NCBI RefSeq assembly: GCF_009882945.1
Contig: NZ_WTUY01000004.1
Location: forward strand, 272,858-336,857
Reading direction: 5' to 3'
DNA: 64,000 nt
Source of the DNA: Alcanivorax sp. DP30
Lineage (GTDB): Bacteria; Pseudomonadota; Gammaproteobacteria; Pseudomonadales; Alcanivoracaceae
The position numbers and the translations under genes are program-made. Positions 1 to 64,000 of this stretch are shown in pieces (the stretch's first letter is position 1; every line of letters starts with the position of its first letter). The notes below the pieces were generated by a model, which made no database searches, was not told the origin of the DNA, and was given only the letters and a program-made list of their open reading frames with translations.

Positions 1-1038
1 CTGGCCGGTGGAAAGGCCACTGCCGCTGATGGCGTTACCACCACCACTGCCAACACCTCCACGGCTCACCGAGCTGGCCGCCGCCACACCGCCACTGCCA
101 CCTGCGGAGGCGGTGATAAGTGCCCGGGAACCTGCCGCACCATTGGCTGCGGCCGCCCCCGTTGCCCGACTACCCGAAATTTTGGCTTCCGCCCCCAGGT
201 TGGAGGTCATGGAATCATCCATCAGGTCAGAGAACATATCGCTATGGGCCAGCACCCCTTTGGTTTCAGCGGTCTTGCGCGCCTTCTTGATCTCTTCAGG
301 CTTTGGCTCGTCCTTCTTCGCCACCTTGGGCTCTTCCGGTTTGGGCTCGTCGTCTTTCCTGGCCTGCTCCTGTTTCTTCTCAACAGGTTTTGGCTTGGCT
401 TTTTCCTTCACCAGCTTGGCCAGACGCTCGGGAATTTCGATCTCCTTGTTAGGATCCGGTGGCGGCAATACCCAGATTGCCGGAATACCACCAATGAGGA
501 ACATCAGGAGCAACGAAATCAGCAGTATCTTGCGCTGCCGCTTCTCGTCCTCTTCTGCTCTGGACCAGGGCAACAATCCAGCCGCAAAGACTTTCTCTTC
601 GTCCGCGTCTCGCTCAATGACAAAATCGAACTTGGCGTTTTCCAGTTCCTCGGTGACTTCAGCCAGGTGAAAGTTGAGTTCATTGATATTGCCCTGATGC
701 CAGGCAATTTTTTCATTCAATGAACCCTGCGCTTCATCCAGCACCTTGAGTTCGTCGTTGAACTGTTCGGCCACATCGCGAGTACGGGCGATCTTTTGCT
801 CATGCTCCGCCTCGGACACGCCCTCACCCCAGAAGAGCGACGCAGCTCCCATTTCATGCAGCTGGTCCAGTGATTCGCAAATCACACCCAGCAACTGAAA
901 CTTCTGGCGCTGCGGCGCCTTTTCCGTCAGTTCGGTTTCAACTTTTCGCAGCTCTTCCTGCAGGTCGGTGAGCGCTTGCTGCTCGCTTTCCACCCGTCCT
1001 ATCAGGTCCTGCTGTCGCCGTGCTAATGATGTATTCAC
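1..1038 (-). CDS. TonB-like energy transducer of AgmX/PglI (GltG/GltJ) type, partial
   Basis: Open minus-strand frame of 346 codons that runs off the window edge without a stop, so the C-terminus is missing. There is no ATG at its beginning; GTG at 1038 or TTG at 1050 (same frame) are the candidate starts, neither with a clear ribosome site. Visible layout: about 165 charged, Leu/Glu-rich residues likely cytoplasmic and helical; one membrane segment near residues 169-187 (KILLISLLLMFLIGGIPAIW); then PPPDPNKEIEIPERL and a Lys/Pro/Glu stretch with KPKPVEKK and EPKPEE repeats, as in TonB-type periplasm-spanning arms; then a Gly/Ala/Ser-rich region. It follows two TolR-like genes and a TolQ-like gene in one operon, so a role as the arm that carries force across the periplasm is inferred. 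The expected C-terminal TonB-like domain lies outside the window. Confidence 0.75.
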   Translation of the reverse strand, partial: MNTSLARRQQDLIGRVESEQQALTDLQEELRKVETELTEKAPQRQKFQLLGVICESLDQLHEMGAASLFWGEGVSEAEHEQKIARTRDVAEQFNDELKVLDEAQGSLNEKIAWHQGNINELNFHLAEVTEELENAKFDFVIERDADEEKVFAAGLLPWSRAEEDEKRQRKILLISLLLMFLIGGIPAIWVLPPPDPNKEIEIPERLAKLVKEKAKPKPVEKKQEQARKDDEPKPEEPKVAKKDEPKPEEIKKARKTAETKGVLAHSDMFSDLMDDSMTSNLGAEAKISGSRATGAAAANGAAGSRALITASAGGSGGVAAASSVSRGGVGSGGGNAISGSGLSTGQ

Positions 1039-1061
1039 AGGATCTGCCAATCTGGAAATTA

Positions 1062-1547
1062 TTATTTCTGATTAACCGCAAGTGAAATCTTGGTGTATCC
1101 GGCAGCGGTACATGACGCCATCACGCGTTTCATTACGCTGTAATGCACCTTGCGATCAGCCATGATCGTCACCTCGGTACTCTTGTCTTCTTCTTCTTCG
1201 GCCCCCAGACCGATGGAACTCTCCCGGATTTCCACCATGCGGTCACGAATCGGCGCAATAATGCCTTTGTCGTTCTCCAGCACTTCGGCCATGGAGACGA
1301 CCGCCTCGCCTTTCACGATCACCTGGTCCGCATTGACGGTCACCACCACAGTTTCCCGCGGCTTGGTTTCGACAATGGAATCCGGCAGCTTCACATCCTT
1401 GGGCGGCTCCAGCGGAGTATCCGACTGGTTTACCAGCAGATAGAGCAGCAGGATGGTGAAGATATCCATCAAAGAGGTCAGATTCAGACTGGAGCCTGAC
1501 TTGTTCCCGATCCGCGCCAGTCGGCGCATTCGACGCTGGTTTCTCAT
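1062..1547 (-). CDS. ExbD/TolR family protein, Asp-containing paralogue
   Basis: 161 aa single-pass inner membrane protein of the ExbD/TolR family, the proton-channel partner of TolQ/ExbB/MotA-like proteins. The membrane segment LTSLMDIFTILLLYLL carries the family's conserved Asp (Asp28). A basic N-terminus (MRNQRRMRRLARIG) should lie in the cytoplasm and a periplasmic domain of about 115 residues follows, with an acidic GAEEEEDKS insert. The ATG overlaps the stop of the preceding tolR-like gene by 4 bases, so the two are translationally coupled. Family assignment is firm; the machine it serves is inferred from the neighbours. Confidence 0.9.
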   Translation of the reverse strand: MRNQRRMRRLARIGNKSGSSLNLTSLMDIFTILLLYLLVNQSDTPLEPPKDVKLPDSIVETKPRETVVVTVNADQVIVKGEAVVSMAEVLENDKGIIAPIRDRMVEIRESSIGLGAEEEEDKSTEVTIMADRKVHYSVMKRVMASCTAAGYTKISLAVNQK

Positions 1548-2026
1548 GGCGCATCCCCTATGGAAATATCAGGGAACAGCACCTCGGACTCATCCGGGCC
1601 ATCTTCCTGCTCAATTTTGTGGATCTTCACCGTATCCATCACAGCGATCATGTCGTTGTATTCAATATCCGGCTCAAGAAGCACAGTGACATCTTCCTTT
1701 TCCGGGTGCTTTTCTTTCAGCCTGCGCAGCTCTTCAGTCAGTCCCGCCAGGTCATACTCACCATCCTTGCTGGGGAAGCGGTCGGTGATCACCTTGCCAT
1801 TACTGATTTCCAGTGCGTCCTTACGCACCATCACCTCAATATTGACCTTGGGCTTGTCCGCCACTTCACCTCCAGAACCGGAGGGCAGGTTGAGCTCCTG
1901 AATGGAAACCTGGGAAAACACCGCGGTTGCCAGCAGGAAGGGGATCAGAACCACCATCAGGTTCATGAACGAGGTGACGTCCAGTTCCGCTTCAGGCAGC
2001 TGCTTTTTATGTGTTTTGCGTGCCAT
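1544..2026 (-). CDS. ExbD/TolR family protein, Asn-substituted paralogue
   Basis: 160 aa single-pass ExbD/TolR-like protein. Its membrane segment reads LDVTSFMNLMVVLIPFLLAT. Aligned by eye with TolR, the position of the conserved proton-accepting Asp is Asn22; an Asp (Asp16) sits six residues earlier, near the membrane edge. The rest is a periplasmic domain of about 115 residues with a short SGSGGE linker. It lies between the TolQ-like gene and the Asp-containing TolR paralogue, so the stator may use one proton-active and one structural TolR-like chain. That division of labour is inference; the substitution is seen directly. Confidence 0.88.
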   Translation of the reverse strand: MARKTHKKQLPEAELDVTSFMNLMVVLIPFLLATAVFSQVSIQELNLPSGSGGEVADKPKVNIEVMVRKDALEISNGKVITDRFPSKDGEYDLAGLTEELRRLKEKHPEKEDVTVLLEPDIEYNDMIAVMDTVKIHKIEQEDGPDESEVLFPDISIGDAP

Positions 2027-2036
2027 GACTTACCAC

Positions 2037-2756
2037 TCAGCTGGAGGCTTCGGCGGAGGTATCGCCCTCTTCCTCATTCTTTTCTTCTTCCTGGTCCGCT
2101 TCGTTGGAAGCAGGCGGCGCCTGGAAACCACGACGGGACAGGGTGCTGATCAGCTTGAGGGTTTTCACAGAAATCATTTCCAGGCTACCCACGATGGCAG
2201 CAGTCTTGGAGTTGACCATGTTGAAACACACCAACAGCGGAATTGCAGCAATCAAACCAAACGCTGTGGTGTTCATCGCCATCGCGATAGAACTGGACAG
2301 CAGCGCTGATTTCTCTGCCGGGTTGGCATTGGCTACCGCCTCAAATGCAGAAATCAAACCGATAATGGTACCCAGCAGCCCCAACAGGGTGGCCACATTG
2401 GCAAACATGGAGATATATACCGTGCGCGCTTCCAGCTGTGGCGTAATTTCCATCATCGCTTCTTCCATGGCGATTTCGATATCGTCACGGCGGCGCACGG
2501 TACCCTGGACTTCCAGCCCCATGGTCAGAAGCTGGCCCACTGCCGAATTACTGGCTTCCACCATCTGGCGAGCCTTATCGAAGTCCCCCTTTACCAGCAA
2601 CGGATGGATATCATTCCATGTGCGCCGGTTAGCTCGCTCAAGAAGCTTCAGCTTGATAAAACGCTCGACGGCAAAGGCGCCACCCAGGATCCCCACAATC
2701 AGGATCGGGTACATCCAGAAACCGCCATCCTGGAAAAATTTGATAATAACGTTCAT
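2037..2756 (-). CDS. MotA/TolQ/ExbB proton channel family protein
   Basis: 239 aa inner membrane protein of the MotA/TolQ/ExbB family. First membrane segment near residues 13-31 (FWMYPILIVGILGGAFAVE); a cytoplasmic stretch; then two segments near 120-138 (VATLLGLLGTIIGLISAF) and 158-180 (MAMNTTAFGLIAAIPLLV), the last two with the Thr and small residues that line the channel in this family. The C-terminus is a very acidic tail (EADQEEEKNEEEG). It sits just before the two TolR-like genes, the usual motor order. It should conduct protons and power the envelope assembly coded by this operon. Confidence 0.92.
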   Translation of the reverse strand: MNVIIKFFQDGGFWMYPILIVGILGGAFAVERFIKLKLLERANRRTWNDIHPLLVKGDFDKARQMVEASNSAVGQLLTMGLEVQGTVRRRDDIEIAMEEAMMEITPQLEARTVYISMFANVATLLGLLGTIIGLISAFEAVANANPAEKSALLSSSIAMAMNTTAFGLIAAIPLLVCFNMVNSKTAAIVGSLEMISVKTLKLISTLSRRGFQAPPASNEADQEEEKNEEEGDTSAEASS

Positions 2757-2788
2757 GACTTCACTCTTCCTCAGAACCTAATGGTTGA

Positions 2789-3073
2789 TTATTTTTCAGT
2801 GCCTTCCGTGCTTACCTGATAAAACTCCAGCTCCCGCATGAATACCGGCTTGTCTACCGGTGTCATGTCCTCATTGAGAAGACTGGAAGTCAGATCCGTT
2901 TCCAGTCCGATTTCGGAAGTTTTCCAGGGCACGATGTACAGGGACTTGGGGGCGTCGTTATTCCCCATTACAGACATCCCTGATATTTCCTTGGTTTCCT
3001 GAGCAGTACCTTCTGCCTGAACCCAGGCAGGCAGAAGGCACAGCAGGAAAAACATATAAGCAAGCTGTCTCAT
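2789..3073 (-). CDS. small secreted protein of the TolQR/TPR operon
   Basis: 94 aa with a plain signal peptide (MRQLAYMFFLLCLLPAWVQA) and a mature part of about 74 residues; I recognise no family. The start at 3073 is chosen because it has AGGGAGG at good spacing and opens the signal peptide; a longer frame to 3184 would add an unlikely leader. It lies between the TPR lipoprotein and the TolQ-like gene with short gaps, so it is part of the operon and should act in the periplasm or outer membrane. Function unknown. Confidence 0.7.
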   Translation of the reverse strand: MRQLAYMFFLLCLLPAWVQAEGTAQETKEISGMSVMGNNDAPKSLYIVPWKTSEIGLETDLTSSLLNEDMTPVDKPVFMRELEFYQVSTEGTEK

Positions 3074-3087
3074 GATGCCTCCCTTGC

Positions 3088-3678
3088 CTATTGCGTTCGC
3101 ATTTCCAGATCCGAAATCCAGATCTGCACATCTTGATCGTCCGGCGTCACTGCGCTGTATGCCTGGTAGGCATCCAGTGCGCACTGGTAATCCTTGATAT
3201 AGATATCACACAGCACGCCCAGGTTTTTGTTGGCCAACGCAAACTTTGGATATTTTGTCAGAATTTTTTCGTAAGTCTTTCGCGCCTCGATAAACTGTCC
3301 CATTTTTCTGAGGAGCAGTGCGTACTCATTATTCGCGACGGGATTTTCTGGCTCCAATTCCAGCGCAAGTTCCAGTTTTTCCCTGGCCTTGTCTGGTGAT
3401 TCAAGCTTTTTGTAAGCGATAGCCATATTGATATAGGGCACCGCACTGGTGTTATTCTGGGCAACTAGCTTCTCAAGTTGATCGATGCCCGCCTGATAAT
3501 TTTCCTGATCCATTTGCAGCATGGCAGCATTGAACAAGGCGTTCTGCGCATCATCTAACACGATATTGCCGGCGGACTCTCGAGGGCCCGATGTGGTTGC
3601 GCAGCCGCTAACCATAAGAGTTATCAGCAACCCAACAGTTGGTGACATGATTCGAAGAGAGCTCAGTCGCATTTTCAT
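3088..3678 (-). CDS. TPR lipoprotein (GltE/AglT-like by context)
   Basis: 196 aa lipoprotein: a hydrophobic leader ending in lipobox VSGC (Cys26), then three to four TPR units between about residues 45 and 180, with typical pairs such as AVPYINMAIAYKKLESPDKA and PVANNEYALLLRKMGQFIEA. The start overlaps the end of the larger TPR gene by 4 bases. TPR lipoproteins of this size next to TolQR-like motors occur in the Myxococcus Agl-Glt system (GltE/AglT); that relation rests on architecture and gene content only. Likely anchored to the outer membrane, holding other machine parts. Confidence 0.8.
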   Translation of the reverse strand: MKMRLSSLRIMSPTVGLLITLMVSGCATTSGPRESAGNIVLDDAQNALFNAAMLQMDQENYQAGIDQLEKLVAQNNTSAVPYINMAIAYKKLESPDKAREKLELALELEPENPVANNEYALLLRKMGQFIEARKTYEKILTKYPKFALANKNLGVLCDIYIKDYQCALDAYQAYSAVTPDDQDVQIWISDLEMRTQ

Positions 3679-6600
3679 GACTCCACTTCCTCGGTAGACG
3701 CTGTCTCGGCCGGAACCACAGCCGCACCTGCGGCCTTTTCACCGGTATCATTTTCAGGCGACGCTTCAGTCGTGCCGACCGCCTCGTTTTCACCAGCCTT
3801 CTCCAAAGAAGAATCTGGGGCGGACTCATGCGTCGATACCGTTTCATTCTTTTCAGCAACGACCGAAGCGTCGCTGGCAACACCGGCTTCAATCGCGTCA
3901 CCAGCAAGAGCCTCTTTCTCCAATGGCGTCACCGGCAATCGGGGATTTACCAGTGACTGGTAACTCACATTATTGACCATCGTAATAAAGCCACTACTTT
4001 CCTCAAACTTGGCATAGCGGCCAGGCATCACCTTGGAAAGCCTGGCAATACTCTTGTCCACCCAATCGTTGTAGACACCCACATCAATCAGCCCCACGTT
4101 TTTCTCGTGAATGTCGATGGATTTTTCTTCGAAAGGATAGGACTGCTCATCCAGAAGGAATTCATACTGCTGCATTTCCAGCTCACTCAAACCGCTGGGA
4201 CGTTCTGAATTCAACAGCGAGCGACTAAAGTTGTAGTAGATTTCCGCAATGTAGTACGTCGCTGCCGCCGTCACCTCACCAATTTCGTAATCCACCAATT
4301 TACCGAAGGCAGAATTTGCTGCCTTCATGGCATCGCGCTTTTGACGCAGACTGGTTTCAAATGGCTGGGTCAGCTTGAGCTCGGCAAACTCGTCATACAT
4401 CGGCTCGGTGAGGGTCAGGTGTGCGGTACCGGCCAGGTAGCGCATACGATCAGTACGATCATCTGCTCCTGCTTGAGAATACACATTCACCAGTGCATTC
4501 AGTTCGTTGTGATAGCCCGCAATATCGCCTCTGGATTTAAGAATACCGGCAATTGCGCTATGCATTTCCATCACCGGTTCACGGGGGGCCGGGAAGTACG
4601 CGATAAAGCGACGACGAACATCGATGGCCTTATCCTTGTCATCCACTTCCATGTAAAGATCAGCAGCAACCTTCAACGCTTCGCGACGAATACCCTCATC
4701 ATCACTCTCACTTTCGATGCGCTCATATTCTGCCGCAGCCAGCGCCAGCTTGCCGTCTTCGCTGTAAACCTGTGCCAGTTTCTTGGTGACATCCGCCTGG
4801 AGTTCGTGATCAGGATAATTATCGCGGAATGCCCTCAGCACATTCGCGGAGCGGGTCCAGTCTTCCAGTTTGATCAGTGCCGTTGCTGCATCGTAGTCAG
4901 CAGCAGGACGCAGCCTGGATTGCGGCGCCGCCTGACCTACACGCAGAAAATGCTCTGCCGCCATCAAGAACTGGCCTTCGTCATTGGCTTGTTCACCCTG
5001 CTTGTAAATGGAGGCGGCCAGATTCTCCACCAGCTCACCACGACTCGGGTCATCCGGGGCCGTCAGAGTCAGCACATTCTGGTAAGAGGCTTCAGCATCA
5101 GCGAACTTCTCCAGCTCGAAGGATGAATGCGCCACGATCAGCCAACCGGAACGGCGTTCTTCCCGGGGCGCCTGCGGGAACATTTCCAGCATCTTGCGAC
5201 CGGTTGTCACTGCGAAGGTGTAATCCTTCATGGCAAAGATATCTTCCAGCGCGGCGTTCATGACCAAGGACGCCTTTTCGTGCTCCGGGAATGCCTCTGA
5301 AAAACGCAGGGAGCTGCGAATCACATCACGCTTGACCGTATCCTTGCTCTCTTGCTCCGCCACCTCCAGGTTCTTACGGTGGGTATACACTGCTGCGTAA
5401 CCTGCCGCAGACGCTTTCTCGTGAGCCGGGTAATCATAGGCGGTACGCTCATATTCCAGCGCAGCCTCATGATAGGACTTGTTCTCCAGCAACAGGTCTG
5501 CCAGCTGATAGTTCATTACCGGCGCCTGCTTGTCCTTCGGGAAAGAGTCGAGGAATTCGTGGTACCAGTGCTGTGCTTCAACAAAGTTGTCGGCCCGTTG
5601 TTTGGAAAAGTCCCTGTTCTGGTACATGGCGTGGTAGTAATTTGCCAGTTCGGTCAGTGTGGACTTGAGCAATGCCAGCACGTCCGGGTAGGACGCCACT
5701 TCAAAGTGCTGCCAGTATTTCGACTTCAGGCCATAGCTGGTGGCAAATTCCTTGTTGGCATCAATAACCAGTTTCGGAAAGCCCCCTTTCTTGTAGATCT
5801 CGATGACCCGCATATCAAAGTGCGGCGCCACCTTGTGATAGGGATTGAGCTCTACAAAAGTTTTATAGGAAGACGCTGCATCCGCATAGCGACGCTTATC
5901 GAGATAGTACTCGCCCAGATTGCGGTAGATATCCACTTCATAGCTGCGCTCGCCATTTTTCTTGAAGTAGTTGACCACGGAATCCGGGCCGCCCATGGCA
6001 GAAAAACTCAGACTGATAACCCGGAAGGTATCATCAACGCGCTTCTGCTCAATATCATCTTCCGGGCTGTCGAAGTCGTAACCAATACTGATCTTGTGGT
6101 CGAGCAAGGCCACAAACTGGTCCATGCCTTCTTCAAGCATGTCCTGCTTGTAGAAGGTCCAACCCAGCTTGTAGAGCGACAGCTCGTAGTAAAAAGAACC
6201 CGGCCCCATGTTAACGATGGCCAGGTAGGCGTTTTCTGCGTCCAGATATTTCTTGCGCGTAAAGTAATACTCACCACGCCGAAACTGGATTTCATCAATG
6301 TAATCGGAATTCGGGTATTCAGATGCGATGCGGTTCATTACACCAATGGCTTCATCCACTCGCCCCAGCTCTTCATAGGCCCGTGTCATCTGATAGAGCA
6401 CTTGATCGTTACGCTCGTACATCGGGTATTTTTCAAGCAATTGCTTGTAAAGCCCAATGGCTTCTTCTGCGCTCTTGTTTTCCAGACCATTGGCAACCTG
6501 GTCTTCCGGCACTGCACCAACTGTTGTCGGCAAATCTGTCTGGGTGGTTCGGTTTTCGAATTCGGACTCCGACTCCTGATCACCAACCACCGCGATGCCG

Positions 6601-6965
6601 GAAGCCGCAGCTTCCGCAGCTGTGGACAGTGCTGATTTCTCCGGCGCATCCATTGCCGCGACTGCAGCACCAGTAGCCGGCGCGGTCACGCCCACCCCCG
6701 GGCTCTCGAAAGTGCCGTATTCACGCTCGATTTTCAGATCGGCAAGACGACGAATCGCCTCCGGCGTCATGGCCGACTCCGGGGTTTCTTCCAGGAAATT
6801 CCGGTAACCCTGCATGGCCTTTTCGATGCCACCCTCGATAACCTCATCGGAAAGATCCAGCTTCACATTACGCAGTTCGGCAATGGTGCCTTTTTCCGAT
6901 ACCGACGCACAGGAGGCCAGCATCACGGAGGTGGCAAGCAAACCCACAAAACGAAAAGGCATCAT
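3675..6965 (-). CDS. large TPR-repeat lipoprotein (GltD/AgmU-like by context)
   Basis: 1096 aa. The leader ends in LASC (Cys19), a lipobox. Many TPR-like helix pairs run from about residue 150 to 870, for example EEAIGLYKQLLEKYPMYE and DAENAYLAIVNMGPGSFYY. An acidic, Ala-rich linker lies near residues 95-155 and a long Glu/Ala/Thr-rich, probably disordered tail ends the protein. ATGATG at the start overlaps the stop of the gene before it. Very long TPR envelope proteins accompany the Agl-Glt motor of Myxococcus (AgmU/GltD). Here it is probably the main scaffold in the periplasm; the specific homology is inference. Confidence 0.8.
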   Translation of the reverse strand: MMPFRFVGLLATSVMLASCASVSEKGTIAELRNVKLDLSDEVIEGGIEKAMQGYRNFLEETPESAMTPEAIRRLADLKIEREYGTFESPGVGVTAPATGAAVAAMDAPEKSALSTAAEAAASGIAVVGDQESESEFENRTTQTDLPTTVGAVPEDQVANGLENKSAEEAIGLYKQLLEKYPMYERNDQVLYQMTRAYEELGRVDEAIGVMNRIASEYPNSDYIDEIQFRRGEYYFTRKKYLDAENAYLAIVNMGPGSFYYELSLYKLGWTFYKQDMLEEGMDQFVALLDHKISIGYDFDSPEDDIEQKRVDDTFRVISLSFSAMGGPDSVVNYFKKNGERSYEVDIYRNLGEYYLDKRRYADAASSYKTFVELNPYHKVAPHFDMRVIEIYKKGGFPKLVIDANKEFATSYGLKSKYWQHFEVASYPDVLALLKSTLTELANYYHAMYQNRDFSKQRADNFVEAQHWYHEFLDSFPKDKQAPVMNYQLADLLLENKSYHEAALEYERTAYDYPAHEKASAAGYAAVYTHRKNLEVAEQESKDTVKRDVIRSSLRFSEAFPEHEKASLVMNAALEDIFAMKDYTFAVTTGRKMLEMFPQAPREERRSGWLIVAHSSFELEKFADAEASYQNVLTLTAPDDPSRGELVENLAASIYKQGEQANDEGQFLMAAEHFLRVGQAAPQSRLRPAADYDAATALIKLEDWTRSANVLRAFRDNYPDHELQADVTKKLAQVYSEDGKLALAAAEYERIESESDDEGIRREALKVAADLYMEVDDKDKAIDVRRRFIAYFPAPREPVMEMHSAIAGILKSRGDIAGYHNELNALVNVYSQAGADDRTDRMRYLAGTAHLTLTEPMYDEFAELKLTQPFETSLRQKRDAMKAANSAFGKLVDYEIGEVTAAATYYIAEIYYNFSRSLLNSERPSGLSELEMQQYEFLLDEQSYPFEEKSIDIHEKNVGLIDVGVYNDWVDKSIARLSKVMPGRYAKFEESSGFITMVNNVSYQSLVNPRLPVTPLEKEALAGDAIEAGVASDASVVAEKNETVSTHESAPDSSLEKAGENEAVGTTEASPENDTGEKAAGAAVVPAETASTEEVES

Positions 6966-8944
6966 GGCGTGCTAGCCTCCCCGTCTTTTTCTCCGACAGC
7001 AGCGTCATCCGATGCTTCACCACCGGCCTTACCTGCCTCTCTGATCTGCATCATTTTCTGCTGCGCTGCTTCCTGCTGGGCCTTCACCGCGCGGTCATAG
7101 CTTTCTGCCATCGCGAAGCGCGCCTGAATCTGGTATTGATCGATACGCTCACGGCGCTGCCTGAGTTCGTTGATCGCCATTTTCTCCAGCATGTGGCCCA
7201 CGCCATTCATGAGGTGCGCCACCGTCTTGTTGGCACGGTCGATCTTGGCCCGCGCCCTGACAATCTGCTCTTCATAGCCTTTATAGCTTTGCGTCGCCGC
7301 CTGGCGATTACGTACGTAGGAGGCATAGAGAGCCTCCATTCTCGCAACGTCGGCTTCCAGTTCGCGGAGGTGCTCGAAGGCCTCAGTCAGACGATCCTGG
7401 TAATCCTGATTCACATTCCAGCTGAGCACGCCTCGCAGCCGCCTGATGCGTCGGCGCGCGTCAACACCTGCAGGGCTCTCATCGTTCTGGTATTGACGCT
7501 CAAGCTGATCGAGCTGCATGGAGACAATCCGCTCATTCGCAGTAATCAGCATTTCCGGACGCGGAGCGACCAGCAAACGCTGCAGACGATCGCGAATGCT
7601 GTCGCGCTGCTCCATGCGAAGCAAAATTCGGGAATCCAGTTCGCGGAAACGGGCATCAATACCCGGCAACAATGGTTCGTAGTAACGGCGGCGCATTTCG
7701 ATCAGATCTTCGTAGGCTGAAAGGTTTTCTTGCCATGCCCTCATTCGCCGGCGCATATCTTCCAGATCCAGATAGTTTTTTAACAGCACCTGAAAGTCAT
7801 TGGATGCCATCAAGTCCATCAGATAATAGGTTTCCGGGGTTTCCGGCAGCTCACGCAGTCGAATCAGCCAGTTACTGTCCAACTTGATCTCTTCGCGCAC
7901 CATTGCCTTGAAGAAGTTGCCGTTCTGAATGCTCTCGATGGAATCATTAAGGCGGACCTTTTCCACACTGAAGGCATCCAGCGCGCTGCCATACAGCACT
8001 GCCGCGCGGCCATGCATTTCCAGATTGGCGTAGGAATAGGGGACACCCAACAAGGTTTCCTGCACGGCCTTGTTGGTGGGATTACGCTTGAAAAGAATGG
8101 TCCAGGGAACCAGGGCACGATCAAAGCGCTGTAACGCCACATCAGACCAGCCTGATCCCAGCAACGCCTTGTTGGAGAACGGCCCGTCGAGCCGAACCCG
8201 GTCAAGATACTGCTTCGCTTCTTCCGGTTTCTCTGCTTCCAGCAAACGATAGCCCAGCACCAGGTTGGCCTTGTCACGAATACCCAGCGATGGCTCGTCT
8301 TTTTTGCTCACCTTGATTTGACCAGTCTTGTCCAGCTGGTCGAGGCCCTTCTTTTCTTGTCCGGAGAGAATCAGGGCAATACCCAGGTTGTACCCCGCAA
8401 AGCCTTCATAGCCGGGCACCTTTTCCAGTTTTTCCAGTATGTCGATGGCTTCACTGAATCGACCATTCACAGTGTAGATCTGCGCACGCAGCAGGCGTTC
8501 ATCATCTCGCACACTTTCCGGTACCTTGCCTTCGATACGGTCGATGGCATGCACCGCATTCAGCTTTTCGCCTTTCTCGTAAAAGATTCGGGCTAATCGG
8601 TAGGCGGCTTCATTCTTGACCGGCTGCTCCACATCGCCTTCCAATACTGCGCTGATAGCGCGACCGGCCTTGCGATGCATCCGATAGGAGAGCTCAAAGT
8701 CCCCCACGGAAAACTCGGCATAGCTGGAATGAATGTGCAGCGGGTCCAGGTTCCGCTCATCCACCCGATAGTACTGCTCAAGCTCGGCGTCCAGCCGGGA
8801 GATAGCATCAAAGTACAGCCCTTGCTGGGCGTAATAGAATGCCTCCCCCAGGAACAGATCCCGAGGCTGCTGATCAGAAATCTCGTCAGCCCAGGCAGGC
8901 ACCATGGCGCACAGCCCGAACAGCACAACGTGTCGCAGAGCCAT
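6962..8944 (-). CDS. secreted TPR and coiled-coil protein of the TolQR operon
   Basis: 660 aa. Signal peptide MALRHVVLFGLCAMVPAWA without a lipobox, so probably periplasmic. TPR-like repeats occupy roughly residues 25-320 (EAFYYAQQGLYFDAISRL, EAAYRLARIFYEKGEKLNA, FAGYNLGIALILSGQEKKG). From about 380 to 640 it is charged and helical, with coiled-coil stretches rich in Arg, Glu and Gln (DLEDMRRRMRAWQENLSAYE). The C-terminus is low-complexity, Ala/Gly/Glu-rich. It overlaps the next gene by 4 bases and starts 3 bases after the preceding stop. I do not recognise a named family; a structural partner of the TPR lipoproteins is the best guess. Confidence 0.75.
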   Translation of the reverse strand: MALRHVVLFGLCAMVPAWADEISDQQPRDLFLGEAFYYAQQGLYFDAISRLDAELEQYYRVDERNLDPLHIHSSYAEFSVGDFELSYRMHRKAGRAISAVLEGDVEQPVKNEAAYRLARIFYEKGEKLNAVHAIDRIEGKVPESVRDDERLLRAQIYTVNGRFSEAIDILEKLEKVPGYEGFAGYNLGIALILSGQEKKGLDQLDKTGQIKVSKKDEPSLGIRDKANLVLGYRLLEAEKPEEAKQYLDRVRLDGPFSNKALLGSGWSDVALQRFDRALVPWTILFKRNPTNKAVQETLLGVPYSYANLEMHGRAAVLYGSALDAFSVEKVRLNDSIESIQNGNFFKAMVREEIKLDSNWLIRLRELPETPETYYLMDLMASNDFQVLLKNYLDLEDMRRRMRAWQENLSAYEDLIEMRRRYYEPLLPGIDARFRELDSRILLRMEQRDSIRDRLQRLLVAPRPEMLITANERIVSMQLDQLERQYQNDESPAGVDARRRIRRLRGVLSWNVNQDYQDRLTEAFEHLRELEADVARMEALYASYVRNRQAATQSYKGYEEQIVRARAKIDRANKTVAHLMNGVGHMLEKMAINELRQRRERIDQYQIQARFAMAESYDRAVKAQQEAAQQKMMQIREAGKAGGEASDDAAVGEKDGEASTP

Positions 8945-8947
8945 GAA

Positions 8948-9454
8948 TTACCGGTCTTTGAAATTGATGGTGTTACCCGAATCAAACAGGCTGATTTCGA
9001 CCAGGCGCGGTCCCTGTTCCTTGCTGAAGGTGTGGGTGGCGGCCTCCTGGAAATCCTGGCCTGATACAGTCACTTCAAGCTTGTGCTGCCCTTCCCGCAC
9101 ATTGCCGGTATAGATGCGCTGCACCCCCCCGGACTTGAGAGCCTCCAGCTCCTTGTGGGTATAGACGTGGTGCATGACATCTTCGCCATCCACACGGATA
9201 TCCACGGAATCCACCCGTGCATCCGGATCTGCCGCCATGGAGACGAATACGGAAACCTGGGTATTGGAGGGGTAGATCAGCTTCTCTTCCAACTGCAACA
9301 GCTCGGCAGAAATGGCAAGCACATCCTGCTTGATATCCTGAACCTGCTCGTCCAGACCTTTGATCTTGTCACGAGACACGTCATCCGCCGCACTGGCGAG
9401 CTGCGCCAAGACCAACATCATGGCCAGCGTCAGGCCCTTCATCACTTCCAACAT
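8948..9454 (-). CDS. secreted hypothetical protein, first gene of the TolQR/TPR operon
   Basis: 168 aa with a signal peptide (MKGLTLAMMLVLAQLASA). A short heptad-like helix follows (IKGLDEQVQDIKQDVLAISA), then a beta-rich part (QVSVFVSMAADPDARVDSVD, EGQHKLEVTVSGQDF). ATG at 9454 or, in frame, at 9442 (GGAAG upstream) can start it. It is the first recognisable gene of the minus-strand operon reaching to the window edge; no gene lies upstream on that strand for over 300 bases. No family recognised. The layout suggests a secreted partner with an Ig-like or carbohydrate-module-like fold, which I cannot confirm. Confidence 0.7.
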   Translation of the reverse strand: MLEVMKGLTLAMMLVLAQLASAADDVSRDKIKGLDEQVQDIKQDVLAISAELLQLEEKLIYPSNTQVSVFVSMAADPDARVDSVDIRVDGEDVMHHVYTHKELEALKSGGVQRIYTGNVREGQHKLEVTVSGQDFQEAATHTFSKEQGPRLVEISLFDSGNTINFKDR

Positions 9455-9548
9455 ATCGACCCCGGGGCGAGCCCCTCCAGAATTCTTTTAGGCCATATGA
9501 TCACGAAGCAGATAATCAAATCATCCGACTGGTACTCATTTTTATAAG

Positions 9549-9576
9549 TTGAAAGCATTACTTTTTTATATATAAC
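9549..9576 (+). promoter_or_regulatory. candidate sigma70 promoter in the gap before the YihY gene
   Basis: TTGAAA (9549-9554), 16-base spacer, TATAAC (9571-9576) on the plus strand, within a short A+T-rich patch unlike the surrounding G+C-rich DNA. The gap 9455-9772 separates two divergently transcribed genes and holds nothing else I can name; the operon on the other strand must also start here, but I could not pick out its promoter. Confidence 0.4.
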
Positions 9577-9772
9577 AAGTACCTAGCCTGCACCGTTAAA
9601 GGGTGATATCCGAACCCCGCATTGAATAAATGCCAGATGGCAAAGCCCTCCACCCCATCAGCGCTACCGCTCATACCCCGCAATCACCCGATTTATGAAC
9701 CGCATCACACCCCCCTTTCTCCATCACGGCAAGTACGGCACACTCTCTGCACAGGCAAACTATCGAGGCGTA

Positions 9773-10672
9773 ATGACCACATTCCTCACTCATGGACTGA
9801 ACATCCTAAAGCGGGCAGCGCGATTGTGGCTGGACAGTAATGCGGGCAGCTATGCCGGATCACTGGCCTTTTTCACTCTGTTTTCTCTGGCGCCAGTAAT
9901 CATTCTGGCGGTAAAGGTCACCTCCCTGGTGATGACCAGCGATGTGGCCATGTCGGAAATTCTTGCCCAGCTGGAGAGCACCGTCGGACCTGCGGCTACG
10001 GACGAGATCCGCAACCTGATCGCCAAGACCCAGACGCCTAGCCAGGGATTGCTGGCGGGCGCGCTCAGCCTGCTGGTCATGGTCATCGGCGCCACCACTG
10101 TGTTTGGCCAAATGCAGCACTCCATGAACACCATCTGGGACGTTGCTCCCCGGCCCTCTCGCAACACTATCGTGGCATTGATAAAAAGCCGCCTGCTGTC
10201 ACTGACCGTGGTAATTTCGCTTGGCTTTGTCCTGCTCGTCTCGCTATTACTGAACGTCTTTGTCCAATCGCTCATGGCGTATGCCAGCGACTGGATTCCG
10301 TTTCACGGCAGCCTGGCCGTGGCCATGGAAATGCTGGTCTCGTTATTGGTCATCACCCTCCTTTTTGCCACCATGTTTCGTGTGCTGCCGGACGTGGTAC
10401 TGCAAATGAAGGATGTATTTCTGGCTGCCCTCATTACCGCCCTGCTGTTCTCCATCGGCCGCGCCCTTATCGCCCTATATCTGACGTATACCGCAACCGC
10501 CTCCAGCTACGGCGCCGCCGGTTCACTGGTGGTATTACTGATGTGGGTCTACTACTCCTCCATGATCCTGCTGTTTGGCGCGGCCTTGGCACGCGCCATC
10601 TGTGAACATCGAAATATCGACGTTCGCCCACGCAGCACCGCCATTCGCGTGCGCCGAGAACTGGTTCACTGA
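9773..10672 (+). CDS. YihY/BrkB family inner membrane protein
   Basis: 299 aa polytopic membrane protein of the YihY/virulence factor BrkB family, about six membrane segments. Family marks: an N-terminal amphipathic part followed by SYAGSLAFFTLFSLAPVII, and the late segment ASSYGAAGSLVVLLMWVYYS typical of YihY proteins. The start at 9773 is preferred over an upstream in-frame ATG at 9695 because GAGG lies just before it and the extra 26 residues look non-coding. The family's molecular role is not settled; older names link it to tRNA processing (RNase BN) by error. Confidence 0.88.
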   Translation: MTTFLTHGLNILKRAARLWLDSNAGSYAGSLAFFTLFSLAPVIILAVKVTSLVMTSDVAMSEILAQLESTVGPAATDEIRNLIAKTQTPSQGLLAGALSLLVMVIGATTVFGQMQHSMNTIWDVAPRPSRNTIVALIKSRLLSLTVVISLGFVLLVSLLLNVFVQSLMAYASDWIPFHGSLAVAMEMLVSLLVITLLFATMFRVLPDVVLQMKDVFLAALITALLFSIGRALIALYLTYTATASSYGAAGSLVVLLMWVYYSSMILLFGAALARAICEHRNIDVRPRSTAIRVRRELVH

Positions 10673-10749
10673 GTTTTTTACAGCCCCGCCCGATGCGGAC
10701 AGGTATCCTTGGCATTTACCACCCCCTATCGAAATTGCCTGGAGAGTGC

Positions 10750-11979
10750 ATGTCCGCTGTACGCCTGCTGCCCCTCATTGTTCCTGCCCTGTTCATTTCC
10801 CAGCCAGCCCTGGCAGTGAATACCGGGAAAACACTCACGGAAGAGGCTTTTCGCCAGTGCGTCACCACCCTGGAAGCCGATGCCATTGCGGCAGGCCTGC
10901 CGGAAAAGACGGTCAGGGATAACCTGGCCGGCGTCAGCCTCAATGAAAAAGTCATCGAACTGGATCGCAGCCAACCGGAATTCACCAGCAGCTTTGCCGA
11001 CTATTACACTCGCCGGGTCAGTGACACCCGGGTGGCCAGCGGCCGCCAGCGCTATCAGGATCTGCAACCCCTGCTACACCAGCTGACACAGGAATATGGC
11101 ATTCCCGGCCACTACCTGGTGGCCTTCTGGGGGCTGGAAACCAATTACGGCGGCTATCTGGGCTATATTCCCACTCTGGATGCTCTCAGCACGCTCTCCT
11201 GCGAAGGGCGGCGCGGGGAGTACTTCAAGGGCGAGCTATTCAATGCCCTGCGCATTCTCGACCGCGGCGATGTGGCGCTGAAGAACATGCAAGGTTCCTG
11301 GGCCGGCGCCATGGGGCAGACCCAGTTCATGCCTGCCATTTTTCTACGCTATGCCATCGACCACGATGGCGACGGCAAACGAAACCTGTGGGGCAGCGAG
11401 CGGGACGCACTGGCCTCTGCGGCCAATTTTCTTCGCGATCTGGGCTGGGAAAAGGAGCAACGCTGGGGCAGGGAGATCTCCCTGCCGGACAATTTCGACT
11501 ATTCCCTCAGTGGCCTGGGTAGCAAGCGAAGTCTCACTGAATGGGCAACCATGGGCGTGCGCATGCCCGATGGCAGCCCGCTGCCTGCCGCGGACATGCA
11601 GGCATCCGTGATCGTGCCGTCCGGTCATAACGGCCCGGCGTTTCTCGCCTACCAGAACTTCCGCGTCATCATGGGCTGGAACCGCTCCGAGTCCTACGCC
11701 ATCGCGGTGGGCCGCCTGGCGGACCGCATCGCCGGCGCCGGCGCCCTATCACAGCCCCCCCCGCAGGCACCCCGGCTCGACCGGGAGCAGGTCACCCGCC
11801 TGCAGCGCATCCTCAATGAGCAGGGCTTTGACGCCGGCGAAGAAGATGGGCTGATGGGGCCCGGCACCCGCAAGGCCATCGCCCGCTACCAACAGGCCAA
11901 CGATCTGGTCGCCGATGGTTTCCCGGGTGAAGACGTGCTGACTCGCATCGGCGCCTACCCTGGCCCCCCAGGAGAATAA
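10750..11979 (+). CDS. lytic murein transglycosylase, MltB/SLT_2 family with peptidoglycan-binding domain
   Basis: 409 aa. Start at 10750 has GGAG at good spacing and opens a signal peptide (MSAVRLLPLIVPALFISQPALA). Residues about 30-320 form the SLT_2 domain: FWGLETNYGGYLGYIPTLDA contains the catalytic Glu, followed by GSWAGAMGQTQFMP and DHDGDGKRNLW, all hallmarks of MltB-type enzymes. A PG_binding_1 domain closes the protein (LQRILNEQGFDAGEEDGLMG). It cleaves the MurNAc-GlcNAc bond of peptidoglycan with 1,6-anhydro product in the periplasm. No lipobox, so a soluble form. Confidence 0.93.
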   Translation: MSAVRLLPLIVPALFISQPALAVNTGKTLTEEAFRQCVTTLEADAIAAGLPEKTVRDNLAGVSLNEKVIELDRSQPEFTSSFADYYTRRVSDTRVASGRQRYQDLQPLLHQLTQEYGIPGHYLVAFWGLETNYGGYLGYIPTLDALSTLSCEGRRGEYFKGELFNALRILDRGDVALKNMQGSWAGAMGQTQFMPAIFLRYAIDHDGDGKRNLWGSERDALASAANFLRDLGWEKEQRWGREISLPDNFDYSLSGLGSKRSLTEWATMGVRMPDGSPLPAADMQASVIVPSGHNGPAFLAYQNFRVIMGWNRSESYAIAVGRLADRIAGAGALSQPPPQAPRLDREQVTRLQRILNEQGFDAGEEDGLMGPGTRKAIARYQQANDLVADGFPGEDVLTRIGAYPGPPGE

Positions 11980-12010
11980 GCCGGGGGATGCCGGAGTTCG
12001 CCAAGCCTGA

Positions 12011-12919
12011 CTACGCCATCCCCAGCACCTTGTCTTTGAGCACCGGCACGACCCAGTCAATAAAGGCTTCAAGGCGTCGGGTCATATGTTCCCGGTGCGG
12101 ATACAACAGGGTGATGGGCATGGGGGGCGGCACGGCGTCCGGCAGCACGCTGACCAGGCGGCCAGAGTCCAGATGATGGCGCACATCATAGTGCGGCACC
12201 TGTATCATCCCCAGCCCTGCCAGGGCACAGGCGATCAGCGCTTCTGCGGTATTCACCGTGACACGGGACGGCAGCGGCACACTCTCCAGCCGGTCGCCCT
12301 GACGGTATTCCCAGCTTTCCACCCTGCCGGTCATCGACGACACAAACGCCACAATGGGATGGGATGACAGATCCTTCGGGGTGGCCGGTCGGCCATACCG
12401 GGCCAGATAGGCCGGGCTGGCGCAATTGCACAGCGGCAAGCTTCCCAGCGGCCGGGCAATCAGGTTGCTGTCGGTCAGCTCCCCCACCCGAATCACGCAA
12501 TCCACGCCTTCACTCACCAGATCCACAGCCCGGTCGGTGACCCCCATCTGGATATCAATATCCGGGTAACGATTCAGGAAATCCGGCAACGCCGGCGCCA
12601 GAATTCGTCGTCCCAGACGCCCGGGCACATTGATGCGCAGCTTGCCTTGGGGGCGGCGATCATTGGCCACAAATGCCCCCTGCAACTGTTCATAATCCTG
12701 CAACAGTGTCACGCACTTCTGATAGAGAAAATGGCCCTCCTCGGTAACCTTGATGGCCCGGGTGGTGCGGTTCAGCAGACGCGCGCCCATCTCGGCCTCC
12801 AGTTCCTTGATGGCCGTGGACACGGTGGAACGGGGAATTTCCAGGCTCTCTGCGGCCCGGGTAAAGCTCAGGCAATCCACCACCCGGACAAAGATATGCA
12901 TTCTTTCGAGACGGTCCAT
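12011..12919 (-). CDS. LysR family transcriptional regulator
   Basis: 302 aa, N-terminal winged helix (MDRLERMHIFVRVVDCLSFT, then RAAESLEIPRSTVSTAIKEL) and a LysR substrate-binding domain. The start at 12919 is chosen because the family begins this way; a longer frame to 12979 adds an implausible leader. It is divergent from the SDR gene at 13029 with a 109-base gap, the classic arrangement in which the regulator controls its neighbour and itself. Ligand unknown. Confidence 0.9.
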   Translation of the reverse strand: MDRLERMHIFVRVVDCLSFTRAAESLEIPRSTVSTAIKELEAEMGARLLNRTTRAIKVTEEGHFLYQKCVTLLQDYEQLQGAFVANDRRPQGKLRINVPGRLGRRILAPALPDFLNRYPDIDIQMGVTDRAVDLVSEGVDCVIRVGELTDSNLIARPLGSLPLCNCASPAYLARYGRPATPKDLSSHPIVAFVSSMTGRVESWEYRQGDRLESVPLPSRVTVNTAEALIACALAGLGMIQVPHYDVRHHLDSGRLVSVLPDAVPPPMPITLLYPHREHMTRRLEAFIDWVVPVLKDKVLGMA

Positions 12920-13028
12920 GCTTTTCCATTGTTCGTTATTTTCGACATATGCTGTCAGCTTACACCGGTTTATGCCCACGCCAAGCCTGCAGACAATGTC
13001 GACACCTTAACGAGCAGGAGCAAGACTG

Positions 13029-13784
13029 ATGACGGATTACGGATTCAAGGACAAGGTAGTGTTGATTGCTGGCGGCGCCAAGAACCTGGGCGGCCTGTTG
13101 AGCCGGCAAATCGGTCGCGAAGGCGCCAAGGTCGTGGTGCATTACAACAGCGATGCCAGCCGCGCCGATGCAGAAGACACGGTCAAGGCGGTGAAAGACC
13201 TGGGTGGCGAGGCCTACATGACCCAGGGCGATCTGACCCGGCCGGCCAACGTGGAAGCACTGTTTCTGGAAGCCAAGGACAAGTTCGGCGGCATCGATGT
13301 GGCCATCAATACCGTGGGCAAGGTGTTGCGCAAACCGATCGTGGAAACCAGTGAAGAAGAATACGACTCCATGTTCGACATCAATGCCAAGTCCGCCTAT
13401 TTCTTCATCAAGGAAGCGGGCAAACACCTGAACGATAATGGCAAGATCGTCACTGTACTCACCTCTCTGCTGGCCGCCTTTACCGATGGCTACTCCACCT
13501 ATGCCGGCGGCAAGTCACCGGTAGAGCACTTCACCCGTGCCGCCGCCAAGGAATTCGGGGGGCGTGGTATCTCGGTCTCCGCGGTGGCCCCCGGCCCCAT
13601 GGACACCCCCTTCTTTTACGGCCAGGAAACCCCGGAACGGGTGGCCTACCACAAGTCACAGGCCATGAACGGGGACCTGACCAAAATCGAGGACATCGCC
13701 CCCATCATCAAATTCCTGGCCACGGAAGGTTGGTGGATCACCGGCCAGACGATTTTCCCCAATGGCGGCTACACTACCCGGTAA
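13029..13784 (+). CDS. SDR family oxidoreductase
   Basis: 251 aa short-chain dehydrogenase/reductase with a Rossmann fold. Cofactor loop near residues 14-22 is AGGAKNLGG, a variant of TGxxxGxG; the catalytic Tyr and Lys are in YSTYAGGK, with a Ser at TSLLAAF. The PG motif (AVAPGPMDTPFF) and C-terminal FPNGGYTTR are typical. AGGAG stands eight bases before the ATG. It is divergent from a LysR gene that probably regulates it. Substrate unknown. Confidence 0.9.
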   Translation: MTDYGFKDKVVLIAGGAKNLGGLLSRQIGREGAKVVVHYNSDASRADAEDTVKAVKDLGGEAYMTQGDLTRPANVEALFLEAKDKFGGIDVAINTVGKVLRKPIVETSEEEYDSMFDINAKSAYFFIKEAGKHLNDNGKIVTVLTSLLAAFTDGYSTYAGGKSPVEHFTRAAAKEFGGRGISVSAVAPGPMDTPFFYGQETPERVAYHKSQAMNGDLTKIEDIAPIIKFLATEGWWITGQTIFPNGGYTTR

Positions 13785-13802
13785 TGCCAGCCACTTACTC
13801 CA

Positions 13803-13833
13803 GGCGGGCACATAACGTGCCTGCCGCTCTTTT
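13803..13833 (+). terminator. candidate intrinsic terminator after the SDR gene
   Basis: Stem GGCGGGCAC / GTGCCTGCC (one G-T pair) with loop ATAAC, followed by GCTCTTTT. It lies between the SDR stop and the small membrane protein gene. Confidence 0.55.
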
Positions 13834-13848
13834 GACTGGGAGCCGCCC

Positions 13849-14103
13849 ATGCATACGCTGACTGTCATTCTCGGAGGGCTGTTGTTGTTCGCCGTACTGG
13901 CGCTGACCGCCCGCCTGATCCCCTGGTTGCAACACCACCTGCTCGCCGTCTTCGCCCTGCTCTGGTTTATCGCTTCGGCCATCAATATGACCGTCGGCAT
14001 TGTCCACGCCGGGTATTCTTTTATGGCGGAGTTACCGATCTTCTTTGTCGTGTTTCTGGTACCGGTGGCCCTCGCCAGTTTGATAAACCGAAAGCTCCTC
14101 TGA
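13849..14103 (+). CDS. small membrane protein
   Basis: 84 aa, almost wholly hydrophobic, with two or three membrane segments (LTVILGGLLLFAVLALTARL, HHLLAVFALLWFIASAINMT, LPIFFVVFLVPVALASLI). GGGAG precedes the ATG. I recognise no named family. It is followed within 16 bases by a TMEM175-like channel gene and then by ltrA-like, so the three are probably co-transcribed. Confidence 0.7.
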   Translation: MHTLTVILGGLLLFAVLALTARLIPWLQHHLLAVFALLWFIASAINMTVGIVHAGYSFMAELPIFFVVFLVPVALASLINRKLL

Positions 14104-14119
14104 GGAGCGCACACAAACC

Positions 14120-14701
14120 ATGGATACACACCGCTTGGAAGCCCTCAGCGATGGCGTTCTTGCCATTGCGATTACCATCATGGTGCTGGAGTTGAAAGCC
14201 CCGGACCAGGCCGGAACGGCGGGATTGCTATCCGTTGCCCCAACCTTTTTGTCCTATATCCTCAGCTTCGTTTACCTAGGCATTCACTGGAATAATCACC
14301 ACCACCTTTTCATGGCCTGCCGTACTGTCACTGCGCCGGTGATGTGGGCCAACATGCACCTGCTGTTCTGGCTGTCGCTGATTCCTCTGACAACCGACTG
14401 GCTGGGAAAGAGCTCCTTTGCCGGTCTTCCCTCTGCAGTTTACGGTTTTGTGTTATTCATGGCTGCCATCGCCTACATTATCTTGCAACGTTGTGTGCTA
14501 GCCACCTACCCGGAATCGGCCCCACTCCGAAAGCGTTTCCATGCTGATACCAAGGGACGAATTTCCCTGCTCTTGTATCTGGCCGGCATCGCCATTTCCG
14601 GGGTGTCACCCTTTCTGGCAACCACCCTTTATGTCTTCGTCGCCATTTTATGGGTCATCCCCGACAAGCGCCTTGCGACCCACCTGAACGTGAAACCCTG
14701 A
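14120..14701 (+). CDS. TMEM175 family (DUF1211) potassium channel-like protein
   Basis: 193 aa integral membrane protein. The N-terminus HRLEALSDGVLAIAITIMVL is the DUF1211/TMEM175 signature (R...FSDGV.AI..T..VL) that forms the ion filter in the first helix. About six membrane segments, the expected length for the bacterial single-repeat form. Bacterial members conduct K+ in structural studies of the family. Closely spaced with the small membrane gene before and ltrA-like gene after. Confidence 0.88.
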   Translation: MDTHRLEALSDGVLAIAITIMVLELKAPDQAGTAGLLSVAPTFLSYILSFVYLGIHWNNHHHLFMACRTVTAPVMWANMHLLFWLSLIPLTTDWLGKSSFAGLPSAVYGFVLFMAAIAYIILQRCVLATYPESAPLRKRFHADTKGRISLLLYLAGIAISGVSPFLATTLYVFVAILWVIPDKRLATHLNVKP

Positions 14702-14705
14702 CACC

Positions 14706-15869
14706 ATGAAGAAACCATCCCTGCTGCGCATACCCGGCCACAACGATCACAAGGCCTCCTTTGTTGAGCTGTTTTTTGATCTGGTGTTCGTCTTTACCAT
14801 CATCCAGTTATCTCACACGCTGTCGCATCATTTCAGCTTGAGCGGCTTTCTTGAAACCCTGCTTCTCGGCATTGCGATCTGGTGGATATGGATCTACACC
14901 ACCTGGGTCACTAACTGGCTCGACCCGGACAAGAGCTCCGTACGAGGCATGTTGTTCTTCCTGATGTTTCTCGGGTTACTGATGTCCACGTCAATCCCCG
15001 ATGCGTTTGGCGAGCGGGGCTGGCTATTTGCGGGAGCCTATGTCGCCATTCAGATTTTACGGTCTGCCTATATGCTGTACGCATTGAAGGGAACAGATAA
15101 GCAGAATTTTCGAAATTTTCAACGAATCACAATCTGGCTGACGGTCTCTTCCTTGTTCTGGGTAACCGGCACGTTTTTCCACCATGAGCAACGTCTGCTG
15201 ATCTGGACAATTGCACTGACCCTGGAGTTTATTTCTCCGGCACTGGGCTTCCGGGTGCCCGGCCTGGGACATTCCTCGGAGAAGGACTGGAAAGTCTCTG
15301 GCGAACACATGGCTGAACGTTGTGCACTTTTTATTATTATTTGCCTTGGCGAAACCATTCTCGTCATGGGTAGCAATTTCACCGACATCGCTCCCAGTGC
15401 CATCAATCTGTTGGCCTTTGCCATCACCTTTATCACCACCATCAGTTTCTGGTGGCTGTACTTTCGTTTTGGCCACGAACGGGCCGCCCCTCTGATCGCC
15501 AATTCCAGCAACCCGGGCGGGCTGGCACGCTGGGCCTACACCTATGCCCATACACCCATTGTTATCGGGATCCTGATTACTGCAGTGGCCGCCGATTTCA
15601 CATTGAGCCACTCACAACAAATCGCCACGATGGAAACTGCAGCGGCCATCATCGGCGGGCCGATGATCTTTCTTGCCGGAAACATGCTGTTCAAGACCAT
15701 CACCAACGGGCGACCGCCCTTGTCTCACCTGTTCGGTCTGGTCACCTTGGGCATGCTTGCCTTCCCCCTGACAATCAGCAACCTGACACTGGCCACTCTG
15801 TGCACCATGGTATTGCTGATAACCGCGGCGTGGGAATGGCACTCCCTGGGCGGCACGGTTCAAACCTGA
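14706..15869 (+). CDS. low temperature requirement A (LtrA) family membrane protein
   Basis: 387 aa with about ten membrane segments. The N-terminal motif HKASFVELFFDLVFVFTIIQ and the later CLGETILVMG are the LtrA family marks. The family is named from Listeria, where mutants grow poorly in the cold; the biochemical function is unknown. It is the third gene of a run of membrane proteins, starting 4 bases after the TMEM175-like stop. Confidence 0.9.
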   Translation: MKKPSLLRIPGHNDHKASFVELFFDLVFVFTIIQLSHTLSHHFSLSGFLETLLLGIAIWWIWIYTTWVTNWLDPDKSSVRGMLFFLMFLGLLMSTSIPDAFGERGWLFAGAYVAIQILRSAYMLYALKGTDKQNFRNFQRITIWLTVSSLFWVTGTFFHHEQRLLIWTIALTLEFISPALGFRVPGLGHSSEKDWKVSGEHMAERCALFIIICLGETILVMGSNFTDIAPSAINLLAFAITFITTISFWWLYFRFGHERAAPLIANSSNPGGLARWAYTYAHTPIVIGILITAVAADFTLSHSQQIATMETAAAIIGGPMIFLAGNMLFKTITNGRPPLSHLFGLVTLGMLAFPLTISNLTLATLCTMVLLITAAWEWHSLGGTVQT

Positions 15870-15915
15870 CGACCAACATGTCATTCTCAAGCTCTGTTCT
15901 CATACGGAGTTCACC

Positions 15916-17037
15916 ATGCACTCGTATCTTTTCCTGCTACTCGCCAGCCTGACTGTCACCGCCTGTGCGGATCACAACCCCACCCTGCAACCACGGAGCG
16001 ACGCCAACGCAACCACCACGGTAATCACCGATGGCCTGCATCACCCCTGGTCACTGGCATTTGTTTCCGACAGCGAATGGCTAATTACCGAACGCCGCGG
16101 CACTCTGCGCCGGATCATGAACGGCGAGCTGCAGGCCAATCCGGTCAAGGGTGTCCCTGAGGTGATCGCAAAAGGACAGGGCGGGCTGCTGGATATGGCA
16201 CGCCATCCAGACTTTGCCAGTAACCAGCGGCTGTACCTGAGCTACGCCAAACCCTGTCACGAAGGCGGCGGCACGACCGCCGTGGGCTACGGCACCTACC
16301 AGAGCGGCATCCTTGCCGACTTCCGCGATATCTATGTGGCTGAAAAATCCTGCACCAATACCGCCAAACATTTCGGCGGCAGAATCCTGTTCGATAATGA
16401 CGGCTACCTGTTCCTGACCATCGGCGATCGTGGCCAACGGGACCGAGCCCAGGACACCGCCGACCCCGCGGGCAGCGTGCTCCGCCTGCATGATGACGGG
16501 CGCATTCCTGAAGACAATCCGCTGACCGGGCAGGCAGGTAAAGCCACCGAAATCTGGAGCTGGGGTCATCGCAATCCACAGGGGCTGGCTCTTCACCCGG
16601 AAACCGGCAACCCCTGGCTGAACGAACACGGTCCCCGTGGCGGTGACGAAATCAACGCCCCCGAACCAGGCACCAACTACGGCTGGCCGGTGATCACCTA
16701 TGGCCGCGAATATTACGGCCCCAGCATTGGCGACACAGAAAAGAAAGGCTATGCCCAGCCGCTGCTGCACTGGACGCCCTCTATCGCGCCCTCCGGCATG
16801 GCCTTCATCACCAGCGACCGCTATCCGGGCTGGCAAGGCGATGTGGTGAATGGCGCACTGAAGCTGACCCACCTGAACAAGGTCAGCTTTGAGGATCAAA
16901 CCCCCACAGATGAAATACGTATGCTGCAGGACCGCAACGAACGCATCCGCGATGTGCGCCAGGGCCCGGATGGTTATCTGTATCTGCTCACCGACAGCAG
17001 CAATGGCAAGCTGTTGCGACTCGAACCGGGGGAATAG
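15916..17037 (+). CDS. PQQ-dependent sugar dehydrogenase-like lipoprotein (YliI/Asd type)
   Basis: 373 aa. Leader MHSYLFLLLASLTVTAC ends in a lipobox (Cys17). The rest is the six-bladed beta-propeller of soluble aldose sugar dehydrogenases: LHHPWSLAFVSD, GQGGLLDMARHPDF, WSWGHRNPQGLALHPETGN, NEHGPRGGDEIN and GTNYGWPVITYG are family motifs. It should oxidise sugars or related alcohols with PQQ, on the periplasmic side of a membrane. GGAG precedes the ATG. The gene ends right before a heptad-repeat element that separates it from a convergent gene. Confidence 0.92.
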   Translation: MHSYLFLLLASLTVTACADHNPTLQPRSDANATTTVITDGLHHPWSLAFVSDSEWLITERRGTLRRIMNGELQANPVKGVPEVIAKGQGGLLDMARHPDFASNQRLYLSYAKPCHEGGGTTAVGYGTYQSGILADFRDIYVAEKSCTNTAKHFGGRILFDNDGYLFLTIGDRGQRDRAQDTADPAGSVLRLHDDGRIPEDNPLTGQAGKATEIWSWGHRNPQGLALHPETGNPWLNEHGPRGGDEINAPEPGTNYGWPVITYGREYYGPSIGDTEKKGYAQPLLHWTPSIAPSGMAFITSDRYPGWQGDVVNGALKLTHLNKVSFEDQTPTDEIRMLQDRNERIRDVRQGPDGYLYLLTDSSNGKLLRLEPGE

Positions 17038-17041
17038 AAGC

Positions 17042-17231
17042 AGTTGAACGTTTAACGTTCAAAGCGCGAAGACAGGTCATGACTGATTGAAGGGCTCGTC
17101 TCCGCGTTGAAAGGGTTGAAGAACATCCTTTACCAAATCGAGGTTCAACTCACTGTCACTGCGGCGCGGAACCAAAGGCATGGGGATGACACCACCCCCT
17201 CCGCGCCTTTCAACTTTAAACTTTCAACTCA
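17042..17231. repeat. heptad-periodic inverted repeat element
   Basis: Left arm near 17042-17073 contains TTGAACG TTTAACG TTCAAAG, right arm near 17200-17231 contains CTTTCAA CTTTAAA CTTTCAA, its inverse; a third patch of like sequence lies at 17105-17125. The element fills the gap between two convergent genes, beginning 5 bases after one stop codon and ending 5 bases before the other. A bidirectional termination or RNA-end role is possible but not shown. Confidence 0.6.
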
Positions 17232-17235
17232 TCCC

Positions 17236-19986
17236 CTAGAACGACAGCCCCGCCACCAGCTGAAAACTGTTCTCGCTGGTGAGGGTGTCATCGTCGGTAT
17301 AGGCATACTCAAACGCGAAACGCAGTGGCGAGCGATGGAACAGCAACAGCTCAAAATCCAACCCGACAATGGCCTGATTCAGCTCCAGCTCAGCGCCACC
17401 AAAATCAATGTCGTAATGCCGATAGCGCAGGTGCAATGCCTCACGGCGCAGTGATACCGGTGACTTGAAGGAGTACCAGGGAAGATTGATCACTTTGGAC
17501 AGACTAGCCTCACCAAAGCGAACCTGTTCCGCGTAGTAGGTATCATCCAGTGCCGGAATCACTACCCGCGACGGATCATTGGCAATGTAATCCGGTGCCT
17601 CGTCCAGCTCCACACCGCGCCGCTCAAACTGATTGGGTGCAGCATTGCTGCGCGAGAACTGGCCCTTTGCCCCCAGATAAAACTCCGCCGGCAGATCGGT
17701 CATCAGACTCAGAGTACCGCCGTAACTGTTGTCATCGCGGTCATCCACGCCGTAACCGGTGATGCCAAAATGCTTGTTGGGCAGATAGCTGTTGCCGAAC
17801 TGTGTGGTTCGACTCAGGCGCCACTGGCCAGCCAGGGGTTCACGTTCGTCAAGGTGATAATCCTGATACCAGGTGCCAGCCAGCTCGCTATACCAGTACC
17901 CGGACTGCAGTAAGGGCAGACGCAACTCGGCGCTCAGACCGTGATTGCGCGCTTCCTCTGGCGGTGTCTCACGATCCAGCTGATCATCCAGCACCCAGTA
18001 TTGCTTCACCCCTCCGATCAGGAAGAACTGGTTGTTGCTGTAGGCCACGCCTCCCAGCTTGGTAAGATCCTCATCGCGATAGCTGAATAAGGTAACCTGA
18101 TTTTGTTCCAGCGGGTCGGCAAAATTGATCCAAAGGTTATATAGCCCATGCAGATCTTCGGACTCATCTTCCGGTGTGGCGTCATCATCCTCTTGTGAAT
18201 ACAACGAGAAGGACAAATCGGTACCGCTGTAACGCATGGCCGTTAAGGAATGATAACGACGATCCAGTTCCACTGGCTCTGATACGCGCTCCCGGGTCAG
18301 ATTCTCCGCCTGCCCCTCCTCGGTATCCCAGCGCAGCTGACGTACAAAAGGTACACCCTCCTGCTGTTGCAGCGGCTTCAGGTAATACCCGTAATAGTCC
18401 GCCTGTATCGCCACCGCCAGCACCTTGTCATCGTCCAGCAGGCGCGCTGCCACGATGTCATCTTCTGCCAGCACCCGGCTGACCGTGCCCTCCGTATCCA
18501 CGCGATACAGGGCCGAACCATGCTCGCTGTTGGCTACAAACAGCACTCTGCCCCGACTGTCTATATCGGCGACGACGCCGTAGTAACCCTGATAGCGATA
18601 GAGCACTGTCCGGTTGCGATACAGGGTGCGTTCTGCGCCATCCTGAACGAAGTAATAAAGATCATCGCCGCGCACTTCCACACCGGAGTTCACCTGACCA
18701 TAAAAGGTATCGCCCACATACAGTTGCGGCTGATCATAGGAACTGGCCACGTCGAAATACACCGGCTTGCCGGCCGAGGTATACCCCTGAAGAACCTTGC
18801 CGCGCGTGCCATCCTTCAAATAGCTCCCTTCGCTGAACAGACCCTGCGAGATACGCCACGGCGAACTGTAGGCGCTGGCCATGGACCAGGTCTCACCCTC
18901 ATGACGGAACAACTCGCCGGCGCGATAGGTGCTGCGTTGTTTTTGCAGGTCCCCGGTTTGCCGATTGAGCACCACATGGAAGGGCGCACGCACGTCCTGG
19001 GGACTGGCCAGAAAGAACACCTCGTCCGCATCACTGTTCAACGCAGTGAAGTGCCTGGAGGTGATCAGCGGCTCCCCTTCAGACATCACCGCCAGCGCTG
19101 CTTTTTGGCTCGCTTGCTCTGCCCATTCGTCAAAGGTGTCATCAAAATTTCTGCCGATGGCCGTGCGCAGTGGAGCATTGGTAACGAATGGCAGATACCA
19201 GTAACGGGAACGAATCTTGAAGTAGCTGTTGGTGGCATCCAGGCCGTAATTATCGGCCAGGTAATACTGGTAATGACTACCCAGCACGTAACTGTTTTCG
19301 CCGTAAGGGAAATACAGGGTCTGGTTATAGGCGCGCTCCGGCGTCAGATGCCCGGCCTTGGCCTTGGCATTTACCAGCGCATCAAAGCGCCCACTGTAAA
19401 GCCGCCCCCCATTGCCATGTCGGGACTCATTCAGTACCGCATTCCCTTCCAGCATGAACGAGGACTCGAAAACGTTAGGGACAATGGCCGGAAAGAAAGG
19501 GGTCATGAAAGTCCCGTTACCCAGCACCGTATTCAGGGAACGCGACACCGCATTGTCCTTGGCGTTCATCTGGTAGTTGTGGGCCGTCTCGTGAAACAAC
19601 AGGGTATCGAGCCAGGAGGTGGTGGCGAAATAATCCACCGCAGAAGCGCCCCCCACATAATTGATCTGGCGGTTGTGGGGAAACTGGGTGGAGAAACCGT
19701 TGGCGATCTGGTTGTTGTCGGAGATCAGTCCCACGTAAAGTGGCGCATCCATCCGATAGCCGAAGGTGGCCTCGTAATCCGGCTGCAGATGCTGCTCAAT
19801 ACCGGCGGCATGCTCTGCGAAGGGCCAGTTCTGCTCAGTGAAGATCAGTTCGGTATTGCGAACCGTCGCCTTGTAGTAATCCTCATCATGGGGCACCACC
19901 GTTTGATTACGCTGCACCAAGGTTTCCGCCTGTGCGATTGTCGCCATCAGCAGTCCCGATACGATCACCCCAACCATCCCTTTCAT
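17236..19986 (-). CDS. secreted HExxH metallopeptidase-like / beta-propeller / barrel protein
   Basis: 916 aa from the ATG at 19986 (GGGAA upstream; an ATG at 19998 is in frame). Signal peptide MKGMVGVIVSGLLMATIAQA. Near residue 140 is LLFHETAHNYQMNAKD, a HExxH zinc motif, with SSFMLEGNAVLNE about 45 residues on as a possible third ligand, as in gluzincins. The middle (about 320-610) has repeating beta units such as GRVLFVANSEHGSALYRVDT, like a beta-propeller. The last 280 residues alternate hydrophobic and polar residues and end in Phe (LVAGLSF), as outer membrane barrels do. I do not recognise a named family; the domain reading is by eye. Confidence 0.7.
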   Translation of the reverse strand: MKGMVGVIVSGLLMATIAQAETLVQRNQTVVPHDEDYYKATVRNTELIFTEQNWPFAEHAAGIEQHLQPDYEATFGYRMDAPLYVGLISDNNQIANGFSTQFPHNRQINYVGGASAVDYFATTSWLDTLLFHETAHNYQMNAKDNAVSRSLNTVLGNGTFMTPFFPAIVPNVFESSFMLEGNAVLNESRHGNGGRLYSGRFDALVNAKAKAGHLTPERAYNQTLYFPYGENSYVLGSHYQYYLADNYGLDATNSYFKIRSRYWYLPFVTNAPLRTAIGRNFDDTFDEWAEQASQKAALAVMSEGEPLITSRHFTALNSDADEVFFLASPQDVRAPFHVVLNRQTGDLQKQRSTYRAGELFRHEGETWSMASAYSSPWRISQGLFSEGSYLKDGTRGKVLQGYTSAGKPVYFDVASSYDQPQLYVGDTFYGQVNSGVEVRGDDLYYFVQDGAERTLYRNRTVLYRYQGYYGVVADIDSRGRVLFVANSEHGSALYRVDTEGTVSRVLAEDDIVAARLLDDDKVLAVAIQADYYGYYLKPLQQQEGVPFVRQLRWDTEEGQAENLTRERVSEPVELDRRYHSLTAMRYSGTDLSFSLYSQEDDDATPEDESEDLHGLYNLWINFADPLEQNQVTLFSYRDEDLTKLGGVAYSNNQFFLIGGVKQYWVLDDQLDRETPPEEARNHGLSAELRLPLLQSGYWYSELAGTWYQDYHLDEREPLAGQWRLSRTTQFGNSYLPNKHFGITGYGVDDRDDNSYGGTLSLMTDLPAEFYLGAKGQFSRSNAAPNQFERRGVELDEAPDYIANDPSRVVIPALDDTYYAEQVRFGEASLSKVINLPWYSFKSPVSLRREALHLRYRHYDIDFGGAELELNQAIVGLDFELLLFHRSPLRFAFEYAYTDDDTLTSENSFQLVAGLSF

Positions 19987-20191
19987 TGCCGTTCCCATCG
20001 CAAATCAAACAAAGGCCGCAAGCGTAGCAGATTGGCTTCTGCGAACCATTACACAGACTCACAGAACGCATCATTGCGCAAACCAACATCCACCGCATAC
20101 CAACTGTATTGCATGTTCACATTATTTAGCCTCGGTGGCACTTGCTCCTTTCACGTCCGCCTGACGACAAATAACAATACCGAGGCCAAGT

Positions 20192-22147
20192 ATGCTGACG
20201 CCCCATTCAATCCGTTACTGCACCGTCGCGGCCACTACCCTGGCCCTATCCCTGATGCTTTCCGCCTGTGGCGGTGGCAGTTCGTCAGCAGCTCCCTCCA
20301 GCCCAGGCAGTAGTGCAACCAGTACTGCTACGCCCAACGCGGGCGAACCTGATGCGGAAACAGAAGCGCCAAGGGCAGTCAATCTGGAGTGGCCGGAGGC
20401 CTACCAGCGCGACATCGACTACCCGGGCACCGTCACGCTCCCCCAACAGCTTATTACCCTGCGCGACGGCATTCGTCTGGCCGCCAGCATTACCCTGCCA
20501 GCGGATGAAAACGGCAACGCCATCGACGGGCAATTCCCGGTCATCGCCACCTTCACCGGCTACAACCAGTTCTATTCCGCCGGCGTGTTCGCCGATACCG
20601 GACTGGTGCAACGGGGCTATGCCTATATCACCGTGGACATGCGCGGCACCGGTGCTTCGGAAGGCAGCTGGCAGGCGTTCAGCCAGATCGATCACGACGA
20701 CATCGCCGAACTGATCGATTACATCAAGGTGCAACCCTGGAGTAACGGCACCATCGGCATGAATGGCGCGTCTTACATGGGTATTACCGGCCTGCTTGCC
20801 GGCGCCACGGAAGATCCGGCGGTGAAGGCCATTTTTGCCGTGGTCCCCATGGCCGATGCCTACCGCGATGTGGTGTTTGGCGGCGGCCAGGTCAATGCCG
20901 GTTTCATCCCCCTGTGGGTCACCCTGGTCACCGGACTCGGCCTGATCCCCACTCCCGCCGGTTTTGACAACAACGACCCCGGTTACAGCCTGACCACCCT
21001 GTTGCAACACGTGCAGGGCGCCCTCACCGATTTTCAGGTTCCGGTGATCGCCGGTGCCCTGATTGGCGATGAGAATAAATACGACACCCCGTTCTGGCGC
21101 ATCCGCTCTCCCATCGAGAAGATAGACAAGATCGCAGCTCCCACCTTTGTGGTCGGTGGCCTGCACGACATTTTCCAACGTGGAGAGCCTCTGGTCTACG
21201 AGGGCCTGAAAGCGCGCACCAATGCCAAACTGCTGATCGGTCCCTGGACCCACCTGCAGGGTTCATTCGGCGAAGGCCTTCCCGCTGACGGGGTGCCGGA
21301 CCTGGCCAGCATCCGTCTTGCCTGGTTTGATCATTACCTCAAGAGCATAGACACAGGCGCCGATAACTACCCGCCGGTCACCCAGTTCTACAAGGGCGAA
21401 GAGCGTTACGTTACCGCCGCCGACTGGCCACACCCGAAAGCCGTTGCGGACACCTTCTACCTGCACGGCAAGCCGCTACTGCCACTGTTCGGTACCATTA
21501 CCGAACAGGCACCGTCCGCCAGCTACCAAACCAGCCTGTTGCAGACCCCGCTCAACGGCCTGTGCTCTGCCAGCGCCAGCCAGTGGACTGCCGGCGTGCT
21601 TGGCATGATCACCCCGCCCTGCGCCGAGCAAGACAACGTGGTCAACCTGCTGGAAGCGGTCTACACCAGCGCGCCGCTGGACGAGCCCATGGCTATCAAT
21701 GGCCCGATCACCGGCCAGATCTGGGCTTCCACTACCGCCTTCGATACCAACGTGACCGTTCGCATCAGTGTGGTGGATGAAAACGGTATCGCCCGGCCGC
21801 TGACCCACGGCATTCAGATGGCGTCCATGAGCGCCAACGACCCTGAGCGTGCCCGCTATCTGGATGACAAACTGATCCAGCCCTGGCACCCCTACAGCGC
21901 CGAAAGTCAGCGCAGCATTACCCCCTTCAAGCCCTTTCAGGTGGATGTGGAGGTGTTTCCCACCAGCGCGCTGATTGCTGCCGGTGAACGACTGCGCGTG
22001 AGCGTCGGCGCCAGCGATTTGCCTCACGGCCTCAGTCCACTGCCCGACCTGCTCGCCAGTCTGCTCGGTGCGCTTACGATCTACAGTACCCCGGAGATGT
22101 CTTCGCGGGTAAATATTCCGCTGGTGCCAGTAAGCGAGGTGCAATAG
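20192..22147 (+). CDS. CocE/NonD family hydrolase, lipoprotein
   Basis: 651 aa. Leader ends in LMLSAC (lipobox), followed by a Gly/Ser/Ala-rich tether. An alpha/beta-hydrolase of the X-Pro dipeptidyl-peptidase S15 type: nucleophile motif GMNGASYMGITG, preceding DMRGTGASEGSW, and a C-terminal His in LIGPWTHLQG. The last third has the jelly-roll of the CocE/NonD C-terminal domain. Substrates in the family range from esters to acyl-peptides; here unknown. GAGG precedes the ATG. Divergent from the metallopeptidase-like gene, with a 200-base shared upstream region. Confidence 0.9.
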   Translation: MLTPHSIRYCTVAATTLALSLMLSACGGGSSSAAPSSPGSSATSTATPNAGEPDAETEAPRAVNLEWPEAYQRDIDYPGTVTLPQQLITLRDGIRLAASITLPADENGNAIDGQFPVIATFTGYNQFYSAGVFADTGLVQRGYAYITVDMRGTGASEGSWQAFSQIDHDDIAELIDYIKVQPWSNGTIGMNGASYMGITGLLAGATEDPAVKAIFAVVPMADAYRDVVFGGGQVNAGFIPLWVTLVTGLGLIPTPAGFDNNDPGYSLTTLLQHVQGALTDFQVPVIAGALIGDENKYDTPFWRIRSPIEKIDKIAAPTFVVGGLHDIFQRGEPLVYEGLKARTNAKLLIGPWTHLQGSFGEGLPADGVPDLASIRLAWFDHYLKSIDTGADNYPPVTQFYKGEERYVTAADWPHPKAVADTFYLHGKPLLPLFGTITEQAPSASYQTSLLQTPLNGLCSASASQWTAGVLGMITPPCAEQDNVVNLLEAVYTSAPLDEPMAINGPITGQIWASTTAFDTNVTVRISVVDENGIARPLTHGIQMASMSANDPERARYLDDKLIQPWHPYSAESQRSITPFKPFQVDVEVFPTSALIAAGERLRVSVGASDLPHGLSPLPDLLASLLGALTIYSTPEMSSRVNIPLVPVSEVQ

Positions 22148-22750
22148 AGAGTGTCAGTGCGGAGGCCTGAAAACTGACTTGCCACGGAAACCGCCCGGAA
22201 GTGTTGACGCCAAACCGGTTTCGTTTTTGGTGTCAGATGTCGCACATCGGGCCATCGAGCAGTCTTATTCCCGCCGATCCCCGATAAACCAAAAAAAAGG
22301 CCGCACAAAAGTGCGGCCCAACGACCTGTGCCAGGGGGCAGCAGGTTATCGGCATTCACAACACGACATGGAACTGCCATTCAAAGAGCAGAACCCGCGT
22401 GATGGAATCAGCAGAAATGAGTGTTGGGTGGTGAGGCAATACGGGGCGAAAACCCGTTATCCAGACAGGTCATAATGAGCTCTCCCAAGTCCTTTTGTTC
22501 GCTCGCGGCCTGCTTGTCTTTGGTTGTTATCAGGCCGTTCTGTGTTCTCTGTGCTTTTTATATGCAGCTACGCGCGTAAACACAATCCCTCGTTTACGGC
22601 CAAAGGCCAGGCGGTCGAATTTCACGGGTTTGCGGTTGAATTCGGCTGCCGAATGGCCTTCATTGATTTCGAGAATGCGCCGCCAGAGAACAGCAAACCG
22701 TGAACTGGCGCACAACCGACAAAACTGACAAGCAAATGACCACTGGATGC
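22148..22750. other. 603-base gap with a minus-strand terminator and a coding-like remnant
   Basis: Gap between the hydrolase stop and the histidine kinase stop. It holds a strong intrinsic terminator for minus-strand transcripts (22291-22318) and, between 22479 and 22703 on the plus strand, a start-less frame ending in GFAVEFGCRMAFIDFENAPP that has a protein-like look. No complete gene is visible. A small RNA on the minus strand ending at the terminator is possible. Confidence 0.4.
22291..22318 (-). terminator. strong intrinsic terminator, minus strand
   Basis: Perfect 8-bp stem GGCCGCAC / GTGCGGCC with a 4-base loop; on the minus strand it is followed by eight T. The nearest minus-strand gene stops at 22751, some 430 bases earlier, so either that message has a long 3' end or a separate small transcript ends here. 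Confidence 0.85.
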
Positions 22751-24073
22751 CTACCGGACACCCGCAGACAGGGACTCCGGTTGCACGAATTGGCCTGTGA
22801 CCGGGAAGCGTACCGTCACCAACAGACCTCCATGGGGGTGATTGGCCAAGCTCATCTCTCCGTGATGCATGTCCACAATCCGCTTGACGATGGCCAGCCC
22901 CAGCCCGCTACCGCTGAGAGTGCGCGCCTTTTCGCCACGGGAAAACGGCTGCAGCAGCAGAGGAATATCTTCCTCCTTCACCCCCTTGCCATGATCACGC
23001 AAAGCCAGCACCACCACGTTGTCTTCCACTGCCGTGCGGATCTCCACCGGTGAGGCGCCGTACTTGAGGGCGTTGCCAATCAGATTGGCCAACATGCGCT
23101 TCACGGTCAGCCGCTTGAGCATCATCCGCGGCAGGTCATCCAGCTGAAAGCGCAGTTGCTCCGCCGGATACTTGCCCGCAACTTCCTGAATCAGACCATT
23201 CAGATTCTCAAAGTCCGGAGTCTCATCCGCCCCGTCACGAATGAAGGCGATGAACTGATCGAGGATGGCATCCATGTCCTCAATGTCTTCGATGATGCCT
23301 TTGGCCAGCTCCTCGTCCTGCATGAACTCCGCCGACAGGCGCAGTCGGGTCAGCGGTGTGCGCAAGTCATGGGAGACCCCCGCCAATAGCAGAGCTCTGT
23401 CCCGCTGGGCATGCTGCAAATCGCTGGTCATGCGATTGAAGGCCGCATTCACCGCCTGAATTTCTTCCGGCCCGATGGAGGTGTCCAGCACCGATACGGC
23501 CTCTCCGCGCCCGACTTTCAACGCCACCCGGGCCAGACGACGCAGGGGCAGATTCAGGCCACGGGCAATCAGCAAGCCACCGATAATGGCCAGCAAGGGC
23601 ACGGTCACCCCCCAACCCAGCAGCAGATAACGGTCGTAGTCGCGGAAAAACTCCATGGGCACCCGCAACCAATTACCCTGGAACGAGGGCGCGCTGACCC
23701 ACAGCACCGGCTGGCGATTGTCCTCCAGTCGCACGGTCACTGGCTCATCCAGCATCTGTTCCAGCTCTTCCTTGAAACGGCTGACCACCGGCAGCGACAA
23801 CAACATGGCGCCCTGATGAAGGTTACTGGGAGTAGCGGCCTCAATACTGGTGGCCCCCGCCAGACGCCCGGCCAGCCGGGCATCCTCATCACCACTGCCG
23901 GTAAAGGCCAGCTCCGCCTGCAGCACCGTCAGGCGAGCGTATTCCCGGATCCCGGGCAGGTAGGCATTGCGCGCAAAGAACCACAGGGTCAGCGCCTGAC
24001 TGATACCAATCACCAGCCCCACCACGATGGCGGAGCGGACAAAGGCGGTGCGGGGATAAAACTTCACTGGCAA
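22751..24073 (-). CDS. envZ: EnvZ-type sensor histidine kinase
   Basis: 440 aa. Membrane segments near residues 12-32 and 155-172 bracket a periplasmic domain of about 120 residues; a HAMP domain follows ([20 protein letters not shown]), then the H-box [20 protein letters not shown] with the phospho-acceptor His near 233, and the ATPase domain (N box [11 protein letters not shown] boxes [10 protein letters not shown] and [13 protein letters not shown]). TTG is the start of the open frame. Paired with the OmpR-type regulator just upstream, so osmotic or envelope sensing is likely. The two genes are 158 bases apart, with a heptad repeat between. Confidence 0.88.
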
Positions 24074-24105
24074 GATTCCATGACTGTTTGGGCTGAGAAT
24101 AACAG

Positions 24106-24226
24106 GTCGGACATCGCACGTCGGACGCCAACGCCCAAACCATGAATTCCCGGAAGTGCAAGGATAATGCAGCCGAGATTCAGCCTCGTAAGTACAGCGT
24201 CAGACATCCGACTTCAGACGTCAGAC
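24106..24226. repeat. heptad-periodic repeat pair inside the ompR-envZ operon
   Basis: Units GTCGGAC ATCGCAC GTCGGAC at 24106-24126 and GTCAGAC ATCCGAC TTCAGAC GTCAGAC at 24199-24226. Since GTCNGAC is itself palindromic the arms can pair in both orientations. It fills the intercistronic gap between ompR and envZ. Confidence 0.6.
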
Positions 24227-24231
24227 CTCTC

Positions 24232-24942
24232 TCAATCCGGAACAAACACATAACCCACGCCCCACACGGTCTGGACGTAGCGGGGCTTGGAGGGATCGTC
24301 TTCCAGCAAGCGCCGCAGACGCGACACCTGCACGTCGATGGAGCGCTCCATGGCAGACCATTCGCGGCCCCGGGCCAGGCTCATCAGCTTGTCACGGGTG
24401 AGCGGTTCACGGGGGTTCTGCACCAGCGCCTTTAGCACGGCGAATTCACCCGTGGTCAGGCCCTGCGGATCGCCATCGCGGGTCAGGGTGCGGTTGGCCA
24501 GATCCAGGGTCCAGGGGCCGAAGCTGACCTGCCCTTCTTCCTTGCTCGGTGCCCCCGGCAATTCACGCACATGGCGACGCAACACGGCACGGATGCGGGC
24601 ATCCAGTTCCTTGGGATTGAACGGCTTGGGCAGATAGTCATCCGCCCCTGCATCCAGCCCTTCGATCCGTTCAGCGTCATCCCCCTTGGCCGTGAGCATA
24701 ATGATCGGCATGCTGTTTTCCGCTTCCCGCAGGCGACGGCAAATAGACAAACCATCTTCGCCCGGCAGCATCAGATCCAGTACCATGAGTGAATAGATTT
24801 CACGGGACAGGGCACGGTCCATCTGATCGGCATCGCCCACCGCCTTGACGGTGTAACCGGCCTCTTCCAGAAACCGTTGCAACAGGCTGCGCAGTCGCGC
24901 ATCGTCGTCCACGACGAGAATCTTGTCTTGTTGTTCGCTCAC
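24232..24942 (-). CDS. ompR: OmpR family response regulator
   Basis: 236 aa from a GTG at 24942 that has GGAGG just upstream; a TTG 30 bases earlier is less likely. Receiver domain (KILVVDDDARLRSLLQRFLE; phospho-Asp in LMVLDLMLPGEDGL; Lys in PKPFNPKEL) and winged-helix DNA-binding domain (LTTGEFAVLKALVQNPREPL; RSIDVQVSRLRRLLEDDPS). The sequence VQTVWGVGYVFVPD at the end is typical of OmpR. Partner of the kinase that follows. Confidence 0.92.
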   Translation of the reverse strand: MSEQQDKILVVDDDARLRSLLQRFLEEAGYTVKAVGDADQMDRALSREIYSLMVLDLMLPGEDGLSICRRLREAENSMPIIMLTAKGDDAERIEGLDAGADDYLPKPFNPKELDARIRAVLRRHVRELPGAPSKEEGQVSFGPWTLDLANRTLTRDGDPQGLTTGEFAVLKALVQNPREPLTRDKLMSLARGREWSAMERSIDVQVSRLRRLLEDDPSKPRYVQTVWGVGYVFVPD

Positions 24943-25155
24943 TGGACCTCCCGGGGCTCTGCTGTCAGGCAAGCAGACGAAAAAAATGACGCCATCTAAC
25001 TGTTTCAGCGTCTGATTTACGCATTATGCTGCGAACGTGCAAGAAATTGGCATGACCAGATTGTTTAAAAACATTGCCGAGCCCATTGCTCCGGCTTGAC
25101 GGACCCTTGCCACAACGGTCCTTAATCTCAAAAGAAAACAGAAAAGGGGTCGACC

Positions 25156-26460
25156 TTGCGCGAGCGCCTCAAACAGATTCCACCAGTACCGAGGGTCATG
25201 CTGGGCACGCTAGTGGCCATTATCCTGCTGGCTGTATTCAAGCCTCCCGCTGAAACCCGGGATGTCAGCAAGCATTATGACCGGGTACGCTACATGCTTG
25301 CCGAGCCTGGCGCCCGTGCCCCGCAAATCCAGCTGTTCGGTCGGGTACAGTCTCCCCGTGCCGCCGGCCTCACTGCGGTAGTGACCGCCAATGTGGCAGA
25401 CATCCCCGTTCGCGCCGGCAACCGTGTCAGCCAGGGCGACCTGCTAATCCAGCTGGATGACAGCGAAGCGGCACTGGCCCGCGACAGAGCGCGGGCCAGC
25501 CGCGATGAAGCCCAGGCCCAGCTGCAGACCACACGGCTGCGCTACGACAGCGACAAACAGAATCTGGTGCTGGAAAAGAAGCTGGCACAACTGGCCGCCG
25601 ACAACCTTGAGCGTCTGCAGTCGCTGCGCGGCAAGAATCTGGTTTCACAGACCCAGCTGGACCAGGCCGAAGAGGCCAAGGCCCGGGCCGACCTGTCGCT
25701 GGCCCAACGCCAACTCAGCGTGAACGACTTCCGCAACGAACTGGCACGCATGGAAGCCCGTCTGGCCAGTGCCAATGCCCAGCTCAAGCAGGCCGAAATG
25801 GATCTGGGACGCACCCGCGTGGAGGCCCCCTTCGATGGCACCGTCACCCGCGTGGCCGTGGCCCCCGGTGAGCGGGTTCGCCCCGGCGAGCCCTTGATCA
25901 GCCTGTTTGCCGACACCGAACTGGAAGTGCGCGCACAGATTCCCGACCGGCACCTGCCCGCCATCCGGGATGGCCTGCTGCAGGGTGATCTGACCGCCAG
26001 CACCCATCTGGAAGGCCAGACTCTCGCCCTCAATCTCAAACGTCTGGCCGGGGACGCCGCCGATGCCCGTGGGGGTATCGACGGTTTGTTTGCTTTTGTT
26101 GATGGCGCCCCCGCCGCCGCCCTGGGCCGTCCCATCACCATTACCCTGACGCTGCCCAAACAGGACCAGCTGCTGGCTCTGCCCGCCACATCCCTGCACG
26201 GCCTCAACCGGTTGTACCGCATTGATGACGACAATCGCCTGCAGCGGGTGAGCGCGGAGATCGTCGGCGAATCCATGGACGGCGACCAGTCACTGTTGCT
26301 GCTCAGGGCGCCGCAACTGGCCGAGGGCGAGCGGGTAATGACCACCCAGCTGCCCCAGGCCATCGTTGGCCTGAAGGTAGATCCGCAACCGGTACCCGGC
26401 AGTAATGCCGACCCTGGCGTGACAGAGGAATCATCCAGCACGGAGAATCAGGGTGAGTGA
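25156..26460 (+). CDS. RND efflux periplasmic adaptor (membrane fusion protein)
   Basis: 434 aa, TTG start at 25156 with AGGGG at six bases. A membrane or signal segment near residues 13-30 (MLGTLVAIILLAVF), lipoyl-like halves (VTANVADIPVRAGNRVSQGD and DLGRTRVEAPFDGTVTRVAV) around a long coiled coil (about residues 100-215), then beta-barrel parts. The last ATG-proximal bases overlap the pump gene by 8 bases. Links the inner membrane pump to an outer membrane channel; no TolC-like gene is present here. Confidence 0.92.
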   Translation: MRERLKQIPPVPRVMLGTLVAIILLAVFKPPAETRDVSKHYDRVRYMLAEPGARAPQIQLFGRVQSPRAAGLTAVVTANVADIPVRAGNRVSQGDLLIQLDDSEAALARDRARASRDEAQAQLQTTRLRYDSDKQNLVLEKKLAQLAADNLERLQSLRGKNLVSQTQLDQAEEAKARADLSLAQRQLSVNDFRNELARMEARLASANAQLKQAEMDLGRTRVEAPFDGTVTRVAVAPGERVRPGEPLISLFADTELEVRAQIPDRHLPAIRDGLLQGDLTASTHLEGQTLALNLKRLAGDAADARGGIDGLFAFVDGAPAAALGRPITITLTLPKQDQLLALPATSLHGLNRLYRIDDDNRLQRVSAEIVGESMDGDQSLLLLRAPQLAEGERVMTTQLPQAIVGLKVDPQPVPGSNADPGVTEESSSTENQGE

Positions 26461-29400
26461 ACCCCGCAGCCTGATCGCCAGCTTCACCGGCCACAAGGTG
26501 GCCGCCAACCTGCTGATGCTGTTGATGCTGATGCTGGGCCTGCTTGGCCTCACCCGCCTCAACACCCAGCTGTTCCCCAACTTCGAGTTTGATTACGTCA
26601 CCGTCACCATTCCCTGGCGCGGCGCCAGCCCGGAAGACGTGCAACGCTCCATCACCATTCCGGTGGAGCAGGCCATCAAGACCCTGCCCAACACCAAGAA
26701 ACTGATCGCCCGCTCCCAGCAGGGAGCCGCCGCCTTCTTTATCGAACTGGAAGCCGGCACCGATCTTGGCCTGGCCCTGGATGAGGTGCGCCAGCGCATC
26801 GATTCCATCCGCAACCTGCCCCAGGATGCGGAACGCCCGGTCATCCAGAAGATCACCCGCTATTCGCTGGTCACCAGCATTCTGCTCACCTCCGAGAATG
26901 GCAGCCTGGAAGAATTGCGCCATCTGGCTCGCCAGATAGAGGACGAGCTGTTAGCGCTAGGGGTCGGCAAGGTGGAATATGCCGGCATGCCCGAAGAGGA
27001 GATGGCCATTCAGGTGCCCGCCGGCACCCTCCACGACCTGCGCATGACCCTGGGCGATATTGCCAACCGGGTGCGCAGCTTCAGCCAGGACACCCCTGCC
27101 GGCACCGTGGGCCGCGACGATGCCGCCAAGCAGCTGCGGGCCCTGGGCCAGCGCCGTGATGAACGCGCCTTCGCTGAGCTGCCGTTGATCACCACTGCTG
27201 ATGGCCAGCAGCTGACCCTGGGCGATGTGGCCATCATCGAACGGCGCCCCCGTGACGATCAGGCCACCCTGACCTACCAGGGCAACCCGGCCATTGAACT
27301 GCAGGCCTTGCGCGGCGAAGACGATGACATGCTGGAACTGGCTGACCGCATCCTCAGCTGGGGCGCACAGCGCCAGGCCAGCTTGCCGGAAGGGGTCACG
27401 CTCACCTTTCACTCCCAGGCCTGGAAGCTGGTGGAAGATCGCATTTCCACGCTGTTATGGAACGGGATTTCCGGCCTTGTACTGGTCATTCTCACCCTTT
27501 ATTTCTTCCTCAATGCCAGGGTCGCCTGGTGGGTCACCGTGGGCATTCCGGTGTCATTCATGGCCACGCTGGGGCTGCTGTGGTTCTTCGGCGGCACCAT
27601 CAACATGATCAGCCTGTTCGGCCTGATCCTGGCCCTGGGTCTGATCGTGGATGACGCCATCGTGGTCGGCGAGGACACCCTGACACATCTGCAGCAGGGG
27701 GAATCCGCCCACCGCGCCGCCTTGGGCGGGGCAAGGCGAATGTTCTGGCCAGTGGTCGCCTCCTCCACCACCACCATGGCCGCTTTCCTGCCACTGGGCA
27801 TGATGAGCGGCGCCATGGGCAAGATCGCCTTCGACATTCCCTTTGTGATGATCTGTGTGATCCTCGCCTCGCTGCTGGAATGTTTCCTGGTCCTGCCCGG
27901 CCACCTGCATCACAGTTTCCGGGGACTGCAGATCAAAAGCAGCGGCCTGCGTCAGCGCATTGACGACGGCTTCAACCGTCTGCGCGACGAGAAATTCCGC
28001 CCGCTGGTGCACTGGGCCGTGCGCCACCGCCACCTGGTCAGCGTCTCGGCCATCTGCGCCTTTGTACTGGCGCTCACCGTGGTGGCCACCGGCTGGCTCA
28101 GGTTCACTTTCTTCCCACCGGTGGACAGCGACCAGATCCGCGCCATCGCCGAATTCACCTCCGGCACCGACCAGGCCCAGGTGAATCAGTTTCTCGATCA
28201 TCTGGAAGAAACGCTTTATGCCACCAACGAAGAATTGGGTGGTCATCTGGTGCAGACCACCATCATGCACCATGGCGCCGCCGCCGGATTCCCCAGCCCC
28301 GGGGGCCGCCAGGACAAGAGCGGCGATGAATACGGCACCCTCATGGCAGAGGTCTACATCGGCGCCGATCGGGAAATCAGTAACGACGAGCTGATCAAGC
28401 AGTGGCGTGACAAGGTGAAACTGCCTGCCGGTCTCGAACAGCTGACCATTTCCCAGCCGGAGGCCGGCCCCCCGGGCAAGCCCATTGAGGTCAAACTCAC
28501 CGGCAATGATGCCGAATCCCTCAAGGAGGCCTCGCTGATCCTGCAGGAGCGTCTGCGGGAATTCTCCGGGGTCAGCAACGTGGACGATGATCTGCCCTAC
28601 GGCAAGGAGCAGCTCACCTTCCAGCTCACCCCCCAGGGGCGGGCGCTGGGACTGTCACTGAACGATGTGGCCGGTCAACTGCGCGCCGCCTTCGACGGCA
28701 ACCTGGCCCAGCTCTACAACGAGGAAGATGACGAGGTGGAAGTGCGGCTAATGCTGCCCGACAACGAACGCCGTCGCTTCAGCGCCATCGAACGCCTGCC
28801 CATCATCACCCCCCAGGGCGAAGCCGTGCCGCTGCGTGACGTCGTCACCTTCGATGCCCGCAAGGGCGTGGATCTGCTGCGCCGGGTCAACGGGGAACTG
28901 GCGGTCACGGTCTATGCCGATCTGGATCCGGAGCAGGGCAACGCCAACGCCATCATCGCTTCGCTCAAGGAAGAGACGCTGCCCGGGCTGCAAGCTCGCT
29001 TCGGGGTCGGCGTGGGCTACGAAGGCAAGCTCCAGGAGCAGGCGGACAACCTCCGAGATATGGCCACCGGTGCCCTGCTCGGGTTGGCCATCATCTATAT
29101 CGTGCTGGCCTGGGTGTTCAGTTCCTATTCCTGGCCGCTGGCAATCATGACCGCCATCTTCTTCGGGCTGACCGGCGCCGTGATTGGCCACCTGTTCACC
29201 GCCCCGTTTGGCATCAAGTTCTCCATGTTCTCGGCCATGGGTCTGTTCGGCCTGTCCGGGATTATCGTCAACGACTCCATCGTGCTGGTGAGTTTCTACC
29301 AACAGCTGGTGGCCGATGGCATGGAGCGGTTCGAGGCCATCGTGGAAGCCTGCGTACGACGCCTGCGCGCCGTGCTGCTCACCTCCATCACCACCATTGC

Positions 29401-30061
29401 CGGGCTGACACCGATCCTGTTCGAGACCTCCATGCAGGCCCAGTTCCTCAAACCCATGGCCGTGAGTCTGGTTTTCGGGCTGCTGTTCGGCACCAGCCTT
29501 ATTCTGCTGGTTGTGCCCGCCATGTTGATGATCATCGAGGAACAACGGGATCGCGTCCGGCATCTGGGACACACCCTGTCAGTCAGCAACTGGGGCAATC
29601 TGGCCAGAGCTGTGTGGCGCTTTGATCCGAGCCATTACCGCCGGCAACCAGGCCCCGAAGGACTCGGCGGCCACCTGTGGTGGGTGATGATTCTGGGCCC
29701 CTGGTTGTTGCTGATGGTGCTCGGCAAACTGCCCTTGATTATTACCGCGGCCAAGGCCGGCAACCTGCTGGTGGCAGTCTCCGGCGCCCTGCTGTGGGCA
29801 ACCATGATGGCTCTGGGCGGGCGGTTCCTGTGGCAACTGTTCCGGCGCCGCCAGCAAACCCCGTGCAGTGCCGCCCGCTGGCTGCTCAGCATCGGCATCG
29901 GCGGGCTGCTGGCAGCCGCCCTGGCTCCCCTGGCGGGCCCCGAGGCCACCCCCCTGGCCAATGCCTTCTGGTCGCAGAGCCGCACCGCCCTGTGGTTTGC
30001 CCTGATCATTCTGCCACTGCTGTTCTGGAGCCGGCGCAGCGCCAGCACCCTTACAAGGTAG
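26453..30061 (+). CDS. RND family efflux permease with a C-terminal membrane extension
   Basis: 1202 aa, whereas most AcrB/MdtB-type pumps have 1020-1060. The usual plan is visible: first segment (VAANLLMLLMLMLGLLGLTR), porter domain, helices with the proton relay (LFGLILALGLIVDDAIVVGE has the Asp pair), a second porter half and a second helix set (FGLSGIIVNDSIVLVSFYQQ). The normal end is near residue 1035; about 165 more residues add four hydrophobic segments (LWWVMILGPWLLLMVLGKLP, LLVAVSGALLWATMMALGG, LLSIGIGGLLAAALAPLAG, TALWFALIILPLLFW). Substrate unknown. Confidence 0.93.
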   Translation: MSEPRSLIASFTGHKVAANLLMLLMLMLGLLGLTRLNTQLFPNFEFDYVTVTIPWRGASPEDVQRSITIPVEQAIKTLPNTKKLIARSQQGAAAFFIELEAGTDLGLALDEVRQRIDSIRNLPQDAERPVIQKITRYSLVTSILLTSENGSLEELRHLARQIEDELLALGVGKVEYAGMPEEEMAIQVPAGTLHDLRMTLGDIANRVRSFSQDTPAGTVGRDDAAKQLRALGQRRDERAFAELPLITTADGQQLTLGDVAIIERRPRDDQATLTYQGNPAIELQALRGEDDDMLELADRILSWGAQRQASLPEGVTLTFHSQAWKLVEDRISTLLWNGISGLVLVILTLYFFLNARVAWWVTVGIPVSFMATLGLLWFFGGTINMISLFGLILALGLIVDDAIVVGEDTLTHLQQGESAHRAALGGARRMFWPVVASSTTTMAAFLPLGMMSGAMGKIAFDIPFVMICVILASLLECFLVLPGHLHHSFRGLQIKSSGLRQRIDDGFNRLRDEKFRPLVHWAVRHRHLVSVSAICAFVLALTVVATGWLRFTFFPPVDSDQIRAIAEFTSGTDQAQVNQFLDHLEETLYATNEELGGHLVQTTIMHHGAAAGFPSPGGRQDKSGDEYGTLMAEVYIGADREISNDELIKQWRDKVKLPAGLEQLTISQPEAGPPGKPIEVKLTGNDAESLKEASLILQERLREFSGVSNVDDDLPYGKEQLTFQLTPQGRALGLSLNDVAGQLRAAFDGNLAQLYNEEDDEVEVRLMLPDNERRRFSAIERLPIITPQGEAVPLRDVVTFDARKGVDLLRRVNGELAVTVYADLDPEQGNANAIIASLKEETLPGLQARFGVGVGYEGKLQEQADNLRDMATGALLGLAIIYIVLAWVFSSYSWPLAIMTAIFFGLTGAVIGHLFTAPFGIKFSMFSAMGLFGLSGIIVNDSIVLVSFYQQLVADGMERFEAIVEACVRRLRAVLLTSITTIAGLTPILFETSMQAQFLKPMAVSLVFGLLFGTSLILLVVPAMLMIIEEQRDRVRHLGHTLSVSNWGNLARAVWRFDPSHYRRQPGPEGLGGHLWWVMILGPWLLLMVLGKLPLIITAAKAGNLLVAVSGALLWATMMALGGRFLWQLFRRRQQTPCSAARWLLSIGIGGLLAAALAPLAGPEATPLANAFWSQSRTALWFALIILPLLFWSRRSASTLTR

Positions 30062-30366
30062 CAACTTGCCTGCAAGCGGCCCGAGTCTTGAGGAGCAGAC
30101 AAAAAGTTTCGAGTGACGAGAAGCGAGCCTGGATCGCTTGCAGGCAAGCTCCCACAGCTGCTGCGGAGAGAGGGACCTTCCGCACTGCAGGGGCCCGTGG
30201 AAGGATCGCTGCTTTTGGCGACATTTTGCGTCACAATGCATGCCGCAATTCGACAGATTACCTGCATGGGTTCAGCTGATATGATGCTGAATTGATCGCA
30301 TAGCAGAACGACAAAGATAACAAGACAGGCCACCAAAGCGGGATGGCCCGGTTTCAGGAGAGCAAG
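30062..30366. repeat. REP pair and heptad units after the RND operon
   Basis: A 13-bp perfect inverted repeat, CTTGCCTGCAAGC (30065-30077) and GCTTGCAGGCAAG (30137-30149), surrounds heptads TTCGAGT GACGAGA AGCGAGC (30108-30128). The right half, 30131-30157, is a REP unit with the ending CTCCCACAG. The remainder of the 305-base gap should hold the promoter of the receiver gene; I cannot place it. Confidence 0.65.
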
Positions 30367-30729
30367 ATGGCAAAAATCCTTGTAGTGGATGACTCCCCGA
30401 CGCAACTTACCAACCTGGTCAAGATCGTAGAAAACCAGGGGCATAGCGTCGTGACCGCCACCAATGGCATGGAAGGCGTCGACAAGGCCCGTGCAGAGCA
30501 GCCCGATCTGATTCTCATGGACGTGGTCATGCCGGAGCTGAACGGCTTCCAGGCCACCCGCAAGATCACCCGTGATCCCAATACCGAAAACATTCCGGTG
30601 ATCCTGGTCACCACCAAGGATCAGGAAACCGACAAGGTGTGGGGCGAACGTCAGGGCGCCTTCGGCTATGTGGTCAAACCACCGGTGGAAGCCGAGCTGG
30701 TGGCCATGATCAACAAGGCCCTGGGATAA
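30367..30729 (+). CDS. PilH-like single-domain response regulator
   Basis: 120 aa receiver domain only. AGGAG lies seven bases before the ATG at 30367. Acidic pair in ILVVDDSPTQL, phospho-Asp in LILMDVVMPELNGF, Thr/Lys in VTTKDQETDKVWGERQGAF and VVKPPVE. The stretch ILVTTKDQETDKVWG is close to PilH, the receiver of the Pil-Chp twitching system, but no pil or chp gene is near, so a PilH role is only suggested. Confidence 0.8.
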   Translation: MAKILVVDDSPTQLTNLVKIVENQGHSVVTATNGMEGVDKARAEQPDLILMDVVMPELNGFQATRKITRDPNTENIPVILVTTKDQETDKVWGERQGAFGYVVKPPVEAELVAMINKALG

Positions 30730-30783
30730 GCTCCCGGCGCCGCCAGATTCCAAGCCACAGCAGCCAATACAAGTCAATCTGTT

Positions 30784-30826
30784 AACGACCGGCATCATTC
30801 CCTATGATTCCGGTCGTTTTCGTTTT
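30784..30826 (+). terminator. intrinsic terminator after the receiver gene
   Basis: Perfect 9-bp outer stem AACGACCGG (30784-30792) / CCGGTCGTT (30810-30818), further ATCAT/ATGAT pairing inside, followed by TTCGTTTTT. Confidence 0.8.
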
Positions 30827-30874
30827 TAAACACCGGAGATCCGCCCGACACGGGTGTGCATATCAGGGAATATC

Positions 30875-33223
30875 ATGCGTAGTATTGAACAGATTATCGC
30901 CGAAGAAATCGGCTGCCAGGAACGCCAGGTCAACGCTGCAGTGGCGTTGCTCGACGAAGGTTCCACCGTCCCCTTTATCGCCCGGTACCGCAAAGAGGTG
31001 ACCGGCGGACTGGACGACACCCAGCTGCGTAATCTGGAAGAACGGCTGCGCTACCTGCGCGAGATGGAAGAGCGCCGCGAGGCCATCCTGAAAAGCATCG
31101 CCGAACAGGAAAAGCTGACTCCGGAGCTGGAGAAAGCCATCAAGGCGGCGGATACCAAGACCCGCTTGGAAGATCTCTACCTGCCCTACAAGCCAAAGCG
31201 CCGCACCCGCGCACAGGTCGCCCGCGAAGCCGGTCTGGAGCCCCTGGCGGACAGTCTGCTCACCGATCCCACCCAGGACCCCGAGGCTCTGGCCGCCGGC
31301 TACCTCAACGAAGAACACAAGATCGCCACCGCCAAGGACGCCCTGGACGGTGCCAAGCAAATCCTCATGGAGCGCTTCGCCGAAGACGCCGAACTGCTCA
31401 CCCGACTGCGGACCTACCTGTGGGACAAGGCCCAGATCCAGGCCAAGGTGGCCGACGGCAAGGAGAAGGAAGGCGCCAAGTTCAGCGACTACTTCGACCA
31501 CAGCGAAGCGCTGAAAGACATCCCCAGCCACCGTGCCCTGGCCCTGTTCCGTGGTCGCAATGAAGGCATCCTGCACGTCTCCATGGGACTGCCCGAAGAG
31601 CTGGAAACCGCCATTCCGCATCCCTGTGAAGCCATGGTGACTGCGGTCTCCGGCTGGAACCATGAAGGCCGCGCCGCCGATGACTGGCTCAAGGAAGTGA
31701 TGCGCTGGACCTGGAAGATCAAGCTCAACACTCACCTGGAAACCGAACTGCTGGGCCGCGTGCGCGAGCTGGGCGAGGAGGAAGCCATCCAGGTGTTTGC
31801 CCGTAACCTGAAGAGCCTGCTGATGGCCTCCCCGGCCGGCCCCAAGTGCACCATGGGTCTCGATCCGGGCCTGCGTACCGGGGTCAAGGTGGTGGTCGTG
31901 GATGCCACCGGCAAGCTGCTGGAGCACAGCACCATCTTCCCGCATCAGCCCAAGAACCAGTGGGACCAGTCCCTGTCCGTGCTGGCCGCCCTGTGCATGA
32001 AGCACAAGGTGGAACTGATTGCCATTGGCAACGGTACCGCCAGCCGAGAGACCGACAAGCTGGCCGGTGAAGTGGTCAAGGCCAGCAAGGGCAATATCCA
32101 GAAAATCATGGTCTCGGAAGCTGGCGCATCCGTGTACTCGGCCTCCGAAACCGCCGCACGGGAATTCCCCGATCTGGACGTGTCCTTCCGCGGCGCAGTC
32201 TCCATCGCCCGCCGCCTGCAGGACCCACTCGCCGAACTGGTGAAGATCGACCCGAAAGCCATTGGTGTGGGCCAGTACCAGCACGACGTGAGCCAGCTGA
32301 AGCTGTCCCGTTCCCTGGACGCCGTGGTGGAAGACTGTGTGAACTCCGTGGGCGTGGACGTGAACACCGCCAGCGCGCCGCTGCTGTCACGCATCGCCGG
32401 CCTCAACAGCACCATTGCCGGCAACATCGTGACCTACCGGGAAAAGCATGGCGCCTTCGGCTCACGCACCGACCTGAAACAGGTCCCTCGCCTGGGTGAC
32501 AAGACCTTTGAACAGGCCGCCGGCTTCCTGCGCATCATGGACGCCGCCAACCCGTTGGACAGCTCTTCCGTGCACCCGGAAGCCTATCCGCTGGTGGAAA
32601 AAATCGCCCAGAAACACGGCCGCCCGATGAAAGAACTGATCGGCGATGTGCCCTTCCTGAAGAAGGTCAACGCCAGCGAGTTCACTGATGACAATTTTGG
32701 TCTGCCCACCGTCACCGACATCCTCAGCGAGCTGGAAAAACCCGGTCGAGATCCACGTCCGGAGTTCAAGGCCGCAGTATTCAAGGAAGGGGTGGAAACC
32801 CTCAAGGACCTGAAGCCCTCCATGATCCTGGAAGGCACTGTCACCAATGTGACCAACTTCGGCGCCTTCGTGGATATCGGTGTTCACCAGGATGGCCTGG
32901 TGCATGTGTCTGCTCTATCCGACAAGTTCGTTGAAGATCCGCACACCGTGGTCAAGCCCGGCGACATCGTCAAGGTGAAGGTGCTGGAAGTGGATCTGGA
33001 CCGCAAACGCATCAGCCTGACCATGCGCATGGATGACCAGCCCCAGGAGAAAGCCGCCGGGCAGCGTCCTGCCGGTGCCCGCCCTGGCAATGGTGGCCAG
33101 CGTCGTCAGCAGGCTGGCAACAAGCCACGCGGTGGCGGCCAGCCCCAGCAAAGCGGCGGCACCTTTGCCGATCTGTTTGCCAAGGCCAAGCAAGACCAGA
33201 AAAAAGGCAAGAAACGCCTGTAA
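30875..33223 (+). CDS. tex: Tex family RNA-binding transcription accessory protein
   Basis: 782 aa; AGGGAA stands before the ATG at 30875. Order of domains: Tex N-terminal helices ([20 protein letters not shown]-type region), YqgF/RuvX-like domain ([20 protein letters not shown] near residue 327), HhH region ([20 protein letters not shown]), and an S1 domain near 645-715 ([20 protein letters not shown]). A Gly/Arg/Gln-rich tail closes it. Tex binds nucleic acid and aids transcription; it is usually a housekeeping, single-gene unit, as here. Confidence 0.95.
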
Positions 33224-33336
33224 CATCGTAGGGGCAGTCAGACTGACTTTTCACCGTCACACAGCTGCCCCATGATTGTCGGATTACCGTCACACCCGCC
33301 GCCGGCAACGACCGGCGGCATGGACCGGGCCCAAGC

Positions 33337-34899
33337 ATGAAACAACTCGAACAGCGTATCCAAGCCCTGCTCGACTCCGATGCCGCCGCCACTCTGGCCG
33401 GTATCCGTCGCGGGATCGAAAAGGAAAGCTTGCGCATCACCACCGATGGCACGCTGGCGCAAACGCCCCATCCCGAGGCCCTTGGCTCCGCCCTGACGCA
33501 TCCCTATATCACCACCGATTATTCCGAAGCGCTGCTGGAATTCATCACCCCGGCCACCACCGAGGTGCACAAACCACTGGCGTTCCTGGAACAGCTGCAC
33601 CGCTATGTGTACAGCCACATCGGCGACGAAGTGCTGTGGGTGAATTCCATGCCCTGCATGATCAGCAAGGACAGCGACGTACCCGTCGCCCAGTACGGCA
33701 GCTCCAACGTGGGGCGCATGAAAACCGTCTACCGGGAAGGCCTGGGGCATCGCTACGGTCGCAAGATGCAGACCATTGCGGGCATCCATTACAACTTTTC
33801 CTACCCGGAAGAGTTCTGGAAACTGAACCAGCTGCTGGAAAAGGAGAACGCGCCGCTACAGGACTATATCTCGCGCCGCTACTTCGACCTGACCCGCAAC
33901 TTCCAGCGCTACTCCTGGTTGCTGGTATACCTGTTCGGCGCCTCACCGGCGCTGTGCAAATCCTTCCTGGCCGGGCGCGAGCATCAGCTTGATACCTTTG
34001 ACCACACCCTCTACAAGCCAAACGCCACCAGCCTGCGGATGAGCGATCTGGGCTACCAGAATAATGCCCAGTCCTCCCTGGCCATCAGTTACAACAGCCT
34101 GGATGAATACGTCGACACGCTGACCCATGCCATCAAGACCCCGGAAGCCGCCTACGAAAAGTTCGGAGTGAAAGATGCGGCCGGCAACTATCAGCAGCTC
34201 AACGCCAACATCCTGCAAATCGAAAACGAGTACTACTCGTCTATCCGCCCCAAGCGCACCATCAATCAGGGCGAACGCCCCACCACCGCTCTGCAGAAGC
34301 GCGGCGTGGAATATATCGAAATTCGCGCTCTGGACCTGAACCCCTTCGAGCCGGTGGGCATCAACCAGCAGGAGATCCGTTTCCTGGATCTGTTCGCCAC
34401 CTATTGCCTGCTGCGCGAATCCCCGCTGCTGGAGAAATGCGACTTCAACGCCAGCAAGGAAAACCTGCAACGCGTGGTCTACGAAGGCCGCAACACTGCG
34501 GTTGAACTGTGCAACTGGGGTAAGGCCGTCACCCTGAAAGACTGGGCCACGGAAAAGCTGGAACAGATGCAGCCCATCGCCGAACTGTTCGATCGTGCCC
34601 ACGGCGGCAGTGATTATGCAAACGCCCTGGCACGCCAGCAGGAAAAGATCTGCACCCCGGATGCCACCCCATCGGCGCGCATTCTGGAAAAACTGGAAAG
34701 CCGTCAGCAAAGCTTCTTCCAGTTCGCCATGAACCAGGCCCTGTCCCACCGCGATCACTTCCTGTCCCGCCAGCGTTGCGATGAAACCAACGCCCGTCTG
34801 GAACAACTGGCCGCCAGCAGCCTGTCAGAGCAGACCGCCTGGGAGCAAGCTGACAAGCAGACCTTCGACGAATATCTCGCTGACTACTTCAAGGATTAA
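33337..34899 (+). CDS. gshA: glutamate--cysteine ligase
   Basis: 520 aa, the length of the gammaproteobacterial GshA. Forms gamma-glutamylcysteine, the first step of glutathione synthesis, in the cytoplasm. Family motifs: RRGIEKESLRITTDGTLAQT, HPYITTDYSEALLEFITP, AGIHYNFSYP, and EIRALDLNPFEPVGI. The spacing from tex (113 bases) and lack of a visible terminator leave joint transcription open. Confidence 0.95.
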   Translation: MKQLEQRIQALLDSDAAATLAGIRRGIEKESLRITTDGTLAQTPHPEALGSALTHPYITTDYSEALLEFITPATTEVHKPLAFLEQLHRYVYSHIGDEVLWVNSMPCMISKDSDVPVAQYGSSNVGRMKTVYREGLGHRYGRKMQTIAGIHYNFSYPEEFWKLNQLLEKENAPLQDYISRRYFDLTRNFQRYSWLLVYLFGASPALCKSFLAGREHQLDTFDHTLYKPNATSLRMSDLGYQNNAQSSLAISYNSLDEYVDTLTHAIKTPEAAYEKFGVKDAAGNYQQLNANILQIENEYYSSIRPKRTINQGERPTTALQKRGVEYIEIRALDLNPFEPVGINQQEIRFLDLFATYCLLRESPLLEKCDFNASKENLQRVVYEGRNTAVELCNWGKAVTLKDWATEKLEQMQPIAELFDRAHGGSDYANALARQQEKICTPDATPSARILEKLESRQQSFFQFAMNQALSHRDHFLSRQRCDETNARLEQLAASSLSEQTAWEQADKQTFDEYLADYFKD

Positions 34900-35145
34900 A
34901 ACGCCAAAGGGGAGTAGCCCGTAACGCGTTCCGAAAGGTTGCGGCACGATTTCAGTTTTTCGGCACTCATTACCCGAAATCTGCGACTCCCCATGCCTTG
35001 CCCCCGGGGCCCCTGTCACACTCCCCATGACCACCCGTACACGTTGTTGCACTTTACGTCGCATTCACTACAAAAATTCGCGCTATTCCCCTATGCAACA
35101 TCACCGCCAATGCTAGTCTCAAAGCATGGATCAGGGAGATTCAGC

Positions 35146-35340
35146 ATGAATCCGAACCAGCAACAACGGAAGAAAGCCTACAATCAAGGCTGCATGTGGG
35201 GACTGGGCGGGGGTGACAGCAACCGCTGCCCTTATATGGCCGACGATCCGCTCACCCAATGGTGGTATCAGGGCTGGGAAGCCGGTATGGATGCCTGGAA
35301 CGAACGTAACCACCACACCAGCCCGGCCCGTCAGGCCTGA
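35146..35340 (+). CDS. rmf: ribosome modulation factor-like protein
   Basis: 64 aa; AGGGAGA precedes the ATG at 35146. The run [20 protein letters not shown] followed by [13 protein letters not shown] matches the RMF pattern (A..GY..G..G.....CPY......W..GW..A). RMF joins 70S ribosomes into inactive 100S dimers in stationary phase. An isolated gene, as rmf usually is. The 246-base gap before it should contain its promoter; TTGCAC at about 35047 is a weak -35 candidate. Confidence 0.88.
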
Positions 35341-35533
35341 GCTGCAGCCAGCCTCCTCGCGTCTGCCTGCCAGTTTCTGGGGAAGCAAGCGTACGACAGC
35401 GAGATATGCCCACCTTTCGGACTCACACAAAGCCACACGCCCGCCGTTGCGTCACGCCCCATTATCGCTCCAGCCTTGCCGCCACCGGTGCTTTTCCCTA
35501 ACCTTCCGGCGTCAACGAATGAAAGAGCCCACC

Positions 35534-36037
35534 ATGACGTCCATCATCCCTGCTCCGCGACTGCTTAACCTGCTTGCCCTGCTGGCCTGCATTTTTGCCA
35601 TGGCTGGCGCCCTCTATCTGCAACATGTGGATGGCCTGGAACCCTGCCCGTTGTGCATTTTCCAGCGCGTGGGGGTCATTGCCGCCGCCCTGATATTGCT
35701 GGTGGCCGCCGTGCATGGCCCGAAACGGATTGGCGTTCGCATCTACGCCGTACTCACCGCCCTGGCCGCCATCGGCGGCGGCGCGGTTTCCATCCGCCAT
35801 ATCTGGCTGCAGAACCTGCCGCCGGATCAGGTGCCCGCCTGTGGTCCCGGCCTGGAATACATGCTCGACGTCTTCCCCCTGCAGAACGTGGTCCAACAGG
35901 TGCTGGCCGGCTCCGGCGAATGTGCCGAGCTGGACTGGAGCTTTCTCGGCCTGAGTCTGCCGGCCTGGTCGCTGGTGGTCTTTTCCGGTCTGTTACTGGT
36001 GGCATTGATTCAGCTGTTCCGCCCTCTGCCACGCTGA
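35534..36037 (+). CDS. dsbB: disulfide bond formation protein B
   Basis: 167 aa with four membrane helices. CxxC pair in [14 protein letters not shown] and the second periplasmic pair in [10 protein letters not shown] ... [10 protein letters not shown] are the DsbB redox cysteines. It reoxidises DsbA and passes electrons to quinone. Start at 35534 has AAAGAG upstream; an in-frame ATG at 35519 is the alternative. Followed at once by the lrgA/cidA-like gene. Confidence 0.93.
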
Positions 36038-36043
36038 TTGACC

Positions 36044-36415
36044 ATGATCGACGGCCTCCTGATTCTGCTGTTTTTTCAGTTCCTCGGTGAAGTGGTCATT
36101 CGCCTCACCGGCCTCCCACTACCTGCCCCCGTACTGGGCATGGTGTTGTTGCTGCTCGCATTGCTGCTTAACGCCCCCTTCAGCCAGCGAGTCGCCCCGG
36201 CCGCCGGCGCCCTGATCAAGCACATCAGTCTGCTGATCTTTCCGCTGGGTGTGGGCATCGTGTTGCAGTGGGACCGCTATCAGGACAACGCCCTGGCCCT
36301 GGTCGTGGCCGTGGTGGGCGGCACCCTGCTCAGCCTTGTGCTGGTCACGCTCATGCTCAAGCTCCTGATGGGCGGCAAGCATCGGGAAAAGGGAGGCGAC
36401 GGCCATGGACACTGA
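36044..36415 (+). CDS. CidA/LrgA family membrane protein
   Basis: 123 aa, four membrane segments; LPLPAPVLGMVLLLLALLLN and FPLGVGIVLQWD are the family marks. Holin-like in fold; with its LrgB partner it has been tied to murein hydrolase control and to organic acid export. The gene overlaps the next by 11 bases and starts just after dsbB, suggesting one operon. TTG at 36038 is an alternative start. Confidence 0.9.
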   Translation: MIDGLLILLFFQFLGEVVIRLTGLPLPAPVLGMVLLLLALLLNAPFSQRVAPAAGALIKHISLLIFPLGVGIVLQWDRYQDNALALVVAVVGGTLLSLVLVTLMLKLLMGGKHREKGGDGHGH

Positions 36416-37133
36416 AATGCACGGCCTGGCAGGTCTGGTGCACACCCCCCTGTTCGGCATTCTGCTGACCCTGATCAGCTACCGTTTTGCCCTGTGGGTG
36501 TACGGCAAAAGCAATAGCCTGCCCCTGTTTCACCCCTTCCTGGTGGCCTCCATCCCGGTGATTGTGGTACTGCCCCTGGTGGGCGTGAACTACGAAGAAT
36601 ACCGCGAGCAAACCACCCTGATCGCCTTCCTGCTGGGCCCTGCCACGGTGGCCCTGGCCTGGCCCCTGTATCGCCAGCTGCATACCGTGCGCAGCGTACT
36701 CACCCCCATTATCATCGCCACCGTGATTGGCGCCTTCATTGCCGCAGGCATTTCCGTGGGCCTGGCCTGGTGGCTGGGTGCGCCGCAGGATGTGATCGCT
36801 TCCCTGGCCCCCAAATCCATCACCACCCCCATTGCTGTGGAAGTGGTGAAATCCACCGGCGGCTCGGAATCGCTTGTCGCCGGCGCCGTAGCCATCACCG
36901 GCATCGTCGGGGCGCTGGCAGCGGGACCGGTGTTCCGCTTGCTGAAAGTGAATGATGATCGCATCCGCGGCTTCGCGCTGGGCCTGGTTGCCCATGCCAT
37001 CGGTACTGCACGCGCCTTTGAATATGGTGAAAAAGCCGGTGCTTTCAGTGGCCTGGCGCTGGGTCTGTGCGGACTGGTCACCGCCCTGGCCTTGCCCTGG
37101 ATCTGGCCCTGGATTGCCGGATTCCTCTCCTGA
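36405..37133 (+). CDS. LrgB/CidB family membrane protein
   Basis: 242 aa polytopic protein. Marks of the family: LGPATVALAWPLYRQ, APKSITTPIAVEV and AHAIGTARAFEYGE. GGAGG lies before the ATG at 36405. Works with the CidA/LrgA-like product coded just before it. A weak hairpin followed by T-rich sequence at 37212-37243 may end the operon. Confidence 0.92.
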   Translation: MDTEMHGLAGLVHTPLFGILLTLISYRFALWVYGKSNSLPLFHPFLVASIPVIVVLPLVGVNYEEYREQTTLIAFLLGPATVALAWPLYRQLHTVRSVLTPIIIATVIGAFIAAGISVGLAWWLGAPQDVIASLAPKSITTPIAVEVVKSTGGSESLVAGAVAITGIVGALAAGPVFRLLKVNDDRIRGFALGLVAHAIGTARAFEYGEKAGAFSGLALGLCGLVTALALPWIWPWIAGFLS

Positions 37134-37380
37134 GCTGTGCGCCGGGACACACTTTCCCGGCCCCGGCCTCACAAGCACAAAAACCTCTCTGGTTATAAAA
37201 AATTCGTCTTTAGCGGCAAGTTCCTGACCGCTCTCTGTTTTTTCCGATCAAGCCGTTCGGCAAAGTATCACGCCCCATTCTGCCCATTGCGATCTCCCGT
37301 ACCGACAGCCTAGTCTCGATAGCCCGTAGGGAAAACGGCACAGCGTCATCACTCAGCCATTCCACTAAGGAGGACACACA

Positions 37381-37863
37381 ATGGCGAGCACCTCAACGGC
37401 AGCCATCGAACAATGGCAACGCATCGAAACCCTGGTCAAAGCCTGGCTGGATGAACGCCAGCAACTGATCGTACTGCTCTGCACATTGCAGGGCATTCGA
37501 GGCTTCAGTCCCCAGCAGCCCCGGCACAAACAGTTGCAGCAGTTCTGCGAATTATTGATGGACTACATCAGCGCCGGCTACTTTGAGGTGTACCGCGAAC
37601 TGGTCAACGAAGCCCGCCATTTCCATCGCGAAAATCCCGCTCTCACCCAGCACATCCTGCGTCAGCTGGACAATTCCACCGACGAAGCGCTGGCCTTCAA
37701 TGCGGACTTCGAGAATCCCGAGCGCAATGCCGATCTGAAATCAGCCCTGCCACAACGCATCAGCCAGTTAATGCAAACCCTGGAAGAGCGTTTCGCCCTG
37801 GAAGATCAACTGATCCTGAGTATTCACCAGCAGGAGCCGCCGTTACGACAGGCGATGCATTGA
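37381..37863 (+). CDS. rsd: Rsd/AlgQ family anti-sigma70 factor
   Basis: 160 aa; strong AAGGAGG before the ATG. The run KAWLDERQQLIVLLCTLQGI and LQQFCELLMDYISAGYFEVY match Rsd/AlgQ. In E. coli Rsd binds sigma70 region 4 in stationary phase; in Pseudomonas AlgQ also influences virulence genes. It stands alone with its own upstream region. The proximity of rmf, another stationary-phase factor, may be chance. Confidence 0.92.
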   Translation: MASTSTAAIEQWQRIETLVKAWLDERQQLIVLLCTLQGIRGFSPQQPRHKQLQQFCELLMDYISAGYFEVYRELVNEARHFHRENPALTQHILRQLDNSTDEALAFNADFENPERNADLKSALPQRISQLMQTLEERFALEDQLILSIHQQEPPLRQAMH

Positions 37864-38221
37864 ACAATGCTGACTGCTTAGCGCAGCAGGCAACACGCGA
37901 AAACCCCGGGAGTATCCCTGGGGTGCGCCTGTCGTTACTCGCGATCTGCACCCAACACCGTCGTTCAGCTGCAGAGTGTCAAACTCTGCGAATGGCTGCC
38001 CTGTCCCGATCCGTGCAGCCTCAACAAGTCTTGCCCCCGCTGCTTCGCACCGAGCCGCCACCACACCATGCCAAGACATCGAATCGCATCGCGATCATCT
38101 GCGCGCAGTGCCAGTGCCTGCTGCGCCAGGCGTAATGCCTGACACAGCAACCACTCTGAACACCCGGGCTGTTGTCGTGATCTCATCAGCAGGGCATGGA
38201 TCGTCACCCGGACCGCCCGCT
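37864..38221. other. 358-base gap between convergent rsd and creD genes
   Basis: No gene seen. A hairpin ACCCC...GGGGT at about 37902-37923 is a weak terminator candidate for rsd. Nothing else identified. Confidence 0.4.
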
Positions 38222-39580
38222 TCATGTTTCCAGCCCATCGGCAGCTGCCGGCTTCTCGCTGGATCGTCCTGCGGCAAAGCCGTACCAGTCCAGTTTTCGG
38301 GTGACCAGCATCACCACCGACAGGGCAGCGAACAACAACATGGCCCCAAGCAGCAACGCATAGTCTTCGGCCATGAGAATCCCGTAGATCAGTCCCTGCA
38401 CCAACAGCAAGCTACCGGCAAATCCCCAGCCGGAAACCGGTGAGCGCATCACTGCCATCAGGTAGACACCTATCAGTGCACAGCATGACAACGCTGCCGA
38501 CAAATACGCCCAGATAAAATCCACATGTTCGCTCAGCGCCACCAACAGCAGATAGAACATGGCCAGCGCCAGCCCCACCAACAGATACTGCATCGCGTGC
38601 AGCGGATAGCGACGCAGCACTTCAAACAGGAAGAAAGCCGCAAAGGTCAGACCGACAATCAGAAAGGAATACTTCAGCGCTCTTTCACTTGAGAGAAGCC
38701 CAGTGACTGGCTGCACCAGCCTTACCCGCAGTGCCTGATCCGGCTCACTGCACAAGCCATTGCCGCCGGCACAATGAATGGCACTGGCCGCGGCCAGACT
38801 GTTGGTGCGCCATTGACTGGAGAATCCGTCCGCGCGCACCTCTCTTTCCACAGGCAACACCAACCCTTCAAAGCTGGGATGCGGCCAATCTGCACGCAGA
38901 GCCATACGGGTTTCCTTGGCCAGCGGCAACGCCGCCAGGGATTCCGTGCCATTCAGATTCAGGCGCACCTTTACCGTAAAGGCGCCGTGGATATTTTTCG
39001 GCAATTGCACGGCCACTGCGCCATCTCCCAATCCGGAAGGAAGCTGCTCCGTTTCCACCAGCGGCAACGCCACATCGTTGACGAAAATCTGCGGACGCTC
39101 CACCAAACCACGCAAATCCGCGACCTGCATAACCAGCAGAGGGGCATCCGATGAAACCACCTGCTCTGGCGATTGCATCCGGTTCCAGCTGGCCGGGAAA
39201 ACGGCTTCCAGTTGCAGCAAACTGCGATACACCGGCGTTCCGTAAATACCGCGATAACGCATTTGCGTCTGCAGTTCACCATCAACGCTCAGGGTATCCG
39301 GAATGGCACTTTCCATAATGCGTCGGTGTCGCTCAACCCGACAATCCTTCGGCGCCTCGCAATCGGATTTCTCTGTCAGATAACGACGGATTCGTGGCAC
39401 CACCAACACCGGCCCACTGATCAACTGCTCGCCACTGACCTGGCGGGCGATCTCGTTCTTTACATGCCAGGCCTCATTGCTACGATCGCGTACCTTGCCC
39501 TGGATCATCATCAACGGCACCACCAACACCAGCATCAACCCGGCGATAGTGAGCATTTTCAATAACAGACTGTTTCGCAT
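38222..39580 (-). CDS. creD: CreD family inner membrane protein
   Basis: 452 aa. One N-terminal membrane segment (MLTIAGLMLVLVVPLMMIQG), a large periplasmic domain of about 280 residues with GPVLVVPRIRRYL, then several C-terminal segments (YSFLIVGLTFAAFFLFEVLR, MQYLLVGLALAMFYLLLVAL). Matches CreD, which in enterics is controlled by CreBC. GGGAGAGG lies before the ATG. Separated from creC by 269 bases that hold REP and heptad sequences; I found no CreB direct-repeat tag there. Confidence 0.93.
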   Translation of the reverse strand: MRNSLLLKMLTIAGLMLVLVVPLMMIQGKVRDRSNEAWHVKNEIARQVSGEQLISGPVLVVPRIRRYLTEKSDCEAPKDCRVERHRRIMESAIPDTLSVDGELQTQMRYRGIYGTPVYRSLLQLEAVFPASWNRMQSPEQVVSSDAPLLVMQVADLRGLVERPQIFVNDVALPLVETEQLPSGLGDGAVAVQLPKNIHGAFTVKVRLNLNGTESLAALPLAKETRMALRADWPHPSFEGLVLPVEREVRADGFSSQWRTNSLAAASAIHCAGGNGLCSEPDQALRVRLVQPVTGLLSSERALKYSFLIVGLTFAAFFLFEVLRRYPLHAMQYLLVGLALAMFYLLLVALSEHVDFIWAYLSAALSCCALIGVYLMAVMRSPVSGWGFAGSLLLVQGLIYGILMAEDYALLLGAMLLFAALSVVMLVTRKLDWYGFAAGRSSEKPAAADGLET

Positions 39581-39660
39581 GGTTCCTCTCCCTCATTGAT
39601 TGATGGAAAGGATGAAGAAGGAATGGGAGGGTTTTGTGGGGATTGTGTGGGGAAAGGACA

Positions 39661-39850
39661 GCTACGAGCTTCGAGCTCAAAACCGAAGGGATCAAAAAGG
39701 CACAGGCGGCCCTGTGTGGGAGTCTGCCTGCAGACGATTACCGTTGATTTCACCCGATGTTATTCGTGTGCAGGCACACACAGTAAACCAGTAAATCCCT
39801 GCCCTCTTCCGCCTTGCTTTTGACTTTCCTTGTCGCTTGTCGCTTGAGGC
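39661..39850. repeat. REP unit and heptad arms between creC and creD
   Basis: Heptads GCTACGA GCTTCGA GCTCAAA at 39661-39681 and CTTGTCG CTTGTCG CTTGAGG ending at the creC stop (39828-39850). A REP unit of the window's family lies at 39715-39738 (TGTGGGAG ... TGCCTGCA ... CGAT). Confidence 0.55.
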
Positions 39851-41250
39851 TATAAAAACAGTGACACCACCACACCATCGACGGTGTTTTCTACCTTCAG
39901 GGTGCCGTCGTGCAGGCTGGCAATTTCCTGAACCATGGCCAGACCCAGGCCGGAACTTTTTTCCTGATCCGGGGCAGGCAGAGAGTAGAACCGTTCGGTG
40001 ACACGGGAAAGCGCATAGTCCGGAATTCGCGGGCCGCAGTTTTCCACCTGCAACGCAGCCCCTTTTACCCGGACCACAAGATCAGATCCTGGCTCCGCAA
40101 AACGCAGGGCATTATCCAGCAGATTGAACAGCGCCAACTGCAGCGTTTCAGGTTCCGCATTCAAGGCGCCACCCTCAACCTTCAATGACAAGCGTTTCTC
40201 TGCCAGCAACGCATAACGGCTGGCTTGCCACTGCTGCACCATGGCACCGACATCCACCTGCTGTTTCTGTGCCGGCAAACTTTCCAGCTTTTCCAGTCTC
40301 GCCATGGCCAGCAAGCGATCAAGCAAATCACTGAGGCGTACGCTTTCGTGCACCACGTTGTCCGTAAATCGTTCCAGCTCCGGATCATGAATTTCGTCAG
40401 CCAGAATTTCACCGGCACCACGAATGGCTGCCAGCGGGCTTTTCATTTCATGGGTCAGCATGGTCACGTTCTCTTCCAGCCGCGAGCGATCCTCCAGCTT
40501 GCGGCGCATGGCGGTGACCGAATCCGCCAGGGCTCGAATCTCGTCCCTGCCACGGAATTGCGGAGGCGAGGCTCGCTCCCCCGCCGCCACCGCTTCGGCA
40601 TAACGCTGCAACCGCTTCACCCGCTGGCTCAGCCACCACACCAGCAACCCGCCCAGTACCAGACAGAATAGCAACACACCACTGCCGTAGAGCATCAGGC
40701 GCCGCTCCGCCCGCTGGATGAAAGGTTCGATAGATCGCCCGGCCTTGCCCAGACTGATAACCCCAATCAGGCTGCCGGCATCGCGAATGGGCGCGGCCAC
40801 ATACATCACCGACGTGGAAGGGTCGTCAGGATCACTGCGCGTGGTACGGGCGCCATAACTGCCTTGCAGGGTCAGATACACATCGTTCCAGCGGGAGAAA
40901 TCTTCGCCTTCGTCGCGACCCCGGGAATCAAACAACACCTTGCCGTCTGGCCCGGTGATATACACATGTGTATGAATAGTGCCTTTCCTCATACCCCAGA
41001 TGTCCGCGTCCGGGGTACGCACGGCGTAACGCTGCAGCGCTTCACGCAACTTGGGGGTAATGACGACGGCCCCATTCTGCGCATCCACCGCCACCATTTC
41101 TGCCAGCAGATTTGCCGCATCCACCAGGGTTTCTTCCGCCGACTGACGCACCAGCGGCTTGGCCTGGCTGAACACCATATCCAGCACGAACCAGCCCAGC
41201 ACACCGAGAATCAGGAAATAGAAAAGCAGCAACCGCTGACCGAGTTTCAC
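39850..41250 (-). CDS. creC: CreC-type sensor histidine kinase
   Basis: 466 aa. N-terminus MKLGQRLLLFYFLILGVLGW resembles CreC. Two membrane segments (about 8-27 and 183-206), a periplasmic sensor, HAMP, H-box MLTHEMKSPLAAIRGAGEIL with His near 267, and an ATPase domain. Start overlaps the creB stop by 4 bases. CreBC in enterics responds to growth on fermentation products or minimal media. Confidence 0.92.
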   Translation of the reverse strand: MKLGQRLLLFYFLILGVLGWFVLDMVFSQAKPLVRQSAEETLVDAANLLAEMVAVDAQNGAVVITPKLREALQRYAVRTPDADIWGMRKGTIHTHVYITGPDGKVLFDSRGRDEGEDFSRWNDVYLTLQGSYGARTTRSDPDDPSTSVMYVAAPIRDAGSLIGVISLGKAGRSIEPFIQRAERRLMLYGSGVLLFCLVLGGLLVWWLSQRVKRLQRYAEAVAAGERASPPQFRGRDEIRALADSVTAMRRKLEDRSRLEENVTMLTHEMKSPLAAIRGAGEILADEIHDPELERFTDNVVHESVRLSDLLDRLLAMARLEKLESLPAQKQQVDVGAMVQQWQASRYALLAEKRLSLKVEGGALNAEPETLQLALFNLLDNALRFAEPGSDLVVRVKGAALQVENCGPRIPDYALSRVTERFYSLPAPDQEKSSGLGLAMVQEIASLHDGTLKVENTVDGVVVSLFL

Positions 41251-41903
41251 GGGCGCTCCAGGTAATAGCCGATACCACGCCGGGTGGCGATCAGGGTGTC
41301 CGCCTGCAATGGCTTGAGCTTGGCCCGCAGGGTCTTGATGTGGGTATCCACGCTGCGTTCAAAGCTGTCTTCATCGCTGTCACAGATATCCAGCAGGTGA
41401 GCCCGACTGAATACCTGACCGGGGTGCTGAATCATGGCCGACAGGATCCGGTACTCGGAACGCGTCAACGCCAGCGCTTCTCCCTGGCAGAGAATCCGTG
41501 CCCCCGCTTCATCCACTTGCCAGAAAGAGGCCGGCGCTCGAGGCGATAGCCGTTTGAGAATGGCACGAATACGCGCCACCACTTCCCGGGGGCTGAACGG
41601 CTTGGTGACATAGTCATCGCCGCCCAGTTCGATACCCAGAATCCGGTCCACTTCTTCCTGGCGGGCGGTGAGGAACAGGACAGGGATATCGCTGCTCTGT
41701 CGCAACCGTTTGAGCACCTCGAAACCATTGATATCCGGCAGCCCCACATCCAGCACCATGAGGTCCACCTTGCCGAAAGCCAGCCGGCTCAGCGCCTCCT
41801 CACCCAACAGCACATGACTCACAGTGAAGTGCTCCCGCTGCAGCGCAAACATCAGCGGCTCCGCAATGCGCGGTTCATCATCAACAATTAAAATGTGAGT
41901 CAC
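41247..41903 (-). CDS. creB: CreB-type response regulator
   Basis: 218 aa from GTG at 41903, which places THILIVDDEPRIAEPLMFAL at the N-terminus as in the family. Phospho-Asp in LMVLDVGLPDINGF; Lys in TKPFSPREV; winged helix with SVDTHIKTLRAKLKPL. First gene of creB-creC; a longer in-frame start at 41957 is unlikely. Confidence 0.93.
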   Translation of the reverse strand: MTHILIVDDEPRIAEPLMFALQREHFTVSHVLLGEEALSRLAFGKVDLMVLDVGLPDINGFEVLKRLRQSSDIPVLFLTARQEEVDRILGIELGGDDYVTKPFSPREVVARIRAILKRLSPRAPASFWQVDEAGARILCQGEALALTRSEYRILSAMIQHPGQVFSRAHLLDICDSDEDSFERSVDTHIKTLRAKLKPLQADTLIATRRGIGYYLERP

Positions 41904-41977
41904 GAGCGAGATCCCTTGCCAGTTATCGTGGCATGATAACCAGAGCAACGTCGTCACCCAAGGAAAGGAGACACACC

Positions 41978-42340
41978 ATGCTGGAACGCATCGACAATCT
42001 GCCCGAGGATACCGTGGGCGTCAGTGGCCACGGAGAACTGACCGCCAGTGACTACAAAGAGGTCCTGATCCCGGCCATCGAGGCCGCGCTGAGCGACCAT
42101 CACCAGATCAATTTCCTGTATGAACTGGGCCCGGCCTTCGAATCCTTTTCCGCCGGCGCCTTGCTGCAGGATGCCCTGCTCGGCCTCAAACATCCGCTCA
42201 GCTGGCACAAGATCGCCGTGGTCACGAGCCACGACTGGATCGCCAGACTGGTCAGCCAGGCCAGCGCCATCATCCCCGGTGAAGTGAGGGTGTTTGAATG
42301 GGCGGAGCAGAAGGATGCGTTAAGCTGGCTGGCGAGCTGA
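41978..42340 (+). CDS. SpoIIAA-like (STAS/UspA-type DUF3478) protein
   Basis: 120 aa soluble alpha/beta protein; AAGGAG stands before the ATG. The pattern ASDYKEVLIPAIEAALSDHH, INFLYELGPAFESF and KIAVVTSHDWIARL matches the SpoIIAA-like family, found in many proteobacteria with no clear role. It is divergent from creB with a 74-base gap. The repeat element that follows begins 8 bases after the stop. Confidence 0.82.
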   Translation: MLERIDNLPEDTVGVSGHGELTASDYKEVLIPAIEAALSDHHQINFLYELGPAFESFSAGALLQDALLGLKHPLSWHKIAVVTSHDWIARLVSQASAIIPGEVRVFEWAEQKDALSWLAS

Positions 42341-42347
42341 GAAAACC

Positions 42348-42435
42348 AGCTACGAGCCACGAGCTTTGAGCAAACCACAACCCATTCTCGTTTTTAGTTT
42401 GTCGCTCGCAGCTCATCACTCGAAGCTCGAAGCTG
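42348..42435. repeat. heptad-periodic inverted repeat reaching into a GAF gene
   Basis: Left arm AGCTACG AGCCACG AGCTTTG (42348-42368) lies just after the SpoIIAA-like stop. Right arm CGCTCGC AGCTCAT CACTCGA AGCTCGA (about 42402-42429) is inside the 3' end of the GAF gene and codes its last dozen residues. Confidence 0.6.
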
Positions 42436-42864
42436 TTTACTCAATATCAACGCATCCAGCAAGTCCTTGCCGGCACTGTGCAGTTCGCGGATATCTTTCA
42501 GAAAGAAGGTCTTGCAGGCCTCGGTCTGAACCACCAGAACCCCGTAAAGCACGCTGTCACATTCCAGTGGAATACCCAGATAGCTGCGGTAATGCTCCTC
42601 GTCGGAGCCGTCGATGTGAAAGTAATCCTTGTGGTTCTGAATGTCCCGCGCCACTACCGGGCTGCGGGAGCGAGCCACCTTGCCGGTGAGCCCCTGAGAA
42701 AAGGTCAGGGTGGCACCCAGCACACTCTGGTTCAGGCCACTGGTGGCAACAATCGCCAGAGTCTGGTTGACCACATCCGCCTGATACAGGCTGCACACCT
42801 GCACACTAAGTCGGTTTCTTACCGAGTCCACACGGGCCTGCATAAAATCCGGGGGAAGAGGCAC
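42394..42864 (-). CDS. GAF domain protein (PtsP-like GAF)
   Basis: 156 aa from GTG at 42864, chosen for AAGGAAG upstream; a TTG at 42903 is in frame. A single GAF domain: VQVCSLYQADVVNQTLAIVA, GLTGKVARSRSPVVARDI, YRSYLGIPLECDSVLYGVLV resemble the GAF module of PtsP. No PTS EI domain follows, so it is a stand-alone module. The last residues (QLRASSDELRATN) are coded by a heptad repeat arm. Confidence 0.8.
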   Translation of the reverse strand: MPLPPDFMQARVDSVRNRLSVQVCSLYQADVVNQTLAIVATSGLNQSVLGATLTFSQGLTGKVARSRSPVVARDIQNHKDYFHIDGSDEEHYRSYLGIPLECDSVLYGVLVVQTEACKTFFLKDIRELHSAGKDLLDALILSKQLRASSDELRATN

Positions 42865-42943
42865 GGTACTTCCTTGGCTGTTTCTGGACACAGAGTCTTT
42901 CAAGTTTCGTGCCGTTTCGGTCCATTACAGCCCGTTCCTTTTT

Positions 42944-42964
42944 GTTTACACTGTATATGTTAAC
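42944..42964. promoter_or_regulatory. candidate TetR operator, autoregulatory site
   Basis: 21-bp imperfect palindrome with arms GTTTACA / TGTTAAC, about 20 bases before the TetR start. It contains TTTACACTGTA, found inverted in the promoter of the nitronate monooxygenase gene behind the regulator. Confidence 0.55.
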
Positions 42965-42982
42965 TTTCACCGGAGCGCCGTT

Positions 42983-43606
42983 TTGGCCAAAAAAGCGAAA
43001 ACCGAAGCCGAAATCGCCCAATTCCGTCACTCGGTCTGCGAAGCGGCCACCCGCCTTTTTATTGAACGCGGTCCGCAGAATGTGACCATGCGACAAATTG
43101 CCAGCGAAGTGGGCGTCAGCCCCATGACCCCCTATCGCTACTTCCGCGACAAGGACGAGATCCTCGCTATCGTCCGCGCCGAGGCCTTCAACCGTTTTTC
43201 CGGTGCCCTGGAAACTGCCGTGGCCAATGCCCCGGATGCGCGCAGCAAGGGCCGCGCCGTGGGCGATGCCTATGTGGATTTTGCCAAGACCTACCCCGCC
43301 GCCTACCAGCTGATCTTTGCCTTTGCCCAACAGGATGAAGAGCAATACCCGGAGCTGCAGGCCGCCAACGCCCGCGCCCAGAAAGCCATGGTCAATTATG
43401 TGGAAGAAATGATTGCCGCCGGCCTGCTCGAGGGCGACGCACAGTTGATCGGTTATATGTTCTGGGCCACCCTGCATGGCATCGTAGTGCTGGAGCTGGC
43501 TAGCGGCCTGCGCGGCATGAATGGCGACACCCTGCGCGAAAAGATCATGCGAACACTTTACGCCGGCATGAAGGTGCATCCCCCAACCCTGGGGAATACC
43601 GAATAG
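42983..43606 (+). CDS. TetR/AcrR family transcriptional regulator
   Basis: 207 aa. TTG start at 42983, with CGGAG upstream. N-terminal helix-turn-helix (TMRQIASEVGVSPMTPYRYF) and a ligand-binding region with a TetR_C-type pattern (AKTYPAAYQLIFAF). It probably represses itself and the monooxygenase gene downstream, as both upstream regions share an 11-bp motif. Ligand unknown. Confidence 0.9.
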   Translation: MAKKAKTEAEIAQFRHSVCEAATRLFIERGPQNVTMRQIASEVGVSPMTPYRYFRDKDEILAIVRAEAFNRFSGALETAVANAPDARSKGRAVGDAYVDFAKTYPAAYQLIFAFAQQDEEQYPELQAANARAQKAMVNYVEEMIAAGLLEGDAQLIGYMFWATLHGIVVLELASGLRGMNGDTLREKIMRTLYAGMKVHPPTLGNTE

Positions 43607-43664
43607 CACCTCCGGAGTCAGCCGGGCCCGATTGACCATTCCGCTCATCCACCGATCAGCACCC

Positions 43665-43692
43665 TTGACCTTTAAGATGTACAGTGTAAATT
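43665..43692 (+). promoter_or_regulatory. candidate promoter with overlapping TetR operator
   Basis: TTGACC (43665-43670), 16-base spacer, TAAATT (43687-43692). TACAGTGTAAA (43680-43690), the inverse of the motif before the TetR gene, covers the spacer and -10, so bound repressor would block RNA polymerase. A second related copy, inverted TTTACGGTATA, lies directly downstream (43692-43702). Confidence 0.55.
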
Positions 43693-43743
43693 TATACCGT
43701 AAATGATATGCCCGTCCCCGGGCCCAGTATGAGGAAAGTCACC

Positions 43744-44709
43744 ATGTCCCTGCCAGAATCCATTACCTCCCGGCTCCGCCTGCCGGTCATGTGTTCCCCC
43801 ATGTTCATCATTTCCAACCCGGATCTGGTGCTGGCCCAGTGCAAGGCCGGGGTGATTGGCTCCTTCCCCTCCCTGAATGCCCGCCCCCTGTCCCAGCTGG
43901 ACGAGTGGCTGCACCGCATCACCGAGGAACTGGCCGAGTGGGATCGGGATCACCCCGATCAGCCTGCGGCCCCCTTCGCCGTCAACCAGATCGTGCATCG
44001 TTCCAATGATCGTCTCGAGAAAGACCTGGAGCTGTGCGAGAAATACAAGGTGCCGCTGGTGATTACCTCCCTGGGTGCCCGCGAGGAAGTGAACCAGGCG
44101 GTGCATGGTTGGGGCGGTATCGTGATGCACGACATCATCGATAACTTCTTCGGTCGCAAGGCCATCGAAAAGGGCGCCGACGGCCTCATCGCCGTGGCTT
44201 CCGGTGCAGGCGGTCATGCTGGCACCCAATCCCCCTTCGCCCTGATCCAGGAACTGCGCCAGTGGTTTGATGGCCCGATTGCCCTGTCCGGCTCTATCGC
44301 CAACGGTCGCTCCGTACTGGCGGCGCAAGCCATGGGGGCCGACCTGGCTTATATCGGTTCCATGTTTATTGCCACTGAAGAGGCCAATGCAGAGCAGGCC
44401 TACAAGCAGATGATCGTGGATAGCAGCGCCAAGGATATCGTCTATAGCAACCTGTTCACCGGCGTGCATGGCAACTACCTGGCCCCCTCCATCGTCAATG
44501 CCGGCATGGACCCGAAAAACCTGCCGGAAAGCGATCCGTCAGCCATGAACTTCGGTTCCGGTGGCAACAGCGACAAGAAAGCCTGGAAAGACATCTGGGG
44601 CTGCGGTCAGGGCATTGGTGCCATCGAGGCGGTGCAGAGTGCCGGCGATGCGGTGGCTCGGCTGGCCGAGGAATATGCGGCCGCAAAAAAGGCACTGTGC
44701 AGCATATAA
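43744..44709 (+). CDS. nitronate monooxygenase / NAD(P)H flavin oxidoreductase family
   Basis: 321 aa TIM-barrel FMN enzyme of the 2-nitropropane dioxygenase-like family. N-terminus LPVMCSPMFIISNPDLVLAQ, FMN-site VASGAGGHAGTQSPFAL and GADLAYIGSMFIAT. GAGGAAAG precedes the ATG at 43744. The TetR gene lies just upstream and probably controls it. Substrate could be alkyl nitronates or another small molecule; the family is often over-named. Confidence 0.88.
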   Translation: MSLPESITSRLRLPVMCSPMFIISNPDLVLAQCKAGVIGSFPSLNARPLSQLDEWLHRITEELAEWDRDHPDQPAAPFAVNQIVHRSNDRLEKDLELCEKYKVPLVITSLGAREEVNQAVHGWGGIVMHDIIDNFFGRKAIEKGADGLIAVASGAGGHAGTQSPFALIQELRQWFDGPIALSGSIANGRSVLAAQAMGADLAYIGSMFIATEEANAEQAYKQMIVDSSAKDIVYSNLFTGVHGNYLAPSIVNAGMDPKNLPESDPSAMNFGSGGNSDKKAWKDIWGCGQGIGAIEAVQSAGDAVARLAEEYAAAKKALCSI

Positions 44710-44725
44710 ACCATGACGCACCACG

Positions 44726-44760
44726 AAAAAGCCCGCCCGGAAATCCGTGCGGGCTTTTTT
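44726..44760 (+). terminator. intrinsic terminator after the monooxygenase gene
   Basis: AAAAAGCCCGC (44726-44736) pairs with GCGGGCTTTTTT (44749-44760); strong stem and T-run, usable in both directions. Confidence 0.85.
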
Positions 44761-44836
44761 ATATCAAAAGGAAAGATTTCAGACTCGTGATCCGGGGACG
44801 TTCTCTGTAGGCGTTTTCTGTGCCCTTCAGGGTATA

Positions 44837-45005
44837 CCTGCAAGCGGCCACAGCGACTGCGAAAGGGGAAAGGGGAAAGGGGAAAGCAAGAAGAGCCTGT
44901 GGCACAAACCTGAACTTCAGAGCGCCTCATTTTTGCCTTTCGCGTCTCGAAGCCCATTCCCTCGCCAAAGCCCGGCCCGCATCGCTTGCAGGCAAGCGCC
45001 TGCAG
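44837..45005. repeat. REP arms with GGGAAAG heptad tandem
   Basis: ACCTGCAAGCGGCC (44837-44850) pairs with part of the REP unit at 44980-45005 (ATCGCTTGCAGGCAAGCG). Between them GCGAAAG and three GGGAAAG heptads run from 44859 to 44886. With the terminator this fills the 311-base gap before the channel gene. Confidence 0.6.
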
Positions 45006-45020
45006 GCCCCCTTGGCACGG

Positions 45021-45350
45021 CTAGCCGGAGACACCCGGCATATAACGATGGAACGCCTCAGTGGCAGCCGCCACCGTCACCGCCACAAACACCCCGCTGA
45101 ACATGATCCCCACCGTGGCGGTCGCCAGTGCCAGCACCTTGCTTTTGCGACTGGAGGGACGAAAGTCTCCATAACCCACCGTCAGCGCGGTAATGAACGA
45201 CCAGTAGAACGCATCAAAACGTGACCATCCTTCCAGCCGCCCCACCCATTGCCCGAACAAGGTAATCATCAGAAAGAAGAAAGCCAGCAACGGAAAACCC
45301 AATCGCATGGCTTTCAGAAAAAGTTCGAGAAACAGCAGCGTAAATTCCAT
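45021..45350 (-). CDS. small two-helix potassium channel protein
   Basis: 109 aa. Two membrane helices (FPLLAFFFLMITLFGQWV; VLALATATVGIMFSGVFVAV) around a pore loop with the K+ selectivity filter, ITALTVGYGDFRP. AGGGAG stands before the ATG. This is the minimal KcsA-like plan without a regulatory domain, presumably acting as a tetramer in the inner membrane. Confidence 0.9.
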   Translation of the reverse strand: MEFTLLFLELFLKAMRLGFPLLAFFFLMITLFGQWVGRLEGWSRFDAFYWSFITALTVGYGDFRPSSRKSKVLALATATVGIMFSGVFVAVTVAAATEAFHRYMPGVSG

Positions 45351-45484
45351 TTATTTCTCCCTCAGCTGGCCGGGTTCATCCGCATACAAAACCAACATCT
45401 CAGCCGCTACAGGAGCAGCATCTTATTCGCTACACCCCCTTCAGCCCTAAACCTGCTTCAGAAACCCCTGCCTCGCTTAGGCTC

Positions 45485-45511
45485 GGATCGCGTGCAGGCA
45501 CGCTCCCACAG
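45485..45511. repeat. REP unit between the channel and rlmI genes
   Basis: GGATCGCGTGCAGGCACGCT then CCCACAG: same family as the units at 30131, 39715 and 44980, with the central stem changed on both sides (GTGC/GCAC) so pairing is kept. Confidence 0.65.
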
Positions 45512-45587
45512 CGGCGCTGCAGAAAAGCTGAAAAATCCGGGAAACCTTTCGGGTTCTTACAATCCTCGCGTAGTCTGTAGTTGATAA

Positions 45588-46787
45588 CTACTGGCTAAAG
45601 TTCACCCGGCAGAACCAGCTCTTCAGGTACGAGGTTTCCGGGATAGCCGGGTGCACCGGATGGTCTGGCCCCTGGCCTTCATAACCAATCACCTGCACAT
45701 TGCGGTCGATATGACGTGCGCTGGACTGGATCACCTCCAGCAGCTTGTCCGCGGGCATGTGCATGGAGCAGGAGGCAGAGATCAGATAGCCGCCCGGCTT
45801 CACCAGCCGCATGGCCAGCTCGTTAATGGCGTGATAACCCGCCAGGCCATTCTTGAAATCCTTTTTGCGCTTCACAAATGCCGGCGGGTCCAGCACCACC
45901 AGATCATACTTTTCGCCATCGGCGATCAGCTGCTTCATGGCGGCAAAGGCATCCCCCTGAATGGAACCCACCGTGTCACCCACCCCATTCAGTTCGGCAT
46001 TACGATGCACATAGCCGATCGCTGTTTCCGACGCATCCACACAGGTAACCGATTCCGCGCCCGCCAACGCGGCCTGCACCCCCCAGCCACCGCAGTAGGA
46101 AAACACATCCAACACCCGCGCACCTTTCGCCAGCGCAGACATTTTCTGACGCGCGGCCCGGTGGTCGTAGAACCAGCCGGTCTTCTGGCCTTCGGCCAGA
46201 GGCGCAGTAAAATTGGCACCATTTTCAGTCAGGGAAATTTCTTCCAGCATCTCACCCTTGAGTGCACGGGTATAACGCTCCATGCCTTCAATTTCGCGAG
46301 CCGCGGCTTCGTTCTTGGCAATGATATGGGAAGGGCTCAGCACCGCATCCAGCGCACTGACGATCACATCCAGATGCGCTTCCATGGCACCGGAACCCGT
46401 CTGCACCACCAGCACGTCATTGAAGCGATCCACCACCAGCCCCGGCAGCCCATCGGCCTCGCCAAAGATCAATCGGTAACAGGGCACGTCGAACAGGGTG
46501 TCGCGCAGGGACAGTGCCTGCTCGATACGCTTCTTGAAAAAACTCCGTGACAGTTCCTGCTTCACATCGCGGCTGTACAGGCGGGCCGCAATGAGTGAGT
46601 GAGGGCTCAGCAAGGCGCGTCCCAGCGGCTTGCCCCGGCTATCCTCTACCACGCAGGCAGCCCCGACGGGCAGGTCTTTCAGCGGCGTCTCACGCGTATC
46701 AATTTCATTGGCATAGACCCACAGGTGTCCTGCCTTGAGTCGTCGCTCTTCGTTCTTGCGAAGTCGGATCACGGTCTGCTCTGTCAT
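45588..46787 (-). CDS. rlmI: 23S rRNA (cytosine1962-C5)-methyltransferase RlmI-like
   Basis: 399 aa. N-terminal PUA domain (IRLRKNEERRLKAGHLWVYA), an EEHD-like bridge, and a C-terminal class I SAM methyltransferase: VLDVFSYCGGWGVQAALAGA (SAM motif near 226) and DLVVLDPPAF (near 299), with a motif IV Cys in LISASCSMHM. Start at 46787; GTG at 46799 is in frame. It modifies 23S rRNA in the cytoplasm. Confidence 0.92.
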   Translation of the reverse strand: MTEQTVIRLRKNEERRLKAGHLWVYANEIDTRETPLKDLPVGAACVVEDSRGKPLGRALLSPHSLIAARLYSRDVKQELSRSFFKKRIEQALSLRDTLFDVPCYRLIFGEADGLPGLVVDRFNDVLVVQTGSGAMEAHLDVIVSALDAVLSPSHIIAKNEAAAREIEGMERYTRALKGEMLEEISLTENGANFTAPLAEGQKTGWFYDHRAARQKMSALAKGARVLDVFSYCGGWGVQAALAGAESVTCVDASETAIGYVHRNAELNGVGDTVGSIQGDAFAAMKQLIADGEKYDLVVLDPPAFVKRKKDFKNGLAGYHAINELAMRLVKPGGYLISASCSMHMPADKLLEVIQSSARHIDRNVQVIGYEGQGPDHPVHPAIPETSYLKSWFCRVNFSQ

Positions 46788-46859
46788 TGCTACTGCCACT
46801 CGCCTGATAAAAGGCGAATGGTAGCACGGCGCCCACCCGGGCAGTGAGCGCCAACCTGG

Positions 46860-49544
46860 TCAGAATGGCCAGGCCATGTCGCTGGCCACCGGCACCTTCT
46901 GTACCAAAGACCAATCATTGCTGTCAGGGCCGACCCAGATCACCGCGTCCTGGGCTGGCAGAGCCAGTGCATCCAACTGTGCCTCCACGTCGGAGCCGTA
47001 ATCCAGCCCCCATTGATCCCATAATGGGCGCAGGTCCCTGCCACTCAGAAAGCTATTGAGAATCAGCAGGAATTCATTCCCGCTCAGGTCCGGACGGGTT
47101 GCGAACGTTCCCATTCCAAAATCATCCTTGCGGGCGGCCCAATCGCTATCATTCAGGCGACTGAACTGACGCTCTGCAAGATAGAGCAAGGTGATGATGT
47201 CCCAAGCCTGGGCATCATCACCCACCACCTCGGCCCACAGGTGAGGCAGCTGAATGTAGAATGCCATCCGCAAACCGTTATTGGCCGCGTAACTGTCATC
47301 AGCCCAGATACCGTCATACGCCGCCTGGAACGCATCCCCGCTACCGGCGCCATTCTTGAGAATGTTGAATGCCTGCTGATACTGAAGCCGGGTGCTGCTC
47401 ATATCGGCACTACGTTCCTGGAGAAGACGCCAGTTCTTGTGTAGCGGGAAAAGGTTGTTGGATACCTCACCACTACGCCCGCCATAAACATTCAGCAGGG
47501 CGCGCTGCAGGTTATGGCCCAACTCATGGCTCTCGCCCCAACCGTAAGGGTCCAGCGCCCACGACTGATCGTAGGGGTTACCACTGCACCCGGCACCGCA
47601 ATGGGCATACCAGTCAACGTTGATGTGTTGAACACTGGGCAGTGAATGAATGGAGGCACTACTGCAATCCCAGCCCAGATTTTGACAACGTGCAGCCACC
47701 GTCGCCGGAAGCGCAATGCCCTCGCCCTGGAACCCGGCCAGCGTATAGGCATCGCGCAGCACATATTCAAACAGGTCATCCAGGAATGTCTGGCTGTCCC
47801 CCGCATAGCGGGATTCATTGATGGACTGGTTCATGCGATCACGTCGCGAGTGCACTTCCGCAAACGGCGTGCGAATTTCTGCCCAGGTTAGCTCACTGTT
47901 TTGCAGCCCCCCCGCAAACGCGACCTGATCCATGCCCGGCCCGTATTGCAGGAACGGCTGGCGTGCCACCCCTTCCATACGCACCGTCACCGTTACCGGA
48001 TCCGGTGTCTCACTATGCACCAGCTGCAGGGTTCCACCGTATGGGGAAGTAATGCGCACCGTTTCGCCAGCAGCCAAAGGCATGGCCGGGGAGGCAAGAA
48101 AACGCGGCCGGTTATACTCCGACCACAACCGGGTGGAACCGGTGCGCTGGGTATTGATACGCACCGCAATGGTGGCATTGCTGCTGTCCTGGCGGGTTAC
48201 CCGCACCGTTTGACCGGGCAGAGCATAGGCACCAAGGGCAGTAAAATGACTTCCGGAAACGTCACGTTGGCGGGTCAAGGCAAGGGTGGCGGGCACCGTG
48301 CTCATGGGAGCACTGAAGCTTCCCAGATCGGGCTGGGCAGGCTGAATATTGCGCAGATAGTGGACACTGTAATCGGCATACAACGCCCTGAGGAAATCCT
48401 CCACCGGTGCTGTTTCCTTCTTCATCGGATAGGTGATCTCCTTGCGCCAGACATCACCCAGCAACACCAGCAGTTTAAGTAGCTTGCGTCCTTCCAGATC
48501 AAACAATGGGGTGCCGGCACGATCCAGCGTCCCGAGCTGGCTGCGCAATTCGCCGACACCATCCAGCAAAGCACTTTTCAGCACCGCATCATTATCGCAA
48601 TTGCCCTTTGCCGGCCCGGACACACAGCCGGCAAAACTCACCGGGAAATCATGATGATAAAAATGCTGAAGCGCTATCTTGAGGGAATCCTGCGACTGCA
48701 TGGCCGCCAGCATATCGGCCATACTCCCCCATGCCAGGGTGTCCTGCACCCAATAGTTGCCAGCATAGCCACCCAGCGATAATCCCAAAGGGGCCAACAA
48801 CTCATGGCCCAATGTGGTATCACCCCACCCCCGGGTATGCACATAAAGCACGCCCACTCCTCGCTGGGACGCAAGGGTTGCCAATGCCTTTAGCGCCTCA
48901 TCATCCCCGGCCTCCGGGCGGTCGCTGATGATCAGCACCTGCGCGCCATCCAGACAGCTGGAGGGCAAGCCAGCCGGACATGCCTGCACCGGAGACTGCG
49001 GAAACGATTCAGTCAGCCACGCCGTCAGGGCACCACTCTGAATACCTGCTGTCGTGATACCCACTGGCACATCACCACCCGCCAGCCATTCCAGCAAGCC
49101 CTGCCCGAACGCATCAATACCAAGCTGCCCGGAACGATCCTGATAGAATTCAAATCCCACCCCGGCAGCACGCTTGCGATTGAACGCCACCGCGCTGGCC
49201 AGTGACTGTCCATCGTCACTGCCACGCAAGATGGTGAACCCGTTGCCATAAGCGGCATGCACAAAGTGACTGCTCTGGGGCACTGAGTAATTCAACGCCC
49301 CGGTACCCAAACCACTGACCAGGGTTTGCTGAGCCAGGCTCAGGCGATCCATTTCTGCCAGCGCTTTTTCCAGCAAGGTCCGGTCATCCAGCCCCGCACT
49401 GTTTCCCGTTTGCAGAGCACGGCTCAACGGATCCACAACCGCCTCCGACGGAGAATTGCTTCCGCCACCACCGCCACCCCCGCAGGCCCCCAACACCAGG
49501 CTCAACCCCAGCCCCAGACATACAGGACGCCACTTCAAAGCCAT
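46860..49544 (-). CDS. ImpA-like metalloprotease lipoprotein
   Basis: 894 aa. Leader ends in VLGAC (lipobox) followed by seven Gly and SNSPSE as tether. The zinc motif is in WGESHELGHNLQRALLNVYG (HExxH near residue 671), with GRSGEVSNNL downstream giving a plausible third ligand. Layout and length resemble ImpA of Pseudomonas aeruginosa (peptidase of about 920 aa that cuts O-glycosylated surface proteins), also M60-like enzymes. Presumably surface or periplasm-facing, cutting glycoproteins; substrate not deducible. Confidence 0.85.
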   Translation of the reverse strand: MALKWRPVCLGLGLSLVLGACGGGGGGGSNSPSEAVVDPLSRALQTGNSAGLDDRTLLEKALAEMDRLSLAQQTLVSGLGTGALNYSVPQSSHFVHAAYGNGFTILRGSDDGQSLASAVAFNRKRAAGVGFEFYQDRSGQLGIDAFGQGLLEWLAGGDVPVGITTAGIQSGALTAWLTESFPQSPVQACPAGLPSSCLDGAQVLIISDRPEAGDDEALKALATLASQRGVGVLYVHTRGWGDTTLGHELLAPLGLSLGGYAGNYWVQDTLAWGSMADMLAAMQSQDSLKIALQHFYHHDFPVSFAGCVSGPAKGNCDNDAVLKSALLDGVGELRSQLGTLDRAGTPLFDLEGRKLLKLLVLLGDVWRKEITYPMKKETAPVEDFLRALYADYSVHYLRNIQPAQPDLGSFSAPMSTVPATLALTRQRDVSGSHFTALGAYALPGQTVRVTRQDSSNATIAVRINTQRTGSTRLWSEYNRPRFLASPAMPLAAGETVRITSPYGGTLQLVHSETPDPVTVTVRMEGVARQPFLQYGPGMDQVAFAGGLQNSELTWAEIRTPFAEVHSRRDRMNQSINESRYAGDSQTFLDDLFEYVLRDAYTLAGFQGEGIALPATVAARCQNLGWDCSSASIHSLPSVQHINVDWYAHCGAGCSGNPYDQSWALDPYGWGESHELGHNLQRALLNVYGGRSGEVSNNLFPLHKNWRLLQERSADMSSTRLQYQQAFNILKNGAGSGDAFQAAYDGIWADDSYAANNGLRMAFYIQLPHLWAEVVGDDAQAWDIITLLYLAERQFSRLNDSDWAARKDDFGMGTFATRPDLSGNEFLLILNSFLSGRDLRPLWDQWGLDYGSDVEAQLDALALPAQDAVIWVGPDSNDWSLVQKVPVASDMAWPF

Positions 49545-49617
49545 TGCTCACACCTAAGATTTTATTATTAGCCGCAATCATAATTATTTCGGCAAATCCT
49601 GGGTGGATCTCGCGCAC

Positions 49618-49654
49618 AAAAAAGGGCACCCGAAGGTGCCCTTTCTTTTTCGAA
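49618..49654. terminator. bidirectional terminator between the ImpA-like gene and amtB
   Basis: AAAAAAGGGCACC / GGTGCCCTTTCTTTTT with loop CGAA. On the minus strand it ends the glnK-amtB message. Confidence 0.85.
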
Positions 49655-49671
49655 GTGTACCGTGAGGTGAA

Positions 49672-50919
<1,248 letters not shown>

Positions 50920-50993
50920 AATGCAACCCTCCGGAAATGGAAGCGTGTCTTTTCAAAACCCTGGCATGGGTCGATTTCAAAACACGGTAAAAC

Positions 50994-51679
<686 letters not shown>

Positions 51680-51928
51680 ATGCCTGACCAGCCTTTTATC
51701 GACCGCCTGATGGCCGACATCAGCCGCCGTTTGCCCACCGATCTGGGCAGCCTGCGCAGTGAAGTGGAACGCAACGTACGCAGCGTGCTGGCAGAAACCG
51801 TCAGCCGCATGGATCTGATCACCCGGGAAGAATTCGATATCCAGCAACAAGTGCTGATGCGCACCCGCGAAAAGCTGGAGGCGCTGGAGAAGCAGGTGGC
51901 AGAGCTGGAGAAGGGCGGCGACGCCTGA
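51680..51928 (+). CDS. ubiK: ubiquinone biosynthesis accessory factor UbiK (BMFP family)
   Basis: 82 aa; GGAG before the ATG. Helical with a C-terminal coiled coil (LMRTREKLEALEKQVAELEK), and FIDRLMADISRRLPTDLGSL as in YqiC/UbiK. Assists the soluble Ubi complex in aerobic ubiquinone synthesis, membrane-associated as a trimer. Confidence 0.88.
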   Translation: MPDQPFIDRLMADISRRLPTDLGSLRSEVERNVRSVLAETVSRMDLITREEFDIQQQVLMRTREKLEALEKQVAELEKGGDA

Positions 51929-51941
51929 ATGTGGTAAAGAT

Positions 51942-52057
51942 GCGAGTGACGTGTCACGAGTTGCGAAAGGCAAAACCGTCAAGATGAACCTGGGTGTGTC
52001 TTGATTTTCGCAACTCGTAGCCCGTAGCCCGTAGCCCGTAGCCCGTAGCCCGTAGCT
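51942..52057. repeat. heptad element with six-copy CGTAGCC tandem
   Basis: Arms ACGAGTTGCGAAAG (from about 51955) and TTTTCGCAACTCGT (ending about 52018) are inverted. CGTAGCC is then repeated five times (52016-52050) and once as CGTAGCT. Shares GAGTTGCGAAAGGCAAAAC with the element after the ComM gene. Confidence 0.7.
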
Positions 52058-52159
52058 AACAAAGTCAATCTCCTACACCCAACACCGCCAACTTCTCACA
52101 CGCGTTGCTTTCCCTCCCCCTTACACTCCCCTGCTGTGGCTTTGATCAAGCGAGGGACC

Positions 52160-53647
52160 GTGACACACGCTCTACTGTACAGCCGCGCACCGTTGGGCAT
52201 TGAGGCCAGAGAAGTGCGAGTGGAAACCCATCTGGCGCCGGGCCTGCCGGCTTTTACCATTGTTGGCATGGGCGACACTGCCGTGCGGGAAAGCCGTGAT
52301 CGGGTTCGCTCGGCGCTGGTCAACAGCGGTTTCGAATTCCCCCAGCGGCGCATCACCGTCAGCCTCGCCCCGGCTGATCTGCCCAAGGACGGCGGGCGTT
52401 TTGATCTGGCCATCGCCTTGGGCATCCTCATAGCCAGCAACCAGCTGGGCAAGGTCAACACGGATCATCTCGAGTTCGCCGGTGAACTCTCCCTTAATGG
52501 TCTTCTCAACCCTGTCTCCGGAATCCTGCCCTGTGCCCTGGCCTGTCAGGCCAGCAAACGCAGCCTGATGGTTGCGCGGGATAACGCCGACGAGGCCAGC
52601 CTCACCGGGGCCGAAACCCTGGCCGCCAGCCAGCTGTGCGACGTCGCCGCACACCTCACCGGTCAGACGCCTCTCACCGCCCACCCCAGCGACCCGCCAC
52701 GCAATCTACCATTTCAGGGGGGCTGCCTCTCCGAAATTCGTGGCCAGGCCACGGCCAAACGGATTCTGGAAATCGCCGCCGCCGGCGGACACTCGCTGCT
52801 GCTATGCGGCCCGCCCGGTGCAGGCAAAAGCATGCTGGCCTCACGGCTGCCGGGGCTGCTTCCTTCGTTGCGCACCCAACAGGCACTGGAAGTGGCCGCC
52901 ATTCATTCCCTGAAACAGCCCCGGGACAGCCAGGTGTTCTACCAGCGTCCCTATCGGGCGCCGCACCATACCTCCTCCGCCACCGCTCTGGTGGGTGGAG
53001 GCAGCTACCCGAAGCCAGGTGAAATATCTCTCGCTCACCACGGCATACTGTTTCTTGATGAGCTGCCGGAGTTTGATCGTCGCGTGCTGGAAGTGTTGCG
53101 CGAGCCACTGGAAACCGGCGAGGTGAGCATCGCCCGTGCGGCCCAGCAGCTCACCTTCCCGGCTCGTTTCCAGCTGGTCGCCGCCATGAACCCCTGCCCC
53201 TGCGGTTTCCTTGGCGATCCTGAAAAAAGCTGCGGCTACCGCTGCGAAAAAGCCAAACGCTATCAGGCAAAGTTATCCGGCCCCTTACTGGATCGCATCG
53301 ACCTGCATCTTGATGTCCCCGCCGTGGACGCCCACGAACTGCTGGGAGACAGAGAGGGAGAAAGTAGCGCGCAGGTGCGCCAGCGTGTACTGCAGGCCTG
53401 GCAACAGCAGTGGCAACGGCAACGATCGCTAAACCGGGACCTTTCTCCGGATGATCTGGAACCGCTCCTGCGCCCCCACCGCGATTGGCTGGCCGGGGTC
53501 ATGAACCGTCTTGGGTTATCCGCCCGCGCCTTGCACCGCAGTATCCGTGTCGCACGTACCATCGCCGACCTGGCACAGAGTGAAGAAGTAGAAAGAGATC
53601 ATCTGCGCGAAGCATTAAGTTATCGGCAGAATATTCAGCAGGGGTGA
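52160..53647 (+). CDS. comM: YifB/ComM family Mg chelatase-like AAA+ ATPase
   Basis: 495 aa from GTG at 52160, matching the family N-terminus (VTHALLYSRAPLGIEAREV); an earlier GTG at 52136 is in frame. Lon-substrate-like N domain, Walker A CGPPGAGKSMLASRLPG near residue 215, Walker B ILFLDELPEF, a Cys-rich CPCGFLGDPEKSCGYRC, and a C-terminal Mg_chelatase domain. ComM is a branch-migration helicase in natural transformation. Confidence 0.93.
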   Translation: MTHALLYSRAPLGIEAREVRVETHLAPGLPAFTIVGMGDTAVRESRDRVRSALVNSGFEFPQRRITVSLAPADLPKDGGRFDLAIALGILIASNQLGKVNTDHLEFAGELSLNGLLNPVSGILPCALACQASKRSLMVARDNADEASLTGAETLAASQLCDVAAHLTGQTPLTAHPSDPPRNLPFQGGCLSEIRGQATAKRILEIAAAGGHSLLLCGPPGAGKSMLASRLPGLLPSLRTQQALEVAAIHSLKQPRDSQVFYQRPYRAPHHTSSATALVGGGSYPKPGEISLAHHGILFLDELPEFDRRVLEVLREPLETGEVSIARAAQQLTFPARFQLVAAMNPCPCGFLGDPEKSCGYRCEKAKRYQAKLSGPLLDRIDLHLDVPAVDAHELLGDREGESSAQVRQRVLQAWQQQWQRQRSLNRDLSPDDLEPLLRPHRDWLAGVMNRLGLSARALHRSIRVARTIADLAQSEEVERDHLREALSYRQNIQQG

Positions 53648-53696
53648 TGTATCCATGTTTTCAGGTGATCCGGGGCTGGGCGAGAAAACAAAACCG

Positions 53697-53832
53697 TTTC
53701 GAGTTGCGAGAAGCGAGTTGCGAAAGGCAAAACCCGTGAAGCTTGTGCGTTGGCGTTCGCAACTCGAAACTCGAACCTCGCGTCTATACCTTAACCTTGC
53801 TGTCGCGAGGATCGTTGGCAGGCATACCCTGA
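53697..53832. repeat. heptad-periodic inverted repeat plus a diverged REP unit
   Basis: Left arm TTCGAGTTGCGAGAAGCGAG (from 53697, continuing GTTGCGAA), right arm TTCGCAACTCGAAACTCGAA (53755-53774): an inverted pair in 7-nt steps. A diverged REP unit, GGATCGTTGGCAGGCATACC, starts at 53809. Confidence 0.65.
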
Positions 53833-53892
53833 AGGACGCAGATAGCCCACACAACAACATTAAGATGCCGTGATAGCGAAGCGGGCCACTCG

Positions 53893-54564
53893 TTACGGAT
53901 CAGAAACTTCGGTCACTCTCAGCGTCACCCGCCGGTCCTGCTGATGGCATTGTTTGAGCGCCTCGCCACGCAGGGACGCACAAGCACTACCCGTCACGGA
54001 GTGGTCTGGCCCGTGGCCCTTAACGCTAAGGTCGGCGACACTCTCCCCCTGTTGCTGCCACCATTGCGCAACCGCATCCGCACGCTGCTGTGCCAGGGTA
54101 CGGTTATATCTCGCATTCCCCAGCGGGTCGCTGTAACCGTTTACCTCCACCGTGGCACCGTCCAGTTGAGCCACCTGCTGATACCAGGTTTCAAGATGCC
54201 TCTGCCGCGCCTCGCTGATAGAAGCTGAATCAAAGGCAAACTCGATGGTCAGCGGCGCGGGCAACACCACCGTTTCCTCGGCAGCTTCTTCAGCACTTTC
54301 TTCCGCGAGCTGCGGTGCATCTTCGGGCTCGGGTTCCGCCACCCCGGTGATCGCCACATCGCACTCCTTCACCGCCATGGCCGGGGTCCAGTTTGGAGTT
54401 CGCCAGCAACGACCCTCTGCGGTTTTGAGCAGATTGCCGTCGCTGTCGGTACGATAGCCCGGCCAGTTGTCCGCGTCCGTGTTGGTGCTCTGCGTGGCGC
54501 AGCCTGCCAGGACAAGCAGACTGGCAACCGCCGTACGTTTGATCATCGTCGTGATTGTCATCAT
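53893..54564 (-). CDS. OmpA family lipoprotein
   Basis: 223 aa. Leader with lipobox VLAGC (MIKRTAVASLLVLAGC), a short part with two Cys (GRCWRTPNWTPAMAVKECDV), an acidic linker and a C-terminal OmpA domain (IEFAFDSASISEARQRHLET; VNGYSDPLGNARYNRTLAQQ; GHGPDHSVTGSACASLRG; DRRVTLRV). It binds peptidoglycan and ties it to the outer membrane. The gene starts 6 bases after the autotransporter stop, so the two may be one operon. Confidence 0.9.
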   Translation of the reverse strand: MMTITTMIKRTAVASLLVLAGCATQSTNTDADNWPGYRTDSDGNLLKTAEGRCWRTPNWTPAMAVKECDVAITGVAEPEPEDAPQLAEESAEEAAEETVVLPAPLTIEFAFDSASISEARQRHLETWYQQVAQLDGATVEVNGYSDPLGNARYNRTLAQQRADAVAQWWQQQGESVADLSVKGHGPDHSVTGSACASLRGEALKQCHQQDRRVTLRVTEVSDP

Positions 54565-54570
54565 CGGTCC

Positions 54571-57500
54571 TTACCAGGTCAGGTTGGCGCTGAGCAGCCC
54601 ACCGTGGCTTTCGGTATCCCCACCAAAGCGCCCGCGGTATCCAAGCCAAAGAGAAAAGTCAGGGCTCATGAACCACTCCACACCGGCATTGGCTGCCAGT
54701 TGCGTGTCATCCTGATCCGCGCCGTAGACGGTGAAGCCCTGGGCGGCGCCGTCGAAACGCGCGCTCTGCTCGGCCTGGGTATCCCCGAACGGCTGCACCA
54801 CCGCCAGGCCGCCTTCGGCCACCAGCCAGTCGTTACCCACCACCAGGGCGCGGGACAGATCCGCCCCCAGCCAGGCTTCGCCACTGTTCAGTTCACTGTC
54901 GTCCACGGTCAGGGCGGCGATGCCGCCGCCGGATTCACTGAAGCCATCCCGCTCGATGCGGGTCATGGCGACCATGGCGTAGGGATGCAGCCCGGTTTCG
55001 CCCCAGGCCAGATCCCAACCGGATTCCAGTGCCACCCGCAGGGCATCCACGCTGCTGTCCGATTCCGCTGGCGCGCCCATGACAATGCGCTGCTGGGACA
55101 CATCGCTGCTGCCGTAACTCACATCACCGCGCAGGAACCAGGCCCCCATGCTGCTCCAGCGGCCATACAGCCCGGCAAACCAGGACGACACCTCGCCGTT
55201 GGCGTCACGGTTGTCGTAGTCCAGCTCGCCGTCGGCGCTGCCTGCGGCCATGCCCAGCAACCACTGCTCACCCTGACGATCCATACCCAGTGCCAGCTGA
55301 TCACCCCGGAAGGTAAAGGCCGCATTGCCCACATCATCCTGGGAATCTTCCTCGAAGCGGGAAGACTGCGCCTGCACCCACACGCCGTTGCGTTTGCCAT
55401 CACCACGCTCGCCTGCCGCCCGGGACACCGGTGTGTCTGCCGCTGCCTGCGCGTAAGGATCCGACGGTGCCGCCAGCGCCTGCAATTCCCGGGACAAACG
55501 CGCATCCATACCGCCACCGGAATGACCACCGGCATTACGACCTCGCTGGCGCATGCCAATGGCAAAGCGTTGCTGCAACTGCTGCCCTGCGCTCAAGCCT
55601 GCCAACAAGCTGTCACCACTGTAGGTTCGGAATGCCTCGGCGGCTTCGGCTTCGCTCATCTTCACCACCCGCTGGTAAAGCTGATGCGCACTGGGCATGC
55701 CGTCCACATTGTTGGCCACCGCTCGCTGGTTGTCGGTGAGCACCACACTGGAAAAAGACTGGTCGTTACGCAGCAACTCCAGGGTCACAGCATCGGTGGT
55801 GTAGGTCAGCGCCGGATCGAGGAAGGCATAGTTGGAGGACACGTCATCGAACTGGCCATTGATGCCACCGGCCGCGCTGAGGAAGGTATAAGTACTGAAC
55901 GGCTGATAGTCACCATCGTTGCCCACATGCAGTACTGAACCCGCCAGGTTGGCCTGGCCCGTCACGGTGATCAGATCACTGCTGGTGCTGGTCGGGTCCA
56001 CTTCCAGTTCCAGCAGGCTGCCGCTGTTGAACGTCAGGTTGCCATTGATGGTCAGGGCACCAATGGAGTTCCCCGCGGCCAGGGTGCCACCAGACAGCAC
56101 CGTGGTATCGCCCAGCGAACCACTACCGCCCAGCAAGCCGCCATCGTTCACGGTAAAGGCCACCCCATTCATGGCCCCGTTCACAACCATGCCGCCGGCA
56201 TTCACCGAGGCATTGCCCGTCATGGAGTGATCAGCAGAGAGAATATAATTGCCGGCGCCGTTCTTGATCAGATTGCCGGCGCCGGAGATCACGCCGTCGT
56301 AGAGGTAGTCGTTGGCGCGGTTGATTTCCAGGGTGCTGGAAGTGTCAGAAAACAGCACATCCCCCACGATGGAGCCTGTGTTGCCCCCCATGCCCAGCGT
56401 AAGGTGCGCGCCATTATTAAGTAACGTTAACCCAGTAAAACCAGTATGGTCCCCCGTCCAGACCACATTCGCACCGGATATGTCATAAATCCCATCTCCC
56501 GAAATTGTCCCGTCATATTGAACCGGCGCCACCCCTCCAGTGGCAACGATTTGCCCCCCGGATTCAATCAAGATGTCCCCGGCAAAAGTGTCCGCCCCCC
56601 CATAAAGTTCACCATTCAGAACATGGGTCAGCCCGGTGTAGGTTTGCTTGTTGATCAAATTCGTAGGGCCGCCTAAATCCCAGGTAACGCTGCCGCTACC
56701 GCTGATTGTCCCCTTATAAGTAGGAGAACCAGAGTAACCGGCAATCAACACATGAGCGTCGTTAAGAATATTGCCACCCAGCTTATAGAGGTTTCCCTGC
56801 AGCGTGCCTTCCCGCACCCACCAGTCCTGCGGCTGAGGCAAAACGCCCGCCAGCACCAGCGTCCCCTCACCGGTTTTAACCAATCCATTCGTCGCGGTGA
56901 TGTCATTCTCAATCGTCGCCACATAACCGCTGCTGGCAGCGCTACCATCGCCCACGCGGATTTCCCCTTCCGTGCCGGTCAGGTTCAGAGCATCGCCGCT
57001 GAGCACATAGCCATCGCTGGCGAACTGGATGCCTTGCGCTTCCACTGCGCCATCCGCATCGGACACCGTTACCGTACCGGCATCGCCGGCGAAGATGGCA
57101 AAACCGGGGTTGGGAATCATGGGGCCGGTGATGGAGCCAGTGGCATCGGTCCAGACGTGATTCGTCGCCGTCCAGGTGCCGTCGCCACCGCCCTGGGTGG
57201 TGCCGCTGGCCAGACCATTGGCGTTCCAGAAATTGAGCGTGGTGCCGGTGGTATTAATCAAGTTGATCTGCTTGTCGCCGGCCAGGTATTGCAGATCGTA
57301 GGACGGATCCGGGTTGGCCAGTTGCAGGCCACCGTTGCTTTCGGAAAGGGTGCCGGTGTAATCAAACAGACGGTACAAGCCCGGGCCGAAGCTGCCGGTA
57401 TCGTTGATCGTCAGCGTCGAGCCATTGATGGCCAGATCGCCGTTGACGGAAACGCTATCGCTGGAACCCGGCGTCACGAAATCACCACTGGGCGCACCGA

Positions 57501-59643
57501 ACTGGAAATCCAGCAGGCTGCCCTGCTCCAGGGTCAGGTTGCCATTGATGGTCAATGCGCCCAGGCCATCCCCCGGCGCCAAAGTGCCGCCGGACTGAAC
57601 GACAGTGTTGCCCAGCGAACCACTACCCCCCAGCAGGCCGCCGTTACGAACAAACATCGCCAGGCCGTTCATGGCACCGTTTACGAACATCCCGCCTTCA
57701 TAGACACGACCCTCGCCGTTAATGGCATGGTCTGCCGATAGATAGTAATTGCCGTCACCGAATTTAAAGAGATTACCGTTGCCGGAGATCACGCCATCAT
57801 AGTCATAGTCGTTACCCCGGTTGATAATGAGGTTACTGGCTGCTGAACCATTGAAGACCACGTCCCCAATAATAGATCCGGTATTACCCCCGTTTCCCAG
57901 TGTCAGCTGAAACAACTTGTCAGTGCTTCCAGAGATATAGGTCGTCCCCGTAAAGTCATGATCCGCCGTCCAGATGATGCGGCTGTCGAGCAGGCGGACC
58001 TCTCCGCCACCCGAAATCCTGCCGTCATACCGGCCCGTACTGTTGTAGAAGTAGGTTAATGCTGAGCCAGCATCCAGAAGGATGTCACCGGCAATGGTAT
58101 TGGCCGAAAACACGTTCACCATGCCATTCTGGATATGAGTCAGCCCGGTGTAAGTCTGCGGGTTGCGGACGAAGATCGGCCCTCCCTGCCAGGACACATC
58201 GCCACTGCCACTGATCTGGCCGAAGTAATCTGATACTCCCAGGGTATCCATCACTCGCACATGGGCATCGTTGCGGATATCCCCGCCAAGAGTCCTCAGC
58301 TCACCACCCAGTGTTCCTTCCCGCACCCACCAGTCCTGCGCGCTTGCGCCCGTCAACGTCCAGGTGCTGGCACCGGTTTTCTCAAAACCTTCAAAACCCT
58401 GAAAGGTGCTTCCCACAGCGCTCGTAAAAAAGCTACCGTCAACATCCCCGCCCAACGCCAACACATCATTGCTGCCATTGGCCAGCACATTGCCGCCCAG
58501 GCTGTAGCCACTTTCCAGAGTCAGGCTGTTGTCGCCACCGGCAAAGTGAATGGCGGTGGACTGGTTGGCCCCGGGGTTCACCGTGCCTGCCAGGGTCACA
58601 TCCAGATCGGACCCGGTGATACCGTAGCCGCCGATACCATCGGTGCCCGCCGTGCCACCGGTTCCGCCCTGGCCCCCATCCCCGCCTGCAACCAGCGCAC
58701 CGGCACTGATGGTGATTTCGGCACTCGCGTCGGCCTGAATGCCTGCGCCACCATCACCGCCATCGCCGCCAATACCCTCTGCACCGCCCGCGCCGCCGTC
58801 GCCACCGTTCCCGCCAAGAAATTCCGCACCGTTAAAAAGGGTGAAGCGATCCCCCGGGGAGGTGATACGCAATCCGGCACCACCGTTGCCGCCGTTACCG
58901 CCGTTACCGTAGAAGTAATCCGAGAAACCGCCCGCCCCGCCATTGCCACCCGAGGTATCAAAAGTGAAGTAGTAATCCCCCGGACTGAGGATAGAACCAG
59001 CGCCGCCATCACCGCCGTCACCACCATGACTGAAGGGGCGGGCGGCATCCCCCAGTGTTCCCGGCAGGTTGTCAAACCTGATCCCTGCCGACGAAAACGG
59101 GGCCCCCAGGACATTGCGAATCTCTAATTCCAGAAAATTGTCGCCACCACTAATCACCAGCTGACCACCATCACCCGGTAAGTTGAAAGCGCCGGCGGCC
59201 ATCCCGTAGGGGCGGATTATCTGGTGAATATCGTCTGCCAAATCCTGCAGGGTATCGCCGGTGTTGATGGTGACAATGGTGGTATTACCATCCACGGTAA
59301 CGCTGAGCTGATCGCCATTGTTTATGCCTGCCAGGGCAGTCAGGTCAGTGATAAAAGCGTCAATCCCGGGAGTGTTGGAAATTTCCGTAAACTCACCATC
59401 GGGATAGTCCAGGCTGACGCCATTGCCACCATTACCCCCATCATCAAACGGCCCGCCGTCACCTCCATCCTCACCGCGCCCGCCGGTTACACCGTCATGG
59501 CCCGTGCCATCGGCGCCATCCGGGGCTGCCAAGGCCTGCCCGGACAACAACAGTAGAAAGGCCAGCACCGGGCCGAACGCGGATAACGTCTCCCCACGGA
59601 CAGAATAACGCCCCCCAATACGGCGCCGATGGAACAAGGACAT
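54571..59643 (-). CDS. large glycine-rich autotransporter adhesin-like protein
   Basis: 1690 aa from the ATG at 59643 (GGGGTG upstream; ATG at 59658 also in frame). Extended signal peptide, ending near FLLLLSGQALA. Then Gly/Asp-rich runs (GGRGEDGGDGGPFDDGGNGG; GGNGGDGGAGGAEG), an inserted domain at about residues 85-175, and passenger repeats with GLLGGSGSLGNTVVQSGGTL typical of AT passengers, twice. The last 270 residues form the autotransporter barrel and end in LLSANLTW. It should be exported to the cell surface. Divergent from an AraC regulator. Confidence 0.92.
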   Translation of the reverse strand: MSLFHRRRIGGRYSVRGETLSAFGPVLAFLLLLSGQALAAPDGADGTGHDGVTGGRGEDGGDGGPFDDGGNGGNGVSLDYPDGEFTEISNTPGIDAFITDLTALAGINNGDQLSVTVDGNTTIVTINTGDTLQDLADDIHQIIRPYGMAAGAFNLPGDGGQLVISGGDNFLELEIRNVLGAPFSSAGIRFDNLPGTLGDAARPFSHGGDGGDGGAGSILSPGDYYFTFDTSGGNGGAGGFSDYFYGNGGNGGNGGAGLRITSPGDRFTLFNGAEFLGGNGGDGGAGGAEGIGGDGGDGGAGIQADASAEITISAGALVAGGDGGQGGTGGTAGTDGIGGYGITGSDLDVTLAGTVNPGANQSTAIHFAGGDNSLTLESGYSLGGNVLANGSNDVLALGGDVDGSFFTSAVGSTFQGFEGFEKTGASTWTLTGASAQDWWVREGTLGGELRTLGGDIRNDAHVRVMDTLGVSDYFGQISGSGDVSWQGGPIFVRNPQTYTGLTHIQNGMVNVFSANTIAGDILLDAGSALTYFYNSTGRYDGRISGGGEVRLLDSRIIWTADHDFTGTTYISGSTDKLFQLTLGNGGNTGSIIGDVVFNGSAASNLIINRGNDYDYDGVISGNGNLFKFGDGNYYLSADHAINGEGRVYEGGMFVNGAMNGLAMFVRNGGLLGGSGSLGNTVVQSGGTLAPGDGLGALTINGNLTLEQGSLLDFQFGAPSGDFVTPGSSDSVSVNGDLAINGSTLTINDTGSFGPGLYRLFDYTGTLSESNGGLQLANPDPSYDLQYLAGDKQINLINTTGTTLNFWNANGLASGTTQGGGDGTWTATNHVWTDATGSITGPMIPNPGFAIFAGDAGTVTVSDADGAVEAQGIQFASDGYVLSGDALNLTGTEGEIRVGDGSAASSGYVATIENDITATNGLVKTGEGTLVLAGVLPQPQDWWVREGTLQGNLYKLGGNILNDAHVLIAGYSGSPTYKGTISGSGSVTWDLGGPTNLINKQTYTGLTHVLNGELYGGADTFAGDILIESGGQIVATGGVAPVQYDGTISGDGIYDISGANVVWTGDHTGFTGLTLLNNGAHLTLGMGGNTGSIVGDVLFSDTSSTLEINRANDYLYDGVISGAGNLIKNGAGNYILSADHSMTGNASVNAGGMVVNGAMNGVAFTVNDGGLLGGSGSLGDTTVLSGGTLAAGNSIGALTINGNLTFNSGSLLELEVDPTSTSSDLITVTGQANLAGSVLHVGNDGDYQPFSTYTFLSAAGGINGQFDDVSSNYAFLDPALTYTTDAVTLELLRNDQSFSSVVLTDNQRAVANNVDGMPSAHQLYQRVVKMSEAEAAEAFRTYSGDSLLAGLSAGQQLQQRFAIGMRQRGRNAGGHSGGGMDARLSRELQALAAPSDPYAQAAADTPVSRAAGERGDGKRNGVWVQAQSSRFEEDSQDDVGNAAFTFRGDQLALGMDRQGEQWLLGMAAGSADGELDYDNRDANGEVSSWFAGLYGRWSSMGAWFLRGDVSYGSSDVSQQRIVMGAPAESDSSVDALRVALESGWDLAWGETGLHPYAMVAMTRIERDGFSESGGGIAALTVDDSELNSGEAWLGADLSRALVVGNDWLVAEGGLAVVQPFGDTQAEQSARFDGAAQGFTVYGADQDDTQLAANAGVEWFMSPDFSLWLGYRGRFGGDTESHGGLLSANLTW

Positions 59644-59833
59644 GACACACCCCGACATAATTTTTTTGTGACTGCGCTGTAGGGTAGATAGCCATCATCC
59701 AGTGAACCAGTTCTCACTTGTGTCATTTTCCCGGTTTTTATCATTTTTCTGTCCACCCCGGTTTGAACGATCACAAGTCAGCCGCGCACAGCGCCGGTTG
59801 CAACAATTCAACAACACAACATGGCACTAGCGC

Positions 59834-60811
59834 ATGGGGACTAAAGACACCGTTTCCTCACAGGGTAGCATCCATACCCTCAACATGGCGGGCGGGGAAA
59901 AGTTTGAGATCCCCGGCGTGCGCGGCCGCATGGAACGCTTGACGTTTCCCTCAGGCATTGTTCTTTTTCGTCTGGAATACGAAACACTGGATGATTGTTT
60001 TCTGCAGATGCAGGGTGCCTTCGAGGAACCCTGGGTAGGCAGCGCCCTGCATATTCAGGGGCGATCGGAACTAATCTGTCCCAACGGGGACTGCTATAGC
60101 CTCAACCCGGAAACTGCCATGCTCATGCGAATTGATCAGCACGGTTCCCGTTTTCGCCTGTATAAAGGGCAAATTGTTCGCCATATCGGTGCGGCGTCTA
60201 CCCTGAGCGCGCTTCGTCAGCGCTTTGGCGGCAACCTGCCAGCAATACTGCAGGAATTTGAAGGCCCCTATGGTGACAGCTGCCACCTTCGCGGCCAGGC
60301 GCCCAGTTCCCGTTTACGCCAACAGGCCTCCGGGCTGTTTTCCCAACAAGCCAACGGCATTTGCCGTGAATTAAAACTGGAAGCCATTGCCAATTTGTTT
60401 CTGGCAGAGATGATCGAAGGACAGGAAGGGCTTGAAGGACAGAGGGAAACGCCCCACACCGAAACGCTGCCACTCTGGGAAGAGCAGGCTTACCATGATG
60501 TGCTGGAGCAGGTACGTAACCACCTCGACACCCCCCTTTCCATTCCCACTCTGGCAGACCAGGCCGGGATCACCGAAAACCGGCTGGACCAGATTTTCAA
60601 ACTCAAGCACGACCAGACCTGCGCAGATTTCATTCGCCATGAGCGGATGACATTGGCGCAGCGATTGCTGGAAACCGGCGAGCATCCGGTAAAGGTCGTG
60701 GCGGACCGGGTCGGCTATGGTCACGTCAGCAATTTTTCCCGCGCCTACCGTGCCCGCTTTGGCGAAACGCCAGCCAGAAACCTGCGCCGTGCCAGCACGT
60801 CGGATGCTTGA
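59834..60811 (+). CDS. AraC family transcriptional regulator (PchR-like)
   Basis: 325 aa. C-terminal AraC helix-turn-helix pair (HLDTPLSIPTLADQAGITEN; EHPVKVVADRVGYGHVSNFS; RAYRARFGETPARNLRRA) and an N-terminal sensor half without a clear fold name. Divergent from the autotransporter with a 190-base gap, so it may control it. Inducer unknown. Confidence 0.85.
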   Translation: MGTKDTVSSQGSIHTLNMAGGEKFEIPGVRGRMERLTFPSGIVLFRLEYETLDDCFLQMQGAFEEPWVGSALHIQGRSELICPNGDCYSLNPETAMLMRIDQHGSRFRLYKGQIVRHIGAASTLSALRQRFGGNLPAILQEFEGPYGDSCHLRGQAPSSRLRQQASGLFSQQANGICRELKLEAIANLFLAEMIEGQEGLEGQRETPHTETLPLWEEQAYHDVLEQVRNHLDTPLSIPTLADQAGITENRLDQIFKLKHDQTCADFIRHERMTLAQRLLETGEHPVKVVADRVGYGHVSNFSRAYRARFGETPARNLRRASTSDA

Positions 60812-60885
60812 TGCCCTCCACTGCATACCCCATACCGGAGATTCCCTCTGGCATCTCCGACCTGCGAAACTAACACCCCAGTTGC

Positions 60886-60956
60886 GTAGGAGCGTCGCTA
60901 GCGGCGCGATTCCATAACGGCGCGTCTGGTTATCGCGCCGCCAGCGACGCTCCTAC
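60886..60956. repeat. long REP-like inverted repeat
   Basis: Arms GTAGGAGCGTCGCTAGCGGC (60886-60905, continuing GCGAT) and the inverse ATCGCGCCGCCAGCGACGCT (60932-60951, continuing CCTAC), 21 bases apart. Close in look to Pseudomonas-type REP pairs. Confidence 0.75.
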
Positions 60957-60962
60957 AGAAAC

Positions 60963-60991
60963 AAAAAAGCCCCGCGAATGCGGGGCTTTTT
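60963..60991. terminator. bidirectional terminator between the AraC and acyl-CoA dehydrogenase genes
   Basis: Perfect stem GCCCCGC / GCGGGGC with loop GAAT, six A before and five T after; works for the plus-strand AraC message and the minus-strand dehydrogenase message. Confidence 0.88.
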
Positions 60992-61020
60992 GCATGGCGC
61001 GTGTTGCCGCAGTGGCGAAG

Positions 61021-62220
61021 CTATACGCCCCACTTGAAGAAGCCACGCTTCTCTTTCAGGTAGAAGCGAGACAGCACCATCTTGTGCACTTCGCTGGCGC
61101 CGTCTACCAGACGGGCCTGACGGGCATAACGGTAGATCCATTCCAGCAGAGTATCCTTGGAGTAACCGCGGGCACCGCACAACTGAATGGCGGTATCCGC
61201 TGCCTTGTGCAGGGTGTCGGCCACGTGGATCTTGGCCATGGAGATTTCCTTCTTGGCGAAGTCGCCCTGGTCCAGCATCCACGCTGCCTGCATGGTCAGC
61301 AGACGCCCCACTTCGATGTCCTTGGCCACATCGCCCAGCATCCACTGCACGCCTTCGTGCTCGGCCAGGGTGGTGCCGAAGCTCATGCGGTTTTCCACGT
61401 AGCCGGCGGCTTCTTCCATGCAACGCTTGGCCAACCCCAGCCAGCGCATGCAGTGGGTAAGACGCGCAGTGCCGAGACGAATCTGGGTAACCTTCAAACC
61501 GTCGCCTACTTCCAGCAGACGGTTCTCGTCCGGAATCACCAGACCATCAAACTTCAGCTCACAGTGACCACCGTGCTCTTCCGGGCCCATGATCGGGATA
61601 CGGCGAACGACTTCCCAGCCGGGCTGGTCGGCATCAAAAAGAAAAGCGGTAAGGCCCTTGCGCGGGTCATCGCTGGTCTTGGCGATCAGGATAAAAGTTT
61701 GCGCCCCTTCCGCACCGGTGATGAACCACTTGCGCCCCTTGATAATCCAGTTGTCACCGTCCTTGGTGGCGGTGGTGTAAGTCAGGGACGGATCGGAACC
61801 ACAGCCACCCTCGGGCTCAGTCATGGCGAAGGCCGAACGCACCTTGCCGTCGATGAGCGGTTGCAGCCAGCGCGCTTTCTGTTCGTCGTTGAGAATCTTG
61901 TTAAGCAGGATCATGGTGCCGTCATCCGGCGGCGCACAGTTGAACACCACCGGGCCGAACGGACTGCGGGCGGCTTCTTCGTAAAGCACCGCCATGCCAG
62001 CCACACCCACGTCCAGACCACCACGTTCTTTCGGCAGCTGGAACCCCCACAACCCTTGCGCACGCGCTTTTTCACGCAGTGCATCGACCACGCTTTCCTT
62101 GAAGTTTTCGTGCTCGTCGTAGTTGGCCTTGTCGCCTTCCAGCGGCATGATTTCGGCTTCAACAAACGCGGCCACACGTTGACGCAGGTCTTCCAGTTCC
62201 GGGCTCAGGGAAAAATCCAT
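61021..62220 (-). CDS. acyl-CoA dehydrogenase
   Basis: 399 aa FAD flavoenzyme. MDFSLSPELEDLRQRVAAFV, FAMTEPEGGCGSDPS (FAD loop), KWFITGAEGAQTF and the C-terminal VDGASEVHKMVLSRFY fit the ACAD10/11-like branch. It introduces the alpha-beta double bond in an acyl-CoA, the first step of beta-oxidation or of a side path. Follows an SDR gene in the same operon (33-base gap). Confidence 0.93.
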   Translation of the reverse strand: MDFSLSPELEDLRQRVAAFVEAEIMPLEGDKANYDEHENFKESVVDALREKARAQGLWGFQLPKERGGLDVGVAGMAVLYEEAARSPFGPVVFNCAPPDDGTMILLNKILNDEQKARWLQPLIDGKVRSAFAMTEPEGGCGSDPSLTYTTATKDGDNWIIKGRKWFITGAEGAQTFILIAKTSDDPRKGLTAFLFDADQPGWEVVRRIPIMGPEEHGGHCELKFDGLVIPDENRLLEVGDGLKVTQIRLGTARLTHCMRWLGLAKRCMEEAAGYVENRMSFGTTLAEHEGVQWMLGDVAKDIEVGRLLTMQAAWMLDQGDFAKKEISMAKIHVADTLHKAADTAIQLCGARGYSKDTLLEWIYRYARQARLVDGASEVHKMVLSRFYLKEKRGFFKWGV

Positions 62221-62253
62221 GATCTGTCCTCGGTGAATTCAGTTAGCAGGCAA

Positions 62254-63009
62254 TTAAAGCGTGTTGCACAGGTGACCGCCGTCAACGGCGATGATGGCCC
62301 CGCTCATGTAGGACGAGGCATCCGAGGCCAGCAGAAGCAGCGGCCCCACCAGTTCGTCAATCTGTCCCAGGCGACGGTAGGGGATGCGCTTGAGCATCTT
62401 CTCGGCCTGCGGGCTGCTGAAGAAATCGCGATTGATGTCGGTTTCCACATAGCCAGGGCAGATGGCGTTGCAACGAATGTTGTAACGGGCGCAGTCCAGC
62501 GCCAGGGATTTGGTGAGCTGTACCACCGCCGCCTTGGACGCGGTGTACGGGGCCACCCGGCCACCCACTCGCAGGCCGAGGATGGAGGCAATATTGACGA
62601 TGCTGCCGGGGCGACCATCGCGCTTCCATTGCTGGATAGCGAATTTGGAGACGGCCCAAACGCCTTTCAGATTGGTGTCCACCACCCGGTCCCATTCGTC
62701 TTCCGGGATGTTCTCGGTGGGACCTTCCTGGGAAATGCCGGCGTTGTTCACCACCACGTCCAGCGGCGGCATGTCAGCAAAGGCGGCTTCCACGCTGGCG
62801 TGATCGCTCACGTCCATGGGCACCACCGTGGCTTCACGGCCCAGGGCACGCACGGCGGCGGCTGTATCTTCCAGTTTTTCCACACGGCGGGCGGCCAGCA
62901 CCACATCCGCGCCTTCTTCGGCCAGGGCGGTGGCGAAGTGGGCACCAAAACCGCTGGAGGCACCGGTGATCAGAATACGCTTACCGGCAACACTGAATCG
63001 CTGAGTCAT
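62254..63009 (-). CDS. SDR family oxidoreductase
   Basis: 251 aa. Cofactor motif ILITGASSGFGAHFA, NNAGISQEGP, catalytic Tyr-Lys in APYTASKAAVVQL, and ICPGYVETDINRDFF. AAGGAGAG precedes the ATG at 63009. Probably a 3-hydroxyacyl-CoA-type or other alcohol dehydrogenase working with the acyl-CoA dehydrogenase coded next; substrate not known. Confidence 0.92.
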   Translation of the reverse strand: MTQRFSVAGKRILITGASSGFGAHFATALAEEGADVVLAARRVEKLEDTAAAVRALGREATVVPMDVSDHASVEAAFADMPPLDVVVNNAGISQEGPTENIPEDEWDRVVDTNLKGVWAVSKFAIQQWKRDGRPGSIVNIASILGLRVGGRVAPYTASKAAVVQLTKSLALDCARYNIRCNAICPGYVETDINRDFFSSPQAEKMLKRIPYRRLGQIDELVGPLLLLASDASSYMSGAIIAVDGGHLCNTL

Positions 63010-63074
63010 AAGGCTCTCCTTCTTGATGCAGAGAACCTACCCAGCAGAAGCCTGGTGAACAAGGACGAAAACGC

Positions 63075-63563
63075 TCAGCGCGCTGATGCCAGCAGTAAGG
63101 AGAGGGCATGGCGAGTGTCCGGCGTGGCCCCGGGCAGGGCCTGCGCCTGCTGTGCCGGCAGCCAGTCAATGGCCACCACCTCGTCGCTCAGGGATACCGC
63201 CTGTGGGCACACCCGCACCGACGCCAATGCACCCCAGACCCGGTGATGGGGGTTGGCAAACCAGAACCACTGCCAGCGACTGAACTGACGACGCAGACCC
63301 AGTTCCTCAAACAACTCTCGGCCCAGGCTCTGCGCCACCGACTCGTCCGGTCGCATCACTCCGCCGGCGGCCAGGTCCCAGCCCCCCGGATAGAAATGCT
63401 TGTCCGCCGCCCGCTGCTGCACGCACACACGACCGGCCAGATCCTGCACCACCACATAGGAGGCACGGTGGATCAACCGCTGGCGCTGCATACGCCCACG
63501 CTGGCAACTGCCGCGGGGATGATTATGCCGGGACACCAGCAGGACGGGTTCGTGGTTGCTCAT
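63075..63563 (-). CDS. NUDIX hydrolase
   Basis: 162 aa. The NUDIX box starts at GGVMRPDESVAQSLGRE and ends LFEELGL, fitting GX5EX7REUXEEXGU. The N-terminus has HRASYVVVQDLAGRVCVQQR, as in YfcD/IPP isomerase-like NUDIX proteins. Hydrolyses a nucleoside-diphosphate-linked substrate; identity unknown. Ends 65 bases before the SDR gene. Confidence 0.9.
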   Translation of the reverse strand: MSNHEPVLLVSRHNHPRGSCQRGRMQRQRLIHRASYVVVQDLAGRVCVQQRAADKHFYPGGWDLAAGGVMRPDESVAQSLGRELFEELGLRRQFSRWQWFWFANPHHRVWGALASVRVCPQAVSLSDEVVAIDWLPAQQAQALPGATPDTRHALSLLLASAR

Positions 63564-63636
63564 GGGGTGCTGTTTTTACCAAGTCGAGCGGGCAACACTA
63601 GCGTTATAAGGCGGCGAATGCCAGATGGGGAGAGCG

Positions 63637-63781
63637 GCAAGCTACAAGCTGCAAGCTGCAACACGGGGTATGACCTCATCATTTGGAACGCCGTGCCCGC
63701 GCACCGCCTCACTCACGATTCGCGGGCAGGGCATTGCAGATAGTCAAGGCCTTGCACGCGTTGCAGCTTGTAGCTTGTGTT
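63637..63781. repeat. heptad-periodic inverted repeat after the AraC fragment
   Basis: Left arm near 63637-63661 (CAAGCTA CAAGCTG CAAGCTG), right arm near 63759-63781 (GTTGCAG CTTGTAG CTTGTGT) is its inverse, about 100 bases apart; the right arm ends just before the stop of the truncated AraC gene. Confidence 0.65.
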
Positions 63782-63782
63782 A

Positions 63783-64000
63783 TTACGGCTGGAAATGACT
63801 GGGCGGGTGCCCGGTCCATTTGCGGAAGGCCCGGGCGAAGTTGCTGGGGTCGGCATAGCCCAGGCGGTTGGCCACCTGCTGGACGGTGATATTGGCCTGA
63901 AGATAACCCATGGCCTTGGTCATGCGCACCTCTTCCAGCAGTGAGCGGTAACTCACGCCCAGCGCATTGAGATAGCGACGCAGGGTGCGGGAGGTCACGT
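63783..64000 (-). CDS. AraC family transcriptional regulator, C-terminal part
   Basis: The window ends within this gene; 72 codons are visible. They hold the second helix-turn-helix of the AraC domain: TSRTLRRYLNALGVSYRSLL, TVQQVANRLGYADPSNFARA, FRKWTGHPPSHFQP. This resembles the OruR/Arabinose_bd group. The true start lies past 64000. Confidence 0.88.
   Translation of the reverse strand, partial: VTSRTLRRYLNALGVSYRSLLEEVRMTKAMGYLQANITVQQVANRLGYADPSNFARAFRKWTGHPPSHFQP

What the first reader, a model, noticed from the sequence alone, without database searches (positions are those of the whole stretch)
1..9454. Proton-driven trans-envelope machine resembling Agl-Glt in a gammaproteobacterium
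One overlapping operon codes for a TolQ/MotA-like channel, two TolR-like proteins, a TonB-like arm, two TPR lipoproteins (196 and 1096 aa), a secreted TPR/coiled-coil protein (660 aa) and two small secreted proteins. This set matches, by architecture, the Agl motor plus Glt scaffold used for gliding in Myxococcus, of which relatives in gammaproteobacteria have been noted but whose job outside gliding bacteria is, to my knowledge, undefined. A polarity, surface-transport or polymer-export role is possible. Seen: domain types and gene order. Inferred: that they form one machine.
Basis: partly seen in the sequence, partly recalled or inferred. Interest (0 to 1): 0.75.

Follow-up and report, generated by a model that had tools for sequence, protein, structure and literature searches.

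The report
Proton motor paired with giant adhesin
A marine bacterium carries, in one run of eleven genes, a proton-powered envelope motor related to the one Myxococcus uses to glide, together with a 4,400-residue adhesin-like protein and a very large predicted outer-membrane pore, so this motor probably exports, holds or moves a giant adhesin on the cell surface.

Summary
The operon (an Alcanivorax) runs 19 kb further left: after the TolQ/TolR/TolR-like genes and a GltG-like arm come a 4,419-aa DUF11 (adhesin-stalk type) protein and a 1,760-aa protein with three OmpA domains and a predicted very large outer-membrane barrel. The Agl-Glt core in gammaproteobacteria, function unknown, has been in print since 2011 (PMC3169522); this genome carries such a plain core as a second copy. 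The window copy is a distinct subclass: of 370 sampled gammaproteobacterial genomes, all 13 with its GltD subtype also carry the barrel; within the genus the same 8 of 17 genomes have this type of GltC, GltD and barrel; in Desulfuromonadales the pair lies on the other side of the core yet stays linked. Best reading: a proton-driven trans-envelope machine whose surface end is a giant adhesin with its own pore, in logic like SiiAB/SiiE or T9SS/SprB. Shown: domains, synteny, co-occurrence. Inferred: force on the adhesin, export through the barrel, any movement. Not TonB uptake. New variant of a known kind; my literature searches listed no description of it.

The parts
8948..9454 (-). p168, secreted, no known domain; first gene of the operon
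   Evidence: relatives at the same place
6962..8944 (-). GltC-like secreted TPR protein, 660 aa (type 1)
3675..6965 (-). GltD-like TPR lipoprotein, 1096 aa (type 1)
3088..3678 (-). GltE-like TPR lipoprotein, 196 aa
   Evidence: GltE model 36.9 bits (cut-off 225); PilW model scores higher (55.4, cut-off 154)
2789..3073 (-). small secreted protein, 94 aa from the preferred start
2037..2756 (-). AglR-like (MotA/TolQ/ExbB family) channel protein, 239 aa
1544..2026 (-). first ExbD/TolR-like protein ('AglQ' by gene order), Asn at the canonical Asp position
1062..1547 (-). second ExbD/TolR-like protein ('AglS' by gene order), canonical Asp present
1..1050 (-). GltG-like TonB-type arm, 469 aa, cut by the window edge (whole: G000:C22:272498-273907 = L006:13641-15050); coiled-coil-like N-terminal part (by eye) instead of FHA. 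The operon then continues LEFT OF THE WINDOW with (a) the giant 4,419-aa DUF11 protein, G000:C22:258936-272195 = L006:79-13338 minus strand (window -13921 to -662), and (b) the 1,760-aa three-OmpA-domain barrel protein, G000:C22:253744-259026 = L007:12887-18169 minus strand (window -19113 to -13831); the form takes no coordinates outside 1-64000
   Evidence: arm; giant; barrel; coordinates checked

Best explanation
The operon encodes one proton-driven trans-envelope machine, a subclass of the Agl-Glt core, whose surface end is a giant fibrillar adhesin with a dedicated outer-membrane barrel. The AglR/Q/S-like channel turns proton flow into movement of the GltG-like arm; the arm and the periplasmic and outer-membrane TPR proteins pass force to the barrel protein, whose periplasmic OmpA domains tie it to peptidoglycan or to the scaffold; the barrel exports and/or holds the giant adhesin, and the motor drives its display, retention or displacement. 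Shown: gene content, domains, conserved linkage, co-occurrence. Inferred: that the proteins touch, that the barrel is the export route, that force acts on the adhesin.
For: All 13 of 370 sampled gammaproteobacterial genomes with type-1 GltD (10 families by the tool's labels) also have the barrel. Same 8 of 17 genomes of the genus have type-1 GltC, type-1 GltD and the barrel. All 11 genes in order on one contig in 7 further genomes. Giant hit in 78 of 80 barrel loci. In 12 of the 80 loci, from Desulfuromonadales kin and a Desulfatitalea, the whole core follows the barrel instead of preceding the giant, so linkage outlasts a change of order. 44 of 48 barrel genomes tested have type-1 GltD. GltG-type arm. 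DUF11 and isopeptide-forming domains above cut-off. OmpA domains detected: 3, 3, 2, 2 in four motor-linked barrels against 1, 1, 0 in three motor-free ones.
Against: No interaction, secretion or motion was tested. Giant-barrel pairs exist without the core nearby (G097, G325, G355, G183), so a motor is not needed for every such pair. G115 has core and pair on different contigs. 4 of 48 barrel genomes lack a full type-1 GltD (two fragments, two none). The plain type-2 cores whose surroundings I read have no pair beside them. The barrel model is of middling quality (pLDDT 68.6, pTM 0.59). Orthology of the TPR proteins to M. xanthus GltC/D/E was not tested.
Confidence: 0.6

Rival explanations
1. 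Secretion motor only: proton force is used to push or pull the giant protein out through the barrel, as in energised type 9 export, and plays no part once it is outside.
For: Very large predicted barrel beside the giant gene; the T9SS translocon SprA is a 36-strand barrel, and with the motor disrupted substrates were trapped in it (PMC10994853, abstract start and passages).
Against: Giant-barrel pairs without a core nearby exist, so export may not always need it.
Confidence: 0.2
2. Retention control: the motor senses or uses proton force to keep the adhesin at the surface or let it go, as proposed for SiiAB and SiiE.
For: SiiA/SiiB form a putative proton channel that regulates retention of the giant adhesin SiiE (PMC6272769 passages). 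The giant's conserved C-terminal module ends in a beta-alpha-beta-alpha-beta unit that could be a periplasmic anchor.
Against: SiiAB has no TPR scaffold or TonB-like arm as far as I recall; the OmpA-like reading of the C-terminal unit is not covered by any listed match.
Confidence: 0.2
3. Surface motility: the machine moves the adhesin along the cell and drives gliding.
For: Relation of motor and arm to the gliding machine; moving adhesins drive gliding in Flavobacterium and Myxococcus (PMC13104615 passages).
Against: No gliding is known to me in these genera (recalled); no GltJ in the genome beyond the shared tail, no FHA domain on the arm; the 2011 paper argues that the core alone does not give motility.
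Confidence: 0.12
4. Neighbours without a joint function: core and adhesin pair merely share a mobile or co-regulated operon.
For: Patchy distribution across families; pair and core can occur apart.
Against: 13 of 13 and 8 of 8 co-occurrence with one GltD subtype, and linkage in two gene orders.
Confidence: 0.08

Closest known systems
Agl-Glt core complex of gammaproteobacteria and Geobacter (Luciano et al. 2011, Group B genes; PMC3169522)
   Same: aglR/Q/S plus gltC/D/E/G-type genes in one cluster; additional small gene(s)
   Different: Window copy carries a giant DUF11 protein and an OmpA-barrel protein in the operon and lies in its own GltD clade; the 2011 text has no occurrence of 'adhesin' or 'DUF11'; its supplementary gene maps could not be opened
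Myxococcus xanthus Agl-Glt gliding machine and Agl-Nfs spore-coat machine
   Same: Motor type, TonB-like arm, TPR scaffold; surface cargo moved by proton force
   Different: No FHA on the arm, no full GltJ; the adhesin-like protein is a giant DUF11 protein, not the vWA protein CglB (named in PMC13104615 passages)
SiiAB proton channel with giant adhesin SiiE of Salmonella
   Same: Proton channel acting with a giant adhesin built of Ig-like domains (PMC6272769 passages)
   Different: SiiE leaves by a type I secretion system; here an N-terminal signal peptide (by eye) and an OmpA-barrel protein, plus arm and TPR scaffold
Type 9 secretion and SprB gliding of Bacteroidota
   Same: Proton motor, very large barrel, giant surface adhesin; similarity of logic
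   Different: No sequence membership shown; the PorW/SprE model touches the GltD-like protein at 43.8 bits against a cut-off of 250, as other TPR models do
DUF11 (CLIPPER) fibrillar adhesins
   Same: Tandem DUF11 and isopeptide-forming domains (PMC12617251 passages)
   Different: Here with a dedicated barrel partner and a linked motor

Membership tests
Agl-Glt core complex (Luciano 2011 Group B) | TolQ-like gene with two TolR-like genes | tested here: met
Agl-Glt core complex (Luciano 2011 Group B) | GltG-type transmembrane arm with TonB-like/AgmX-PglI tail | tested here: met
   tail model 64.3 bits over cut-off 40; GltG full-length model 68 bits, under its cut-off of 650, profile positions 385-648
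Agl-Glt core complex (Luciano 2011 Group B) | GltC, GltD, GltE orthologues | tested here: inconclusive
   TPR architecture and sizes fit except GltE; only a GltE model rang, under its cut-off and behind PilW
Agl-Glt core complex (Luciano 2011 Group B) | All in one gene cluster | tested here: met
Agl-Glt core complex (Luciano 2011 Group B) | Each protein in one clade with its M. xanthus counterpart | not tested
Myxococcus gliding machine | FHA domain on the GltG arm | tested here: not met
   no FHA among Pfam matches up to E 0.1
Myxococcus gliding machine | GltJ | tested here: not met
   in the whole genome only the shared tail of the window arm, 20.7 bits against a cut-off of 450
Myxococcus gliding machine | GltA, B, F, H, I, K and CglB | not tested
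   no model tried
TonB-ExbBD uptake | ExbB/ExbD equivalogs and a neighbouring TonB-dependent receptor | tested here: not met
   exbB 47.4 bits (cut-off 206.2), ExbD_1 37.9 (cut-off 152.95); no receptor gene beside the operon by eye
Tol-Pal | TolQ/TolR equivalogs with tolB and pal | tested here: not met
   tolQ 57.8 bits (cut-off 221), tolR 33.8 and 31.1 (cut-off 127.3); no tolB or pal in the operon by eye
Type 9 secretion system | Por/Gld/Spr proteins and substrates with type 9 C-terminal domain | tested here: inconclusive
   PorW/SprE 43.8 bits (cut-off 250) on the GltD-like protein; other components not searched; SprA not among rows shown
DUF11 (CLIPPER) fibrillar adhesin | Tandem DUF11/isopeptide-forming domains in a long exported protein | tested here: met
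   DUF11 230.2 bits, nine stretches; RrgB_K2N_iso_D2 200.6 bits, six stretches; signal peptide by eye; isopeptide bonds and adhesion not tested

The most novel reading that the evidence does not exclude
A so far unnamed proteobacterial machine in which an Agl-type proton motor works a giant isopeptide-locked adhesin through its own barrel of some 36-40 strands: an energised adhesin arm for active attachment, retraction or surface movement, evolved apart from type 9 secretion and SprB, spread over Alcanivorax, Microbulbifer, beta-type sulfur and iron oxidisers and Desulfuromonadales, and run by an asymmetric motor with one ExbD-like subunit that keeps the proton-carrying Asp and one that has Asn there.
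Probability: 0.35. Interest if true: 0.9.

Novelty: new variant of a known kind. Interest (0 to 1): 0.7.

Why it matters
What the Agl-Glt core does outside gliding and sporulating bacteria has been left open since 2011. A subclass whose sampled carriers also hold a giant adhesin and a matching pore gives that question a concrete, testable answer, and suggests that proton motors acting on giant adhesins arose more than once (SiiAB/SiiE, GldLM/SprB and this one). It also points to cultured hosts (Microbulbifer, Alcanivorax, Geotalea) in which force transfer to the outer membrane could be studied.

Tried and rejected
AglR tree with the genome's own channel proteins as outgroup: the one outgroup row was a wrong reading frame; result discarded. 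The other three proton-channel loci of the genome (L001-L003) were not studied. PDB sequence search with the GltG-like arm found nothing up to E 0.1; with the AglR-like protein only ExbB and TolQ, best 2.3e-8. OmpA-like reading of the giant's last unit: rests on the strand-helix order of the model; the VIA-align rows shown end at model residue 243 or before, so it is unproven. SprA was not among the rows shown for the barrel, which proves nothing either way. MglA/MglB-type polarity genes: a small GTPase with two roadblock-type proteins exists elsewhere in the genome, not linked. Polysaccharide export: no gene or domain in the operon speaks for it. Whether gliding gammaproteobacteria such as Beggiatoa carry the operon was not tested by any search. 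Literature searches: (listings; open-access papers only); none listed a description of this giant-adhesin subclass. Papers seen beyond listings: PMC3169522 (abstract, outline, sections 6 and 7, passages), PMC3858216, PMC12204202, PMC12617251, PMC10994853, PMC13104615, PMC7004002, PMC6272769 (passages only).

Full report
What is there. The window (G000:C22:272858-336857) cuts it. Left of the window (stretches fetched) lie the rest of the TonB-like gene, a 4,419-aa protein and a 1,760-aa protein, then unrelated genes. The genome is very probably an Alcanivorax: the best segment of the barrel protein is 96% identical to A. nanhaiticus.

Core. The arm matches NCBIfam GltG at 5.9e-19 over the C-terminal part of the model (68 bits, cut-off 650) and the AgmX/PglI tail above its cut-off. 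In the whole genome two places pass that tail's cut-off, this arm and the one at C20; a third match is under it. Tol and Exb equivalog models stay far below their cut-offs. Sizes in M. xanthus after Luciano et al. 2011 (PMC3169522, sections 6 and 7 read, other passages by search) are GltC 673, GltD 1191, GltE 471, GltG 640, AglR 245, AglQ 162, AglS 194 aa; here 660, 1096, 196, 469, 239, 160, 161. The GltE-like protein is thus much shorter, and the arm lacks a detectable FHA domain. That paper reports the clustered core in gammaproteobacteria and Geobacter, function unknown, with an additional gene. Membership is well supported for motor and arm, and by architecture only for the TPR proteins.

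Paralogues. GltC-like genes occur three times in the genome: the window copy ('type 1'), C20, a core without giant or barrel beside it ('type 2'), and C23, p168 and GltC only ('type 3'). Type 2 fits what the 2011 paper describes; I could not open its gene maps.

Co-occurrence in the class. Of 370 gammaproteobacterial genomes, 94 have a GltD match at 1e-30 or better; 13 score 846 bits or more (type 1, window genome included), the next one 694. Barrel matches at 1e-3 or better occur in 53 of 370, most of them weak or partial; 19 score about 800 bits or more (lowest 799.9). All 13 type-1 GltD genomes are among these 19. Of the other six, G237 is a fragment at a contig end; G097, G325, G355, G183 and G287 have no type-1 GltD. 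In four of these (G287 was not fetched) the pair stands without core genes in the stretch fetched, and G183 has a type-2 core elsewhere. The 13 belong to 10 families. I give no P-value, because genomes are not independent.

Co-occurrence in the genus. Of 17 genomes (G000-G016), 8 have type-1 GltC, the same 8 type-1 GltD (1581 bits or more) and the same 8 the barrel (2043 bits or more). The other 9 have none of the three at such scores; 8 of the 9 show only distant barrel matches (44 bits or less), and 8 of the 9 have a type-2 GltD.

Synteny. All 11 genes stand in one order on one contig in G318, G356, G053, G163, G193, G371 and G403. In G327 GltC was not recovered as an open frame. G284, G127 and G269 break at contig ends; G115 has core and pair on different contigs. 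A giant hit lies in 78 of these 80 loci (not L130, L164). Twelve loci (L123, L126-L130, L132, L133, L136, L137, L162, L184), all labelled Desulfuromonadales kin or Desulfatitalea, have the whole core downstream of the barrel; eleven loci show the arm upstream of the giant as in the window; 29 of 80 hold any core gene within reach. I handed 48 of the 80 genomes to a GltD search: 46 match, 44 with a type-1 gene of 968 bits or more, two with fragments (G427, G431), two without (G414, G428). G406 of that set looks the same as G008 of the genus set (same coordinates and score). Some loci are metagenome bins whose labels may be wrong.

Subclass. A GltD tree of 30 rows puts 26 type-1 rows in one clade (100/99) apart from four type-2 rows (midpoint root, long branches among type 2, only four type-2 rows). 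OmpA domains detected: window 3, G115 3, G053 2, G403 2, against motor-free G097 1, G183 1, G325 0. This fits, but does not prove, that the extra OmpA domains connect barrel and motor scaffold; seven proteins are few.

Motor detail. At the position that I align by eye with the proton-carrying Asp of ExbD, the first TolR-like protein has Asn in 38 of 38 pattern matches and the second Asp in 38 of 38 (matches over loci in hand, some loci overlap, only sequences that fit my pattern are counted). M. xanthus AglQ has an essential D28 (PMC3858216 passages), so the names Q and S given here follow gene order, not sequence.

How it probably works. Proton flow through the AglR/Q/S-like channel moves the GltG-like arm; scaffold proteins carry the force to the barrel; the barrel exports or holds the giant adhesin. 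The first step is established for the family, and AglR interacted with GltG of M. xanthus in a two-hybrid assay; the rest is inference. SiiAB/SiiE shows that a proton channel can govern retention of a giant adhesin (PMC6272769 passages); a 2025 study counts AglRQS and SiiAB among pentamer:dimer motors of this kind (PMC12204202 passages); type 9 secretion with SprB shows motor, giant barrel and moving adhesin together (PMC10994853 and PMC13104615 passages). Export, retention and movement cannot be told apart from sequence.

Verdict. Observation confirmed; interpretation partly supported and in its core already published; the window copy is a distinct, widely spread variant with a giant adhesin-like protein and a giant pore, which gives the old open question a testable form.

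Noticed in passing
L151, L152 (Microbulbifer sp. YPW16); L109 (Alcanivorax nanhaiticus): Tandem copies of the cargo genes: in YPW16 two giant-barrel pairs about 16 kb apart whose barrel proteins are identical over 1742 residues although the DNA differs; in A. nanhaiticus a second giant-like gene follows the barrel.
   Followed up: partly
L190:4866-13623 (G000:C22 about 815-824 kb): A second, unlinked set: 379-aa, 1803-aa and 720-aa frames; the middle one matches the barrel distantly (93.7 bits) and by eye has DUF11-like and OmpA-like parts. Distant barrel matches in frames of about 2,000 aa recur in the class sample.
   Followed up: partly
L022, G000:C23:157874-160246: p168 and a GltC-like gene without motor genes in the stretch read (type 3); further GltC-like matches, not sorted by type, occur in most genomes of the genus.
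   Followed up: no
L189 (G000:C20 about 117-120 kb): A small GTPase with two roadblock-type proteins, recalling MglA/MglB, not linked to the operon.
   Followed up: no
L098, L099 (G138:C2:440002-463995): A barrel relative inside one frame of at least 7,997 aa (11,777 aa open frame), as if giant and barrel were fused.
   Followed up: no
Alignment A1, residues 288, 294, 441 and 630 of the 1,760-aa protein (left of the window): Four cysteines upstream of the barrel part are invariant in all 12 aligned sequences; role unknown.
   Followed up: no
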